In this document: positions 1 to 44,651 of the stretch, in pieces
Layout of the letters: every line of letters starts with the position of its first letter
How positions within the stretch are numbered: position 1 is the stretch's first letter
Source of the DNA: a virus
IMG/VR virus record: IMGVR_UViG_3300046721_000156
Location: 1 to 44,651 of that record
DNA: 44,651 bases
Strand: one strand, 5' to 3'
The notes under the pieces: model-generated
Database searches by the model: none
Told to the model about the DNA's origin: nothing
Seen by the model: only the letters and a program-made list of their open reading frames with translations
Translations under genes and position numbers: made by a program

Positions 1-1
1 C

Positions 2-100
2 AAGAAGTTGGTGGATGTCATCACCCGTTTCGACCGTGTAAACGGCGAGTTGATCGTTCCGCTCGCGAAAGAGATTTACAAGGCGCTTCACAAAGATTAA
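2..100 (+). CDS. 3' end of an unidentified phage gene (5' truncated)
   Basis: An open frame enters from the left edge and ends with TAA at 98-100, encoding about 32 residues that finish EIYKALHKD. The frame is rich in GC-ending codons like the rest of the phage and ends directly against the first tRNA. Its start lies outside the window and the fragment is too short to assign a family, so no function is proposed. Confidence 0.6.
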   Translation, partial: KKLVDVITRFDRVNGELIVPLAKEIYKALHKD

Positions 101-189
101 GGAAGACAGCAGGCAATGGTGCCTACCGGTCTTGAAAACCGAGACACGATGAAAGTCGTGACGCCGTTCGATTCGACGGTCTTCCTCCA
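101..189 (+). tRNA. tRNA-Ser (anticodon UGA), CCA encoded
   Basis: A 7-bp acceptor (GGAAGAC with GTCTTCC) encloses an anticodon loop CTTGAAA, giving anticodon TGA. A long variable arm (CACGA paired with TCGTG) is the class II hallmark of tRNA-Ser. The T-loop is TTCGATT with one mismatch in its stem, the discriminator base is T, and CCA is encoded. It begins immediately after the stop codon of the preceding gene. It would read UCA and probably UCG codons. Confidence 0.9.
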
Positions 190-196
190 TATTTAT

Positions 197-271
197 CCCC
201 TGATAGCTGAGACAGATTAGCACCGCTCTGAAAAAGCGGAGACGAGGATGCGAGCACCTCTCTCGGGACCA
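197..271 (+). tRNA. Aberrant tRNA-Phe-like gene (anticodon GAA)
   Basis: The anticodon arm is perfect (CCGCT, loop CTGAAAA, AGCGG; anticodon GAA) and CCA is encoded at 269-271. The rest is degenerate. The acceptor CCCCTGA/TCTCGGG has two central mismatches (C4-C69, T5-T68), the D-loop lacks the usual GG, the T-loop reads TGCGAGC instead of TTC-type, and the 53-61 pair is A-A. It could be a decaying tRNA, a structurally divergent tRNA, or a tRNA-like RNA. Its place between good tRNAs argues that it is or was a tRNA gene. Confidence 0.55.
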
Positions 272-281
272 AATTTTCTGT

Positions 282-357
282 TGAGCGATGGTGTAACCGG
301 TAACACGGTGGGCTTTGAACCCATCAGATAAAGGTTCGAATCCTTTTCACTCAACCA
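282..357 (+). tRNA. tRNA-Gln (anticodon UUG), CCA encoded
   Basis: A 76-nt cloverleaf: acceptor TGAGCGA/TCACTCA with one mismatch, D-arm GTG...CAC with GG in the loop, anticodon stem GTGGG/CCCAT with loop CTTTGAA (anticodon TTG), and T-arm AAAGG-TTCGAAT-CCTTT. CCA is encoded. It reads CAA and possibly CAG; glutamine is very common in the virion proteins downstream. Confidence 0.92.
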
Positions 358-366
358 ATTTTCTGT

Positions 367-441
367 TGCCCGATCATCTAATCGGTAGGATAGCGGTCTC
401 TGAAGCCGCGCATGATGGTTCGAGTCCATCTTGGGCAACCA
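367..441 (+). tRNA. tRNA-Gln (anticodon CUG), CCA encoded
   Basis: A 75-nt cloverleaf: acceptor TGCCCGA/TTGGGCA (one G-T pair), anticodon stem GCGGT/GCCGC with loop CTCTGAA (anticodon CTG), T-arm GATGG-TTCGAGT-CCATC, and an encoded CCA. It is well diverged from the neighbouring Gln-UUG gene, so it is a separate isoacceptor rather than a recent copy. Confidence 0.92.
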
Positions 442-477
442 AATTTCTACAGCGCGTTTCGCGCGAGGATAAACAAC

Positions 478-840
478 ATGGCCGCAACTGGCACAGCAAT
501 GCTCGAACAACAGAATGGGACAAGCTGGGATACCGCTTGGCCTCAAGTTACTCCTAACGGCGTAGCCAGCCAAAACCTCGACCTCATCCAGATCGTTGAC
601 GAAGGTCAGGCCGTCGTGTTGAACGTGGACCACGCAGGTGTTGTTCACAACCCAGCATCCGCGTCGACCAACGGTACCCGAGTCGGTGTATTCCAGACCC
701 GTCTGGCATCCGGCGACACGACCGCACACTATTTTGCAGACGCATTCGCGAACCCTTCTCAGCTAGACATCCTTCAAGTGATTTCCCCCACCGGCGGTAA
801 CGTAGCAAAATACATCGACTATCTCGGCGTATCCCACTAA
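478..840 (+). CDS. Hypothetical small phage protein, possibly virion-associated (120 aa)
   Basis: The start is the ATG after a GAGG-type ribosome site in GCGAGGATAAACAAC; an ATG further upstream at 412 would run back through tRNA-Gln and is rejected. The protein begins MAATGTAMLEQQNG and is rich in small polar residues and short beta-like segments (LIQIVDEGQAVVLNV), with no signal peptide, membrane span or catalytic motif. Composition and position beside other beta-rich small proteins suggest a capsid-decoration or other minor virion protein, but no family is recognised. Confidence 0.7.
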   Translation: MAATGTAMLEQQNGTSWDTAWPQVTPNGVASQNLDLIQIVDEGQAVVLNVDHAGVVHNPASASTNGTRVGVFQTRLASGDTTAHYFADAFANPSQLDILQVISPTGGNVAKYIDYLGVSH

Positions 841-851
841 GGCTGCGCGCC

Positions 852-947
852 ATGTGGACACGTCGTTGTCCCCTTTGTGGCAGAGAGTTGAAAAAGAAAA
901 ACCCCATAGACGCCATCGTGTGTCTGTGCGGGTGGATATGGAGATAG
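852..947 (+). CDS. Zinc-ribbon microprotein (31 aa)
   Basis: A short frame fills the gap between two larger genes almost exactly. It starts at ATG 852 with an AAGG about 10 bases upstream and stops at TAG 945-947, seven bases before the next ATG. The peptide has CPLCG at residues 6-10 and CLCGW near the end, with a basic KKK between them: two cysteine pairs arranged like a minimal zinc ribbon. Function is unknown; nucleic-acid or protein binding would be typical. The small size makes chance a real alternative, but paired cysteines in a gap-filling frame favour a real gene. Confidence 0.5.
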   Translation: MWTRRCPLCGRELKKKNPIDAIVCLCGWIWR

Positions 948-953
948 AATTTC

Positions 954-1232
954 ATGGCTTCAACAGTCACTGGTAATGTGGGCGGCTCCGGGTTTTCCGG
1001 CGCGCTCGTCCAAGCGTCCCATCGTCGCAACAAGAGCGTCACCTTCACAGTGGCTGACGGCTCTGGCAATTACTCGCTGTCCCTTGCGGTAGCAGGCGAG
1101 CACATCATCTCGGCAACGTACCCAGCGTACGTGTACTACCATCCGCAACAAGTGATCGTAGACGGCACTTCCAGCTACAGCGGCATCAATTTGAACCCGA
1201 CCGCTTTGAACGCGTCGAACCTTGGAGTATAA
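954..1232 (+). CDS. Small Ig-like / carboxypeptidase-regulatory-like beta protein (92 aa)
   Basis: The start ATG follows a GGAG site that overlaps the end of the upstream microgene. The sequence has the signature of carboxypeptidase-regulatory-like or Cna-B-type beta sandwiches: an N-terminal VTGNVGG strand, ADGSGNYSLSL at about residues 34-44, then GEHIISATYPAYVYYHPQ and a final strand ending SGINL. The same pattern (ADGSGNYTLSN) recurs in the fibre-like protein at 24659-26011. Such domains are often surface decorations of phage virions. No enzymatic residues are seen. The domain type is likely; a role as capsid decoration is inference. Confidence 0.75.
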   Translation: MASTVTGNVGGSGFSGALVQASHRRNKSVTFTVADGSGNYSLSLAVAGEHIISATYPAYVYYHPQQVIVDGTSSYSGINLNPTALNASNLGV

Positions 1233-1241
1233 CGGAGCCAC

Positions 1242-1622
1242 ATGGCAATCTCAACAGTAAACGTAGCGACTCCGGCAAACGAGGTCGTATACAACTCATC
1301 TTCAATGCAGGCAACAGTGGAAGGCATCAAGGCTTCCTCTGCGAAAGTCTTCTCGGTTATCGTTGATAACTCTTTGAATGCGGCAGCAACGTACGTCAAG
1401 TTGTGGAATACGGCTTCCGGCTCCGTTGTGATCGGCACCACGGTACCCGACGAAGTCATCTACGTCCCCGGCCTTGCCGTTGTGACCCACGTTATGTACG
1501 CGGGCGCGACCCCCGGCAAGACCTTCGGCACCGCTCTTTCCGCGGCAGCAGCAACGACCGGCGGAACCGCAGGCGTGAGCAACCCGTCCAGCGCGGTCTC
1601 AGTGACCATCAACTACGTTTAA
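1242..1622 (+). CDS. Hypothetical beta-rich protein, possibly minor structural (126 aa)
   Basis: The ATG follows AACGGAGCCAC with a good GGAG site, nine bases after the previous stop, so the two genes are probably cotranscribed. The protein starts MAISTVNVATPANEVVYNSS and ends in a valine- and serine-rich strand VSVTINYV. It is Ala/Thr/Val-rich, without cysteine clusters, signal peptide or membrane span. Composition matches soluble virion proteins. No family was recognised. Confidence 0.7.
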   Translation: MAISTVNVATPANEVVYNSSSMQATVEGIKASSAKVFSVIVDNSLNAAATYVKLWNTASGSVVIGTTVPDEVIYVPGLAVVTHVMYAGATPGKTFGTALSAAAATTGGTAGVSNPSSAVSVTINYV

Positions 1623-1724
1623 CAATTTTTGTGCGGCGCATAGTTCGACCTAAATGTGTCGCCAATAACAGCGTCTTCCCGGCGAATAAATACCGCTTGG
1701 TTGGCGTACACTAAAAGGTGATAC

Positions 1725-2330
1725 ATGAGTAACGTTCTAGATTTCGGCGTGAATGGTTCATTCGGCTCAACAGTCGGTGGACTTGGCGCGACCGTTAAGT
1801 ACTTCCCACGTCCGCTTGGCCCGTCCATCGGCGTAGCACCGTCGACCCCGTCTTCCTCATCGGCAGCGGGCTCTCTGTTCCTCCCGGCGCAGAATGTGTT
1901 CAACGGCCAGCAGTTCAACGTCATAGCCGCAGGTAGCCTTGGCTCGGACAGCGGCGACCCATCGGGCACCGTGACCGTGAAGATTTACGGCGTAACCGGT
2001 TCGTTCGCGAGCCCGACTTACACCGCGCTTGCAACGACTCCGGCGATCACCCCGTTCTACACCGTAGAACCGTGGATGATTAGCTTGTCGTTGGTCGGCG
2101 TTTCAAAGTCCGGCGCAAACGGCCTGTTGGTTGGTGGATATGTTGCATCGAACCGCGGCGCGTCAAGCACCCCGGTAACGGTGACCAACATCATCAGCGG
2201 TCTTGACTTCAACGCGGGCAACCCGTTGCTGGCACAAGGCGCGGTTCTTGGCTTCGTTGTTGGCGTAACGTTCGGTACCACGGACGCAACCAACACCGCA
2301 ACCTTGAACGAGTTCACCATCGAGTCCTAA
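1725..2330 (+). CDS. Hypothetical beta-rich structural-type protein (201 aa)
   Basis: A good ribosome site (AAAAGGTGATAC) precedes the ATG. The 102-bp gap before it holds no clear promoter or hairpin. The protein is Gly/Ser/Thr/Val-rich throughout, begins MSNVLDFGVNGSFGSTVG, and contains alternating strands such as GTVTVKIYGVTGSF and TTPAITPFYTVEPW. There is no signal peptide or catalytic motif. The composition resembles phage coat-associated or fibre proteins, but the family is unknown. A hairpin directly follows the stop codon. Confidence 0.75.
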   Translation: MSNVLDFGVNGSFGSTVGGLGATVKYFPRPLGPSIGVAPSTPSSSSAAGSLFLPAQNVFNGQQFNVIAAGSLGSDSGDPSGTVTVKIYGVTGSFASPTYTALATTPAITPFYTVEPWMISLSLVGVSKSGANGLLVGGYVASNRGASSTPVTVTNIISGLDFNAGNPLLAQGAVLGFVVGVTFGTTDATNTATLNEFTIES

Positions 2331-2336
2331 AAACTA

Positions 2337-2359
2337 GGGGTACTACACTGTGGTACCCC
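2337..2359 (+). terminator. Hairpin after the 201-aa gene, terminator-like or operator
   Basis: The perfect 7-bp stem GGGGTAC/GTACCCC has a 9-nt loop and is followed by ATTTCTTCC, which is only moderately T-rich. It lies 7 bases after the stop codon. The 3' half shares ACTGTGGTACC with the palindrome inside the promoter near 39954-39964, so an operator role is an alternative to transcription termination. Confidence 0.45.
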
Positions 2360-2466
2360 ATTTCTTCCTTGCTGGCTGGGATGCTTCCAAGAAGCGACCA
2401 CCGCAGGCATCCGGGCGCAATCCCCGGGCACGCCGAGTAATAGCCCCGGCACACTTTAAGGACACC

Positions 2467-2763
2467 ATGTTTGACCCAGCCGGATTAACGTTGGGGCAGG
2501 TGTCTTCGGCCCTCAGAGACTTCACTGTAGTTGGATTCCTTCTCGCGAGCGCGTGGAAGTTGCGCGGCGCTTATGAACTCGGGAAGCAATTCTTTGAGCG
2601 TTTGACGACGCATATGGACGTGATGGAAGAGAGTATGCAGACTCTTCTGACAAACCACCTGCACCACATTGAAGCAGATTTGAGATCGATGACGCACCGA
2701 CAAGTACGCGCCACCGACGCCGAACAAATACAGTACGGAGCCGACGACGCAGCGGAGCTATAA
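2467..2763 (+). CDS. Small protein with one possible membrane segment (98 aa)
   Basis: ATG 2467 is chosen because AAGGA sits six bases upstream. The frame is open back to a GTG at 2350, but that start lies inside the preceding hairpin and has no ribosome site. Residues about 19-32 (FTVVGFLLASAWKL) form one short hydrophobic segment, followed by a helical tail with HHIEADLRSM. Size and layout would fit a holin-like or membrane-associated accessory protein, but the segment is short, so this is tentative. Its TAA overlaps the next ATG by one base (TAATG). Confidence 0.65.
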   Translation: MFDPAGLTLGQVSSALRDFTVVGFLLASAWKLRGAYELGKQFFERLTTHMDVMEESMQTLLTNHLHHIEADLRSMTHRQVRATDAEQIQYGADDAAEL

Positions 2764-2933
2764 TGCCGTTCAAGAGTGCAGCCCAACGAGGCTATCTACA
2801 CGCCCACCCCGAGATTCTCGGGAAGAAGGGTCTAGCTGAGTGGGATGCTGCGTCTAAAGGGCAGAAAGTTCCAGAGCACGTAAAGAAATCCGCTTACTCG
2901 CACGCGCGAGAAGCACGCAAGAAGGAACAATAA
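2763..2933 (+). CDS. Small basic phage protein of the MPFKSxAQRxYL type (56 aa)
   Basis: The gene is joined at both ends by TAATG overlaps (2761-2765 and 2931-2935), so translation is coupled to both neighbours. It begins MPFKSAAQRGYLHAHPEI and ends SAYSHAREARKKEQ, strongly basic. Short proteins starting MPFKS-AQR-YL are familiar in phage head-gene regions; their function is not known to me. The tail motif YSHAREAR recurs in the protein at 4801-5049, suggesting a shared short interaction motif. Confidence 0.75.
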   Translation: MPFKSAAQRGYLHAHPEILGKKGLAEWDAASKGQKVPEHVKKSAYSHAREARKKEQ

Positions 2934-3832
2934 TGGCAAAGGACTGGCCGGTAATCATAAGCGGCCTGAACTCCCTGCTCTCCCGGGTCGGACCCATCTG
3001 GCCGGACAGCACGAAGCTATCAGGTTTTGCATCTGACGGCCCGTACCACTGCGCCAATTGTGAGTATTTGAACAAGGACCGCAACCGCTGCAATCAGGAA
3101 GTGATGAAGGCCGACCCGGAAGTTCAGCACGACGAGAAGGGTCTTGCGATCATCACCGACCCGGAGCGCCAGTGCTGTGAGTTCGTTGAGCCTGTGAAAG
3201 CAAAACAGACTCAGCCGCAAGGCGACCAACTAGTAGCCCTCTTCATACGTCACGGCGAGACCGGGATGAATAAAGAGAATCGCTTCCGCGGACAAATGGA
3301 AATCCCGTTGAATAACAACGGCCGCCAACAAGCCCTCGACGTCCGTCGTTTCCTAGTAGGGAAGCAGCTTGGCGCAGCGTTCCGCTCCAGCAAGGACCGC
3401 ACGCGGGAGACCGCCGACCTAGTCTTGGGACCGAACAAGGCGAAAGAGGTCAAGAACTTCGACGCTTTGAACGTCGGTAAATTCTCCGGCGAGAAGAAGA
3501 CAGACGAGAACATCAAAGAAATCAAGCACTACCAAGAGTACCCAGATCAGAAGATTCCGGGCGGGGAGCGCATCAACGATTTTCGAGCGCGAACGAACCC
3601 AGAGATTAAGATGGCAATTGAGGAAGGCGAGAAGACGGGAAAGCCGTCCGTATCGTTTGTCCACAGTTCGACCATCCACCAAGTCAGCCACTTGCTTCAC
3701 AACGACCACAACGCAGTCAAGGTTAGACCGGGCGGCATCGTCGGCGTCTACCGACGCTCGAACGGCTCGCTTTACGCTCGCGCTCTTCTACACGAGAGCA
3801 CCAGCAAGCAAGATCAGCAGATGATGAGTTAA
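2933..3832 (+). CDS. Histidine phosphatase (phosphoglycerate mutase-like) with N-terminal cysteine cluster
   Basis: The C-terminal two thirds is a histidine phosphatase superfamily domain: RHGET at residues 106-110 carries the catalytic His107, SSKDRTRETA supplies the next conserved arginine region, GGERINDF and VHSSTIHQV (His244) match the later acidic and second-histidine motifs. The N-terminal part has C40, C43, C53 and C81-C82 in an arrangement typical of a small metal-binding module (HCANCEYL...RCNQEV...QCCEF) that I associate with phage proteins. The fusion suggests a metal-stabilised or DNA- or protein-bound phosphatase. The substrate is unknown. TAATG coupling links it to the upstream gene. 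Confidence 0.85.
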   Translation: MAKDWPVIISGLNSLLSRVGPIWPDSTKLSGFASDGPYHCANCEYLNKDRNRCNQEVMKADPEVQHDEKGLAIITDPERQCCEFVEPVKAKQTQPQGDQLVALFIRHGETGMNKENRFRGQMEIPLNNNGRQQALDVRRFLVGKQLGAAFRSSKDRTRETADLVLGPNKAKEVKNFDALNVGKFSGEKKTDENIKEIKHYQEYPDQKIPGGERINDFRARTNPEIKMAIEEGEKTGKPSVSFVHSSTIHQVSHLLHNDHNAVKVRPGGIVGVYRRSNGSLYARALLHESTSKQDQQMMS

Positions 3833-3842
3833 CGGAGCATTT

Positions 3843-4097
3843 ATGAAGAAGAAGCACCACGGCTTTACCCACACCCACATCGAGCACCACGACGACAACA
3901 CTCACACAATTCACCACGTCCACAAGGACGGTCCTCACAAGGATGTGAAGGGTGCGGTCGGCTCTCACGATGAACTGATGGACCACATGATGGACCACAC
4001 CTCTGCTATGAACCCGGGCGAAGCACCAGCAGCGGCCCCGGCACCAGCAGCGGCACCAGCAGCGGCCCCGATGCCAGCGGCACCAGCAGGAGCCTAA
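3843..4097 (+). CDS. His-rich small phage protein (84 aa)
   Basis: The ATG follows AACGGAGCATTT. The first half is packed with histidines (KKKHHGFTHTHIEHHDD, HTIHHVHK, HMMDH) and the last third is an Ala-Pro repeat (APAAAPAPAAAP). The GFTHTHIEHH start is a recurring pattern in podovirus late regions. The histidines could bind divalent metal, and the Ala-Pro tail would be an extended linker. Its role is not established. It is followed two bases later by the next ATG. Confidence 0.75.
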   Translation: MKKKHHGFTHTHIEHHDDNTHTIHHVHKDGPHKDVKGAVGSHDELMDHMMDHTSAMNPGEAPAAAPAPAAAPAAAPMPAAPAGA

Positions 4098-4098
4098 C

Positions 4099-4539
4099 AT
4101 GGCTTCAACTCCGCAAGAACTCGCTAAGAGTGCGGAATCTTCTGCAAAAGCCAAAGCTGATTTTCCTACTCGGCCAGCAAGAGAAGATGGCTCCGACCCC
4201 AACTACGTAACGATGGGCGGACAGAAGATTAAGGTACGCGGCGGCGGAGGCGAACCACCCAAGATGCACTCGGGCGGCGTCGTCCCCAAAGATGGCGTTT
4301 ACACTCTCCAAGCTGGAGAGACGGTAATCCCCAAGGATAAGAATATGGCGAAGCACAACACATCTCTTTACCGCGCGATGCACCACCTGCGTAAGGGCGG
4401 GCTGCACAAGGCGCTGGGCGTTCCTCAAGACGAGAACATCCCGGCCGAGAAGTTGCAAGCAGCACGCAACTCTGACAACCCCCACGTTCAGCACATGGCG
4501 AACTTTGCCCACACGATGGGCGGCTTCGACAAGAAGTAA
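4099..4539 (+). CDS. Hypothetical phage protein with SGGVVPKDGVYTLQAGE motif (146 aa)
   Basis: The gene starts just after the His-rich gene and its stop overlaps the next ATG (TAATG). A glycine-rich stretch VRGGGGEPPKMHSGG leads into GVVPKDGVYTLQAGETVIP, a motif seen in many phage proteins including C-terminal parts of tail proteins. A helical, His- and Asn-containing C-terminus follows. No catalytic motif is visible. It is a conserved-looking late-region protein without assignable function. Confidence 0.75.
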   Translation: MASTPQELAKSAESSAKAKADFPTRPAREDGSDPNYVTMGGQKIKVRGGGGEPPKMHSGGVVPKDGVYTLQAGETVIPKDKNMAKHNTSLYRAMHHLRKGGLHKALGVPQDENIPAEKLQAARNSDNPHVQHMANFAHTMGGFDKK

Positions 4540-4799
4540 TGTTCGCGTTCTTCGTAGACCAAGTCAAGAGGTTCGACTTCGGGAAGGCTTTTTCAGACGA
4601 CGGACAGCCGAGTAGTTCTAGACTGTTGACGGTTCCGCACAGCATAGTCGCGCTTTTTTGTGCCATCTACATGACTGTGAAGACCGGCGGACACCCCGAC
4701 GCTATGGCGTTAACAGCACTCGGCGGTCTCGCAACGGTCCACTACGCGGTCAACCGAGCATCGAACATGTTCCAAAGAAAGGATGACAAGGGAGTTTAA
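4539..4799 (+). CDS. Two-span membrane protein, holin candidate (86 aa)
   Basis: The sequence has two hydrophobic segments, about residues 33-48 (SIVALFCAIYMTVK) and 55-70 (AMALTALGGLATVHYA), separated by a short turn with TGGHPD, and a charged C-terminus QRKDDKGV. Length, two spans and a charged tail fit class II holins, which permeabilise the inner membrane for lysis. No endolysin was recognised beside it, so the role is inferred from topology only. Translation is coupled to the upstream gene by TAATG. Confidence 0.65.
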   Translation: MFAFFVDQVKRFDFGKAFSDDGQPSSSRLLTVPHSIVALFCAIYMTVKTGGHPDAMALTALGGLATVHYAVNRASNMFQRKDDKGV

Positions 4800-4800
4800 T

Positions 4801-5049
4801 ATGGGCGGATTTATCGCAAACGCGTTGAAGAGTTCTCACGAGGCTCTCGACAACGCCAACAGATTGCAGCACGCCGCAGGCGGTCCTCTTCACAAGTCCG
4901 AACCGGCAGCATCAGCACCATCGAATTATTCCCACGCACGCGAGGCTCGCAAGAGCGGCGGCAGTTTCATGGGAGTGGAAGCAGACAAGGGACCCGAGCT
5001 AAATGCCGCGTTGGAGTCACACGCGAAAGCGAAGGCAGCCCTAGAATAA
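4801..5049 (+). CDS. Small hydrophilic phage protein (82 aa)
   Basis: ATG 4801 is preceded by AAGGGAGTTTAAT; an upstream in-frame start would lie inside the preceding gene and is not favoured. The protein begins MGGFIANALKSSHEAL and contains NYSHAREARKSGG, which repeats the YSHAREAR motif at the end of the 56-aa protein at 2763-2933. It is mostly helical and polar, ending AKAKAALE. No function is assigned. It lies directly before the terminase gene. Confidence 0.7.
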   Translation: MGGFIANALKSSHEALDNANRLQHAAGGPLHKSEPAASAPSNYSHAREARKSGGSFMGVEADKGPELNAALESHAKAKAALE

Positions 5050-5064
5050 ACCAATAGGGGTTAT

Positions 5065-7368
5065 ATGGCACTTACACCAACGCAACGAAAAGCCAATCAG
5101 CGAGCAAGAGATAAAGGTCTTCCAGAGCCCTTTAACTCCGCCGACGCGAAGGCCAATCAAGAAGCGTTGGCTGCGAAGGAACTACAGTATGAAGAATACC
5201 TAAACTGGGCTCAGAAGCAGGACGAGACTGGCCGGTTCGTAGGTAGCGAGTGCCGTTCCGCCGTTAAACTTTTAGCCATCTACATGGGCAACAACCACGT
5301 CAGCTTGGAAGAGCCCGAAGAAGATAACAAGAAGAGTGGCAAGAAGAAGCAGAACATCCCGAACCCATCGATTCAGCCTATCCGCATCCGCGCGGTAGAG
5401 ACCGAGATCGACGGAAAGAAAATCAAGATCGACCCGGACAAGGTGGAGCATCGCCACATCTTCGAAGTCAGCAGAGTTCTGACTTTCCAAGAGTGGCTCT
5501 TCTTCCGAGACAAGGGTCGTCGCGACCTGTATTGGCTAGCCAATCTTTTGGGCAAGAGCCTCTTCCACGACAGTCACCAGATGATTTGCGACATGTTCGT
5601 GAAGAAGGACTTCCACGGCAAGTACTACCCGGAGTTTGATCGCCACACGGTTAGTACAATCATCCGCGACCAGAAGCGTGCTTCATCGGACGGGGAAGCG
5701 ACCCGCACCGCGATGATTTTCGCGCCCCGCGGTGGTTGGAAATCAACCATCGACGGCATCGACGCCACGCAGTGGATGCTTAATGCGCCCGACGTCCGCA
5801 TCATGATTATCACGGCCTTCCGTGATTTATCGAAACAATTTTTGAAAGAAATCAAGGGCTACTTCTATTTGCCTCCTCGCGGAGAACCCTCCAACTTTCA
5901 GTTGCTCTACCCAGAGTACATCCTGACTGGTGTGGACGGAAGATCGCGAGAGCCTATCGAGTGCCCGGCAGCGGTTTTGACTTCTAAAGAACCGCACGTT
6001 TGGATTACCTCGATGGAGTCATCCATCACAGGTAAGCGTTGCGACATCGCCAAACTGGACGATATCGTAGACCCGAAAAATTCGACCGATGAGATAATGA
6101 GACAAGCGCTGGCTGAAAAGGTCAACGGAGCGTTGGACCTTGTCGAGCCTTGGGGCTTCATCGACATCATCGGCACGCGCTACTTTACCGACGACTATTA
6201 CGGCACCCGCATGTCTCCGGACGAAGATGGGCTCGTTGCGCCATTCTCGTTATTGAGTATCTCTGCGTGGTACCCGAAGCCGCAATTCTTGGAAGAGTAT
6301 CAGGAACTTCTGGAACAGCCTAACGGCATGTCCAAGGTCACCGAAGACATGGTGGACCTGTGGTTCCCGTTCAAGTTGGATTTTGCTACCCTTCGCCGCA
6401 AGCTGTTGGAGAAGAAAGAGCGCAACTCAACGAACATCCAGAAAGAGCGCAGCTTCCGCAACCAGCAACTCAACATCGCGACCGACCCGATGGAGACGAC
6501 CGACTTGGTCGTCCACTTCAGTAAGGACGTGTTGCGATCACACACTTACGGTCCTTCCGCGGCACCACAGACGGGTGAGACTATAGTCACCGTCGACTGG
6601 GCTTATTCGGAAAACAAGACCTCAGATTACTCAGTACTCGCTGCCCAGCTTCGCCACACGCGTGACGACGGCACCGAAGAACTGATCGTCAAAGACATCG
6701 ACTACGACAAGTGGAAGTCTTCGGACTTGGCTCTTCGTATCGTGCTCTTCTTGAGAAAGCATAACCCCAACCGGACCTTCATCGAGAAGGCTCTTGGCGC
6801 GGACCTACTGCTTCTCGCGATGAGAGCGAACGCGATGAGATACAACTGCTTGGACGTTCTTGACCGCATCAAGTGGGTCGAGACCGGCAACACCAAAGAC
6901 GCCAAGGCCAACCGCATCAAGACCTTGGAGATTCTGCTTGCTGATGATCGGCTTCACTTCATATCGGGTCCTTGGATTGATGAACTGTACAGACAGTTCG
7001 AAAGATTCACAGGCGAGACGAAGAAGGGCCGCAAAGACGACATCCCCGACTGCATCTCGATAGCGACTCGAACTCTTCCGGCGACGATGTTTACCAACAT
7101 CCGTGTGGACCCAGAAGAAGAACAGAGGATGCTAGAGCAGCAAGAGAAAGCCTACCGAAAAGCACGCCACATCGAGGCGTACTTCGGCCCCCAGTATTCT
7201 GGCACCCGGCTTCGTCCGTCTGCCCCAAACCTACCAGCGCCGACGTGGCGTGAGCGGGCGTTAGGACGAAGAAACGACGCGCCGCCGGTGATAGAAGAAA
7301 ACGCACCAGTGAAACCGCAGGACCCTCGAATGGTGATATTCGGCAATAAAGGGCCTTGGAGACTATGA
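5065..7368 (+). CDS. terL: Terminase large subunit (DNA-packaging ATPase and nuclease)
   Basis: This is the 767-residue packaging motor. A Walker A-like motif APRGGWKST lies at residues 220-228, a Walker B-like segment AKLDDIVD has the acidic pair D332-D333, and ITAFRDLS follows strand 2 of the ATPase. The C-terminal RNase H-like nuclease starts with TVDWAYSENK (D511) and ends with acidic residues in KDDIPD near residues 658-662. The N-terminal 200 residues are helical and charged and may contact the small subunit. The protein pumps DNA into the procapsid through the portal and cuts the concatemer. Its TGA overlaps the portal ATG (ATGA). A separate small terminase gene was not recognised in the window. 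Confidence 0.93.
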   Translation: MALTPTQRKANQRARDKGLPEPFNSADAKANQEALAAKELQYEEYLNWAQKQDETGRFVGSECRSAVKLLAIYMGNNHVSLEEPEEDNKKSGKKKQNIPNPSIQPIRIRAVETEIDGKKIKIDPDKVEHRHIFEVSRVLTFQEWLFFRDKGRRDLYWLANLLGKSLFHDSHQMICDMFVKKDFHGKYYPEFDRHTVSTIIRDQKRASSDGEATRTAMIFAPRGGWKSTIDGIDATQWMLNAPDVRIMIITAFRDLSKQFLKEIKGYFYLPPRGEPSNFQLLYPEYILTGVDGRSREPIECPAAVLTSKEPHVWITSMESSITGKRCDIAKLDDIVDPKNSTDEIMRQALAEKVNGALDLVEPWGFIDIIGTRYFTDDYYGTRMSPDEDGLVAPFSLLSISAWYPKPQFLEEYQELLEQPNGMSKVTEDMVDLWFPFKLDFATLRRKLLEKKERNSTNIQKERSFRNQQLNIATDPMETTDLVVHFSKDVLRSHTYGPSAAPQTGETIVTVDWAYSENKTSDYSVLAAQLRHTRDDGTEELIVKDIDYDKWKSSDLALRIVLFLRKHNPNRTFIEKALGADLLLLAMRANAMRYNCLDVLDRIKWVETGNTKDAKANRIKTLEILLADDRLHFISGPWIDELYRQFERFTGETKKGRKDDIPDCISIATRTLPATMFTNIRVDPEEEQRMLEQQEKAYRKARHIEAYFGPQYSGTRLRPSAPNLPAPTWRERALGRRNDAPPVIEENAPVKPQDPRMVIFGNKGPWRL

Positions 7369-9473
7369 GCGATATCGACGCAAAGATTGCAGCATTGGCG
7401 CAGGACCCAGCCAACGAGATCAATACAGAAAATACCTATATTGATTCCGAGACTGGGACTGTTCAATTCAACGACACCGCTGCGATTAAGTTGGCGCTCA
7501 CGGACGCCGAGACAGCAGACAATTTTATCAACATCAACCAGTGGGCCAGCGGTTGGACGATGTCCGACCTTCTGTATCAGAGCCCGCTATCAACCAGCAG
7601 CGCGGACGGCAGTACGGATGTGGCGAACTCCGCGGTACCGAAGTTCATGGTATCGAACCACATCAGTTCGATCATCCCGAAGATCATGGGTGGCATCTTT
7701 TATGAGAGCCCGTGCTTCCTGCTCCGTCCATCCCCAGACACCGGCCCGGAACTAATCCGCGCGAAGACCGCATTGTTCAGCTTTCAGTTGAAGGCGATGC
7801 GCTTCGAAGAGGAAGTCGAGCGTGGTCTGGAGCAGATGGCTTTACTCGGCACCGGCATTTGGAAGTGGGGTTACACCGAGTACGAAAAGACCGAAAAGAA
7901 GTACAAGCGTTATGCGCCGAAGGTTGAAGTGCCGGATGGCGTCGAGACCGCACCAATCGACACCCCCGACTCAGATGACTTCGAGATCGAGTTCTACAAG
8001 AAGAAGATTTCTCACCCTTGGATTAAGTTCACTGACATCCGCACGGTCCTAGTTGACCCGGGATGCCGCGTGGGCGATATCCGCGCAGCGAAGTGGGTTG
8101 TCTACCGCGACTACGCTACGTACCAAGACTTGGACCGTCTCCGCGGCACCGACGGCTACGAAATTCCGGAAGAGAGTGTCCTTCGCCAGATGTTCGCGAC
8201 GGCGACCTCCCCCGGCCCTGACAACATTGCTATGACCATTCCGGAAGGGATGATGGGTTACTTGCAGCACGCGAAACCGCGCAGCTACAAGACCTCAGCA
8301 GACCCTAACCGGGCACCTTTGGAAATCATAGAGCGTTGGGACAACGAGAAGGTTATCGTAGTCCTGATTTACAACGGCCACAACATTCTTATCCGCAACG
8401 AGGCTAACCCGTACGGACGCATCCCGTTCTACTCCGCTAACTGGCGCAACATCCCTGACAGCTTTTACGGGCAGGGGTTGGGCTTGCTCATCGGAAGCGA
8501 ACAAATCGTCGAACAAGGGGTAACGAACCTCGCACTTGACCTATTGGCATACTGCTTGCAGCCGGTCGCTCTTCGAAAGAAGGGCTACAACGCTCCAACG
8601 CAGAACACCCGATGGGAGCAAGGCGGCATCATCGACGTCGAAGAAGATGTTGATAAAGCCTTCAAGTTCCTGACCATGCCTCCTGTACCTTCGGAAGCGT
8701 TTAGTTTCATCCAGCAATCCCAGTCCGCAGGCGCGGCAACATCCGGCGCTAACGAGCAAGTTATGCAGGGCGCGGGACACGCTGGCATCGCAACCACAGG
8801 TATGAGAAACGCAACGGGCGCGGCCGCAGTTATCGGCGCGAACGCGGCGCGACTAGACGGCCCAACCGGCCGCTTCGTCCGCCAAATGTTCGAACCTTGG
8901 TTGCACCAGATGGACGAACTCGACAACGACTTGTTGCCGACCTCGGTTATCCGCGACATCCTCGGGGAGAAACTGGGTAACGCATTCAAGGTCGACCACA
9001 TCGATTACCGTAACGCGACCATCGAGTACGAAGTGCTCGCTGGTGCAAGCCTCGGCGCTAAGAAGGAAATGGCGCAGGCTCTACCGATCATGATTCAGTT
9101 GTTGAACAACCCGACGTTCACGGCCAACGCCAACGACGCCGGATATCAGTTCGACGCAGTCGCTATCTTCCAAGCATTCGTGGACGCAGCCGGATGGAAG
9201 TTCTCTCAGGCTTTCTTACGCGAGATGACACCGGAAGAGAAGCAGAAGCACGACGCCAACAGTCCGGCAGCTTTGCAAGCGGCGCAGCAGAAGAGTGCGG
9301 CCGATATGCAGCAAGCCAAGTTCCAGCAGGAACAGACAATCGAAAACCAGAAGCAACTCGGAAAGGCAGGCAACGAAGCCTTCCGTGCTTCTATCGAGAA
9401 ATCAACCGCACCACAGCTAACCGGTACTGGCCCTCAGCAGACCCAAGGCTTCGGCGCGACAACCGCACTATAA
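7365..9473 (+). CDS. Portal protein (head-tail connector)
   Basis: The start is the ATG of an ATGA overlap with terminase, preceded by GGAG; an upstream TTG adds only three residues. The 702-residue length, position and content fit podovirus portals: an N-terminal wing region, a stem region around DSFYGQGLGLLIGSEQIVEQ, a glycine/alanine-rich segment (SAGAATSGANEQVMQG) and a Q-rich helical tail. Twelve copies would form the ring through which DNA enters and leaves and on which terminase and tail adaptor dock. No domain gaps or frameshifts are seen. Confidence 0.92.
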   Translation: MSDIDAKIAALAQDPANEINTENTYIDSETGTVQFNDTAAIKLALTDAETADNFININQWASGWTMSDLLYQSPLSTSSADGSTDVANSAVPKFMVSNHISSIIPKIMGGIFYESPCFLLRPSPDTGPELIRAKTALFSFQLKAMRFEEEVERGLEQMALLGTGIWKWGYTEYEKTEKKYKRYAPKVEVPDGVETAPIDTPDSDDFEIEFYKKKISHPWIKFTDIRTVLVDPGCRVGDIRAAKWVVYRDYATYQDLDRLRGTDGYEIPEESVLRQMFATATSPGPDNIAMTIPEGMMGYLQHAKPRSYKTSADPNRAPLEIIERWDNEKVIVVLIYNGHNILIRNEANPYGRIPFYSANWRNIPDSFYGQGLGLLIGSEQIVEQGVTNLALDLLAYCLQPVALRKKGYNAPTQNTRWEQGGIIDVEEDVDKAFKFLTMPPVPSEAFSFIQQSQSAGAATSGANEQVMQGAGHAGIATTGMRNATGAAAVIGANAARLDGPTGRFVRQMFEPWLHQMDELDNDLLPTSVIRDILGEKLGNAFKVDHIDYRNATIEYEVLAGASLGAKKEMAQALPIMIQLLNNPTFTANANDAGYQFDAVAIFQAFVDAAGWKFSQAFLREMTPEEKQKHDANSPAALQAAQQKSAADMQQAKFQQEQTIENQKQLGKAGNEAFRASIEKSTAPQLTGTGPQQTQGFGATTAL

Positions 9474-9479
9474 TCCGGG

Positions 9480-9497
9480 GGCCGAGGAGACTCGGCC
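9480..9497 (+). terminator. Perfect hairpin with GAGA tetraloop after portal
   Basis: The stem GGCCGAG/CTCGGCC (7 bp, no mismatch) is closed by a GNRA-type GAGA loop, between the portal stop and the next gene. Only two T residues follow, so it is a poor intrinsic terminator. It may instead set mRNA ends or partial read-through between portal and capsid genes. Confidence 0.5.
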
Positions 9498-9514
9498 TTC
9501 GATAGGAATACACA

Positions 9515-9883
9515 ATGGCAGAAGAGAAAGAAGGACGCAAGGTATTAGGTGAGGGGCTAACGTTCGAAGAACGCGTCTCCCTCGCGCAGTTGACCAACCA
9601 GACTGGATGGAAGATTCTCGTGAAGCTGATGGCAGAAGAGTGCCGCCGCGCGACCGAGGCTGTCATCAAGCTGGACCCGAGCGCAGACCGGTATGACCAG
9701 AAGCTAGTCGGCTTGCAGACGACCGCACGCGCGATGAACGTTTTCTCGGCCAGCCTTTTAGACTCGGTAAGGGTCCATCTCCACACCGCAACGGAAGAAG
9801 TGAAGCAGCGAGAGAATACGACCGTATCAACAGAGCCGGTCAATCGCTTTCGCTTGCCAATCGTCCCCACGGACGCGAAGTAG
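9515..9883 (+). CDS. Hypothetical helical protein between portal and scaffold (122 aa)
   Basis: The ATG follows CGATAGGAATACACA. The protein is helical and charged, starts MAEEKEGRKVLGEG, and contains the segment LTNQTGWKILVKLMAEECRR. Small proteins in this slot are common in podovirus late operons, and their roles are mostly unknown. A head-assembly helper is plausible from position. No motif of an enzyme is visible. Confidence 0.75.
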   Translation: MAEEKEGRKVLGEGLTFEERVSLAQLTNQTGWKILVKLMAEECRRATEAVIKLDPSADRYDQKLVGLQTTARAMNVFSASLLDSVRVHLHTATEEVKQRENTTVSTEPVNRFRLPIVPTDAK

Positions 9884-9902
9884 AATCTAATAAGGAACTC
9901 AC

Positions 9903-11189
9903 ATGGCAATCACTAAAGATCAAGTCCTGCAAATGGACTGGAAGACTATCCAAGCTACCATCAAGAGCCCGGAAACTTCGGCTCAGATGCAGCAACTCCT
10001 CCGCGACCGAGAGGTCGTTTCCTTCGTCTCCAAGCTGATGCTTGCCGCGAAGAACGAACAGGAAGCGCGAGAGGCCGAACTCGACGGACAGATAGCGCGC
10101 GTGGTTCCTCCCTCAACAGAGGCACTAGCCGCGGAAGCCGAACAGATGGCCGCCGCACCGGCGGAACCAGTAGCCCCAGCAGCGCCGCCAGCCCTGCCTT
10201 CATTCGAGGCAGAAGATGCGGAGTGGGCAGTCCAAGGTATTAGAATCTTGAGAGACGCGGCCGGTAAGGCTTTGCGTTACGTACAAGAGTATCAGGTGCT
10301 CGGCGAAGATGAACGTCCTATCGGCCGTCCGACTCACTTGGAAGCACGAACGCTACCAGAGTTGATGTCGAAGCAGCGAGAAGTCCACACCCAAGCGACC
10401 CGCGCGTTCCACCGTTTGAAGCAGCAGAAGCTGACCTTCAAGCAGGGACCGAAGACATCGCTGACTCCGGAGCAGATTGCGGAAGCCGCAAAGAGCGCTC
10501 TGGAAGCCAAGGATTCATCCAAGGTCACCGACGTAATCCGTGAGGTGATCGAAAGCCAGTATCAGAAGCGTGACCGCGAGTTGAGCGATAAGGAAGCCTT
10601 CGAAGAGGGCCGCGCCATCTCGAACGAGTTCATGCGCCGCCACCTCTACGATTACAACCCGTGTGAGGCCAACCAGAAGGCGATCAGCGAGTATTTCGCT
10701 GAACACAATCTTGATTTTACTCTCGACAACTTAGAGGCCGCATTCTTGGACCTCATCAGTCAAGAGGGCAAACTTGTGAAGGTTAAGTCCTTCACGCAAA
10801 CACCGGCTGTTGAGGTCGCTAATCCGACTCCAACGCCCGCTGTGGCAGCGACCGTCGAACCGGTAATCCCGGTAGCGGAACCAGCAGCCGCAGTGCCAGT
10901 ACCAGTAGTCGCTCAGCCACCGGCGTCAGTCGCGCCTGCGGTTACAGCAACGGCTCCGACGCCTGCCGCGCCTAATCAGCAACCAGCGGCCCGTCGACCG
11001 GGAGTGAATGGTAGCCTACCTCCGGGTACGTTCAGCGCAGAACGCCCCGTAGTCAAGGATGCCGCACTCGCAAGAAAGGAGTTCTTGCAATCTGTCAGAG
11101 ATATGAAGCCGGACCAAATGAGAGCAAAGCTGAAGACGGACCCTCAATTCGTCAAACAGCTTGAGGCTTACGGCATCCGTATCCGCTAG
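9903..11189 (+). CDS. Putative scaffolding protein
   Basis: The 428-residue protein is highly charged and predicted helical. Ala-Pro-rich linkers lie near residues 80-100 (AAAPAEPVAPAAPPALP) and 290-370, and the basic C-terminal helix region ends MRAKLKTDPQFVKQLEAYG. Position directly before the major capsid gene and low complexity fit an internal scaffold, which shapes the procapsid and leaves before or during packaging; the basic C-terminal helix is where scaffolds usually touch coat protein. No protease motif is seen, so scaffold removal would be by exit rather than self-cleavage. The assignment rests on order and composition. Confidence 0.8.
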   Translation: MAITKDQVLQMDWKTIQATIKSPETSAQMQQLLRDREVVSFVSKLMLAAKNEQEAREAELDGQIARVVPPSTEALAAEAEQMAAAPAEPVAPAAPPALPSFEAEDAEWAVQGIRILRDAAGKALRYVQEYQVLGEDERPIGRPTHLEARTLPELMSKQREVHTQATRAFHRLKQQKLTFKQGPKTSLTPEQIAEAAKSALEAKDSSKVTDVIREVIESQYQKRDRELSDKEAFEEGRAISNEFMRRHLYDYNPCEANQKAISEYFAEHNLDFTLDNLEAAFLDLISQEGKLVKVKSFTQTPAVEVANPTPTPAVAATVEPVIPVAEPAAAVPVPVVAQPPASVAPAVTATAPTPAAPNQQPAARRPGVNGSLPPGTFSAERPVVKDAALARKEFLQSVRDMKPDQMRAKLKTDPQFVKQLEAYGIRIR

Positions 11190-11199
11190 TGACAGACAG

Positions 11200-11212
11200 C
11201 CCGCATAGCGGG
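11200..11212 (+). terminator. Short GC hairpin between scaffold and capsid genes
   Basis: CCCGC-ATA-GCGGG forms a tight 5-bp stem with a 3-nt loop about ten bases after the scaffold stop. No T-run follows, so it is not a normal intrinsic terminator. It might act in mRNA processing or stability upstream of the highly expressed capsid gene. Confidence 0.35.
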
Positions 11213-11233
11213 ACACCATAGACTGGATATATC

Positions 11234-12259
11234 ATGAGCGGTCCTAACCCATCAGGGTCAAACGTATCAAACGTCCTAACGGCACAGGCAATCATTTTCG
11301 ATAAGGAACTGATTCCGAACCTCAAGGGCAACACCAACGCATTCGTTGGAGCAGCAGAGCGTCGCGTCCAAGGTCTTCACATGGGCGTAAACCGTACCTT
11401 CTTCCAGTACAACACACTGGCGGGCGACACGGTTCAGAACGCAGATGGCACCGTGGGCAACCCGGAAGTCATCACCCAGTTGTCCAGCCCGGCTCAAATC
11501 GGCGAATGGAACAACTACGCCAACTTCTCTTCGTTCGCTATTGCAGCGGCGATTGACGAATTGGTAGGCAACAGCGCAGTCGAACTCGGCTACCAAGCCG
11601 GTCAGTCGATCAGCGAGTTGTACAGCGCAGTTGCGGACAGCGCAAGCGGCGTTGACTCACAAGTCAACCAGTCGGCGTTGTTGGCATCTCCGTACACGCT
11701 CGACTTGGGCACCATCCGTGAATTGAAGCAGCAGCTTGTTTCAAAGAACGTGTTGCCTTGCAAGCGTGGAATGTTCTTGGGCGCAATCAGCCCGAACGTG
11801 TTGGGCGACATCTACAACGCGACGACTGTGAACAACAGCATCGTTGACTTGTGGAAGTACGAAAACATGGAGAAGTACGATGCAATGGCAGGCTCCGACC
11901 AGAACAAGGTAATCGTTCTGCCGGGCACCAACATCGGCTTCATGCAGACTCCGTTCGTCACGACCACCGCTAACTACGCTGGTTCGAGCCGCATCGGATA
12001 CCGCACCTACGTGTTCGGTAACTACGCCATGATCGGCGTGTGGCTGCAGGTTCCGGGCGACACCGACCTTGACGAAGGCGACTGGAAGACCATCGACTGC
12101 CGTGTTGTCACCGACGCGCCAGCATCGTCGTTCGACCCAGTTTCGACCATCGGCGGCTGGTGCTCTTACAAGTTCCACCAGACAGTAACGTTGCCACCGG
12201 CAACTGGTGTGAACACCCAGCGTATCCGCTACATCGACAGCGTTCCGGCAATTCAGTAA
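11234..12259 (+). CDS. Major capsid protein
   Basis: The gene follows scaffold and precedes a strong hairpin. The 341-residue protein starts MSGPNPSGSNVSNVLTAQ and shows the composition of HK97-fold coats: balanced alpha and beta content, few cysteines, and regions such as VGAAERRVQGLHMGVNRTFF, the helix ELYSAVADSASGVDSQVNQS, and ending strand IRYIDSVPAIQ. Codon usage is very uniform (AACs, GGCs, CCGs), as expected for the most highly expressed gene. Identification comes from order, size and terminator context; I do not see a diagnostic short motif. Confidence 0.85.
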   Translation: MSGPNPSGSNVSNVLTAQAIIFDKELIPNLKGNTNAFVGAAERRVQGLHMGVNRTFFQYNTLAGDTVQNADGTVGNPEVITQLSSPAQIGEWNNYANFSSFAIAAAIDELVGNSAVELGYQAGQSISELYSAVADSASGVDSQVNQSALLASPYTLDLGTIRELKQQLVSKNVLPCKRGMFLGAISPNVLGDIYNATTVNNSIVDLWKYENMEKYDAMAGSDQNKVIVLPGTNIGFMQTPFVTTTANYAGSSRIGYRTYVFGNYAMIGVWLQVPGDTDLDEGDWKTIDCRVVTDAPASSFDPVSTIGGWCSYKFHQTVTLPPATGVNTQRIRYIDSVPAIQ

Positions 12260-12275
12260 TTTGCCAAACCCGAGT

Positions 12276-12295
12276 GGGGAGGTCGATGCCTCCCC
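12276..12295 (+). terminator. Strong hairpin after major capsid gene
   Basis: The stem GGGGAGG/CCTCCCC (7 bp) has a TCGATG loop and is followed by TCTCACTTC. The stem is GC-rich but the T-run is weak. A partial terminator after the coat gene is typical in podoviruses and would let coat be made in excess. About 57 bases without other clear signals follow before the next ATG. Confidence 0.6.
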
Positions 12296-12352
12296 TCTCA
12301 CTTCATAATAGGCTAAGAGCCGCGCACCACAATAAGCTAAAAGGAATATCCA

Positions 12353-13045
12353 ATGAGTCTTATTCATCAGCCGGACCAGCCGTACGTACCGGGCACGGAC
12401 GTAGAAAATCCCTTCAACGAGCGTCACGATATCGACGCGACGCACGAGGCTATCCAACAGATGTTGGCGGGCGGCACCCCGAACTGGGTGAAGTGGCCGC
12501 ACGAATACAAGTCGTATGTGAAAGAGTCCTTCGCCGCGGAGAAAGAAATCTCCAATAAGATGGCGACCGGCTACAAGTGGGATGACCAAGACGACCTCAC
12601 GAACGAGGCCGCGCGCATGGTGAACAGGGTCGTCACCAGAGAATTTTTGAAGAAGCTGAGCGACAACGGCATTAAGTACGCGCTCGCGGACCACGGATGG
12701 AAGGGTCCCGGCGGCGTCCCGACGGTTGGGCTGTTTTGTATCCCTCCCGGCAACGCTCGAAAGCTACGCCCAATTTGCTACCTAGACGTCCCCTTCATGT
12801 GGGAGTGGAGCATATTGAAGCTGGACAGCCACGGCATCCCGTCCGGCGAGAAGTCCCGCGGATGGCGGACGGTCGCAATCCAGTTGGTTGAGAAAGAGAT
12901 CATCACAGAGCAACAGTGCCACAAAATCTTCGGTGTACCATCACCGAACGTAATCTCCGCAAGATACTTCCGGAGTCTATGGGAAAAGCGTAACGGAACT
13001 CGTTACCGCGAAATAGACGATCAGGAAGCATCCCTCGGACAGTAG
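12353..13045 (+). CDS. Hypothetical head-region protein (230 aa)
   Basis: The ATG follows AAAAGGAATATCCA. The protein begins MSLIHQPDQPYVPGTDVENP and is rich in Trp, Lys and Asp, with a charged N-terminal half and the basic segment EKSRGWRTVAIQLVEKE later. It has no signal peptide or membrane segment. Lying between capsid and a zinc-site protein, it might be a head-completion or scaffold-related factor, but no family is recognised. Confidence 0.75.
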   Translation: MSLIHQPDQPYVPGTDVENPFNERHDIDATHEAIQQMLAGGTPNWVKWPHEYKSYVKESFAAEKEISNKMATGYKWDDQDDLTNEAARMVNRVVTREFLKKLSDNGIKYALADHGWKGPGGVPTVGLFCIPPGNARKLRPICYLDVPFMWEWSILKLDSHGIPSGEKSRGWRTVAIQLVEKEIITEQQCHKIFGVPSPNVISARYFRSLWEKRNGTRYREIDDQEASLGQ

Positions 13046-13112
13046 TCAAATAGCCTGACCCCGGGCCAAAACAGGGCGGTTGAAGATGTTCTGCCAACCT
13101 ATAAGGTGTACC

Positions 13113-13667
13113 ATGTCGAAAGACAAAACAGAAGTGAACGTAGAAGCCGTGATCGCGCAAGCGCAATCCGGCGCTAGCATGACCGACGCAAAGCTGTCGG
13201 CCTTGTTGGCAATCATGGCCGCGAAGGAAGCACGTATCGCGGAGAAGGAAGCGGCCCTAGAAGTCTCTCTAAAGGCTCGTGAAGCCCAGCGTCGTAAGGA
13301 CTCTGAGAACTACACGATTGCCAAGATCGAGACCCAGAAGGCTTGCAAGCACTTGAAGGGCGGCGCTGGCCGCAACCGTGGTCAACAGAAGGACCCGGCA
13401 GTTTACTCTCACATTTTCACCGACCGCACTCAAGTAATCAAGTGCCAGTTGTGCGGCGCGCGTTGGCTCCCGGGCGACACAGACGAGTACCTAACCCGTA
13501 ACGGAAGTAAGATTCCGAACTGGACCGGTATCGGGTGGCGTCGCGCAGTCGAGATGGCGGAAGACAGCAGCAACAAGCCGTCGTCATCGGAGCGTTTCGC
13601 AACACAGGTAACAGGCTCGATGCCGAAGTCGGACGTCGGACTGGATGTACCTAACCTGCAACTGTAA
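13113..13667 (+). CDS. Coiled-coil protein with a probable zinc site (184 aa)
   Basis: ATG 13113 (AAGGTGTACC just upstream) is preferred over a TTG at 13080. The N-terminal half is an alanine- and glutamate-rich coiled coil (MAAKEARIAEKEAALEVSLK region). The middle holds C78, H80 and the pair C111-C114 in KCQLCGARW, which together could bind one zinc ion. The C-terminus is Ser-rich and disordered. The gene ends a transcription block: a textbook terminator follows. Function unknown; a DNA- or protein-binding head factor is possible. Confidence 0.75.
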   Translation: MSKDKTEVNVEAVIAQAQSGASMTDAKLSALLAIMAAKEARIAEKEAALEVSLKAREAQRRKDSENYTIAKIETQKACKHLKGGAGRNRGQQKDPAVYSHIFTDRTQVIKCQLCGARWLPGDTDEYLTRNGSKIPNWTGIGWRRAVEMAEDSSNKPSSSERFATQVTGSMPKSDVGLDVPNLQL

Positions 13668-13676
13668 GTTTCAACC

Positions 13677-13707
13677 GAGGGGCGGCGGTTCCGCCCCCTC
13701 CTTTTTT
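13677..13707 (+). terminator. Intrinsic terminator closing the head-gene block
   Basis: GAGGGGCGG pairs with CCGCCCCCTC (one extra C) across a CGGTT loop, followed by CTTTTTT. This is the best rho-independent terminator in the window and separates the head genes from the tail and fibre genes. Confidence 0.9.
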
Positions 13708-13718
13708 CAGGGAAAAAG

Positions 13719-13820
13719 ATGACCGCCGATACAACCATAGTACCGATTTTCCAAACTTCCCACCTCGGCTGCACCCCTTCACATTTTAGCGCACCCACCA
13801 TGCTGCGCGAGGATTTTTAA
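13719..13820 (+). CDS. Possible 33-aa peptide between terminator and fibre gene
   Basis: This short frame begins 12 bases after the terminator, with an AGGGA ribosome site five bases before its ATG, and stops at TAA 13818-13820, three bases before the next ATG. The peptide starts MTADTTIVPIFQTS and has no recognisable motif. The ribosome site of the next gene (GCGAGGATTTT) lies inside its last codons, so translation of the leader could affect the fibre gene. It may be a real leader peptide or chance. Confidence 0.35.
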   Translation: MTADTTIVPIFQTSHLGCTPSHFSAPTMLREDF

Positions 13821-13823
13821 TTT

Positions 13824-14621
13824 ATGTCAACAAGCGGACCAAATAGCGCGAAGCCAACAACCGGAGAAGTAGTTGCGGGCGTATACAACGCAGTCGCCCC
13901 CGTCCTCGTGGACGGCCAAGCGTGTCCGATTCAAGTAGACGTCAACGGCCAAATCAAGACCTCTGGCGGAGGAGGCGGCGGCAGCAACGTCAACATCACA
14001 GGCATCAACGGAACCGCCCCGGCTCTCACGAATGCTTTACCGGTTGAACTTTCAGACGGCACTAACGCTCTCGGGACATCAGGCAATCCGGTTCGCGTGG
14101 ACCCAACAGGTACGACAGCGCAGCCAGTAAATGCTAGAGGCAACGCAGGCGCGGCATTCGACGCACCCGCAACTGGCACAGCGCCAGCGAACGTTTTGTA
14201 CCAAGGTATTCGTGGAGCAACCACATTCCCGACAGCGGGAACAGACGGACAGATTGTCGCAGAGATGGGAGACAAGGCTGGTCGTCCAGTCATGGTGTTG
14301 AACACCCCTCGCGACCTAGTTGGCGCAGCCGTAGTCAGCAACAACTCTTCGGCATCTGGTGTTAGCTTCATCGCCGCTGGCGCGACTGGCGTGTTCAATG
14401 ACATCATCACATTCGTCGCGACCAACCGCAGCACGAGCGCGACCATCGTCACCTTGACAGACGGCACAGCATCTTACACATTCGCTCTAGCAGCTAACGG
14501 CGGTATCGTAATCAACTTCCCGACACCGCTTCCAGCAACATCAACAGCAACTGCGTGGACTATCGGCAACTCTGCAACAGTCGCATGTGACTACATGGCT
14601 GTCTTCGCCAAGAACAAGTAA
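13824..14621 (+). CDS. Fibre or tail-associated beta protein (265 aa)
   Basis: A GAGG site precedes the ATG. The protein starts MSTSGPNSAKPTTGEVVAG, contains a GGGGGG hinge near residues 49-54, and then a Gly/Thr/Ala-rich beta region with a strand-rich C-terminus (VTLTDGTASYTFALAANGG). Beta-rich, low-charge composition and the following cluster of tail genes suggest a fibre or other exposed virion component. No catalytic or binding motif is identifiable. Confidence 0.75.
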   Translation: MSTSGPNSAKPTTGEVVAGVYNAVAPVLVDGQACPIQVDVNGQIKTSGGGGGGSNVNITGINGTAPALTNALPVELSDGTNALGTSGNPVRVDPTGTTAQPVNARGNAGAAFDAPATGTAPANVLYQGIRGATTFPTAGTDGQIVAEMGDKAGRPVMVLNTPRDLVGAAVVSNNSSASGVSFIAAGATGVFNDIITFVATNRSTSATIVTLTDGTASYTFALAANGGIVINFPTPLPATSTATAWTIGNSATVACDYMAVFAKNK

Positions 14622-14630
14622 GGTGATCTC

Positions 14631-15833
14631 ATGTTGATGCCTCAACTTGCTTCAGACAACTTCACAAGAGCGAACGAAAACCCGATCAGTGACGGCGGAA
14701 ACTGGTCTCAGTGGCTATCGAGCGCAGGATTCTGCGCGGCACAGATTGTATCGAACAAGGCTGAGTCAACGTCCACTGGCGCGAGCAACAACGGGGATAC
14801 CATCCGAACTGGTTTCTCTCCGTGGCCGAACGACCAGTGGTCGGAAGTCACGGTATCTGCTTGTGCAGGAACCAACAACTTCGTAGGTTGCAGTGTCCGC
14901 ATGGCCACAGGCGTTCAAACAGGCTACCGCTGCTTCTGGACCAACGCCACAGGACTAGGAGCATCTGGAACACTCACGATTCAGCGCATGGTAGCTGGTG
15001 TAGCCGCGACTCTAACAACCGTGGCTGTCACAATCAGTGCCGGAAGCACAATACGCCTTCTAGTTGTTGGTTCTCGACTGGTCGCTTTAGTAAACGGGGC
15101 ACCGTGGCTCGGAGTCATAGACACCAACATCACGTCTGGCACTCCCGGGTTCATAGTCACGCCAGTAACTAGCGTGGCGAACGCTGCTTTGTCAGCTTGG
15201 TCTGGCGGAGCGGTTGTTCAACAGACTCGTGTAACAGGTTTCAGCGACAACTTTACAAGAGCGAACGAAAACCCTCTCGGCAACGGAAACTGGTCTACGT
15301 ACGTTGAAGCGGTATCCAACCCATTCAAGATTGTATCGAACGTGGCGGAAGCGTCGGTGATAAACGCTAGAAACGGTTCGTATGTTTCCAGCTTGACTCT
15401 TCCGACAGACCACTGGGCTGAGATGACTATGGCGGCAAACATGAACGGTTTGGCTGCTATGGGTCCGCAAGCTCGTGGCATTCTCGGCGCAAGCTATGCG
15501 TACTGGCGCTTTGTCTACTCAGTTGGTTGGATTTTTCAAACACAATCAACACCCGGCACCAACTCGCTGACAAACCAAGGAACGGTTCTCAGTTCATCCG
15601 CACCAGTGACCGGAGATAAGATACGCATCGAGTGCAGCGGAAACATCATCGCTGGCTTCCTGAACAATGTTTTCTTTGCTGCTTGCATAAGCAGCGCAGC
15701 ATCGACAGGTATAGTCACAGGGATGAACGGAAACCCAAACTCAACTCTAACATTCGCTCAGTTCTCTCTGTTCACAACAGGAACATTCAGTTCTCTTCCG
15801 AACGCCCTGATGCTGACGGGCTGCGGAACATAA
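14631..15833 (+). CDS. Two-domain beta-sandwich tail protein with tandem DNFTRANENP modules (400 aa)
   Basis: The ATG follows AAGGTGATCTC. The protein has two similar halves. Each opens with DNFTRANENP (about residues 9-18 and 206-215), followed by a GNWS strand and an IVSN-AE segment, in the manner of a concanavalin or laminin-G-like jelly roll that can bind glycans. The two DNFTRANENP coding segments are nearly identical at the DNA level, pointing to a fairly recent tandem duplication. No catalytic residues are evident. It is probably a receptor-contacting or accessory fibre domain, but that role is inferred. Confidence 0.75.
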   Translation: MLMPQLASDNFTRANENPISDGGNWSQWLSSAGFCAAQIVSNKAESTSTGASNNGDTIRTGFSPWPNDQWSEVTVSACAGTNNFVGCSVRMATGVQTGYRCFWTNATGLGASGTLTIQRMVAGVAATLTTVAVTISAGSTIRLLVVGSRLVALVNGAPWLGVIDTNITSGTPGFIVTPVTSVANAALSAWSGGAVVQQTRVTGFSDNFTRANENPLGNGNWSTYVEAVSNPFKIVSNVAEASVINARNGSYVSSLTLPTDHWAEMTMAANMNGLAAMGPQARGILGASYAYWRFVYSVGWIFQTQSTPGTNSLTNQGTVLSSSAPVTGDKIRIECSGNIIAGFLNNVFFAACISSAASTGIVTGMNGNPNSTLTFAQFSLFTTGTFSSLPNALMLTGCGT

Positions 15834-15841
15834 GGAGACAC

Positions 15842-16120
15842 ATGCCGTACGATTACCAGACAGCAACGCAACAACTAAGCATCATGAAAGATGACGGCGT
15901 CTCCAAGTCTCAGGCAACCCAAATGCTTTTAGGGTTCGTCGTGAAATACGGAGGAGACGCTAAGCTGGCGCAGATGATTATCGACGCCGACGTTCAACTC
16001 GCGGCACTGATGATCGGTCAAGCAGCCTTGTTCATTCAGACAGAGTTACCGAAGCTGCAAGCAGTACCAGTGGACATGCCAGCAGCATTGCTGGCTCCTC
16101 CCCCAGACCCACAGCCGTAA
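15842..16120 (+). CDS. Hypothetical helical protein before the collagen-like gene (92 aa)
   Basis: ATG 15842 is chosen because a strong AAGGAG site lies a few bases upstream (ATAAGGAGACACATG). A longer upstream frame would overlap the fibre gene. The protein is helical, starts MPYDYQTATQQLSIMKDDG, has a hydrophobic helix AALMIGQAALFI, and ends in a Pro-rich tail APPPDPQP. Function unknown. Location suggests a small tail-assembly or fibre-attachment factor. Confidence 0.7.
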   Translation: MPYDYQTATQQLSIMKDDGVSKSQATQMLLGFVVKYGGDAKLAQMIIDADVQLAALMIGQAALFIQTELPKLQAVPVDMPAALLAPPPDPQP

Positions 16121-16148
16121 GACAATAGACTTTTGATTGGAGAATACA

Positions 16149-16835
16149 ATGGAAGCTGAAATCACGCAGTTGAAGCTGTTAATAGAAGTGGCCTTAAGAG
16201 AGGTCGCAGAGTTTCGCAAAGTTCACGTATCCCGTAGAGGTCCGGAAGGTCTTCGCGGGCCTCAAGGTTTTCAAGGACCGGTCGGCTCTCAAGGAGCAGC
16301 AGGCCCGGTTGGTTCGGTCGGACCAGCGGGCGAGCCCGGCCCCCAAGGCGCGCCGGGTGTCTCGAACATCCCCGGCCCGAAGGGTGACCGAGGCGAGCGT
16401 GGATTGCAGGGCGAGAAAGGCGAACGAGGTGAGCAGGGAGAAGTAGGCCCTCGCGGCTTCGATGGTGAAGATGGCGCGGACGGCGTAGACGGCGAACGTG
16501 GTTTACAGGGTCCTCAAGGTGAAAGAGGTCTACAAGGACCTCAAGGCGCGAAGGGTGAAATGGGCAGTGTCGGTCCTCAAGGACCAGTAGGCCCTCACGG
16601 TCTGGCCGGACCTCAAGGTCCGTTCGGTCCTCAAGGCACTCCCGGCCTCCGCGGATTCCAAGGTGAGAAGGGTGAAGCTGGCCCCCAAGGCGAGAAGGGT
16701 GAGAAGGGCGACCAAGGCGAGCAAGGTGAACAAGGTTACCCCGGTCCTCGCGGCCCTCGCGGCGATATCGGAGTAGGCGAAGCACAGATTCAAAAGATTG
16801 TGTTGGAAATTCTCAAACAGCACAAGTTAATCTAA
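16149..16835 (+). CDS. Collagen-like trimeric fibre protein (228 aa)
   Basis: ATG 16149 is chosen over a TTG at 16137 because GGAG lies between them at normal spacing. After a helical N-terminus (EAEITQLKLLIEVALREV), residues about 36-209 are 59 Gly-X-Y triplets with only one Gly missing, at NIP in the 15th. Triplets such as GEK, GER, GPQ and GLQ are favourable for bacterial triple helices without hydroxyproline. The C-terminus EAQIQKIVLEILKQ is an amphipathic helix likely to trimerise. Such proteins form stiff rods; here it would be a fibre shaft or a decoration linking to host surfaces. Confidence 0.88.
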   Translation: MEAEITQLKLLIEVALREVAEFRKVHVSRRGPEGLRGPQGFQGPVGSQGAAGPVGSVGPAGEPGPQGAPGVSNIPGPKGDRGERGLQGEKGERGEQGEVGPRGFDGEDGADGVDGERGLQGPQGERGLQGPQGAKGEMGSVGPQGPVGPHGLAGPQGPFGPQGTPGLRGFQGEKGEAGPQGEKGEKGDQGEQGEQGYPGPRGPRGDIGVGEAQIQKIVLEILKQHKLI

Positions 16836-16844
16836 GGTTAACAC

Positions 16845-18185
16845 ATGGCATTCGGACAATTTTCAAACCAGTCGACGGTGACCATTCAGCACCTGATCGA
16901 CCAAGCGCAGACGTACGGCGAGTTGGAACCAGTCATCAACGCTGGCGGATTCACCGCGACCGTGGCGCTCTCTGTTGCCAACACGGTGATGAACGCTATC
17001 TGCGCGGTAGCCTTCCCGTACAAGTGGAACGAGTTCAACATCCCGCCGATTTACTCAAACAGCTTTCAGCAAGACTACGCGGCTGTCATCCCCGCGGGAT
17101 TGAGCGGCAATCTGACCTTGACCGCAGTCGCGCAAGCGTCTGCATCTCAAGGCACCGCGAACTACATCGGCAGCTTTCCGGACGGCGCGTTCGGCGGTTA
17201 TATCGGCGTGCCCTTCCTCATCACCGGTTTCGCGACCAGCGCGAACAACGGAACCTTCCTCTGCGTGGCTTCGTCCTCAACCGCAATCGTGTTGAAGAAC
17301 TCTGCGGCCGTGAACGAGACTCACTCAGGTAACGCGATCTCCGCGGCGGCTCCCCTGCTTAACCTCTCATGGTTGGAGCGCGGCATCGGATTCGATATCA
17401 ACAACTCGGCTATCCCGAAGCCGTACGTCCGCATCGAAGTCGGCCGTCAACTGCCCCAGCAGACCGCATCGTACACCGGCGCGGCAGGACTGGGCGACCC
17501 CGGTTTCCGTGCGAACTGGTTCCCGAACCGCACACTGTACTTCGGCGTATGGGGTCAAGCGGACGTAGGCGGCGCGACCACTGGCAACAACCCGGTTTCC
17601 GGCAGCGTCTACACACTGCCCACCGGCAACAACTCCCAGCCGGACAATCCGATCACCCAGATTCAGGATGCCAACGGCAACCTGCTATTACTCACTGGAT
17701 ACGGCACAGAAGGCACCACAGCCCCGCTGGCGGCCGTTAATGCCTGCCCCGGCACCATAGCCACCCCCGGAGCCGGAGCGACCACCACGTGGACCGTTTT
17801 AGACCCGAACGGGTGGGGCTTCCGCTTCTCACCGGTTCCGTCCCAAACGGGCACCGAGTGGCAGTTCAACATCACCGCTCAAATGAAGCCGGTTCGATTC
17901 TACAGCCTCAGCCAGACGTTGGCACCGCTTCCGGACGAACTAGAGCCGACCTTCCGAGATGGGTTCATCGCACTGCTTTACAAGCGATCACCCGAGAAGG
18001 CCGTTTACGCCAAGTTCCAAACCGAGTGGGCTCTCTGGTTGAAGGGTCTCCAAGAGTTGCGTATGAAGGAAGACCGAGAACTGGAAGAGAACAAGTTCAT
18101 CCCGACCCGCACCGTGTTCGGTGCAGCCCGCAGCCGCAACAACTTCCAAGGCGGCGCATGGCCTTACAACTACCCGAGACCATAA
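16845..18185 (+). CDS. Tail adaptor-like protein, first of two in tandem (446 aa)
   Basis: The gene starts ten bases after the collagen-like gene, with AAGG upstream of the ATG. The N-terminal helices (VTIQHLIDQAQTYGELEPV) and the C-terminal PLPDELEPTFRDGF, followed by a long charged helix (EWALWLKGLQELRMKEDR), resemble the layout of head-tail adaptors. The middle carries one NNGTF domain (about residues 107-166). It is probably part of the ring under the portal. The next gene shows the same end pattern (PIPDTFRDVYNN), so the two may be paralogues that stack. The adaptor call is from layout, not from a diagnostic motif. Confidence 0.65.
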   Translation: MAFGQFSNQSTVTIQHLIDQAQTYGELEPVINAGGFTATVALSVANTVMNAICAVAFPYKWNEFNIPPIYSNSFQQDYAAVIPAGLSGNLTLTAVAQASASQGTANYIGSFPDGAFGGYIGVPFLITGFATSANNGTFLCVASSSTAIVLKNSAAVNETHSGNAISAAAPLLNLSWLERGIGFDINNSAIPKPYVRIEVGRQLPQQTASYTGAAGLGDPGFRANWFPNRTLYFGVWGQADVGGATTGNNPVSGSVYTLPTGNNSQPDNPITQIQDANGNLLLLTGYGTEGTTAPLAAVNACPGTIATPGAGATTTWTVLDPNGWGFRFSPVPSQTGTEWQFNITAQMKPVRFYSLSQTLAPLPDELEPTFRDGFIALLYKRSPEKAVYAKFQTEWALWLKGLQELRMKEDRELEENKFIPTRTVFGAARSRNNFQGGAWPYNYPRP

Positions 18186-18196
18186 GGATAATTTAG

Positions 18197-19129
18197 ATGA
18201 CCGACAATCTTCAACAGACGATCAACTTCGCGAAGACCTTCATCCAATACTCGCCGCTCACGGCGGGATTGGGGATGGAACCTGCGGTCTCGATTGGCAC
18301 GATGATTCGCAACTCGATCTTGAATCCGCCTCAGTCGTTCTTCTTCAACCGAGCGGAGGTCACATTTGTGACCGTGCAAGGTCAGCAAGACTACACCCAG
18401 CAGTTGGACGACCTAGCGTATATCGAGAAGGTCTCGTTGACCGATGATATCGGGAAGGTCTACGAAATCAAGGACGTCTACAACAACGCGGCCCTGTCTC
18501 CGTCTTCCGACCAAGCCCGTCCGAATGCGCTCTCCATCGAGCGTTCGTTCTTTACAAACAACGCGTTGAACTTCTCTTTACGGTTCCTCGCTGTACCAGA
18601 TGCAATTTACACCGTAACACTCGTGTACCAAAAGATAGCGTTGCCGTTCGGCCCTTACCTGTTGTCGGCATCAAGCAATGCGGCCGCAGGTCAGACTACA
18701 TACACCGGCGTGTTTGATAAGCTGGCGTTCCCTGCAGGCTCGACCGCGATTATCACCGGCTTCACGCTCGCGGCAAACAACGGCTCGTTTCAAGTTGTAA
18801 GCTGCACCGCGACTTCATTAGTCGTACTTAACGCATCCGGCGTAGCAGCAACCAACACCGGCTACGTCAGCAACTTCGATTGGGCTCCGATTCCGGATAC
18901 CTTCCGAGACGTCTACAACAATCTCTTCCTCGCAGAGGCGTTGGCAATCGTCGACGACGCGAGAGCACAGCTTTACCGTCAGCGCGGTGTGGCGGCTTTC
19001 TTTGCGAAGGCAACCGGCTTGACCGAAACACAGCGCAACGCGTTTGCTCAGCAGTGGCTGGCACGCGATACCGAGAAGGCAGCAGTATCCGGAATGGTCC
19101 AACTAGGCCAAAACGGCAGAGGAATGTAA
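18197..19129 (+). CDS. Tail tubular protein A-like adaptor (310 aa)
   Basis: The protein has the order of T7 gp11-type adaptors: N-terminal helices, a beta region with FNRAEVTFVTVQGQQDYTQQ, and a C-terminal helical end containing PIPDTFRDVYNNLFLAEA and QRNAFAQQWLARDTEKAA. One NNGTF domain (about residues 168-226, reading ANNGSFQVV) is inserted before the C-terminal helices. It would link portal to nozzle. It is directly followed by the nozzle gene, whose TTG starts at the base after this TAA. Confidence 0.75.
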   Translation: MTDNLQQTINFAKTFIQYSPLTAGLGMEPAVSIGTMIRNSILNPPQSFFFNRAEVTFVTVQGQQDYTQQLDDLAYIEKVSLTDDIGKVYEIKDVYNNAALSPSSDQARPNALSIERSFFTNNALNFSLRFLAVPDAIYTVTLVYQKIALPFGPYLLSASSNAAAGQTTYTGVFDKLAFPAGSTAIITGFTLAANNGSFQVVSCTATSLVVLNASGVAATNTGYVSNFDWAPIPDTFRDVYNNLFLAEALAIVDDARAQLYRQRGVAAFFAKATGLTETQRNAFAQQWLARDTEKAAVSGMVQLGQNGRGM

Positions 19130-22100
19130 TTGGCTACCCTACTAGAGAGTAACGGAGCAGGACCGCAGAAGCAGCCGAAGTACGTCCCGATCTTCATGGA
19201 CCGCGCGTTCACCGGGTTGTACACGCAACGTGCGACCTTGCACGACCCGTCGGATGTTTACACCGCGCGCTTTTACGGCGGTCGTCCGGACGCTTTGTTG
19301 GGCGGACTCAACGTTGAGTTGACAAACCGACTGACGCTGCAGCGCCGTCCCGGCATGGTTCCCTTTAGAACCACAGCGGGGGAGGGTGCGTCGTACGCGA
19401 CTGCGCCTGACCGCGCGTTTTCATTCCAACTCTCTGACGGCACGATTCAAGTCATTATCGACACCACGGACAGCGGACTTCTCACGATCACCTCGGCGAA
19501 CAACGCATCTGGAAGCACGACAGTTTATAACGGCACCTTCCCGGGCGGCGCGTCCAACGGATACGCCGGATTGAAGTTCACCGTCGCGGGATTCGTTGCC
19601 AGCCCGGCTAACAACGGCGTCTTCACTTGCACCGCATCTACCACCACCACTTTGACGTTGAGCAACTCACTGGGTGTGGCGGAGACTATCGCCGCGACCG
19701 CTCAAACTGCGGGCGGAGTTTACAAAGACAATCAGGACGGCACCGCAACTTTGCTATTTGCTAAGTCAGCGGGCGCGGGACAGACGTACTTCATCTCAGT
19801 CGCTGGCGTTCTTTACATGGGCGACGGAGTGGACACGAAGAAGTACACACCGCTGAACACGAACGGCACAATCTGGAATTGGGGTATCGCGACACCGACC
19901 ACCCAGCCGACGGTCACAGAGACCGCATCCGGCGCTGCGGCGACCGTGTGGCAGGCTAACACGAACTTCACAACGATGGGTCTTACGAAGGACACGAACT
20001 CGACCCCTCTCATCTGGCAACTTATTGGTGTGAACGCGGACGGCACGAACAGCGCGACCTCCCAGTTTGGAACGGCAGGCAACGGCGCGCCGGACTTTCC
20101 TATCACGGAAGGCGGAACGCTTGTCGACGGCACTGTAACTTGGTTGAACATGGGTCCGGTTAGCGCAATCCTACCGAGCACCTTCTACGCCGACTTAGGT
20201 ATCGGCGGCGGCTACGCTGGTGAAAATTTCAGCGAACCCGGGGCAGGCACTGCGGTCAACGTAGTTTACGGCAACTACAAGAACTCTGGACACCTCGGTC
20301 TTACTGGCAGCACGTTGCCTGCGTTTTCCGGCGCATACCCGGGACCGTCCGGTGGATACTTCAACGGCAACACTCACTGGTTTGCAATCGGCAGCTACAA
20401 CACAGCATCCCAGATGGCGGCGATGCGTTGGAGCCCGAGCAAGGTATACTCAACGTGGGTATCGGCTGGTTCAAACGCATCGATTGCTGGAACTCCTAAC
20501 TTCGTCTTGACGGGCAACCTCCCTGCAGCAGCGGGGACGACGGTCTACTTGCTTATCCCGAAGGTTGGTGGAACCTCTAGCTCCGGCTACATCCCGTTCC
20601 CATCAACCTCTACATACGGCGTAACAATCAACGACGGTCAACTCTCTTGGCTATGCTTGGGACAAGCTGCGTGGCAGGCTTCCCACGCGTACACCGCATG
20701 GCAGGCACAAGGTCTTCCCTTCGGCTGCGTATTCGATGGCTCGAACTTCCAAGTTGCAACTAAGACCACCGGCAGCGGACTCAGCGGAAGTCAAACCCCG
20801 GGCACCTCGATCACGACTGCGACCAGCATCACGGTTACGAACGGGAGCACGACCACGACTTTCACGCGCAACGCAGGAAGCTGGTCTTACACTCCAATCG
20901 CTGGCGAACAGATAACGGCCAGCGGCTTCGCTAATTCTGCGAACAACGCAACCTTCCAAGTTGTCTCCGCGACTTCAAATACGATCATAGTGAATGTCAA
21001 CACCGGCGCTCCCGAAACTTCTGCAGTCGGCGTAATCACATTGAACAACTGGGGCGCTGGATACGGCTCCACCACAGTAGACGGTGGCATCACATGGACC
21101 TGCGTAGGTCAGGATTTGCCTTGGGTTGCTGGTTCCGCAACGACCGGCATCTGGCATCTTCCGACAGTCGGTTTCCAACCTCCCGGCCCGAGCGAACAGT
21201 TCGGCGGCTCCGAGGTTAACGCCAGCGGCTTCGTGCAGGCGGTAATCAACTCCGGTAAATCAGGTACGAGCATCCCGACGTTCCCGACCACGATTGGTTC
21301 TACGGTCAACGATACGAACGGCAGCCCGACCCCGACGATCACATGGCAGACGGTCGCCGCGATATCGACCCAGTCGCTCTCATGGCTGTTCGGTCTCGCT
21401 TACGCGTACAGCTATAAGGCTCGTCCGTTAACAGACCAGTACTCACCTGCGCCGTTAGGCGGCGGCGATACTCCCCCGGGCAGTGTCAACTTAGGAACGC
21501 CGTTCGGCTCCGAGACTAACGCGATCTCGACTGCGTCCCCGGTCAACCAGATTGTGGGCGCTAACTCCGGCTCCGTGAACACCATCTCCGGCGATTATTC
21601 ATCAGACCCACAAGTTGACACGATTGTAATCTGGCGTTCTGCGGATAGCGCGAGCGGCTCCGGCGACATGTTCGAGCTAACCGAAATTCCAAACGTCCCA
21701 GCTTTGGCTGGCGTGCAGCAGTGGACTTTCCAAGACTTCCTGCCAAGCACACCGGATGGAACCTTCCCGGGATTGAACCCACTTATCCCTGCGCCGATTG
21801 ACGACAGTAACGACCCACCGCCGTCGACGTTCCTACCGATGGTGTACAACTTTCAACGTATTTGGGGAGCCAATGGGCAGAGCGTAGTATTCTCCGGCGG
21901 CCCGGACGTAATCACAGGAAATCCGAACGAGGCGTTCAACCCCGCGGATGAACTGCCGTTCCTTGCGCCGGTTATCCGACTGGTCAAGACTCCGCAAGGT
22001 ATCGTGACCTTCCTCACCGACAGCATCGAGATGATCGGTGGAGGTCCCGCGACCGCAACCTTCTTCTCCGTAACGATGGCACCGGGCGTAGGCTTGCTCA

Positions 22101-22921
22101 GCTACAACGCGTGCGATGTCTTTGCGGGAGAAATTTACTTCTTCTCGAACGACAACATGTTCCGAGTTATCACCCCGAGTTTGAACCTTTCAAACTTTGG
22201 CTTTCCGCTGGGCGATCAGTTTGCAAACACGCCAGCGTCGGGAGTATCGGACGCAACGTGGAACCCGGCCAGTGTGTACGTGGCTGTTCACCAAAATGGA
22301 ACCGACAACTGCATCTTCGTTGCCGACGGCTCAACCGGTTGGTATCGTTTGAACCCTCACCAAGTCCCGGGCGCTGCACAAGGTCCGGAACCGATTTGGT
22401 CACCGTTCGGATTAATCACCGGCGGCGTCAAGATGGTGCAGAGCGTTGAAACTTCACCGGGCATCAAGAAGCTGCTCGCTGGCGGAACTGCGCCGGGCGA
22501 CAACATCTTAGTCCGCAGCCTCACAACGTTCACAGACGACGGTGTGGCGTACCCTGCAAACTTCACGATGGGCAGCATCATGCTCTCTCACCCGGGCCAG
22601 CTAGCCTTGGTCAAGTTCTTAGAGATGGACTTCTCCGGCGTTTCGTATCAGCCGACCATCAGTTACTTGATGAACGAAATCAGTGGGTCGTTCACACCGT
22701 TCGTAAACGGCGCGAACAACACGCCACAGTTCGACCCACCGTCGCTGTACGGAGACACGATCATCCCGTCCAGCTATAGCCCGAACCGTTATTACTTCAA
22801 CTCCAACGCTCAACTCGCGCGCTGCCGCCACATGCAGGTAAAGGTTGACTTTGGAACCACATCCGTGGGGAACGAATTGTACAACATGACGATCTATGGT
22901 CGTCTAGTTATCGAGACTTAA
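19130..22921 (+). CDS. Tail nozzle-like protein (tubular protein B type), 1263 aa
   Basis: The start is TTG 19130, directly after the TAA of the adaptor. The N-terminus (YVPIFMDRAFTGLYTQRATL, GLNVELTNRLTLQRRPGM) and C-terminus (IRLVKTPQGIVTFLTDSIEM, QMKVKVDF-type strands, YGRLVIE) are as in gp12-like nozzle proteins that form the tail tip. Between them lie about 700 extra residues. Two NNGTF domains are visible (about residues 130-194 and 577-640). The protein is therefore a nozzle enlarged by inserted beta domains that may face the host surface. Gp12-type proteins in T7 relatives are shorter. The nozzle call rests on position and on the end regions. Confidence 0.75.
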   Translation: MATLLESNGAGPQKQPKYVPIFMDRAFTGLYTQRATLHDPSDVYTARFYGGRPDALLGGLNVELTNRLTLQRRPGMVPFRTTAGEGASYATAPDRAFSFQLSDGTIQVIIDTTDSGLLTITSANNASGSTTVYNGTFPGGASNGYAGLKFTVAGFVASPANNGVFTCTASTTTTLTLSNSLGVAETIAATAQTAGGVYKDNQDGTATLLFAKSAGAGQTYFISVAGVLYMGDGVDTKKYTPLNTNGTIWNWGIATPTTQPTVTETASGAAATVWQANTNFTTMGLTKDTNSTPLIWQLIGVNADGTNSATSQFGTAGNGAPDFPITEGGTLVDGTVTWLNMGPVSAILPSTFYADLGIGGGYAGENFSEPGAGTAVNVVYGNYKNSGHLGLTGSTLPAFSGAYPGPSGGYFNGNTHWFAIGSYNTASQMAAMRWSPSKVYSTWVSAGSNASIAGTPNFVLTGNLPAAAGTTVYLLIPKVGGTSSSGYIPFPSTSTYGVTINDGQLSWLCLGQAAWQASHAYTAWQAQGLPFGCVFDGSNFQVATKTTGSGLSGSQTPGTSITTATSITVTNGSTTTTFTRNAGSWSYTPIAGEQITASGFANSANNATFQVVSATSNTIIVNVNTGAPETSAVGVITLNNWGAGYGSTTVDGGITWTCVGQDLPWVAGSATTGIWHLPTVGFQPPGPSEQFGGSEVNASGFVQAVINSGKSGTSIPTFPTTIGSTVNDTNGSPTPTITWQTVAAISTQSLSWLFGLAYAYSYKARPLTDQYSPAPLGGGDTPPGSVNLGTPFGSETNAISTASPVNQIVGANSGSVNTISGDYSSDPQVDTIVIWRSADSASGSGDMFELTEIPNVPALAGVQQWTFQDFLPSTPDGTFPGLNPLIPAPIDDSNDPPPSTFLPMVYNFQRIWGANGQSVVFSGGPDVITGNPNEAFNPADELPFLAPVIRLVKTPQGIVTFLTDSIEMIGGGPATATFFSVTMAPGVGLLSYNACDVFAGEIYFFSNDNMFRVITPSLNLSNFGFPLGDQFANTPASGVSDATWNPASVYVAVHQNGTDNCIFVADGSTGWYRLNPHQVPGAAQGPEPIWSPFGLITGGVKMVQSVETSPGIKKLLAGGTAPGDNILVRSLTTFTDDGVAYPANFTMGSIMLSHPGQLALVKFLEMDFSGVSYQPTISYLMNEISGSFTPFVNGANNTPQFDPPSLYGDTIIPSSYSPNRYYFNSNAQLARCRHMQVKVDFGTTSVGNELYNMTIYGRLVIET

Positions 22922-22929
22922 AGGGTCCA

Positions 22930-24651
22930 ATGCCAACCACGCAAGCACTAATAGGTGTCTTCGAAAATTTAGCAAGCCAAGACGTGATTCAAGTCATCAA
23001 TTCTTCTGGACAGTTAATCGCTGTTTTGAACTCTGCTGGCGGCTCTGGAACAGTACCCACATCTCAATCACTGATGGGCCGTTTCCAGAATCCAAGCAAT
23101 CAGGACTTGATTCAAACGATTGACCAAAGCGGAAATATAACTGCGGCCTTGAACTCGATTGGCGGCTCTGGTACCCCTCCGACGCTTCAAGCGGTATTAG
23201 GAAGATTCAGCAACCCCCAGTCATTAGATTTGATTCAAACGGTCAACGAGGGCGGTCTAGTCTCATCTGTACTGCCAGCGAGCGGACCTCAAATAATCTC
23301 ATTTGCAGTTACCGACAGCACTGTCGTGGCAACTTGGACGAGCCCAACGGCGGTAGTTGGCAGTTTCTCGGCTAACGGAATTGCGGCTGTTGACAATGAT
23401 GTTCAACTGGCATCGACCTCTCACCAGCAGATTGTCGCAGGTCTTCCGGCCAATACGGGTGTTACCTGCATCGTCCAATCAGGTTCTTCGCTTTTCATTC
23501 AGACGGTAAAGACGGCGGTCGCACACAGCAGTATCCCGGTTATCTCGGTAGCGTTCGGCTCACCGACGGCTACGGTGCCGGACGGCGATATTCCGTACAA
23601 TTTCTTGTCGAACAACAACATCACATACATGATTCGAGACGATGCTCAAGTAACAGGAACGGGCGCGAATCAGCAACTGTGCTCAATTACCAATGAAGCA
23701 ACTTTAGCTATTGCTCAAATTAATCCGTTGACCGCTTATGGCGGATACGCGACCACCAACGGCACTGACGGTCCCGGCGGAATTGCTCTATCAAACAAGG
23801 CCAATGGTCTCTTCGGTATGAAAGGTTCGTTATTTATGTTCACGGGCCGTCACGAGATTGTTGGAACCGTCCGTCGGCAATTTTACGGAAACGTGATACG
23901 TTCGGATAACCACGGCGTATCGTGGAGCAACTTCAACAACCCGACAACATTTAACGCGAACGGAATACCGGCTTTCCCAAACAGCGGCAGTAACTCTGTT
24001 GCTCCGTTCTTCTTCGGTAATAATTCTAATTGGGGTTGGGTAACCCCTGTTCGCTACGCCGGTGACGATGGCACGTACGGATATACAACATCTGGCAACG
24101 GCTTCGACGGCGGCAACGCGTACGTGTATTTCACGATCATTGAGGGGCCAAATGATGCGTCCGACTACATCTACATGGGGCGCATACCCCGCGTCAAGTT
24201 ATTTTCGTTAACATACTCGGCTAGCCAGTTTTGGATTGGCCCGACCAACCCAACTTCGGCAGATTTCGTGAACAACGCTAATTGGCAGAGTTCGACGACT
24301 GGTTTGACTAAGATTTACAGCAACACCGGCAAGGTCGGATGGCAGGACATTTGCTTTATTCCGGCCATCAACCGCTATCTGTTGTTCAGCACATACCGTC
24401 CGGTGATCGCAAGTACATCGAATACTGTTTGGCTTGTGATGGAGGGTCCGACACCAGCAGGTCCTTGGACTCAGGTCGGTTCTTTGACGAACAATCCGAG
24501 CGGCTACTACAACCAAACTATCTTGCATCGCACAGCGTCTTCAAACACGCTGACGCAAAGCATCCCACTGACGGTAATTTACAGTGGGGACTTCCAGAAT
24601 CAAGTACCATATTACCACCCAACGTATAGCAGTTTGACGTTGACAACATAA
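22930..24651 (+). CDS. Propeller-type tail spike with three N-terminal 41-residue repeats (573 aa)
   Basis: Residues 3-43, 44-84 and about 85-120 are three copies of a repeat of the form TxQxLxGxFxN...QDLIQTIDQSGNI...LNSxGGSG. They probably form a beta stack that attaches the spike to the virion. The C-terminal 400 residues look like a beta-propeller of the glycosidase-like class: RSDNHGVSWSNF at about 324-335, aromatic repeats such as FFGNNSNWGWVTPVRY, and CFIPAINRYLLFSTYRP. Such propellers bind or cut surface glycans. No catalytic residue can be fixed without alignment. Likely receptor-recognition protein. Confidence 0.7.
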   Translation: MPTTQALIGVFENLASQDVIQVINSSGQLIAVLNSAGGSGTVPTSQSLMGRFQNPSNQDLIQTIDQSGNITAALNSIGGSGTPPTLQAVLGRFSNPQSLDLIQTVNEGGLVSSVLPASGPQIISFAVTDSTVVATWTSPTAVVGSFSANGIAAVDNDVQLASTSHQQIVAGLPANTGVTCIVQSGSSLFIQTVKTAVAHSSIPVISVAFGSPTATVPDGDIPYNFLSNNNITYMIRDDAQVTGTGANQQLCSITNEATLAIAQINPLTAYGGYATTNGTDGPGGIALSNKANGLFGMKGSLFMFTGRHEIVGTVRRQFYGNVIRSDNHGVSWSNFNNPTTFNANGIPAFPNSGSNSVAPFFFGNNSNWGWVTPVRYAGDDGTYGYTTSGNGFDGGNAYVYFTIIEGPNDASDYIYMGRIPRVKLFSLTYSASQFWIGPTNPTSADFVNNANWQSSTTGLTKIYSNTGKVGWQDICFIPAINRYLLFSTYRPVIASTSNTVWLVMEGPTPAGPWTQVGSLTNNPSGYYNQTILHRTASSNTLTQSIPLTVIYSGDFQNQVPYYHPTYSSLTLTT

Positions 24652-24658
24652 GGAAATC

Positions 24659-26011
24659 ATGGCAAACGCATTCGTACAAGCAACCTCAACAACAGTAAAC
24701 CAAAGCGGAACCACAGGTACACTCGCTTACGTTTCGAATGTCACCATTGGGAATTTGCTGATTGTTAGTTGGCGCTATAACGGTGCGGGTGCGGCACATC
24801 TATCGAATATCACCAGTACTAGAACAACAGGAAACTGGACCATCGTATACGATCAATCTGACGGCGGTGCCACTCCGATTCAAGGCGGTTGGGCTTTTGC
24901 ATTCGCAACGAGCACTGGTGCCAACACTGTAACGATGAACTTCAACACTTCGGTTGTCGGCATCGGCATATCCATATCTGAGCACAGTGGACCTGTTGCC
25001 TTACGCGCGTCCAGCGCTGTTGCGGTAACCAACGAAACCGCTCTACTTAGCAACGCAGCCACGGCTGTAGCGGGAGATTTGCAAATAGGTGTTGTCACTT
25101 GCGGAGCGGTGGCTATCGCCAGCACTTATACGGCGGGTGCTGGCTATACGCTGCGTACAACAGCTAGCAACGGAGGTGCCTCACTTAACGCCATAGAAAG
25201 TCTTTTGTCTTCTGGCGGCGGAAGTGTCACCGCCAGTTTTACATCGAGCGAAAATAATGCGGCCATCAAGGCAACAGTCGGTCTAGGTATTTTCACCAGC
25301 CAGTTCAACATCACCGGCAACGCAGGCGTGGCTGGCGCGACGGTGTCGTATTCGGGTACAGCGTCCGGCTCGACGACAGCAGACGGCAGCGGCAACTACA
25401 CGCTGTCGAACTTAGCGGTGGGTTCTTATACGATTACGCCCACCAAGACTGCGTACTCTTTCAGCCCGGTTAACTCAAGCCAGACGATCACGAACGCGGA
25501 TATCTCCGGCGTGAACTTTGTAGCAACTCAGCTTACAGTAGCTACGCCGACGTTTAGTCCGGTAGCTGGCAATTACTCCGGTACGCAGAACGTAACGGTG
25601 AACGACACCGACTCCGGCCAAGCCGGGTTCGCGATGTTTTACACTACGGATGGTAGCACGCCGACCGCAGGTTCAACTCCATACACAAGCCCAATCTCAG
25701 TACCGAGCAGCCTCACAATTAAGGTTCTTGCAAAAGCAACGGGGTACTTGGACAGCAACATAGGCTCAGCAGCATACACGATTGGCGCATCTAGCTTCTA
25801 TAGTCAGCCGGATTGCCGCGTAGCCCCGTTCGGCCCGAATCAGTCTCGTACAGTTCAAGGAGCCGTGATTTACGACGTACAAACTAGCAGTAATTCAGCA
25901 ATACCGGGAATAGATGGTCGCTCTGCTGGCGCTCCGGTTGACTCAAGAGTTGCTGCTATTATACCAACAAATTCAAGAACACCGGGCACATACGGCCCGG
26001 GAAACAACTAA
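24659..26011 (+). CDS. Multi-domain fibre protein: jelly roll, Ig-like domain, chitobiase-type C-terminal domain
   Basis: Three parts are visible in 450 residues. Residues 1-210 form a beta domain (VSNVTIGNLLIVSWRYNG) similar to the N-terminus of the protein at 28307-29158. About 216-291 is a carboxypeptidase-regulatory-like domain with ADGSGNYTLSNLAVGSYTI. About 294-375 fits the chitobiase/beta-hexosaminidase C-terminal-like family (PTFSPVAGNYSGTQNVTV, FYTTDGSTPT, AKATGYLDSN). The 75-residue tail is free of repeats. These modules are typical of exposed glycan-binding fibres. No enzyme active site is visible. Confidence 0.78.
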   Translation: MANAFVQATSTTVNQSGTTGTLAYVSNVTIGNLLIVSWRYNGAGAAHLSNITSTRTTGNWTIVYDQSDGGATPIQGGWAFAFATSTGANTVTMNFNTSVVGIGISISEHSGPVALRASSAVAVTNETALLSNAATAVAGDLQIGVVTCGAVAIASTYTAGAGYTLRTTASNGGASLNAIESLLSSGGGSVTASFTSSENNAAIKATVGLGIFTSQFNITGNAGVAGATVSYSGTASGSTTADGSGNYTLSNLAVGSYTITPTKTAYSFSPVNSSQTITNADISGVNFVATQLTVATPTFSPVAGNYSGTQNVTVNDTDSGQAGFAMFYTTDGSTPTAGSTPYTSPISVPSSLTIKVLAKATGYLDSNIGSAAYTIGASSFYSQPDCRVAPFGPNQSRTVQGAVIYDVQTSSNSAIPGIDGRSAGAPVDSRVAAIIPTNSRTPGTYGPGNN

Positions 26012-26014
26012 TAA

Positions 26015-26752
26015 ATGCCGAATCCGTACTTGATGGACGAGACCAAGGTCCCAGACAATTGGACGCCCGCGCAAGCGGCGGCAGTCCGTCCGGGCCAAGC
26101 GCCTCCGGGCGCGCCTGCGGCACCGGTCCCACACGACATGCCGCAGTTTTTCTCCGGCTCTATGCCTCCGACGCTGCAGCACGACGTCAGCTTCGTGGGT
26201 ACAGAAGTGGGTACGCCTCGAATCCCGAAGTACTCGTTGATGCCGCTCGGCAACCAAGCCAACCCGTTCACGAACGCGGCCGCGGCCAGCACGATTACGA
26301 CGATCATCAACAACATCCCAGTGGTACCACCGACGCCATCCGGCGGACTGGAAGCCAGAGCTACAGCATCGATATCGTCCGGAGTGTTGGCTAACCTTGC
26401 CAGCATTACGGGAACTGTCACGATGGCGAAGACATTCTCTATCATCTTCATCGTGGTCAATGTGGCAAGTCGCATTCAGCTTTACTCGACAGCAGCAGGC
26501 CGAGATACGGCACCAGAGCCGACTCGTCCTATCAGCGTACCGCCGACACCGGGACTCGCCGACCAGATTATCGGAGACTGGAACTTGACTGGTTTGACCG
26601 GCGTACCGCTGACCTTTCCTTGCCAGCCGCCAGTGCTTGGCGCGAACCAAGATACAACCGAATCGACAACGATTTACTGGCGCATCACGAACTTGAGTGG
26701 CAGTTCGACGACAGTCACCGCAGATATAACGTATCTGCAACTTGAGGCTTAA
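26015..26752 (+). CDS. Tail or fibre-associated protein (245 aa)
   Basis: The gene starts four bases after the previous stop. The N-terminus PNPYLMDETKVPDNW is followed by an Ala/Pro-rich linker (AVRPGQAPPGAPAAPVP), then a polar beta region and a Val/Ile-rich segment (FSIIFIVVNVASRIQLYS) that could be a buried strand rather than a membrane span. It has no enzyme motif. The next gene begins at the base after this TAA. Its place between fibre genes suggests a baseplate or fibre adaptor. Confidence 0.65.
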   Translation: MPNPYLMDETKVPDNWTPAQAAAVRPGQAPPGAPAAPVPHDMPQFFSGSMPPTLQHDVSFVGTEVGTPRIPKYSLMPLGNQANPFTNAAAASTITTIINNIPVVPPTPSGGLEARATASISSGVLANLASITGTVTMAKTFSIIFIVVNVASRIQLYSTAAGRDTAPEPTRPISVPPTPGLADQIIGDWNLTGLTGVPLTFPCQPPVLGANQDTTESTTIYWRITNLSGSSTTVTADITYLQLEA

Positions 26753-28306
26753 TTGACAACGAAGGTTCAGTCGTTCCTAAAATTTGATAGCTCATCGCTT
26801 GCCAACTACAAGAACTGGGCGCAAGGAATCGGCACTGCGCTATCTTCTTTAGGGTGGGTCCAGACTGCGGATACCGGCCAAGTAACGTGGGGCAACGTTG
26901 TAGCGGTCCCCGGTCAGGCTCCGATTGCATCATCGTGGAACCCGGTTACGTGGACAGCTAACACTACGTACACAGGCGTCGCAGGCGGCTCAACTGGCGC
27001 GGTCACGGCAGCAATTCGCAGCGGATTGACGTATGCGTGCATCTCGACCACAACTCCTTTGGTTTTGACGCAAGCATTGCAGAACACGGCAACATCGTTA
27101 TCGGTCACTGGCAACGCAGCAGCATCCGCTGGCAACACAAACTACACAGTTGTGTCCAGCACTGGCGCGGTCGTCGGTCAACAATACATCGTCACCGGCA
27201 TGGGCAACGCTGCGAACAATGGAACGTTCATCGTCACCGCTGTACCCGACGGCACCCACGTAACGCTATCTAATCCGAACGGCATTTTGTCCACCGCCCA
27301 GTCTGGAACTATGGCATCGGTCACCTCGGTCTTGACGTTCCTTGGCACGATCACTGGCGGCGCGTCGAACGCACTGGTCGGCTACACGTTCACCACGACC
27401 GGTTTCGCAAACAGCCCGAACAACATCACATTCACGGTCACGTCATCTAGCGCGGCAGCGTTCGCTTGCACGGCAACAGGAACAAACGAAACGCACGCTG
27501 GTTCCGCCGCGTGGGGGACACCGCCGGAGACAGACACCATCCACTGGACGACGTACAACTACGAACTTTGGGGGATGGCGGACTCTGCTTCGTCAACCAG
27601 TCCGTTCTATGTTCGATTCGTATATAGCCGTAGTTCTGGCTCTCCGTTGGGCGCGTCTATCTACGCCAGCGCGGGAATCGCAACAACTGGAACCGGGTTC
27701 GTTAGCGGACAGACATTCACGAGCGCTGGCGCGGAGTTCACTCTCCCGACTGCGCTCAACTTGAACGGTCAAGGCAACACCACATTCGAGTGCGACTTCT
27801 GTGTATCGGCGACAGGCGGAAGTTTGAGCATCATGATGTGGAGAGACGCGGTGTTCACTGCGGCCACATTCCCTTGGGTTCTAGTATTCGATAGAGCGAA
27901 GGACAACTTCGGAGTCGACCTCGACGCGTATATCGTATGTCTTATGTCATCGAACGGAGCCTCCGCTCAACAGATGCTGTACAAGGCGGGCGGCGGTGGA
28001 ACCAAGATTCCGAACAGCACGACCCCGTTCACGCGTTGGTCCGTTCCGAACTTCAACGCTGCTACCACATTATCGTTTAGCAACAACGCGCCAGTTCTCC
28101 CAATCTTCCCGGTCGGTCTCGGATATCTCGCATCACCGTGCCTCGGGGCTGTTGTGTTCAAAGGCTCTGACTGCGTGGAAGGAAGTTTAATTCCCGTATT
28201 CATGTACGGCGCGGCGCACACGTTCTTGATCGGTAAGGGCGGATACACGACAGCCGACCAAGGCTCTGGCGGTGCCGCAGTGGGTATCGGCATACGGTGG
28301 GAATAA
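26753..28306 (+). CDS. Fibre protein with two NNGTF domains in tandem (517 aa)
   Basis: The start is TTG 26753, adjacent to the previous TAA. The TTGACA formed here is part of the start region and has no matching -10 box. Residues about 128-191 and 195-254 are two NNGTF-type domains, the second ending NETHAGSAAWG, like the copy at 17163-17342. The C-terminal half is Gly/Ser-rich and ends in a beta fold (GGAAVGIGIRWE). It is a tail fibre by position. Receptor binding by the C-terminal half is inferred. Confidence 0.7.
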   Translation: MTTKVQSFLKFDSSSLANYKNWAQGIGTALSSLGWVQTADTGQVTWGNVVAVPGQAPIASSWNPVTWTANTTYTGVAGGSTGAVTAAIRSGLTYACISTTTPLVLTQALQNTATSLSVTGNAAASAGNTNYTVVSSTGAVVGQQYIVTGMGNAANNGTFIVTAVPDGTHVTLSNPNGILSTAQSGTMASVTSVLTFLGTITGGASNALVGYTFTTTGFANSPNNITFTVTSSSAAAFACTATGTNETHAGSAAWGTPPETDTIHWTTYNYELWGMADSASSTSPFYVRFVYSRSSGSPLGASIYASAGIATTGTGFVSGQTFTSAGAEFTLPTALNLNGQGNTTFECDFCVSATGGSLSIMMWRDAVFTAATFPWVLVFDRAKDNFGVDLDAYIVCLMSSNGASAQQMLYKAGGGGTKIPNSTTPFTRWSVPNFNAATTLSFSNNAPVLPIFPVGLGYLASPCLGAVVFKGSDCVEGSLIPVFMYGAAHTFLIGKGGYTTADQGSGGAAVGIGIRWE

Positions 28307-29158
28307 ATGGCACTTATACCAGTTCAGTTTATTAATTCTGGAACAAACATTGCCACCAGTCCGACAGCGGCCGCAGTCACACTCAGCGTAACCGCGGGCA
28401 CCCAGCTAGTCGCATTCGGTTGGGGCGAAGGCGCGGGCTCTAGCTCCGGCGTTGGCACAATCAGTGACACACAGTCAAATGTGTGGACTAGGATTCTCGA
28501 CACAGGACTAATCGTAGGTGGGGCACCGGGATTCTCCGGCCCGTGGCGCGGCAGCATCTGGTGGACTACGTGCTTGGCAACCGGTAACGTAACAGTTTCA
28601 GTCCCGGGAGCAAGCACATCTAACGCACGTTTAGCATTAGACAACTACCGAAACCTCGGCGCGGTGGTCGGCTCTCAGCCGTTCACATCCGGCAGCGCAG
28701 CAGGCTCGTTCTCTGGACCGAACCAAGCGGCACCGGGAGACAACACCTTGTACTGGAACTTCTGGCGCTGGCAGAACGCAGCCATCGACACAGTCATCAG
28801 TTGGACTCAACGCAGCACGACGAACAGCCCCGCGTTTCCTACGTTTGATTTCCTAGAAGGAATCTCGGGAGTTACGGCAACTGTTCAAACCGCGACCAAC
28901 ACAGGCTCTGGCGGCTTCTTCGGTATCTACGCACAACAGGTTTTGTTCAGTTCTGCGGCGGCAACAGCAGACCCGAACAACGGCAACGTGTTCTTAGGTA
29001 CTGCCAGCATGGGCATGTTCGGGATGACGTGGTTGAAAAATGTGACCTTGCTCGCAAGAGACTATTGGGACCAAGGTTTGACAGCACCGTACGTCGGACA
29101 AATCTACCCTTCACCGAATACTGGTGGGGCGCAATCAGGACAGACGTATCCATACTAA
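28307..29158 (+). CDS. Jelly-roll-like tail protein (283 aa)
   Basis: The ATG immediately follows the previous TAA. The N-terminal domain (LVAFGWGEGAGSSSGVG, WRGSIWWTTCLATGNVTV) has the same pattern as the first 200 residues of the protein at 24659-26011, so these two fibre genes share one module. The C-terminus is Gly/Thr-rich (PSPNTGGAQSGQTYPY). It ends the fibre block; the next gene is the GNAT-like protein. No catalytic motif is seen. Confidence 0.7.
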   Translation: MALIPVQFINSGTNIATSPTAAAVTLSVTAGTQLVAFGWGEGAGSSSGVGTISDTQSNVWTRILDTGLIVGGAPGFSGPWRGSIWWTTCLATGNVTVSVPGASTSNARLALDNYRNLGAVVGSQPFTSGSAAGSFSGPNQAAPGDNTLYWNFWRWQNAAIDTVISWTQRSTTNSPAFPTFDFLEGISGVTATVQTATNTGSGGFFGIYAQQVLFSSAAATADPNNGNVFLGTASMGMFGMTWLKNVTLLARDYWDQGLTAPYVGQIYPSPNTGGAQSGQTYPY

Positions 29159-29159
29159 T

Positions 29160-29579
29160 ATGAAATTCACACCTTCAACGGTCGGAGACATCCCACAACT
29201 CACGGAGTGGATATCGAACGACCCTTATCACTTTCACCTTGGACAACCGGAGTGGTGGTTGACCGGGGCGAAGGACAGCTTGCTCGCCTTCTGCTTGATG
29301 GACAACCGAGGCCCCCTGACCTACGTGCGTCTTGATGCGGAAGGCGAGTACGTCCGCATCCACACCCAGTTCGCGCCGAAGAGCGTGGTATCTCAACGCA
29401 GGCTGGTGGTGGGTATGGTTAAAGCTATCCACACTCTGATCGGCCTTTACAGCAAGGGAACAGCGAAGGGACTCGTATTCAATTCGGTGAGTCCCAGTCT
29501 GATAGTGTTCATGAAAAATTTCGGATTCACCCCAGTCGGCAACGATGATTATAGACTGGACTTTGAGGGACATAACTAA
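29160..29579 (+). CDS. GNAT-like protein in the T7 gp13 position (139 aa)
   Basis: ATG 29160 is chosen; the open frame extends 36 bases upstream but into the preceding gene. The C-terminal pattern FMKNFGFTPVGNDDYRLDF matches the last strands of GNAT acyltransferases, and MVKAIHTLIGLY would be the helix near the cofactor site. The classic Q/R-X-X-G-X-A/G loop is not clear, so catalytic activity is doubtful. Position before the gp14-, gp15- and gp16-like genes equals that of T7 gene 13, needed for virion assembly. The next ATG follows its TAA directly. Confidence 0.65.
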   Translation: MKFTPSTVGDIPQLTEWISNDPYHFHLGQPEWWLTGAKDSLLAFCLMDNRGPLTYVRLDAEGEYVRIHTQFAPKSVVSQRRLVVGMVKAIHTLIGLYSKGTAKGLVFNSVSPSLIVFMKNFGFTPVGNDDYRLDFEGHN

Positions 29580-30266
29580 ATGTGCGGACCCACATCATCG
29601 GAGAAATCACTCCAACAAGATAGCCAGAGTTTCTCCAACCAACTGCGCCAGAACTACGGCACGTTGTTCGGAAAGCAACAAGGCGTTCTAGATTCGATCA
29701 ATCGTTCCCTCAGTCCGGTACTCGCTGGCGGACCTAGCCAGCACGGATTCACGGCCGATACTTTGGCTGCGCTGAATACGGGCGCAATCAATGCCGCGGG
29801 TGCCGCGAACAAGGCCGCACAGCAAGCCGCGCGCACGTACGGCGCTGGCGAGGGCGGAGGCGGGACCTCGGGAGTGACGTCCGGCATCACGAAGCAGATT
29901 GAGAGCGCCATCGGCAGCCAGAACGCTAACGCGCTGGCGGGGCAGCAGAATCAGATTGTCCAAGCCGACTACGCACAAGGCAACGCCAACTACTGGCGCG
30001 CTCAAGGCGCGGAGCAGCAACTGGCGGCCGGGTACAGCCCGAACGCGAGCCAAGAGGGAGCGATCAGCGAGAACGCTCAATCGTTCGGACAAGCGAAGGA
30101 AATTCAACAAGCGGAAGAGCGCAAGGCGCAGATGATCGCTGGCGGTATCACTTCACTGGCAACCAACATCGTAGCCCCGGGATTAGGCGGCGCGTTCAAG
30201 GCCGCGCAAGCTGGCGATAGCATCGCGGGCGGCTTCTTCTCCGGACTTGGCGGAAAACAAGGATAA
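29580..30266 (+). CDS. Internal virion protein B-like (T7 gp14 position, 228 aa)
   Basis: The protein begins MCGPTSSEKSLQQDSQSF and is Ala/Gln/Gly-rich with long helices (NKAAQQAARTYGAGEGGGG, EERKAQMIAGGITSLATN). The hydrophobic, glycine-rich C-terminus (LGGAFKAAQAGDSIAGGFFSGLGG) could insert in the host envelope. T7 gp14 has similar length, composition and position and builds the ejection channel. Its stop codon is directly followed by a hairpin and a strong promoter. Confidence 0.75.
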   Translation: MCGPTSSEKSLQQDSQSFSNQLRQNYGTLFGKQQGVLDSINRSLSPVLAGGPSQHGFTADTLAALNTGAINAAGAANKAAQQAARTYGAGEGGGGTSGVTSGITKQIESAIGSQNANALAGQQNQIVQADYAQGNANYWRAQGAEQQLAAGYSPNASQEGAISENAQSFGQAKEIQQAEERKAQMIAGGITSLATNIVAPGLGGAFKAAQAGDSIAGGFFSGLGGKQG

Positions 30267-30284
30267 CCCAATATACTGGGTTTT
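30266..30284 (+). terminator. Weak hairpin ACCCA/TGGGT with TTTT, overlapping a promoter repeat
   Basis: ACCCA (30266-30270) pairs with TGGGT (30277-30281) around an ATATAC loop, followed by TTT. The stem is only 5 bp. The same sequence contains a TATACT box and forms one of two repeats spaced 40 bp, so it could be an operator or a second -10 element rather than a terminator. Confidence 0.4.
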
Positions 30285-30332
30285 CCACTTGACAAAACAC
30301 TTTTAACCTGATATACTGGGTAATGGACTTGA
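30271..30332 (+). repeat. Two direct repeats (ATATACTGGGT..T..ACTTGA) 40 bp apart
   Basis: ATATACTGGG starts at 30271 and again at 30311. Each copy continues with a similar T/A-rich tract and ACTTGA. The first copy supplies the TTGACA -35 box of the promoter and the second its TATACT -10 box, so repeat and promoter are interleaved. Forty bp is close to four helical turns, compatible with a protein binding both copies on one face. Confidence 0.7.
30289..30317 (+). promoter_or_regulatory. Sigma70-type promoter before the gp15-like gene
   Basis: TTGACA at 30289-30294, a 17-bp spacer, and TATACT at 30312-30317: six of six and five of six consensus matches. It lies 43 bp before ATG 30360. It would raise expression of the two largest ejection-protein genes and implies host RNA polymerase. 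Confidence 0.85.
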
Positions 30333-30359
30333 TTGCCTCCGGGCAAAGGAACAACTGAA

Positions 30360-32585
30360 ATGGCGATTGTACAACCGAACGCACCACAAGACAGCAGCCA
30401 GCTTCCGGCACAAGGAATAGCACCCGGAGCGGGCGCGCCTTCAATCTTGGCGGGCCTCCCCGGCCAGCAACAGCCTGCGCCAGAGCAAGGCGCTTTGGAG
30501 CAGATGGTCTCCGGCTATTTGAAGCACATCACCACGATTGCCGACCAATCCGATTTGACCAAGAAGACCAATGCTCAAGTGGCTGCGTCTCAAGCGGCCG
30601 CAAACAAGCCAGTGGTTGAGGGCCAACCAGCGGCTGCACCCCGCCCCGGCTCCTTCGGTGACAAACTGTCCAGCGCGGTAAACGCGTGGGGCTCCGACGC
30701 GGCGCATGCTACCGACCGTCCGGGCGGATGGTTGAGCGGTATCGCAAACACATTGAACGCTCGCGAGATGAGAATGGCTCAAGAGCAGAAGGACCAAGCG
30801 TTGCTCGCGAAGACACAAGCCGAGACAGTCATGTTGCACCGCAACGCGTATCTTCAAGAACTCCCAATCCGAGAAGGGATGTACAAGGCCAACGAAGATT
30901 ACGTCGGCACCAAGCGTTTGAACCACGACGTGACCGAAGACATTACTCATGACGAGTTGATGAAGCGCTCCAAGGAAAAGGATTTCGCGGCCAAGTATTT
31001 GGTGCGCGCGACCGGCGAAGAGCCAGTATTGGGCGCAGATGGTATGCCGACCAAGGACAAGAACGGCATCCCGGTTACGATACCGAAGTACGCGATCATC
31101 ACCAGAGCCACGAAAGACGGTCAGCCGGACAACCACACGCTGACTGCAGACAACGCTGCGGAGATGAAGAAGTACCTAGGCAGCGGACTGCCAGCTAACA
31201 CGACCTTGACAGGCCCCCAGTGGGACGCGTTGAACGTACAGTTAGTGAACGCGCGCAACGCTGTCAACACTTTGGAAAACGGAAACGAGAAGCCGTTGTC
31301 GGAAGGGCAGATGAAGTCCATCTCTCCGTACTTGAACGACCCGACCATTCAGTCGGCCATCGCCCACGTACCGGGCAGCCCGTACGCTGGAATCAAGGAA
31401 TATCAGAAGAACGCAGACGACCAGATCGACGCGTTCCAACAGCTTGCGGACAGAGCGAAGGAACAGAAGGACCAAGGGACCTACGATCAAGCGACCGCGA
31501 AGATTTCAGAGATCAGACAGGAACAGAGCAAGGTTGCCCAGTTCGCCGCATCCGGGGCAATCGACCCGAAGCAGATCGCTGCGTACGACAAGAAGAACGA
31601 GGAGCAAGTCGGCTGGATTGACAAGATGTTGCACGACCCGAACGAGATGGCAGGCGAGAAGTCTGTCACCGCGTTGTCCCAGTTGCAGACCGCGCTGGAT
31701 TCTGCGACCGACCCGAAGGTCCGCGTGAAGTTGACGCAGGCCATCGCTACCGCCAAGAACGCGCATCAAGCGTACCGCGACGATTTGGAAGCGAAGGCAA
31801 AGGCCGACCAGATGGCGAAGCAAGGCGACCCGAAGGAAGCTGGCCGATTGTTGGCTGGCGGTTTGTTAACTTTGGATGACTTGAAGACTCGCGGAACGAC
31901 CGCGCAATTCATTCAGCAAGCTACCGACGCAGCCGTCGCTATCGACAAGGATTACAATCCTGCGGACGAGAAGAACTTCGAACACGTAGCTAAGTCTGCC
32001 ACAATGGCAAGATTCTTTGGAGCCAGCCGCTCGATGATGGAGAAGGGCGGAACCACGGATATCGTGTACAACCTAGGCCAGAGAATCCCAGACAATGGTA
32101 TGCCAGTACTGAACAAGCTGGAAGACTGGGCCAAGTTGGCAGCAGGTAAGGGTCCTCTGTCCGGATACGCATCATCTATCTTGGGTCTAGCTGACGACTA
32201 CTCGAAGGTCATGGGCGGCGGTAACGCAACTGACTCCGCTAGAGACCACGCGCTCTCTTTGATGGGCGCGGCCTTGACTAAGGCTCAGCGTCTGGAATCG
32301 CTCCAAGCGTTGTTGGCTGACGTTGGTTCTCAACAACATGGTATGATCGGTAAGAACCGATTCATGCAACGCGAGTACAACGACTTCGAACGTTCGAATT
32401 TGACACCGAAGATCACCCCTCCGGAAGCACCGGCAGCGGGTCAAGGTCAAGCAACCATCGCCCAGCCGAAGGCTGCAGCCGCGAAGCCGACCGGTAAAAA
32501 GGTCGGAGAGAAGTTCACGCAGGGCGGCAACGAATACACTATCACCTCAGTTGACAAGAATGGAAACGTAACGGGAGCAGAGTAA
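30360..32585 (+). CDS. Internal virion protein C-like (T7 gp15 position, 741 aa)
   Basis: ATG 30360 follows AAAGGAACAACTGA; a TTG nine codons upstream is less likely. The protein is almost entirely helical and charged, with coiled-coil stretches (MRMAQEQKDQALLAKTQAE), an Ala/Pro/Gln-rich N-terminus (QPAPEQGALEQMVSG), and a short beta end GNEYTITSVDKNGNVTG. T7 gp15 is a helical core protein of 747 residues forming the ejection tunnel, so length and place agree. Its TAA overlaps the next ATG (TAATG). Confidence 0.75.
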   Translation: MAIVQPNAPQDSSQLPAQGIAPGAGAPSILAGLPGQQQPAPEQGALEQMVSGYLKHITTIADQSDLTKKTNAQVAASQAAANKPVVEGQPAAAPRPGSFGDKLSSAVNAWGSDAAHATDRPGGWLSGIANTLNAREMRMAQEQKDQALLAKTQAETVMLHRNAYLQELPIREGMYKANEDYVGTKRLNHDVTEDITHDELMKRSKEKDFAAKYLVRATGEEPVLGADGMPTKDKNGIPVTIPKYAIITRATKDGQPDNHTLTADNAAEMKKYLGSGLPANTTLTGPQWDALNVQLVNARNAVNTLENGNEKPLSEGQMKSISPYLNDPTIQSAIAHVPGSPYAGIKEYQKNADDQIDAFQQLADRAKEQKDQGTYDQATAKISEIRQEQSKVAQFAASGAIDPKQIAAYDKKNEEQVGWIDKMLHDPNEMAGEKSVTALSQLQTALDSATDPKVRVKLTQAIATAKNAHQAYRDDLEAKAKADQMAKQGDPKEAGRLLAGGLLTLDDLKTRGTTAQFIQQATDAAVAIDKDYNPADEKNFEHVAKSATMARFFGASRSMMEKGGTTDIVYNLGQRIPDNGMPVLNKLEDWAKLAAGKGPLSGYASSILGLADDYSKVMGGGNATDSARDHALSLMGAALTKAQRLESLQALLADVGSQQHGMIGKNRFMQREYNDFERSNLTPKITPPEAPAAGQGQATIAQPKAAAAKPTGKKVGEKFTQGGNEYTITSVDKNGNVTGAE

Positions 32586-35500
32586 TGGCCGACTTTACGC
32601 CAGAAGAGAAGCCGCAAGATATCGGACAAACTGGACCGTCGACCGACATTCAATCGCCTTACCCGGGCGCTACGAAAGTTGAAGATGGTATCGCGTACGA
32701 CGCAGCCGGGAAGCAGCTAGGACCGGTTGACGAGAACACGATGAAGGCTCCGGGCGCTGCGCCTAAGCCGAAGTGGAACCCGGACGCGCCGATGCAGTTC
32801 GCGAACGAGAAGACAGAAGCTGCGGGGAAGCCGAAACCAAAGTGGGACCCGAAGGCTCCGATGCAGTTTGCACCGCCAGCCGCCGAAGAGGGCAATATCG
32901 AGATTCCGGAAGTGAAGCCGGAAGGATTTTGGGGACACATCAAGGCCGCCGTTGCGGGACCGAACACAGCCTTTAATACTCCGGAAGGGGAAGCACACGA
33001 GCAAGAGCGAGAAGGATTGTGGGATATTCTCACCGGAGATATCAAAAAGGGTTTTGGAGAAGTTTGGGACGCGAACAAGATTGACGCAAATCACATCATC
33101 CCGAACTCACCAGTAGAGTGGGCTATCCGCCAATTCGACCCAGACTTCCGCGGTCAAGCCACCAAGGAAGCGCAAGCTGCGTACAAGGAAAAGAATCCGA
33201 ATCCGGGCGAGAAGCCTCTTGTTGACATCGCACAGTTCGTCGACATGAAGAAGCACCCGATTGCGAAGGCATTGACTGAAGTTGCACAAGGTTTCACCTC
33301 TCCAGAAAACGTTGCGATCATGTACGGAACCGGCGGCTTAGGCTTGCTCGGAAAAGTGCCGCAAGCATTCCGCGCGTACCGCGTAACACAGCGGCTAATC
33401 TCTGCGGGATTTGCTTACCAGTCTTTGGAGAGCGCGTACGAACACTCGAAGGCATTCAAGGAAGCGTACGACGCAGGCGACGAGACGAAGGCCGAATACG
33501 AGTTGACACACGCCGTGGCTGCGGGAGTAATCACCGCCCAAGCCGCTACTCACGCTGCGGAGGGGAAGTACAAGGTTGGCGGAAAGACCGTTGAAGTCAA
33601 GCCACTAGTAGAGCCGTCTCCGACCGAGAAGAAGGTTATCGGCGCAGTCACAAACGTAATCGGAAAGGCTGCGGAACCGGCCACCAACTTCGCAAAGGAA
33701 AAACTGCAAGCCGTAACCGACCGTGTCGGTGAGGCCATCGGCAAGACTTCCGATTTCGATACTGCGGTCGGCCGCGTAGCGAACATGATGGGTAAGAAAG
33801 CAGGACCGGAGTTCCTAGAGACGGTCAAGACTGCCAGCGATGACTTGAAAGAGATCATCAACAAGGACACCGCCAACAAGATCAAGGACCCGCAAACTGC
33901 GGCAGATGCGATCACCCAGCACCTGCAATCAGATATCGAAGCGCCTTTGCAGCGCGAAGCTGGCGCTACCAAGGACTCTGTGGAGCCGGTTGTTCCTGAC
34001 TTCGGGAAGAGATTGCGTGAGCGTCTAGACAAGTTCTTCGACGACAACGCAGGCCAGTACGGGAACAACGAGCAAGAAGAAGCGATCAAGCAACGCATCA
34101 TCGACCGCTTGACCCGCAACCACGACCTTGGAAACGGCGTAGTCTTGGACCGCGACCCGAACCTGTACGAGGCGGAGAATGCACGTCGAGGATTGAACAA
34201 GTCGTCCGGAGACGTATTCGAGCACGGCACCACTTCTGGATACCGCGCCGCATCTGCGGAAGCCGCGAACTTCATGCGTGAAGTGATCGACGAGGCTTAC
34301 AAGGCCAAGGGCATCAAGGGAGTACCGGAAGCGCGCGCGAAGGAAGCTGCGCTGATTAAGGTTAAGGAAGCGTTGGAAGCGGCACAAGGCTCTTTCGAGA
34401 AGCAGCAAGGCACTCCTTGGCTTGCGAAGTTGTTCAGCACCGGCAAGCTGCTCGGTATGCTCGGCACGATGGGTGCCCACTTTATGAGCAGCGATGCTCT
34501 CTCGGGCGCGCTGGCTGCGGGGACTATTTGGAAGGGCGTCCATGAAGAGAACGCAACCAACATCGAGAAGAACCTAGACCGTATGAGAGAGTTGGCTGGC
34601 CGTGATAAGAGTGCGACCGCCACAACCCCGGACGTTGGAGGAGCACCTCCTCCGACTCAAGGACCTGCAGGAACAGGTCCGTTCACACCTCGTGGCACCC
34701 CGGAACCGGGAGAAGAAGAGCCACTACCGGCTAACGTGCCGCCTAGACCGGAACCACCGCAACCCGCTACGCGTCCTGCGGTCAACCACAGCATGAACGG
34801 TGTGTTGTCTTCGTACTTCAACCAAGGCAGAACTACCGACCCGGTTGAGTACAAGAACATGGTCGACAAGTTCAACGTCGAGTACGCCAACATGAAGGCC
34901 CAAGTCGTTATGGCGAAGGCGGAAGGGCGAGAACTCACGGAGCAGCAACAGAAGGAGTGGGACCGCGCGAACGTTGTAAACGAGAAGTTGAACAACGAAC
35001 TGACGAAGGAAGACGCTGCGTTAGAGAAGGAAAACCAGAAGCGCCAAGATCAGCACCAGAAAGAATTGAACAAGTGGAACGCGAAGCTGCAGCAAGAGAA
35101 GGCGAAGGCCGCTGCGGAGAAGGAAGCCAACACAGACGCCGAGTCTGCGGCGAAGAAGCAAGCTGAGGCTGAACGCGTGGCCGGAATCTTGGCTGATGAG
35201 CGAATAGCCCACAGCCCGATGATGAAGGCAACCGAACCGGCTACGCCTATCGAGGGTCTGGAAGGGCGCAGTTCGAAGCAAAACCACGAACACGAACACG
35301 GGCATATCGTCGCCGCGACTGCGGAAGGCTTGAACCCGGTAGCGTTCATCACGGACAAACACCCGACCGCAATCGAAGACAACGCTATGGCACAAGTCCA
35401 CACCGACCTTACCGGAATGGAGAGAGGCGGACGTGGTATTAAGCAGCGCGTTATAGCAGCATTGGGCGGAGCGGCGTGGGACGAAGTTCACCACGGGATG

Positions 35501-38500
35501 AAGCTGAGCCGCAATACGGGCGCTGGTTCCGATATCGCATTCGCTCGAAAACTGTTGCGCGAGAAGGCTGGATTGCAGGGAGCCCGACTTGACAAAGTGT
35601 TCGATGCGCTGTATGATATAGCCAAGGAACATGTCTCAAATCCGGAGGCTATCGCGCTGGTACAAGCCAACGCGCCTTTAAGAGAAGCCGGGTTGCACGA
35701 GAATCACCACATGTCCCCGGGACGTATGGAAGAATATGTCAAGAAACTACAGGGAGTATTCAAAAATGGCGAAACACCAACCACCGAAGGAGTTCATGAA
35801 GGGCCTGCCGATGAAGGAGTACGAGGCGGAGAATCCGATGAGCCCGGAGGAAGTGAAGAAGAACGGGCTGGAACTGCTGCAAGTCCACGCGCCGAAGCTG
35901 TACGAACGGGCGATGAAGGCGGCGAAGCCGGAGCAGGACCAGAGCGAGTAAGTCCGAAGTTCAAGGGCGGCACGAACGCAGCCGGTAACGAAGCGACTGC
36001 GCGGAAGGCCACCGCGGAGCAGAAGGTCCAATCTTTGGTCGACGACAACGCTCGACTAAAGGAATTGCTGCGTTCGAACAAAGGCACTCCGGAAGAGCGT
36101 GATGCCGCGCTCCGCCGCATGGAAGAGAACAACACGCTGATTAACGAAGTGGGCAAGGTGGATAAGTTCGACCAAGCTAACCTAATGCAGTCTGACAAGA
36201 TGAACGACGAGATGGAAGATGAGCCTACCGTCATGAGTCGGGCGGACTTCAAAAAGAACGTATTGCACGCCTACGACACTATGCATCAAACACCACAAGC
36301 TGCGGTACGCCGTGTGGTTCAAGAGGCTAAGGCACGAGGTGTAGAGGTTCCAGAAGAGTATTACCGAGACAAGGGCAACCTCCAAGCGCCTCCGGAGCGT
36401 TCAACCGGCGACAAAGAACTAGACGAGAAAATCAGAAAGGGTGGGGCAGTACCCGCAGGTCGAATGGGTCCGCTCGCTATGTTCCACCACCCAGAGACCG
36501 GCAGCACCCTCGCGTTGAAGCCGGAAGATATCACACCTGAGACCGTTAAGGAGCACCTCGGCCACAGCAAGGAAGCATTCACCCAAGGCGACATCCGCAA
36601 CACCGCTCGTGAATACAACGCTGCGCGCAATATGCCGGAAGTCAACCCAGCGCCGGTCATGGAAGACCCACGCATCAACCAGATTGCGGACACATACGAT
36701 AAGTTGGAGCACTCTCCGAACGACCCGAAGGTCAAGGCATCTTACGACGCGTTCAAGAAAGAGTTGGACGATCAGTACGACGCATTAGAGAAGTCCGGAT
36801 TCAAGTTCGACACCTCCAAGGAAGACCCGTATCCATCGTATGAGGCTATGCGGCAGGATATTCTCCGCAACAAGCACCTCACCGCTTGGGAGGGTGCTGC
36901 ACCGCCTGCGGACCACCCGCTGGCTGAGCGCGACCCGAAGACCGGGATGACCTACAATGAAAAGTTCCGACTAGTACATGATGTGTTAGGACATGCCGCA
37001 CATGATGCAGACTTCTCCGGCAACGGCGAAGAGTCTGCGTGGAACTACCACCGCCAGATGTTCTCTCCGGAAGCCCAGCCTGCGTTGGCTGCGGAGACGC
37101 GCGGCCAAGTGGCCTCGTTCACCAAGAACGGAAAGTTCCCAGAGAGTCAGAAGGCCGTGCTGCTACCAGACGAGTTCAACAAACGTCCGGAAGAAATCCC
37201 AGACACGGAAGTCGACAAAGGTAATCTCTCCAAGGCCAAGGCCGTAGAGGGTCTTGATAAGATGCGGGAGAAGTACGGAGAGACAGATGATGCGTCCACA
37301 GCCAGAAACGGCCACATCTTCATCACCCCGGAAGGTAAGTTTGTTGACGTCGGCGATCACTCCGACGCAATCGCAACTCACACTGGATACACGAACGCCA
37401 AGTCTACTCCTCGTTGGGACAACCGTCCAGAGTTTATCAACAAGTCTGGCGCGGTTCGCTCTTACAGCTACAACAGCCGAGGCGGAGAGAATTTATCGTT
37501 CTCGGTTCCAAAGGACGGCGTAAATGAAGCGCAAGCTAACGCTATGCGCCGCGCTGTCAAAGAAGGATTGAGCCGAAACGGAAACTTGATTGTGGAGCGG
37601 GCGGACGTAACCGGCGACACTTACGGAGAGCTAAGTCGAAAGAAAGAGTTCCCGAAGGACGGGGACGTTGATCGAATGCTGCGAGAAATTGGCGCTCATC
37701 CGGGCGGCGGAACAACACCGGAAGGACCGAAGCCGGGCGAGAAGGTTCGCGGCGCGGTCAACACCGAGAATACTGCGGCACAAGCGGCTGCGGAGAATGC
37801 TAACCGTCAGCGTGAAGCCGAGTACAACAAGAACTACACACCGGGCGGACGATTGAAGCTGAACCTAGATAAAGACGATATCAAGCCGGAAAACTTGAAC
37901 GTCGACTTGGAGAAGCACCCCGCTGGTGGGATTGACCCGTTCACCGGCAGCATGGAGAGCAAGCGTTACGGCGTGGAGATTGCGCCGGAACAGCGTGAAG
38001 TGCTCGACCACAAGCCGACCCCGGCGGACTTCCACCGATTCGCGGTGGAGAATATCGACACTTTGAAGCAACACCCAGACGTTAAGATTGGCTGGGACAC
38101 GCTGGGCGGTAAGCCCGAGATGAACATCGGCGTCTCGACCGACAACTTGGACGCTGCGAAGAACATTGGCGCAAAGTTGGACCAGCGTTCGGTTTGGGAC
38201 ACTCAGAAGCAAGAAGAGGTTCCGACCGGCGGCAAGGGAGAGCAGCGCGAGTTCCCTGACTACCCGATGAGTGCGCGTCTTGCGGACCTAGACAAGGGTA
38301 ACCTCACTAAGGACGACGATTTCACTGTTCGGGGAGAAACTGCGAATGTGGGGCCAGCGGAATCACTAACGAACCCAAAACAGTTCCGTGATAAAATACA
38401 AGATGTTTCTACCCTTTCGCCAAGAGAGCAAGTGGCAGAGTTAACAGATATGCTTGATAGAGCGAGACGTAATTATAGTGAATCGACTCGTCAAAAGGCT

Positions 38501-39949
38501 AACTATCTGCGAGATTATTGGAGAGGCAACGTCAACATCGTTAAAGATGCTCTAGAGGCCGCTAGAATTGCCGCAACAGAGCAGAAAAAAGTTGACCAAC
38601 GGCACGCTAGTTTTGTATCGCCCGGTGAGCCGATTCCGTCAAATCCCATCTACCAAGGACCGCGTTCTCCCATCAACAAACAAGCTGCTCTCAATACATA
38701 TTCACCGATAGACCTAGACAAGGGCAACTTGAAGTCTCCCAAGGGCTCCTCGGTTCCTTTGATGGAAGAGCCTTTGGAAGTGGAAGGCACCGGAGAGAAG
38801 GGCCGCATCTCCACGCTGGATGTGGCGCAAGCGTTGAACGAATACAGCAAGGAAAAGAATCCTGCGTTACAGCCGGGCGCTGAACCGGAAGAGATGGTGA
38901 AGCGCGCGAAGAAGATTGCGGAAGACGAGGCCAAGTACCAGATGGCATCCGGCAAGACCGGGACCGCATGGTACACCGACGAGATGAAGGACCACGATAA
39001 GGCGTTGACGGAGGGTCGTCCGGAGTTGTTGACCGGGGAGAATATCGACACTCCGACACCGTGGCCTCACACGGCAAAGTTGAGCATCTTCAAGGCCGCG
39101 GAGGCCATCCTATCTTCCGGCCAGAAGCCATACGGCAACTTTAAGTCTGCCGTGAAGGCTTGGGACGCGTACAACGAGACCGGCGAATTTCCACGCTTGA
39201 ACCCGGCGACTGGAAAGTCGTGGGGTCCTCGCGGAGAGGCTGCGTACGGCAACGCTCTCGATATGTTGAACCATCTCATCAAGGACAAGGGCGAGAAGGG
39301 CGCAGCAGAGTGGCTGCTGAACGACCACCCTGTTTCGGAATTGAAGCAATACAAGCCGAAGGGCGTGAAGGGAGCTAAGAACGATATGCGTCCCGGCGCG
39401 ATCATCCTCGGTGAGAAGCGTGGACCGTTCATGCAAAACCTCCACGGTATCGAGGCCGCGTTCACGGCCGACATGTGGGTATCCCGTACTTGGAACCGTT
39501 GGATGGGTACGATGGAGTTCGGCAAGGACAAAGACGGCGAGATGGAAATCAAGTCCGACTCCCCCCGTAACGGAGCGGAGCGCGACTTGATGAAGAAGTC
39601 GTTCGCGGAGACTGCACAAAAGTTAGGTTTAACGACGTCTTCACTACAAGCCGTCCTCTGGTACTACGAGCAAGCGCTTTACACGCGCCACGGAATACCG
39701 AAGGAATCTTGGTCGTTCCGAGATGCGGCACAACGTGCGATGAAGGAAGCGGCCATGCCTCCGGAGGCGGAGCAAACCGGCTTCAACTTCGGCGCTAACG
39801 AGAAGCCTGCGTCACAAGGCGGGCTAAACTTCAACGCGAAAGAGAAGGGCGGACTCGGCAACTTAGGTAATATCCCAGTCGTGAAGAGCAAGTTCGTAGA
39901 CTTCAACAAGCCTATCGGAGGGGTGGACAAGAGCCCCTTGACAAAGTAA
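32585..39949 (+). CDS. Giant ejection/internal virion protein with M41-like peptidase signature (2454 aa)
   Basis: In the T7 gp16 slot, but about 1100 residues longer than T7 gp16. The N-terminus has two copies of PKWxPxAPMQFA (W64, W87). A zinc-protease signature HEHGH at 903-907 is followed by LGGAAWDE and NTGAGSDIAFA with D983, as in FtsH/M41 peptidases, where the third zinc ligand is that Asp about 77 residues downstream. A second module has HDVLGH (1465-1470), ESAWNYHRQMFSPEA and ETRGQ. A C-terminal module has GPFMQNLHG near 2280 and FTADMWVSRTWNRWMG. DKGNL occurs at 1262, 1544, 1903 and 2045. A transglycosylase motif like that of T7 gp16 was not seen. It is presumably ejected with DNA. 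Residues about 1061-1122 overlap an embedded gene in another frame. Confidence 0.85.
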   Translation: MADFTPEEKPQDIGQTGPSTDIQSPYPGATKVEDGIAYDAAGKQLGPVDENTMKAPGAAPKPKWNPDAPMQFANEKTEAAGKPKPKWDPKAPMQFAPPAAEEGNIEIPEVKPEGFWGHIKAAVAGPNTAFNTPEGEAHEQEREGLWDILTGDIKKGFGEVWDANKIDANHIIPNSPVEWAIRQFDPDFRGQATKEAQAAYKEKNPNPGEKPLVDIAQFVDMKKHPIAKALTEVAQGFTSPENVAIMYGTGGLGLLGKVPQAFRAYRVTQRLISAGFAYQSLESAYEHSKAFKEAYDAGDETKAEYELTHAVAAGVITAQAATHAAEGKYKVGGKTVEVKPLVEPSPTEKKVIGAVTNVIGKAAEPATNFAKEKLQAVTDRVGEAIGKTSDFDTAVGRVANMMGKKAGPEFLETVKTASDDLKEIINKDTANKIKDPQTAADAITQHLQSDIEAPLQREAGATKDSVEPVVPDFGKRLRERLDKFFDDNAGQYGNNEQEEAIKQRIIDRLTRNHDLGNGVVLDRDPNLYEAENARRGLNKSSGDVFEHGTTSGYRAASAEAANFMREVIDEAYKAKGIKGVPEARAKEAALIKVKEALEAAQGSFEKQQGTPWLAKLFSTGKLLGMLGTMGAHFMSSDALSGALAAGTIWKGVHEENATNIEKNLDRMRELAGRDKSATATTPDVGGAPPPTQGPAGTGPFTPRGTPEPGEEEPLPANVPPRPEPPQPATRPAVNHSMNGVLSSYFNQGRTTDPVEYKNMVDKFNVEYANMKAQVVMAKAEGRELTEQQQKEWDRANVVNEKLNNELTKEDAALEKENQKRQDQHQKELNKWNAKLQQEKAKAAAEKEANTDAESAAKKQAEAERVAGILADERIAHSPMMKATEPATPIEGLEGRSSKQNHEHEHGHIVAATAEGLNPVAFITDKHPTAIEDNAMAQVHTDLTGMERGGRGIKQRVIAALGGAAWDEVHHGMKLSRNTGAGSDIAFARKLLREKAGLQGARLDKVFDALYDIAKEHVSNPEAIALVQANAPLREAGLHENHHMSPGRMEEYVKKLQGVFKNGETPTTEGVHEGPADEGVRGGESDEPGGSEEERAGTAASPRAEAVRTGDEGGEAGAGPERVSPKFKGGTNAAGNEATARKATAEQKVQSLVDDNARLKELLRSNKGTPEERDAALRRMEENNTLINEVGKVDKFDQANLMQSDKMNDEMEDEPTVMSRADFKKNVLHAYDTMHQTPQAAVRRVVQEAKARGVEVPEEYYRDKGNLQAPPERSTGDKELDEKIRKGGAVPAGRMGPLAMFHHPETGSTLALKPEDITPETVKEHLGHSKEAFTQGDIRNTAREYNAARNMPEVNPAPVMEDPRINQIADTYDKLEHSPNDPKVKASYDAFKKELDDQYDALEKSGFKFDTSKEDPYPSYEAMRQDILRNKHLTAWEGAAPPADHPLAERDPKTGMTYNEKFRLVHDVLGHAAHDADFSGNGEESAWNYHRQMFSPEAQPALAAETRGQVASFTKNGKFPESQKAVLLPDEFNKRPEEIPDTEVDKGNLSKAKAVEGLDKMREKYGETDDASTARNGHIFITPEGKFVDVGDHSDAIATHTGYTNAKSTPRWDNRPEFINKSGAVRSYSYNSRGGENLSFSVPKDGVNEAQANAMRRAVKEGLSRNGNLIVERADVTGDTYGELSRKKEFPKDGDVDRMLREIGAHPGGGTTPEGPKPGEKVRGAVNTENTAAQAAAENANRQREAEYNKNYTPGGRLKLNLDKDDIKPENLNVDLEKHPAGGIDPFTGSMESKRYGVEIAPEQREVLDHKPTPADFHRFAVENIDTLKQHPDVKIGWDTLGGKPEMNIGVSTDNLDAAKNIGAKLDQRSVWDTQKQEEVPTGGKGEQREFPDYPMSARLADLDKGNLTKDDDFTVRGETANVGPAESLTNPKQFRDKIQDVSTLSPREQVAELTDMLDRARRNYSESTRQKANYLRDYWRGNVNIVKDALEAARIAATEQKKVDQRHASFVSPGEPIPSNPIYQGPRSPINKQAALNTYSPIDLDKGNLKSPKGSSVPLMEEPLEVEGTGEKGRISTLDVAQALNEYSKEKNPALQPGAEPEEMVKRAKKIAEDEAKYQMASGKTGTAWYTDEMKDHDKALTEGRPELLTGENIDTPTPWPHTAKLSIFKAAEAILSSGQKPYGNFKSAVKAWDAYNETGEFPRLNPATGKSWGPRGEAAYGNALDMLNHLIKDKGEKGAAEWLLNDHPVSELKQYKPKGVKGAKNDMRPGAIILGEKRGPFMQNLHGIEAAFTADMWVSRTWNRWMGTMEFGKDKDGEMEIKSDSPRNGAERDLMKKSFAETAQKLGLTTSSLQAVLWYYEQALYTRHGIPKESWSFRDAAQRAMKEAAMPPEAEQTGFNFGANEKPASQGGLNFNAKEKGGLGNLGNIPVVKSKFVDFNKPIGGVDKSPLTK
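35589..35617 (+). promoter_or_regulatory. Consensus promoter inside the giant gene
   Basis: TTGACA at 35589-35594, a 17-bp spacer, and TATGAT at 35612-35617: six of six and five of six consensus matches. The predicted start of transcription is about 140 bp before the ATG of the embedded gene. Its -35 region (CTTGACAAAGTG) resembles those of the promoters at 30289 and 39938 (each TTGACAAA), suggesting one promoter class. Confidence 0.8.
35766..35951 (+). CDS. Embedded overlapping gene in the +1 frame of the ejection protein gene (61 aa)
   Basis: An ATG with AGGGAG nine bases upstream opens a 61-codon frame wholly inside the giant gene. The peptide begins MAKHQPPKEFMKGLPMKEYE, continues with PMSPEEVKKNGLELLQVHAP and a helical KLYERAMKAAKPEQ end. 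Its codons use the GC-ending set of the phage (AAG, CTG, CCG, GCG), while the giant frame here reads a Gly/Glu/Pro low-complexity linker. Together with the upstream consensus promoter this argues for a genuine gene. Function unknown; charged, helical, no membrane span. Confidence 0.7.
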   Translation: MAKHQPPKEFMKGLPMKEYEAENPMSPEEVKKNGLELLQVHAPKLYERAMKAAKPEQDQSE

Positions 39950-39966
39950 CGGTACTGTGGTACCAT
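39938..39966 (+). promoter_or_regulatory. Sigma70-type promoter with internal palindrome
   Basis: TTGACA (39938-39943), a 17-bp spacer, and TACCAT (39961-39966; four of six matches). The spacer and -10 contain the palindrome GGTAC-TGTG-GTACC (39951-39964), which would suit repressor control. The -35 box lies in the last codons of the giant gene. It would drive the 59-aa, 68-aa and glycosyltransferase genes. Confidence 0.65.
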
Positions 39967-39980
39967 AATAAAGAGGTCTT

Positions 39981-40160
39981 ATGAGCGAAAAGAAACTAGG
40001 TCCTTCAGATTTCCAAGCGGAGATTCAGCGGCTCCAAGCTGCGGGTAAACTGCCCCAGCTTCACGAGTTGCTGGGTGCGGTAGCCGACACCAGAAAGGAA
40101 TACGCTCCCAAGATTCTCGACGCTAGAAAACAGGGAGAAGACGATGCCAGCAACGATTAA
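39981..40160 (+). CDS. Small charged helical protein (59 aa)
   Basis: AAAGAGG lies five bases before the ATG. The peptide begins MSEKKLGPSDFQAEIQRLQ and is helical with many charged residues (TRKEYAPKILDARKQGEDD). No membrane segment or motif is seen. It lies at the head of the small operon behind the palindromic promoter, and the next gene starts 17 bases before its stop codon, which suggests coupled translation. Function unknown. Confidence 0.7.
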   Translation: MSEKKLGPSDFQAEIQRLQAAGKLPQLHELLGAVADTRKEYAPKILDARKQGEDDASND

Positions 40161-40350
40161 CGGTGGAGGAGACCAGCTTGCACGCGGCGCGGTTCGTGTA
40201 ACGTTCCGTAGCGCGGAAGTTTCTCAAGAGAAGTGGGACGCAATCTTCGGAGACGACAGTGGCCCGAAACCCAATTATAGCGATGCCGACAGCGAACCGA
40301 CCGGAGCTACTCGCTCTAAGTCTGGAAAAGCTAAGCGCAGCGCTAAGTAA
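40144..40350 (+). CDS. Small phage protein with EKWDAIFGD motif (68 aa)
   Basis: The ATG at 40144 follows GGGAGAAGACG inside the end of the previous gene. The protein has a beta-like start (ARGAVRVTFRSAEVS), then QEKWDAIFGDDSG, and a basic Lys/Ser-rich tail ending SGKAKRSAK. The last 92 bases overlap the glycosyltransferase frame, so both are probably real but compressed. Function unknown. Confidence 0.65.
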   Translation: MPATINGGGDQLARGAVRVTFRSAEVSQEKWDAIFGDDSGPKPNYSDADSEPTGATRSKSGKAKRSAK

Positions 40351-41032
40351 GTCTCGAATCGACGAGTCCTGCGTCCACATCTACGCAGACAGTGTATCAG
40401 ATAGCCGCCTTCAGGAGATAGAGGTCGTACGCGACCTTTACCTCCCGGGGGCTTTCCTCTTTCGAGCCCAACCTCACACGCCAGCCCCGTCCGGGTGCTG
40501 GAACATCCTGAACTCAATCAAGTCCGCCGCTAAACTTGCGGACGAGGTGTATCTCGTGGAAGAGGACGTTTTCGTCTACCCTTACTTCTTCGAATGGCAC
40601 CGATCACAGACCGCACCGGCCTCTTGCGGACGTCACCACTTCGATATTCGATGGAAGTACATGGACCTTTACACCAACCCGGGCTCATGCCTCCGCCGCC
40701 CGTTGTTGGACGCGCTCGTCCCGCATATCGACGACGACTACTTCCGAGACACGGACGTGTACTGCCGGAAGCACTTCCCGGTCTGGGACGTTTCAACGCT
40801 GGATGATTGGCTGATTAGACGTGTGATGTTAGAGAAGGGGATGAAGTGTGTTTATCCGGAGAAGGGAGTTTGTGTTCACGCGGGATTCCGCGGATACGGG
40901 GTGCTGGACATTTATGCGAACCACGAGACCGACATACACAGAAGAATCGCAAGAGCTAGAGAGATTCTCTCGACTACGAAGCGAGACCACCTTTACGCGC
41001 GGGACTTTGAAGAGTACGCACCAAAGGGGTGA
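40259..41032 (+). CDS. Glycosyltransferase-like protein (257 aa)
   Basis: GTG 40259 is chosen because GGAG sits six bases upstream and the first beta strand (PIIAMPTANRPELLALSL) starts just after it; an ATG eight codons later would cut that strand. The order of elements, strand 1 with N-R-P-E, HIYADSVSDSRL, and VYLVEEDVFVYPYFFEW with an acidic E-E-D in the metal or donor position, fits GT-A fold transferases. It lacks a membrane anchor, so it acts in the cytoplasm. Substrate unknown; modification of host envelope sugars, of a virion protein or of DNA are options. Its 3' end overlaps a minus-strand gene by 59 bp. Confidence 0.72.
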   Translation: MARNPIIAMPTANRPELLALSLEKLSAALSKSRIDESCVHIYADSVSDSRLQEIEVVRDLYLPGAFLFRAQPHTPAPSGCWNILNSIKSAAKLADEVYLVEEDVFVYPYFFEWHRSQTAPASCGRHHFDIRWKYMDLYTNPGSCLRRPLLDALVPHIDDDYFRDTDVYCRKHFPVWDVSTLDDWLIRRVMLEKGMKCVYPEKGVCVHAGFRGYGVLDIYANHETDIHRRIARAREILSTTKRDHLYARDFEEYAPKG

Positions 41033-41162
41033 TGAGAGTCTTGTTCGCCGGTTTCACCCCGTAGATTGCGTTGATGTATCTGCGGACGGCGTCGGCGGTG
41101 TAGTAGAAGGCCACGCCGGAGAGGATGGACGCAAGCAGAAAGATTAGGATTAGCCGTCTCAA
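40974..41162 (-). CDS. Small single-span membrane protein (62 aa)
   Basis: The start is inferred as TTG at 41162, sharing TTGA with the stop codon of the upstream gene. A longer frame to an ATG at 41222 lies inside that gene without a ribosome site. After RR the segment LILIFLLASILSGVAFYY is one clear membrane helix with an N-in topology, and the rest (AVRRYINAIYGVKPANKT) is basic. It could be a membrane-active accessory, lysis or exclusion protein. The 3' end overlaps the glycosyltransferase gene on the opposite strand by 59 bp. Confidence 0.5.
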   Translation of the reverse strand: MRRLILIFLLASILSGVAFYYTADAVRRYINAIYGVKPANKTLITPLVRTLQSPARKGGLAS

Positions 41163-41350
41163 TGTATCACATGGTGTATTACGATCAAGATGTATTCGGT
41201 CTTCTCGACGGTCGGTAAGCACTGGCAGTTTTCCGAGAGGGTGTGAGGCTTCATAAACACTCCGTCAATCGTCGGCGCAACGTGCGCGATTCCGGTGTCC
41301 TTCTCACGGTACGTTCCCCACTTGATAGTTGGAAAGTCTTTACCGGGCAT
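41159..41350 (-). CDS. Small phage protein with HVAPTIDGVFMKPHTLSENC (63 aa)
   Basis: The ATG at 41350 follows a strong AGGAG site (TTTTAGGAGAGACT). An upstream ATG would add 14 residues read through the terminator hairpin and is rejected. The sequence starts MPGKDFPTIKWGTYREKD and contains the conserved-looking HVAPTIDGVF and SENCQCLP. Proteins with this arrangement occur in phage accessory regions; their role is unknown. It is the penultimate gene of the minus-strand operon. Confidence 0.7.
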   Translation of the reverse strand: MPGKDFPTIKWGTYREKDTGIAHVAPTIDGVFMKPHTLSENCQCLPTVEKTEYILIVIHHVIH

Positions 41351-41360
41351 AGTCTCTCCT

Positions 41361-41385
41361 AAAAGTTGGGGCGGTTTCCCGCCCC
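41361..41385 (-). terminator. Intrinsic terminator, minus strand
   Basis: On the minus strand, GGGGCGG-GAAA-CCGCCCC (41385-41368) is followed by AACTTTT. The 7-bp GC stem with GAAA loop and a T-tract fits a rho-independent terminator between the exported-protein genes and the 63-aa gene. Its end abuts the AGGAG site of that gene. Confidence 0.65.
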
Positions 41386-41390
41386 GTTCC

Positions 41391-41411
41391 ACATTCCAGA
41401 ATCTGGAATGT
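41391..41411. promoter_or_regulatory. 21-bp palindrome, possible operator
   Basis: ACATTCCAG-AAT-CTGGAATGT is a perfect inverted repeat with 9-bp arms, directly after the stop codon of the exported-protein gene and beside the terminator. A regulator-binding site or a second RNA hairpin are both possible. Confidence 0.45.
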
Positions 41412-42236
41412 TTATGGATGGCCGAGTTGGTTGTTGTGGGTGCAGAGCGGTGACGGCGTCGGAGTCACAGGATTGTAGACGCCGAGGGCGTACGCGTTTC
41501 CTATTCCTAGAATCGCGCCTGTTGGGCATTGCCAAACCGCCCCGGGTGCCGTTCTGGTGCAGAGTCCAAACGTGTGCCAGTAGTACGGTGCCCCACCGGG
41601 ATATACTACGTCTCGAATGGTTGCAATAGTCATATCTGGTACGATGCCGGAAGCACACCAGTCTTGAACGCCGATGCTGCACGTAATCACGCCTAACGCA
41701 CTGGTCACGCAGTTTGTTTCCTTGTGAAACAGGTCGTATGACAGCGTGTAAGCTATCTCGTACTGGATGCTCGTAGCGGATGTGCCTAAGTGCGCCCACC
41801 CACCAGAACCCATAGCGGTGCAGGTGATATCTCCGCTAGCGCCTTCGGTGAACTTATCGCCTGCCGCGAACGGAGCGTCGGTGATTACGCTGTAGTTCAT
41901 CCAGCACGTCGGGCAAGTCCCGGGTCCGTAGTGGGTGGTCCCACCGTAAATCTGACCGTTGCTCTGTCGGGTCAGTGCTTGGTAGATGTGCGGCTGGTGA
42001 ATCGCGCTAGCCAATGTCGCGGCGTAGCTCGGTGGTTGGATGTAGGTCGTCCCCGAAATAACTGTCGTCAACCGCAAGGTTGTCGAGTTCGGCAACGTTG
42101 GAGTTGTGTACAGTGTGTAGTTCGGGGTGATCGACGGCGGTGGCGGTGGAGTACATCCGCCGCACTGAGCGTTTGCGCTCGACAGTCCGAGTAGACAGAC
42201 CGCGAGCAACAACAGATTTTTGATCGAGTTTTTCAT
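41412..42236 (-). CDS. Exported cysteine-rich protein with signal peptide (274 aa)
   Basis: The N-terminus MKNSIKNLLLLAVCLLGLSS followed by ANAQ is a Sec signal peptide with a likely signal peptidase I cut after ANA; NAQC is not a good lipobox. The mature part has 11 cysteines, many in close pairs (CGGC, CPTC), and a Pro-rich start, so disulfide-bonded folding in the periplasm or outside is expected. No enzyme motif is visible. It shares a TAATG overlap with the upstream gene 42236-42790. Phages seldom carry such proteins in virion blocks; here in the integrase operon it could alter the lysogen's surface. Confidence 0.72.
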   Translation of the reverse strand: MKNSIKNLLLLAVCLLGLSSANAQCGGCTPPPPPSITPNYTLYTTPTLPNSTTLRLTTVISGTTYIQPPSYAATLASAIHQPHIYQALTRQSNGQIYGGTTHYGPGTCPTCWMNYSVITDAPFAAGDKFTEGASGDITCTAMGSGGWAHLGTSATSIQYEIAYTLSYDLFHKETNCVTSALGVITCSIGVQDWCASGIVPDMTIATIRDVVYPGGAPYYWHTFGLCTRTAPGAVWQCPTGAILGIGNAYALGVYNPVTPTPSPLCTHNNQLGHP

Positions 42237-42790
42237 TAGTTTGTCACCTTGATGTGTTTCTTCTCGTCTTGGACGTGTGCTTCGAGCGCGCTCTGCTTAC
42301 CTTTCAGAATCTTCGAGACGCTCTTGGTGGTTTTGTCCGTGAGGTCGTCGAACTGGTCCGTCAAGATAGACGGGTCGGTCACGACCGCGTTATTCAGGTT
42401 ATTCTGCGCTAACACTTTGAAGTCCGCGACGAACTGGTCGTGCTGGCTTCGGAAGTCAATCAAGACTCCCTCCACCGCTGCTAACTCGTCGTCCGAAACT
42501 CCGGGGATTCGAAAGAACGAGCGGGTGTGTTCGCTCTTCTGGTCGCTGCCCCAGTCCTTACCGTATTCGGTTGCCGCGATGTAATACATGCGGTACATCA
42601 GAGAATCAGGAATGAGTTCCGGATTCTTGCTGCCGTCTACTAGTACATCGTCGTCAGTCTGGACCGTCGGTGTTTGTGTCGTCGTCTGTTGCGTACTCTG
42701 CGCGCTGGCTCGGTGATTAGGAACCAGCAGCAGTAGTAGGAACAGTGCCGCCACTGACGCTAGTGCTGCATACGATTTAACTCTCTTCAT
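42236..42790 (-). CDS. Exported helical protein with signal peptide (184 aa)
   Basis: ATG 42790 is chosen: GGGAAG lies just upstream and it yields a clean signal peptide MKRVKSYAALASVAALFLLL ending RASAQ, with a cut after ASA. A start 14 codons upstream would bury it. The mature part is helical and acidic (NPELIPDSLMYRMYYIAATE) with a Lys-rich end (HVQDEKKHIKVTN). It is translationally coupled to the Cys-rich exported gene, and the two may act together in the periplasm. No family recognised. Confidence 0.7.
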   Translation of the reverse strand: MKRVKSYAALASVAALFLLLLLVPNHRASAQSTQQTTTQTPTVQTDDDVLVDGSKNPELIPDSLMYRMYYIAATEYGKDWGSDQKSEHTRSFFRIPGVSDDELAAVEGVLIDFRSQHDQFVADFKVLAQNNLNNAVVTDPSILTDQFDDLTDKTTKSVSKILKGKQSALEAHVQDEKKHIKVTN

Positions 42791-42835
42791 TACTTCCCTC
42801 CATTGCGGATTCACTTGGCTGTGCATCCGCAAAAC

Positions 42836-43078
42836 TCAATCTCGTTGGTAACAACACTCGCCCAACAACTCGCCGTGGGTACAGCGATCTCGCTGCCCGT
42901 ATTGCGGTGGCGCTGGCGAGGGACGAAGGGAGCGGATGGCCTTGGTCACTTTAGCAATAGCGTCTCCAACTTTAAGGTCCGATTGCTGCAAAGAATGCAG
43001 TGCTGATTCCTGCGCTGCCGCTTCAATTGCTGATTGCCAGCCGCGCTCAAAATCTGTCTCACCAACTTTTTGGGTCAT
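42836..43078 (-). CDS. Hypothetical small protein (80 aa)
   Basis: The start ATG at 43078 has GAGGA upstream and overlaps the end of the upstream gene by 20 bp. The N-terminal half is helical (DFERGWQSAIEAAAQESAL) and the C-terminus has CTHGELLGECC, a short cysteine cluster that might bind metal. No function is assigned. Confidence 0.6.
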   Translation of the reverse strand: MTQKVGETDFERGWQSAIEAAAQESALHSLQQSDLKVGDAIAKVTKAIRSLRPSPAPPQYGQRDRCTHGELLGECCYQRD

Positions 43079-43610
43079 CTTTGTATCCTCGGCGCAATTC
43101 ACCATTAACAGAAGTCCATTCACCCGCCGTATCCTGCTCAGGGGCTTCTGGTTGCGGCTGCGCTGGCTGGCGGTCGGCTTTAATCTGTCCCGGCATAGCA
43201 AGGGCTTCAGCTATTTGCTTCAACGTTTGATAGCCCATCTTCTCGGCCTGTTTTGGAGCATATTCCAGCAAGACTTCTTGCAGCCATTCAGGAGTAAGCC
43301 ATCCCTCTACGGGTAGCGGCGTGCGCTCTGCGGTTGCTGCGGCCAGCGCCGACATAATAGCTTCCATTTTCGGCCTAGCATATTGCTCGTACATTCCAAA
43401 ATTACCTAGCTTAATATCCATGAGAATGTCTAGCACTTTCTCTCGCAGCGCCTCACTCCCACGCGGCTGTGGTTGCGCTGCCAGCGTTCCTTCGATTACC
43501 TTGACAGCCTGCTCGCAAGTTACGTCGAGCATATTCTGGGCCATCAGGTCATTAGCGATTTGCCATGATTTGCTGCTCATCTGCTGCCCTTCCTTGCGCT
43601 TGTCAGTCAC
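43059..43610 (-). CDS. Hypothetical helical protein (183 aa)
   Basis: GTG 43610 is chosen because it forms a GTGA overlap with the upstream stop and has AAAGGAGAG just upstream. An ATG at 43580 is the alternative. The protein is helical, with QPQP linkers around residues 46-49 and 150-160, GWLTPEWLQEVLLEYAPK in the middle and a polar C-terminus GEWTSVNGELRRGYKDD. It is not recognised. By eye, codon use here is somewhat more AT-ending than in the virion genes. Confidence 0.65.
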   Translation of the reverse strand: MTDKRKEGQQMSSKSWQIANDLMAQNMLDVTCEQAVKVIEGTLAAQPQPRGSEALREKVLDILMDIKLGNFGMYEQYARPKMEAIMSALAAATAERTPLPVEGWLTPEWLQEVLLEYAPKQAEKMGYQTLKQIAEALAMPGQIKADRQPAQPQPEAPEQDTAGEWTSVNGELRRGYKDDPKSW

Positions 43611-43819
43611 TGGCTCTCTCCTTTGGCTGTGCGCTCCATTGGCTTGTAAATCACCATCTCGTACCCATGCTTTGCCAGAGTTTGCTGAATATCGTTAAGC
43701 CAAATGTCCATGATGAAACCTTGGCAATCCTTAGTAACGTGAAAGAAATCCGTATACAATGCTTCGTTCTTTTTGCAATGAAACTCCACTAAGCCGAACT
43801 TCCAACGCTTCCGTCTCAT
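43607..43819 (-). CDS. Hypothetical small protein (70 aa)
   Basis: It is coupled at both ends by 4-bp overlaps (ATGA with the upstream gene and GTGA with the downstream gene). A GGAGGCGAAGGA tract precedes the ATG. It begins MRRKRWKFGLVEFHCKKNEA and has a basic N-terminus and mixed alpha/beta pattern (FHVTKDCQGFIMDIW). Function unknown. Confidence 0.65.
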   Translation of the reverse strand: MRRKRWKFGLVEFHCKKNEALYTDFFHVTKDCQGFIMDIWLNDIQQTLAKHGYEMVIYKPMERTAKGESQ

Positions 43820-44022
43820 TCCTTCGCCTCCAGCGTTGCTCTAATCCCCCTCATCAAACTCTTCTCCACCGCGTAGCCGTGAAACAAGGCGTCACATTGC
43901 GACTTCGACTGCCCGAGAACGTGGCCGTCCAAGATAAGCTGGTACTCGATCTTGGTCTTCTCCCGCTCCGTGATCTCGACCTCTTTGACCACGACACGTC
44001 CTGTTTTGAACTCTCCGATCAT
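43816..44022 (-). CDS. Hypothetical small protein (68 aa)
   Basis: The ATG overlaps the upstream TGA (ATGA) and is preceded by GGAGAAGCC. The protein has a beta-rich start (MIGEFKTGRVVVKEVEITER) and later QCDALFHGYAVEKSLM. It is soluble and has no clear motif. It is one link in the chain of coupled genes behind the integrase. Confidence 0.65.
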   Translation of the reverse strand: MIGEFKTGRVVVKEVEITEREKTKIEYQLILDGHVLGQSKSQCDALFHGYAVEKSLMRGIRATLEAKE

Positions 44023-44399
44023 GGCTTCTCCGGCCTGCGGAATCCTAATTTATCCGCACACTCCCGGGCCTTCTTCATCGTGTCGACGAAGGCTTCATCC
44101 GGGTCGTAGATTCCCTCCCAGAAGGCGCGCATCCAAGGAAATATCATCCCGGTATGCTCCACCATGAAGTAGCCCTTCCGGTATCCGCCCTTCACCACGG
44201 TGATGTAAACTTCGTCCCGGCTGCCGGTTATCATCTGCTCCACGATAGCAACACCCTCGTCGACTCCCTTGTCGGTGTCCCACTCGTGGATGAGATTCAT
44301 GCGGCCGTTAGCGAAGTCGTAGATGATTCCGCCGTACTCGTCGCCCCGCTTCACGAGGTACTTCGCCATCAACTGCCGTACGAATTTCGGAAGACTCAT
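44019..44399 (-). CDS. Hypothetical protein (126 aa) directly after the integrase
   Basis: The ATG shares ATGA with the integrase stop codon. The protein is mixed alpha/beta, starts MSLPKFVRQLMAKYLVKRG, and has IIYDFANGRMNLIHEWDTD followed by VAIVEQMITGSRDEVYITVV. The charged C-terminus ends LGFRRPEKP. A role near integration or excision is possible from position, but it is larger than usual excisionases and lacks a clear HTH, so no function is given. Confidence 0.65.
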   Translation of the reverse strand: MSLPKFVRQLMAKYLVKRGDEYGGIIYDFANGRMNLIHEWDTDKGVDEGVAIVEQMITGSRDEVYITVVKGGYRKGYFMVEHTGMIFPWMRAFWEGIYDPDEAFVDTMKKARECADKLGFRRPEKP

Positions 44400-44651
44400 A
44401 GGTTAAACCCCACTCCGGCCTTTTCAGACCATGATTTACGTTCGTCGATCTGGGAACCCATTTTGGTGTAGCGTTCGGTAACATCGGTCGCCGCATGGCC
44501 TGCCCAGAACTTAATAAGCGCCGGTGGCGCGTTCAATCCTTGCAGGTGGGTAATGCGGAAGCGGCGCATCCCGTGGAAGCCTTTAATGCCTTGCTCGGAG
44601 ATACGGCGGCGATACGTGCTTTCAGAAGAGGGGAATAGCCGGGATTCCCGA
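44396..44651 (-). CDS. int: Tyrosine recombinase/integrase, C-terminal part (runs off right edge)
   Basis: The last 84 codons show the catalytic core of phage integrases: HGMRRFRITHLQ (the H-x-x-R box at fragment residues 26-29), FWAGHAATDV (the second His region, G51-H52) and ERYTKM with the nucleophile Tyr61. The N-terminal part lies outside the window. It would cut and join attP and attB. Its stop codon overlaps the next gene. This shows the element is temperate or descended from a temperate phage; the attachment site was not found here. Confidence 0.92.
   Translation of the reverse strand, partial: RESRLFPSSESTYRRRISEQGIKGFHGMRRFRITHLQGLNAPPALIKFWAGHAATDVTERYTKMGSQIDERKSWSEKAGVGFNL

Follow-up and report, generated by a model that had tools for sequence, protein, structure and literature searches.

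The window, meaning the whole 44,651-nt stretch of viral DNA analysed here (positions 1 to 44,651 of IMG/VR virus record IMGVR_UViG_3300046721_000156), belongs to a soil-type phage and contains a structural cassette of podovirus type that runs from terminase, portal and major head protein onwards and ends with a giant gene. This ORF is real and encodes a protein of 2454 amino acids. The features at the locus are listed below.

30333..32585 (+): gene for a 750-aa protein immediately upstream of the giant gene, a likely partner virion protein
32585..39949 (+): gene for the 2454-aa giant protein, final gene of the structural cassette, polyvalent-protein-like
34787..35920 (+): segment of residues about 735-1112 (M41 domain and the linker upstream), common to all six of the closest giants
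35276..35767 (+): M41-like peptidase domain, residues about 898-1061, from the AlphaFold2 model and fold and profile matches
35291..35305 (+): HEHGH, residues 903-907, predicted to supply two zinc-ligand histidines and the general-base glutamate; aligns with HEAGH of FtsH
35465..35485 (+): GGAAWDE, residues 961-967, equivalent of GGRxAEE of FtsH
35516..35533 (+): TGAGSD, residues 978-983, equivalent of TGASND of FtsH; Asp983 is the predicted third zinc ligand
35624..35710 (+): C-terminal helices of the M41-like domain, about residues 1014-1042, with invariant N1029, R1033, E1034 and H1042
36602..37234 (+): widespread phage domain, residues 1340-1550 (phrog_3170, unknown function)

A colinear cassette is present in Tunturi 3, a Tunturiibacter phage and a cultured podovirus of Acidobacteriota (PMC11924767). 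There, the gene position of the giant is held by gp25 (26674-29886, 1070 aa), which carries a HELTH motif; any HExxH occurred in 0.4% of gp25 shuffles. Sequence similarity was not detectable between gp25 and the window giant, and their equivalence therefore rests on gene position. Homologues of the 750-aa protein also precede the giant gene in five of the six relatives compared. Residues 1337-1549 of the giant are common to the giants of Microcystis phage Mel-JY33 and podovirus ctQRb9, and the C-terminal segment (residues 2110-2366) is also shared with ctQRb9. The ctQRb9 giant carries LPD22 and ART-PolyVal domains, and LPD22 was detected below cut-off in that of Mel-JY33; the HExxH sites of these two giants, HEMGH or HETAH, show no similarity to M41. 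Judged by the domains that it shares with known polyvalent proteins, the window giant is a phage polyvalent-type protein. Gene order together with these shared domains makes the role of an ejection protein plausible, and the giant is probably packaged and injected with the DNA.

The domain at residues 1340-1550 occurs in most of the 202 phage records matching the giant, and coding sequence for it lies in at least 579 stretches of viral contigs. It has invariant N..FR.VHD...H, G, H and E...Q residues. A model built from 46 relatives (pLDDT 92.9, pTM 0.89) found no convincing match in the PDB (best Foldseek E 0.92; VIA Z 2.0), which does not prove a new fold. Four of the 46 members matched Pfam MATCAP, a metallopeptidase, with E down to 1e-4. 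This domain is possibly an unrecognised metal enzyme.

The original prediction, made from the DNA letters, had described a zinc peptidase signature of the FtsH/M41 type in a phage ejection protein. HEHGH, GGAAWDE and TGAGSD were indeed found in the giant, in the order of M41 peptidases and at similar spacing: the distance from His903 to Asp983 is 80 residues (74-78 in a reference set of 17 M41 domains). Shuffling the giant protein produced HExxH by itself about 11% of the time, but HExxH followed by GGxAxxE and an Asp at loose M41 spacing in only 8 of 20,000 shuffles. On both sides of the domain are low-complexity linkers that are charged, rich in proline or acidic. When the six closest giants were compared, the segment bearing it (residues 735-1112) was the best conserved part and the remainder was a mosaic.

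A scan of viral and genome contigs uncovered homologues of the domain in eight further contigs (L001/L029, L003/L031, L005/L030, L007, L008/L032, L033, L035 and L036). The comparison set thus comprised 12 domain copies from nine phage-like contigs, window included, with the remaining eleven copies 25-68% identical to that of the window. The prediction had looked to homologues for conservation of the HExxH motif and D983, and H903, E904, H907, G962, A964, E967 and D983 were invariant in all 12 copies. Two of the copies (HEAGGH in L032 and HEVGGH in L033) have one additional residue between the glutamate and the second histidine; because of this HExxxH spacing, their zinc geometry must differ, or their activity may be lost. 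Three giants (L007, L030 and L035) each contain two divergent copies in tandem within one polypeptide, and the first copy of L035 reads HEWAH. The L036 giant contains a copy of the second type only, which shares about 25-30% identity with the first type. No significant relatives of the phage domain were found by tblastn of cultured phages or, with the L007 copy, in plasmids. L007 (CABMCB010000010.1) is filed under an archaeal genome (uncultured archaeon LFW-28) and resembles the same phage family; it is probably a phage contig binned with the archaeon. DUF7178 was located near the C-terminus of the L005, L007, L008 and L036 giants (E 1e-27 to 1e-33) and was not found by Pfam in the window giant, whose different C-terminal segment is common to L029 and L033.

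The copies were compared as a profile, by hhalign, with 17 FtsH-type M41 domains of bacterial, plasmid and phage origin; the probability was 89% (P 2e-6, score 45.8) with six copies, 95.6% (P 1e-8, score 60.2) with nine and 96.5% (P 7e-10, score 68.5) with all 12. The top scores of column-shuffled controls were 25.0 (200 trials, six-sequence alignment) and 22.5 (300 trials, nine-sequence alignment), all 500 controls being built on alignments smaller than the 12-sequence one with which they are compared. A single E. coli FtsH sequence was uninformative as the profile target, and a proper M41 alignment was needed. An hmmsearch with the 12-sequence profile against 177,635 PDB sequences returned six matches at E up to 10, every one an FtsH; the top match was 2di4, an isolated FtsH protease domain (E 0.046). 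Scans of the giant protein with Pfam, PHROGs and NCBIfam made no M41 call. The PF01434 cut-off was reached by no single sequence, whether from the window or from its homologues (one copy scored 8.3 bits), and nothing exceeded it in the related phage records and 29 genomes of the phylum of L007. The domain is therefore classed as M41-like, a distant homologue. A Pfam match of the giant to fvmX3, "FtsH ternary system" (E 1.1), was dismissed as chance.

An AlphaFold2 model of the domain was built from six sequences (pLDDT 70.1, pTM 0.73). Foldseek searches with this model, the kind of check that had been proposed for the M41 assignment, placed members of the FtsH family at all of ranks 1-45 (best E 1.5e-3), and VIA-align 2 matched it to 22 FtsH-type entries with Z 10.3-14.5, the best being 3kds_F (Z 14.5 over 144 residues). 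VIA matches above Z 8 were of the FtsH type only, and unrelated folds stayed below 4. D983 aligned with the FtsH aspartate; E967, the alternative ligand if the site were of the Glu-zincin type, is also invariant in the 12 copies. Alignment and predicted fold place D983 as the predicted third zinc ligand. Motifs, profile and predicted fold agree in showing that the middle of the giant is distantly homologous to the protease domain of FtsH, with HExxH and the distal Asp kept. Among viral models, the best match to the domain was A0A6J5RJ76, a phage protein named Peptidase M41. The PDB entry 5iqj, a Vibrio cholerae protein of unknown function of about 130 residues, had Z 7.2 to the domain model and may, on this structural comparison, be a stand-alone M41-like fold.

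M41 peptidases are components of ATP-driven machines. Neither a Walker A motif nor a strong membrane segment is present in the giant protein, and no AAA match, fused or separate, was found in the window, as the prediction had stated of the ATPase. Seven records, the window included, were searched for AAA, and four had a separate AAA ORF; the window and two related records lacked one, and these may be fragments. The AAA ORF of G005, the only one for which the distance was worked out, is separated from the giant gene by about 30 kb. Lacking a hexameric AAA ring, an M41 domain might have no activity or serve a structural purpose alone.

Compared with FtsH, Yme1 and AFG3L2 (M41; 2di4, 3kds, 2ce7), the window domain has the same order of HExxH, GGxxAxE and GA..D, similar spacing and the same predicted fold. 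It differs in having no fused AAA+ ATPase or clear membrane segment, in its mid-chain location within a 2454-aa phage protein, and in falling below the Pfam cut-off. M41 domains are also present in the genomes of large phages (the PA5oct group and MaAM05), but there they belong to full-length FtsH proteins of about 575-735 aa (annotated gene length) that can be recognised by simple similarity to E. coli FtsH. A0A6J5RJ76, from an uncultured Caudovirales phage, is likewise a phage protein with the M41 fold and, at 214 aa, is too short for an additional AAA domain; unlike the window giant, it is a separate small protein with no known giant virion-type context. Stand-alone phage M41 proteins are already in the databases, and what is new here is the M41 type inside a polyvalent-type giant.

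Another close parallel is offered by the zincin-like metallopeptidases of polyvalent proteins, such as P1 DdrB and N4 vRNAP (Iyer et al. 2017, PMC5512222). These also have HExxH or HExxxH inside a giant phage protein that is thought to be injected, and they have neighbouring domains in common with the window giant; however, their third ligand is Glu, whereas the window domain is of the M41 type with a predicted Asp ligand. They were reported to have no specific kinship with other zincin clades, and M41 and FtsH are unmentioned in the main text of that paper (PMC5512222). An HExxH subdomain is also described in N4 vRNAP, an ejected giant (PMC12633501). Metallopeptidases are thus a known and common component of injected phage polyvalent proteins, and have been proposed to process their own proteins, with host targeting as an alternative role (PMC5512222). 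The original prediction had called a protease in such a protein unusual. Since the metallopeptidase motif is common in these proteins, this holds for the M41 type and not for the presence of a protease. The literature searched, coverage of which was partial, contained no description of M41 in a polyvalent or ejection protein of a phage.

By analogy with these systems, the domain is probably an active, ATP-independent M41-like zinc peptidase that cuts the giant protein itself, in the virion or after entry, although our confidence in this is limited. It would bind zinc and cut protein, and the giant would be packaged and then ejected together with the DNA. The domain would play the part ascribed to Glu-zincins in other polyvalent proteins, having replaced the usual metallopeptidase. 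Cleavage would fall in the disordered linkers of the giant, either while the virion matures or once entry has taken place, and would set its other domains free. As there is no AAA motor, the substrates would be limited to unfolded or loosely folded segments, a restriction in keeping with linkers that are flexible or with a chain being threaded through the phage tail.

Processing of its own protein is the most likely role, and cleavage of host targets is less likely. As an injected effector, the domain would cut host proteins early in infection (e.g. in defence, transcription or the envelope) rather than its own polypeptide. Polyvalent proteins do bear effector domains, host targeting is the alternative named for their metallopeptidases, and a copy number of one or two with divergent paralogues would be expected if targets differ. 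The domain, however, lies mid-chain in the best conserved segment of a mosaic giant, which is closer to a core role, and a host effector has no known target; we regard this as a serious contender of lower probability. We think it rather unlikely that the M41 fold is a structural relic or scaffold without proteolysis. Plant FtsHi proteins keep the M41 fold and lack proteolysis, and the altered HExxxH spacing in two of the 12 copies and the missing ATPase for feeding substrates would suit such a reading. Yet the catalytic residues are all kept in every copy at identities as low as 25%, and the paper on polyvalent proteins presents their HEXXXH metallopeptidases as a bent-helix variant and does not call them dead (PMC5512222).

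The separate AAA ORFs in four of the seven records could mean that the domain acts in trans, together with an AAA ATPase that the phage or the host encodes separately. Such ORFs could equally be replication factors, though, the one in G005 is distant from the giant gene, and the window and the two related records, possibly fragments, have none; action in trans thus appears very improbable. A chance motif was rejected on the shuffles and the profile comparison. That HExxH-GGxAxxE-D arose by chance or convergence in a low-complexity coiled protein unrelated to M41 would agree with the lack of a Pfam M41 call, but fold, profile and PDB-wide tests alike singled out FtsH, so that this explanation is largely refuted and scarcely credible.

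Self-processing by an M41-like peptidase remains the preferred reading. For the family as a whole, it is somewhat probable that injected phage proteins acquired M41 domains, present once or as divergent tandem copies, for use as ATP-independent proteases in processing or as effectors, and that these took the place that Glu-zincins fill in other phages. A complete FtsH-type protease domain without its motor, in a giant that is probably injected, suggests that the module can be reused on its own when infection begins, and such a motor-less family would provide a natural test of the protease half acting alone. The presence of two metallopeptidase types in the same place argues for a needed function, and the question of why giant phage proteins such as P1 DdrB and N4 vRNAP carry HExxH metallopeptidase-like domains thereby becomes directly testable.

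Follow-up and report, generated by a model that had tools for sequence, protein, structure and literature searches.

Introduction

Among tailed phages, most of the nested genes known belong to lysis modules. Gene E of phiX174 forms an internal overlap within gene D (PMC8227390), and Rz1 of phage lambda is embedded in Rz (PMC6139136, PMC5295617). The locus described in this study resembles both pairs in that a small gene lies wholly within a larger one, in another frame and with its own ribosome site. Unlike phiX174 E and lambda Rz1, which are lysis genes, the small gene has a product with no predicted membrane segment, and it lies behind a peptidase domain of a giant gene, often with its own sigma-70 promoter.

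The surrounding gene can be compared with those of polyvalent proteins, whose zincin-like MPTase domains have been predicted to act in self-processing or as effectors (Iyer et al. 2017, PMC5512222). As in those proteins, a giant multidomain phage protein carries one or more HExxH peptidase domains, with HEXXXH variants (PMC5512222). The predicted fold here, in distinction, matches FtsH/M41; in a term search, neither FtsH nor overlapping genes turned up in the text of that study. The M41-type fold invites comparison with lambda CIII, a small helical competitive inhibitor of host FtsH (PMC1838920). In both cases a small helical phage polypeptide is tied to an M41-type peptidase, but the peptidase here is phage-encoded and its modelled domain is without the AAA+ part. 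No family match to CIII was found among the nested proteins, and any inhibitory activity here is putative.

In the RnlAB toxin-antitoxin system, the antitoxin promoter is internal to the upstream coding sequence (PMC5535158). A promoter within upstream coding sequence, through which a small partner would be made separately, is shared with the present locus; unlike the nested gene, the RnlAB antitoxin gene lies downstream and is not fully nested, and the present locus is not known to have toxin activity. Each ingredient is thus known separately, namely nested genes, giant-protein peptidases, FtsH inhibitors and internal promoters, whereas their combination as a nested gene, an M41-like domain and an internal promoter was not found reported in the open-access literature.

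The giant gene and its M41-like domain

The window, meaning the whole stretch of DNA analysed here, comprises the 44,651 bases of an IMG/VR virus record and contains genes for a terminase, a portal and a major head protein. The features under study lie within one giant gene (Table 1), the product of which is likely a virion or polyvalent protein. Residues ~1340–1550 of this product match phrog_3170 together with structural and hypothetical phage proteins. The earlier note had called it an ejection protein, a role that is conjectural. The protein contains a zincin peptidase domain, and its relatives are annotated as structural or hypothetical. The M41-like domain is absent from the known phages that are related to the middle part of the giant protein (L071–L073). 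The 3′ end of the giant gene is overlapped by a sigma-70-like promoter (39938–39966), downstream of which an unlisted ORF of ~60 aa begins at 39981 (MSEKKLGPSDFQAEIQ...).

Table 1 Features of the giant gene and of the gene nested within it, in window coordinates.
Feature	Position	Strand	Basis
Giant host gene, 2454 aa, with the M41-like peptidase domain inside	32585..39949	+	ORF list
FtsH/M41-like metallopeptidase domain, giant residues 881-1057	35225..35755	+	Alignment, AlphaFold2, structure matches
HExxH zinc-binding motif (HEHGH)	35291..35305	+	Alignment; position calculated from the ORF
Invariant Glu, likely third zinc ligand (presumed role)	35483..35485	+	Invariant column E87
Putative internal promoter: TTGACA (35589-35594), 17 nt, TATGAT (35612-35617)	35589..35617	+	Consensus match, synonymous null, census
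Shine-Dalgarno AGGGAG, 9 nt upstream of ATG 35766	35751..35756	+	Sequence; clear Shine-Dalgarno at 18/19 homologous starts
Giant-frame stretch across the nested gene, Gly/Glu/Ala/Pro-rich linker	35763..35951	+	Composition, GC3 0.30, poor conservation in distant pairs
Nested gene, +1 frame, 61 aa: MAKHQPPKEFMKGLPMKEYEAENPMSPEEVKKNGLELLQVHAPKLYERAMKAAKPEQDQSE	35766..35951	+	Conserved at 19/19 homologous sites, synonymous suppression, AlphaFold2 helices

Alignment of 12 peptidase sequences identified HExxH and GxAxxE as invariant, such that the domain combines the zinc-binding motif with a downstream acidic residue, Glu, as the likely third ligand. AlphaFold2 modelled the domain with a pLDDT of 93.9 and a pTM of 0.90; the best PDB structure matches of the domain were FtsH proteases (TM ~0.6, E 3e-4), and its best viral matches were M41 proteins. 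The giant protein gave no AAA+ ATPase family match, and we therefore refer to an M41-like domain and not to an FtsH. The domain is presumably proteolytic. Identity between the zincins of different giant genes falls to ~26%. In L060 the motif reads HEAGGH, an HEXXXH variant of the kind described for polyvalent-protein peptidases (PMC5512222). In the first of two M41-like copies in L068 it reads HDLAH, with the catalytic Glu lost, and this copy is therefore probably inactive.

A nested reading frame behind every copy of the domain found

Within the long ORF, the earlier note had described AGGGAG, a 9-nt spacer, an ATG and a 61-codon +1 frame, all of which were found where it placed them. Direct scans with single local proteins yielded no close relatives; the terminase and the C-terminal region of the giant protein were therefore used to reach relatives, followed by profile scans. 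Among the records obtained by the first route, the 61-aa protein had two matches, with identities of 61% and 52%, and each of them lay inside a diverged giant gene. In three further relatives of the giant gene, precisely this site was occupied by a +1 ORF of another kind. Profile scans added L053, L060, L063 and L065, then L066–L069, and then L070. A tblastn search of 50,697 phage records returned no relative of the nested protein or of the peptidase.

The census comprises 19 copies of the M41-like domain in giant genes of 15 phage-like genomes, counting the second copies in L053, L063, L068 and L070. Each copy is followed by an ATG-initiated +1 ORF, 39–67 aa in length. A clear Shine-Dalgarno sequence is located 6–10 nt ahead of the ATG in 18 of the 19, the exception being the first copy of L068, where only a weak site is present. 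The nested start falls between −5 and +13 nt from the end of the peptidase domain in the 18 copies that passed the Shine-Dalgarno filter; the 19th ORF was identified by eye. The search for homologues without the ATG, the ribosome site or the reading frame, which the earlier note had named as a possible refutation, thus did not refute the nested gene, the weak ribosome site of L068 being the only deviation. Giant genes with two M41-like domains were observed in L053 (6926 onward), L063 (5479 onward), L070 (~5536 onward) and L068, and behind each of the duplicated domains lies a separate nested +1 ORF. L070 (CABMCB010000010.1), the only match from a genome collection, was assigned to the bin 'uncultured archaeon LFW-28'; since its giant gene is of the same type, it is probably a mis-binned phage contig.

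The start, ribosome site and stop of the second frame thus all lie within the giant gene and are kept in relatives. An open +1 frame by itself proves little, as it was retained in 84% of synonymous randomisations that kept the long protein fixed; a chance ORF was rejected on account of the conservation in relatives, and the presence of a nested ORF behind all 19 protease-like domain copies found argues for a real gene. A programmed frameshift could instead carry translation of the giant gene into the nested frame and yield a shortened giant protein with a different tail, not a free small protein; the shared strand and the +1 offset would allow this. Roughly half of the copies, however, have a +1 stop 1–5 codons upstream of the ATG, similarity begins at the ATG, and the Shine-Dalgarno sites are correctly spaced; programmed frameshifting was rejected on these grounds as highly improbable.

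Selection on the nested frame

Synonymous-site conservation, which the earlier note had named as a check, revealed strong suppression that was limited to the overlap. In pairs that include the window, long-frame third positions differed at a frequency of 0.55–0.60 upstream vs 0.21–0.29 within the overlap. The proportion of identical four-fold sites was 0.89 in the overlap and 0.36 outside it for the window vs G017, and 0.93 and 0.36 for the window vs G002; the corresponding values in three other pairs were 0.83/0.45, 0.75/0.38 and 0.92/0.41. Among near relatives, the nested protein was 59% identical where the long frame was ~50% identical. When synonymous codons were redrawn with both long proteins fixed, the similarity of the nested frame in near relatives exceeded the expectation imposed by the long frame by 7–10 SD, z values that are somewhat inflated by codons retained by descent and, in family III of the nested proteins, shifted upward because the nested frame was what the alignment had been optimised for. 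The control is therefore the contrast along the gene: in a +1-frame scan of the window against G017 covering 2012 codons, z was 10.9 at the overlap and 3.9 at the next-highest position. The nested-frame excess of 8–11 SD has no comparable peak elsewhere in that frame. Selection at the protein level thus acts on the nested frame beyond what the first frame imposes. Conversely, conservation of the long frame beyond that of the nested frame reached z 3–7 in near relatives and was hardly detectable in many family-III pairs that are distant from each other, which is how a linker should behave.

Since synonymous suppression does not name a frame, the conserved stretch might be a DNA or RNA element, such as a regulatory structure, instead of coding sequence; indeed, other frames reached z 4.7–8.1 where the +1 frame reached 10.9 and 8.3. 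The +1 frame nevertheless ranked first in all five pairs tested, a frame with ATG and stop is open at all 19 sites, distant family-III members share the protein and little of the linker, and no Rfam match was found. Together with the codon-position composition described below, these observations led us to reject a noncoding element, which we regard as scarcely credible.

The earlier note had remarked by eye that the nested frame has the GC-ending codons of the phage, and quantification bore this out, with a GC3 of 0.87 in the nested frame vs 0.30 in the long frame within the overlap. The GC1/2/3 values of the nested frame are 0.66/0.30/0.87, and those of the long gene upstream are 0.64/0.37/0.65. 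In all 19 copies, the codon-position GC pattern of the phage was found in the nested frame and not in the long frame. The long frame over the nested gene is, as had been noted, a linker, with Gly/Glu/Ala/Pro/Ser/Asp making up 74% of its residues. Because the composition of the nested frame is ordinary and that of the long frame abnormal, the pattern suggests that the long frame was threaded across a pre-existing small gene, which fits the earlier impression of a long protein adapted to the short gene. The same composition could also result simply from a tighter constraint on the small frame. Collectively, these comparative sequence data make it almost certain that the nested gene is real.

A probable internal promoter ahead of the nested gene

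The TTGACA-17-TATGAT element that had been noted within the coding sequence is present, and its −10 hexamer ends 148 nt ahead of the nested ATG. It agrees with the consensus at 11 of 12 positions, where ~0.18 such sites would be expected by chance on both strands of the window; the only other 11/12-type site in the window is at 30289–30317, between ORFs. Against a synonymous-codon null, the window promoter gave p 0.001–0.007. Using an approximate sigma-70 matrix applied to no more than 220 nt upstream, we found a promoter score of at least 12 ahead of 11 of the 19 nested ORFs vs none of 3,790 control windows in the same giant genes, which overlap and lie away from the nested starts. Sites resembling the consensus, above the chance level and shared by homologues are thus found at these positions. 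The distance from promoter to ATG is ~90–185 nt (nine at 92–110 nt, G000 at 148 nt and L066 at 184 nt). Of the 17 copies to which the synonymous null was applied, 8 gave p < 0.05; several copies have a protein context in common (Leu-Thr-Lys-Pro...Asp-Ile) and are not independent. Other strong promoters on that strand are mostly located at giant-gene 3′ ends, in line with this promoter type being the phages' own.

The nested gene could also be real and yet translated only from the giant mRNA, in which case the TTGACA-TATGAT of the window would be a coincidence of codons (Leu-Asp-Lys...Tyr-Asp). A strong promoter is absent from 8 of the 19 copies, including the closest relatives of the window; those of family I without one (G017, G002, the first copies of L053 and L070, and L060) all have a Shine-Dalgarno sequence. 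The position of the window promoter is non-homologous and unlike that in any relative, and the position differs in L066 as well. Translation from the giant mRNA alone is nonetheless unlikely, given the enrichment of the same promoter type before nested ORFs over interior windows, the synonymous null for the window and the placement of this promoter type at the giant-gene end by these phages. Judged from the sequence comparisons, the promoter class is real and the copy in the window is a lineage-specific instance. It is probable that the nested gene in the window has its own promoter, and we hold with good confidence the joint proposition of a nested gene that possesses one. Where such a promoter is present, as in the window and roughly half of the copies, transcription would be separable from the rest of the giant operon.

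Nested products and their possible partner

The nested proteins fall into three families, designated I (the window type), II and III (TTEEL...SPEEKAKLRExLxKEL). Families I and III are weakly similar (hhalign P 34%), and no similarity was detected between family II and either of them. Searches of Pfam, PHROGs and PDB sequences with the nested proteins returned nothing usable and no known family. For the nested protein of the window, AlphaFold2 predicted three helices with moderate confidence (pLDDT 76), and the predicted model contains no membrane segment.

The nested family tracks the peptidase subfamily, even within one gene, as in L053, L063 and L070, each of which has two different families; the case for a partner role draws mainly on this correspondence. 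The degenerate L068 copy (HDLAH) retains a nested ORF of 65 aa, with a weak ribosome site and no promoter. The link between nested protein and peptidase therefore requires no active enzyme, and a chaperone and an inhibitor are both possible; the L068 case speaks against a protein that simply inhibits an active enzyme. By inference, the nested protein may function as a small helical inhibitor or chaperone of the peptidase domain, and we put forward only tentatively, at somewhat below an even chance, that it is a partner of the adjacent peptidase.

The nested gene may equally be unrelated to the peptidase and encode an independent small phage protein, for example for host takeover or virion assembly, a reading to which we give the same tentative weight. 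Its own promoter would permit separate timing, the degenerate L068 copy keeps its nested ORF, and the three nested families differ widely in sequence. Independence accounts less readily for a nested ORF behind each of the 19 peptidase copies, and for duplicated pairs in which each copy has its own nested ORF of a family matching the peptidase subfamily.

Discussion

A protein-coding gene almost certainly lies in the +1 frame of the giant gene, directly behind its M41-like domain. The nested transcript would arise from its own sigma-70-type promoter in the window and roughly half of the copies; in copies without a promoter, the nested gene would be read from the giant mRNA. The product of 39–67 aa may be soluble and helical, bind the neighbouring peptidase domain, and be made independently of the giant protein, early or in excess, in a manner comparable to that of some antitoxins with internal promoters. 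The giant frame would pass over the small gene as a tolerant linker.

A broader proposal, which we consider possible but rather doubtful, is that of a mobile two-part cassette consisting of the M41-like domain and an out-of-frame gene for a dedicated small regulator with a host-type promoter. Such a cassette would make the regulator available ahead of the peptidase or in larger amounts than it. It would have been duplicated inside giant phage genes, with the giant frame read across the already existing small gene.

The nested genes would constitute a hidden gene family that accompanies a peptidase domain across giant genes that have diverged strongly, copied along with it and often with its own promoter. 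Gene finders that accept one frame per locus, and ordinary annotation, would miss such a gene. The locus would furthermore represent a clean natural case of a long protein threaded across another gene, and the nested protein is a concrete candidate for restraining the peptidases of giant phage proteins that are injected or assembled.

Follow-up and report, generated by a model that had tools for sequence, protein, structure and literature searches.

What role might be played by a pentapeptide, DKGNL, that occurs four times within a single giant viral protein? The DNA analysed here (the window, 44,651 nucleotides in all) is an IMG/VR virus record that also encodes a terminase, a portal and a major head protein, and within its structural gene block the gene of the giant protein comes after a gene for 750 residues (30333-32585). 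The first-pass annotation had located four copies of DKGNL at residues 1262, 1544, 1903 and 2045 and a related LDKDDI at residue 1762, all of which are found at these residues and at the corresponding nucleotides. It had offered linkers, docking motifs or processing sites as possible roles, the processing perhaps being done by a protease within the giant protein itself. The gene and its junction peptides, referred to below as tags, are:

32585-39949, + strand: giant virion-type (polyvalent) protein of 2454 residues
36368-36382, + strand: tag 1, DKGNL, residues 1262-1266, just ahead of module X, modelled as coil or with low confidence
37214-37228, + strand: tag 2, DKGNL, residues 1544-1548, on the linker from module P to module B
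37868-37882, + strand: variant tag DKDDI (in LDKDDI), residues 1762-1766, before module A, aligned with EKSNL of the relative L002
38291-38305, + strand: tag 3, DKGNL, residues 1903-1907, adjoining the end of module A (RLADL|DKGNL)
38717-38731, + strand: tag 4, DKGNL, residues 2045-2049, immediately before module C
39926-39940, + strand: DKSPL, a possible weak variant which may be due to chance, residues 2448-2452, near the C-terminus

The composition of the protein predicts 0.0034 copies of DKGNL, as against the four seen. In 1,000 shuffles every pentamer stayed at three copies or fewer, and a pentamer with four copies turned up in only 2 of 2,000 sequences from a first-order Markov model and in 2 of 2,000 sequences shuffled locally. 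When all ORFs of at least 80 residues in the six frames of the window were searched with the pattern [DE]K[GSD][ND][LI], the five matches all fell in the giant protein. The copies are written with different codons, as the first-pass annotation had quoted them, and the synonymous differences (13 of 30) are close to the 14.7 expected under independent codon draws, while the DNA flanks of the four copies are unrelated (12-22 of 60 bases identical per flank). The repeat is therefore preserved as protein sequence, which bears out the protein-level selection that had been thought likely. Recent DNA duplication, considered as a source of the repeats, is ruled out by the codon test.

The tags are located between parts of the protein that can be delimited by homology. 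The relative L002, a protein of 2,050 residues, is about 61% identical in blocks that begin or end beside the DKGNL sites, and where DKGNL would stand it has ERSSV, MKSSL, EKSNL and EKSDI. Searches of IMG/VR with single modules recovered many giant proteins, and profile searches found the peptidase domain Z, then X, P, B, A and C, in differing orders and numbers across these relatives. Downstream of the peptidase, the modules of the window protein are:

36386-36580, + strand: module X, residues 1268-1332, from a profile of relatives
36593-37183, + strand: module P, residues 1337-1533, phrog_3170 (function unknown), E 3.5e-20, with a conserved HDxxGHxxH
37253-37705, + strand: module B, residues 1557-1707, from a profile of relatives
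37898-38293, + strand: module A, residues 1772-1903, from a profile of relatives
38732-39814, + strand: module C, residues 2050-2410, from a profile of relatives

Permuted module orders of this kind, in a protein encoded by a virus record with terminase, portal and major head protein, are what is expected of the polyvalent architecture. In an AlphaFold2 model of residues 1255-2454 (27-row alignment, mean pLDDT 68.4), all five sites (model residues 8-12, 290-294, 508-512, 649-653 and 791-795) lie within or at the edge of segments with pLDDT below 50, between folded modules, so that the tag-bearing segments are predicted to be flexible linkers. Both the homology block edges and the predicted structure thus agree with the earlier placement of the motifs between modules, and none is modelled in the middle of a fold, the outcome that the annotation had named as contradicting it. 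Of the 50 tags counted in 12 related proteins, 48 avoid the module interiors and 47 follow the peptidase on its C-terminal side.

Known families provide few clues to the modules themselves. No PDB match at E 0.001 was obtained for modules P, B, A and C when the 1,200-residue model was submitted to Foldseek, Pfam searches with the module rows detected DUF7178 in 3 of 27 members (E 0.0014), and the sole Pfam match of the whole giant protein was Adhesin_P1_N at E 0.079, below its cut-off. The phrog_3170 module (window 36593-37183; L008:1734-2300) occurs as a stand-alone protein in Streptomyces phage Dagobah and forms part of larger proteins in mycobacteriophages and in phages of Gordonia/Rhodococcus. 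A genome scan with module A, carried out for host assignment, found no relative.

About 870 residues precede the peptidase domain and constitute the N-terminal part of the giant protein. Its first ~46 residues (GIAYDAAGKQLGP, window 32585-32722), possibly a packaging or anchoring signal, resemble the N-terminus of L172 (52% over residues 7-46) and, by eye, those of L092, L017 and L014, in which the next ~800 residues are otherwise divergent. A short near-duplicate, PKPKWNPDAPMQFA and PKPKWDPKAPMQFA, is present at residues 60-96 (window 32762-32872). Elsewhere, the window carries two adjacent tRNA-Gln genes at its start (282-441, anticodons TTG and CTG), an ORF with an RHGET motif that reads as histidine-phosphatase-like (2933-3832) and, amid structural genes, a 232-residue collagen-like Gly-X-Y protein (16137-16835).

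The homologue motif search that had been suggested was carried out, and it was found that matching junctions in relatives hold recurrent tags which differ from phage to phage, a feature absent from the earlier reading. As judged from the sequences, each related phage carries its own tag. Recurrent junction peptides across relatives include E[KR]S[SND][LIV], ESQV, LKTNIKAE, KTNLKP, LSPQL, TKQ, IDLETG, ENPKLG and KPENPALS, and by protein the tags are LKTNIKAE (L173), KTNLKP (L181), L[SN]PQL (L175), TKQ (L172), ES[QE][VI] (L017, L092), [ST]Px[LA][DE]ARK (L182) and K[ILR][DS]L[PH]A (L180). At one orthologous junction, following RLxDL at the end of module A, the peptide is DKGNL, EKSDI, LKTNI, LSPQL or STKQS depending on the phage. 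A distantly related giant protein of about 3,065 residues (L005:1359-10559) contains RFSIDR three times and RYSIDR once, and one of these copies directly follows the phrog_3170 module, at the junction where the window protein has DKGNL 1544. No clear tag was seen in the peptidase-bearing relatives L012, L096 and L186, and the annotated giant proteins of Mel-JY33, ctQRb9 and ctEw122 showed no comparable recurrent tag; the feature is therefore not universal.

The tags in the first relatives were found partly by eye, with patterns also delimited by eye, and early linker statistics were weak. Neither the top-pair linker score (48/300) nor exact shared linker 4-mers (282 of 3,000 permutations) reached significance, exact linker 5-mers were significant only when the window protein was included, and an information-weighted linker statistic gave 1/2,000 with the window protein and a borderline 93/2,000 without it. 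Four relatives in a bait test were not significant, and a blind search for recurrent 6-mers in all the giant proteins was too insensitive, helical and repeat-like segments dominating its output. On account of these weak statistics 16 new loci were fetched via module X as a held-out set and analysed with the same information-weighted statistic and automatic domain assignment. Here, 17 same-protein linker pairs shared peptides as against 3.5±1.9 expected, the maximum in 100 within-linker shuffles being 9. The tags so obtained include DL[EA]TG four times in L195, NPKL four times in L200, KP[EA]NPALS three times in L209 and EQSN[IV] twice in L197; since L197 and L198 are related, as are L200, L201 and L209, the held-out tags amount to fewer than seven independent events. 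None of the new tags occurs in any other ORF of at least 80 residues of its own locus.

Every tagged protein also holds a metallopeptidase domain of the FtsH/M41 fold. In the window protein its features are:

35195-35767, + strand: peptidase domain Z, residues 871-1061, FtsH/M41-type fold by predicted structure
35291-35305, + strand: HEHGH (HExxH active-site motif), residues 903-907, from the sequence
35531-35533, + strand: Asp983, candidate third zinc ligand, its alignment column being invariant across all 16 peptidase rows

A model of residues 840-1110 (m5a087043d38b, 16 rows, mean pLDDT 83.6) was compared with known structures. The best PDB matches in Foldseek were all FtsH-family peptidases (E 7.5e-5), and VIA superposed the model on FtsH 3kds with a Z of 14.6 and an rmsd of 2.7 over 147 residues; in the VIA ranking the FtsH family and 5iqj stand clear, the next rows having Z of 3.9 or less. 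Domain Z is thus predicted to have the M41 peptidase fold, and the M41 motif and candidate third ligand are found in HEHGH 903-907 and Asp983, although some relatives have HDxxH or HEXXXH instead. The Pfam M41 family (PF01434) matched one of eight family members weakly (E 0.0024) and the window protein gave no match. No Pfam AAA match was obtained for the giant protein at E 1, which sets it apart from FtsH proper. The fold and the conserved ligands support the earlier suggestion of a protease in the same protein. The HEXXXH variant is seen in L095 and L197 and the HDxxH variant in L175, L200, L201, L204 and L209; in the latter group the catalytic Glu is replaced, and on this reading of the motif activity is doubtful. 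L200, L201, L204 and L209 have a second peptidase copy with HELGH, and two peptidase domains within one giant protein are seen in L172, L200, L201, L203, L204 and L209.

If the resident peptidase reads the tags, the two would be expected to vary together, and this is the pattern observed. For 17 non-redundant tagged proteins, with tags delimited by hand, the more alike two peptidases are, the more alike are their tags (Mantel r 0.63, p 0.0003), but no such correlation holds for the modules adjoining the tags (r for X 0.16, P 0.19, B -0.03, A -0.03, C 0.19). All five HDxxH peptidases are accompanied by [NSQ]Px[LF] tags, as against one of the 12 other proteins (Fisher p 0.001). In the window protein, module C is nearest to those of L092 and L017 (normalised similarity 0.81 and 0.77), whereas the tag resembles that of L002, whose peptidase is the closest to the window peptidase (0.70). 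In the initial set of 12 proteins this covariation depended on three clusters and was gone once these were pruned. Tag and peptidase belong to a single gene and have a common descent with the N-terminal region, so that lineage effects are only partly removed by the controls.

The main rival to cleavage is docking, whereby every linker would bind one partner, such as an ejected protein, the portal or tail channel, or a chaperone, with the modules packed or threaded in order and the partner coevolving with the tags. Exposed linkers, one tag per junction and one type of tag per phage fit this equally well, and the tags also track similarity of the N-terminal region (r 0.49). Partial correlations, however, favour the peptidase: with the N-terminal region controlled the tag-peptidase correlation is 0.48 (p 0.0005), whereas with the peptidase controlled the correlation with the N-terminal region falls to 0.17 (p 0.04). 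The HDxxH subtype of the peptidase also predicts the tag class, and no docking partner was identified. We therefore consider docking unlikely, though worth retaining. Of the three roles originally listed, the linker setting holds, processing is favoured by the tag-peptidase covariation and docking is kept as the rival.

Cleavage could also be carried out by another phage or host protease, for instance a prohead protease acting in trans as in SPN3US, since prohead proteases are established to read one motif per phage at many sites (PMC10052503). Such substrates end in Glu at P1 (xXE), but DKGNL and its sister tags do not, and apart from one antisense ORF the tags are confined to the giant ORF among ORFs of at least 80 residues in the loci. 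In the ten window proteins scanned with PHROGs, several of which were without any match, no protease was named, and the covariation is with the peptidase of the same chain, which leaves a trans-acting enzyme improbable. Slightly less probable still is that the tags are linker sequence that is neutral or linked to recombination, its copies having been propagated by duplication or gene conversion during the shuffling of modules. Module order is indeed permuted between relatives, and L172 has two copies with the same DNA sequence and a deficit of synonymous differences (13/45 vs 25.1 expected). In L173 (4/8 vs 4.7 expected) and L175 (10/13 vs 9.0), on the other hand, codons differ like independent draws, as they do in the window protein, where the flanks of the DKGNL copies are also unrelated; neutral linkers, moreover, would be expected to have diverged in their amino acids as well.

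The reading that we prefer is that the tags are probably junction sites read by the resident peptidase, from which modules are released. The chain would run from the N-terminal part through an ATPase-less metallopeptidase of FtsH/M41 type to folded modules on flexible linkers, each linker with a short tag (DKGNL here) that the peptidase would recognise and cut, so that the modules would come apart ahead of, during or after their delivery to the host. With a single enzyme having to read every junction, all tags of one protein would stay alike, and upon a shift in the preference of the peptidase, or the swapping in of a module, all junctions would follow, giving each phage lineage its own tag. 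From sequence and model we infer cleavage at the tag, the same-chain peptidase as the cutter, the bond cut and the timing. In many tags a small or polar residue is followed by an aliphatic one (N-L, D-I, Q-V, N-I), a pairing that would be suitable for a zincin whose P1' pocket is hydrophobic; TKQ and DLETG show no clear fit to this pattern. Taken as a whole, the account of the giant protein as a polyvalent protein of a tailed phage with self-processing is judged somewhat probable.

Several known systems share parts of this arrangement. RNA-virus polyproteins have an embedded protease and several similar junctions which evolve together with it. Their proteins are unrelated to those described here, which belong to dsDNA tailed phages and confine the arrangement to one structural or ejected protein. 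The same analogy was drawn by Iyer et al. 2017 (PMC5512222), who defined polyvalent proteins as large phage proteins with many shuffled domains, including zincin-type metallopeptidases as here, and predicted autoprocessing and domain release by the metallopeptidases. Phage P1 DdrB is processed, whereas the virion RNA polymerase of phage N4 has a peptidase domain and yet is packaged uncut, which counts against self-processing (PMC5512222). The HEXXXH form was already described there; however, no junction motif is described and the word 'linker' is absent from the text as searched. The polyvalent peptidase clades were regarded as not specifically related to previously defined zincin clades (PMC5512222), whereas domain Z matches FtsH/M41 by fold. 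With FtsH it shares the peptidase fold, HExxH and a distant Asp ligand; it differs in that FtsH has an AAA+ ATPase and in its weak Pfam M41 match (1/8). Prohead proteases likewise read one short phage-specific motif at several sites in internal head proteins, as exemplified by gp245 of the giant phage SPN3US with the motif AXE at 14 sites in nine proteins, but they are separate enzymes that cut after Glu and mostly strip N-terminal propeptides (PMC10052503). The tags described here, unlike prohead motifs, separate the modules of a single chain and differ from phage to phage.

Predicted self-processing is thus already known from 2017, while a tag code that covaries with the protein's own peptidase appears new, no report of lineage-specific, peptidase-linked junction tags in polyvalent proteins having been found in the open literature searched. 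Peptidase processing of polyvalent proteins has remained a prediction since then, without bench-ready cut sites for most of them, and the tags provide candidate cut sites, controls and a family of natural variants whose peptidases and tags change in concert. The chances are about even that these phages constitute a tailed-phage family with a true polyprotein, in which an embedded, ATPase-less FtsH-type peptidase would read a phage-specific code at every linker, modules would be freely exchanged and the junctions of newcomers would be converted to the resident tag. If confirmed, the peptidase-tag pairs would represent a natural set of orthogonal proteases, and the phages would follow an RNA-virus-like polyprotein logic by which many separate effectors are delivered from one gene.
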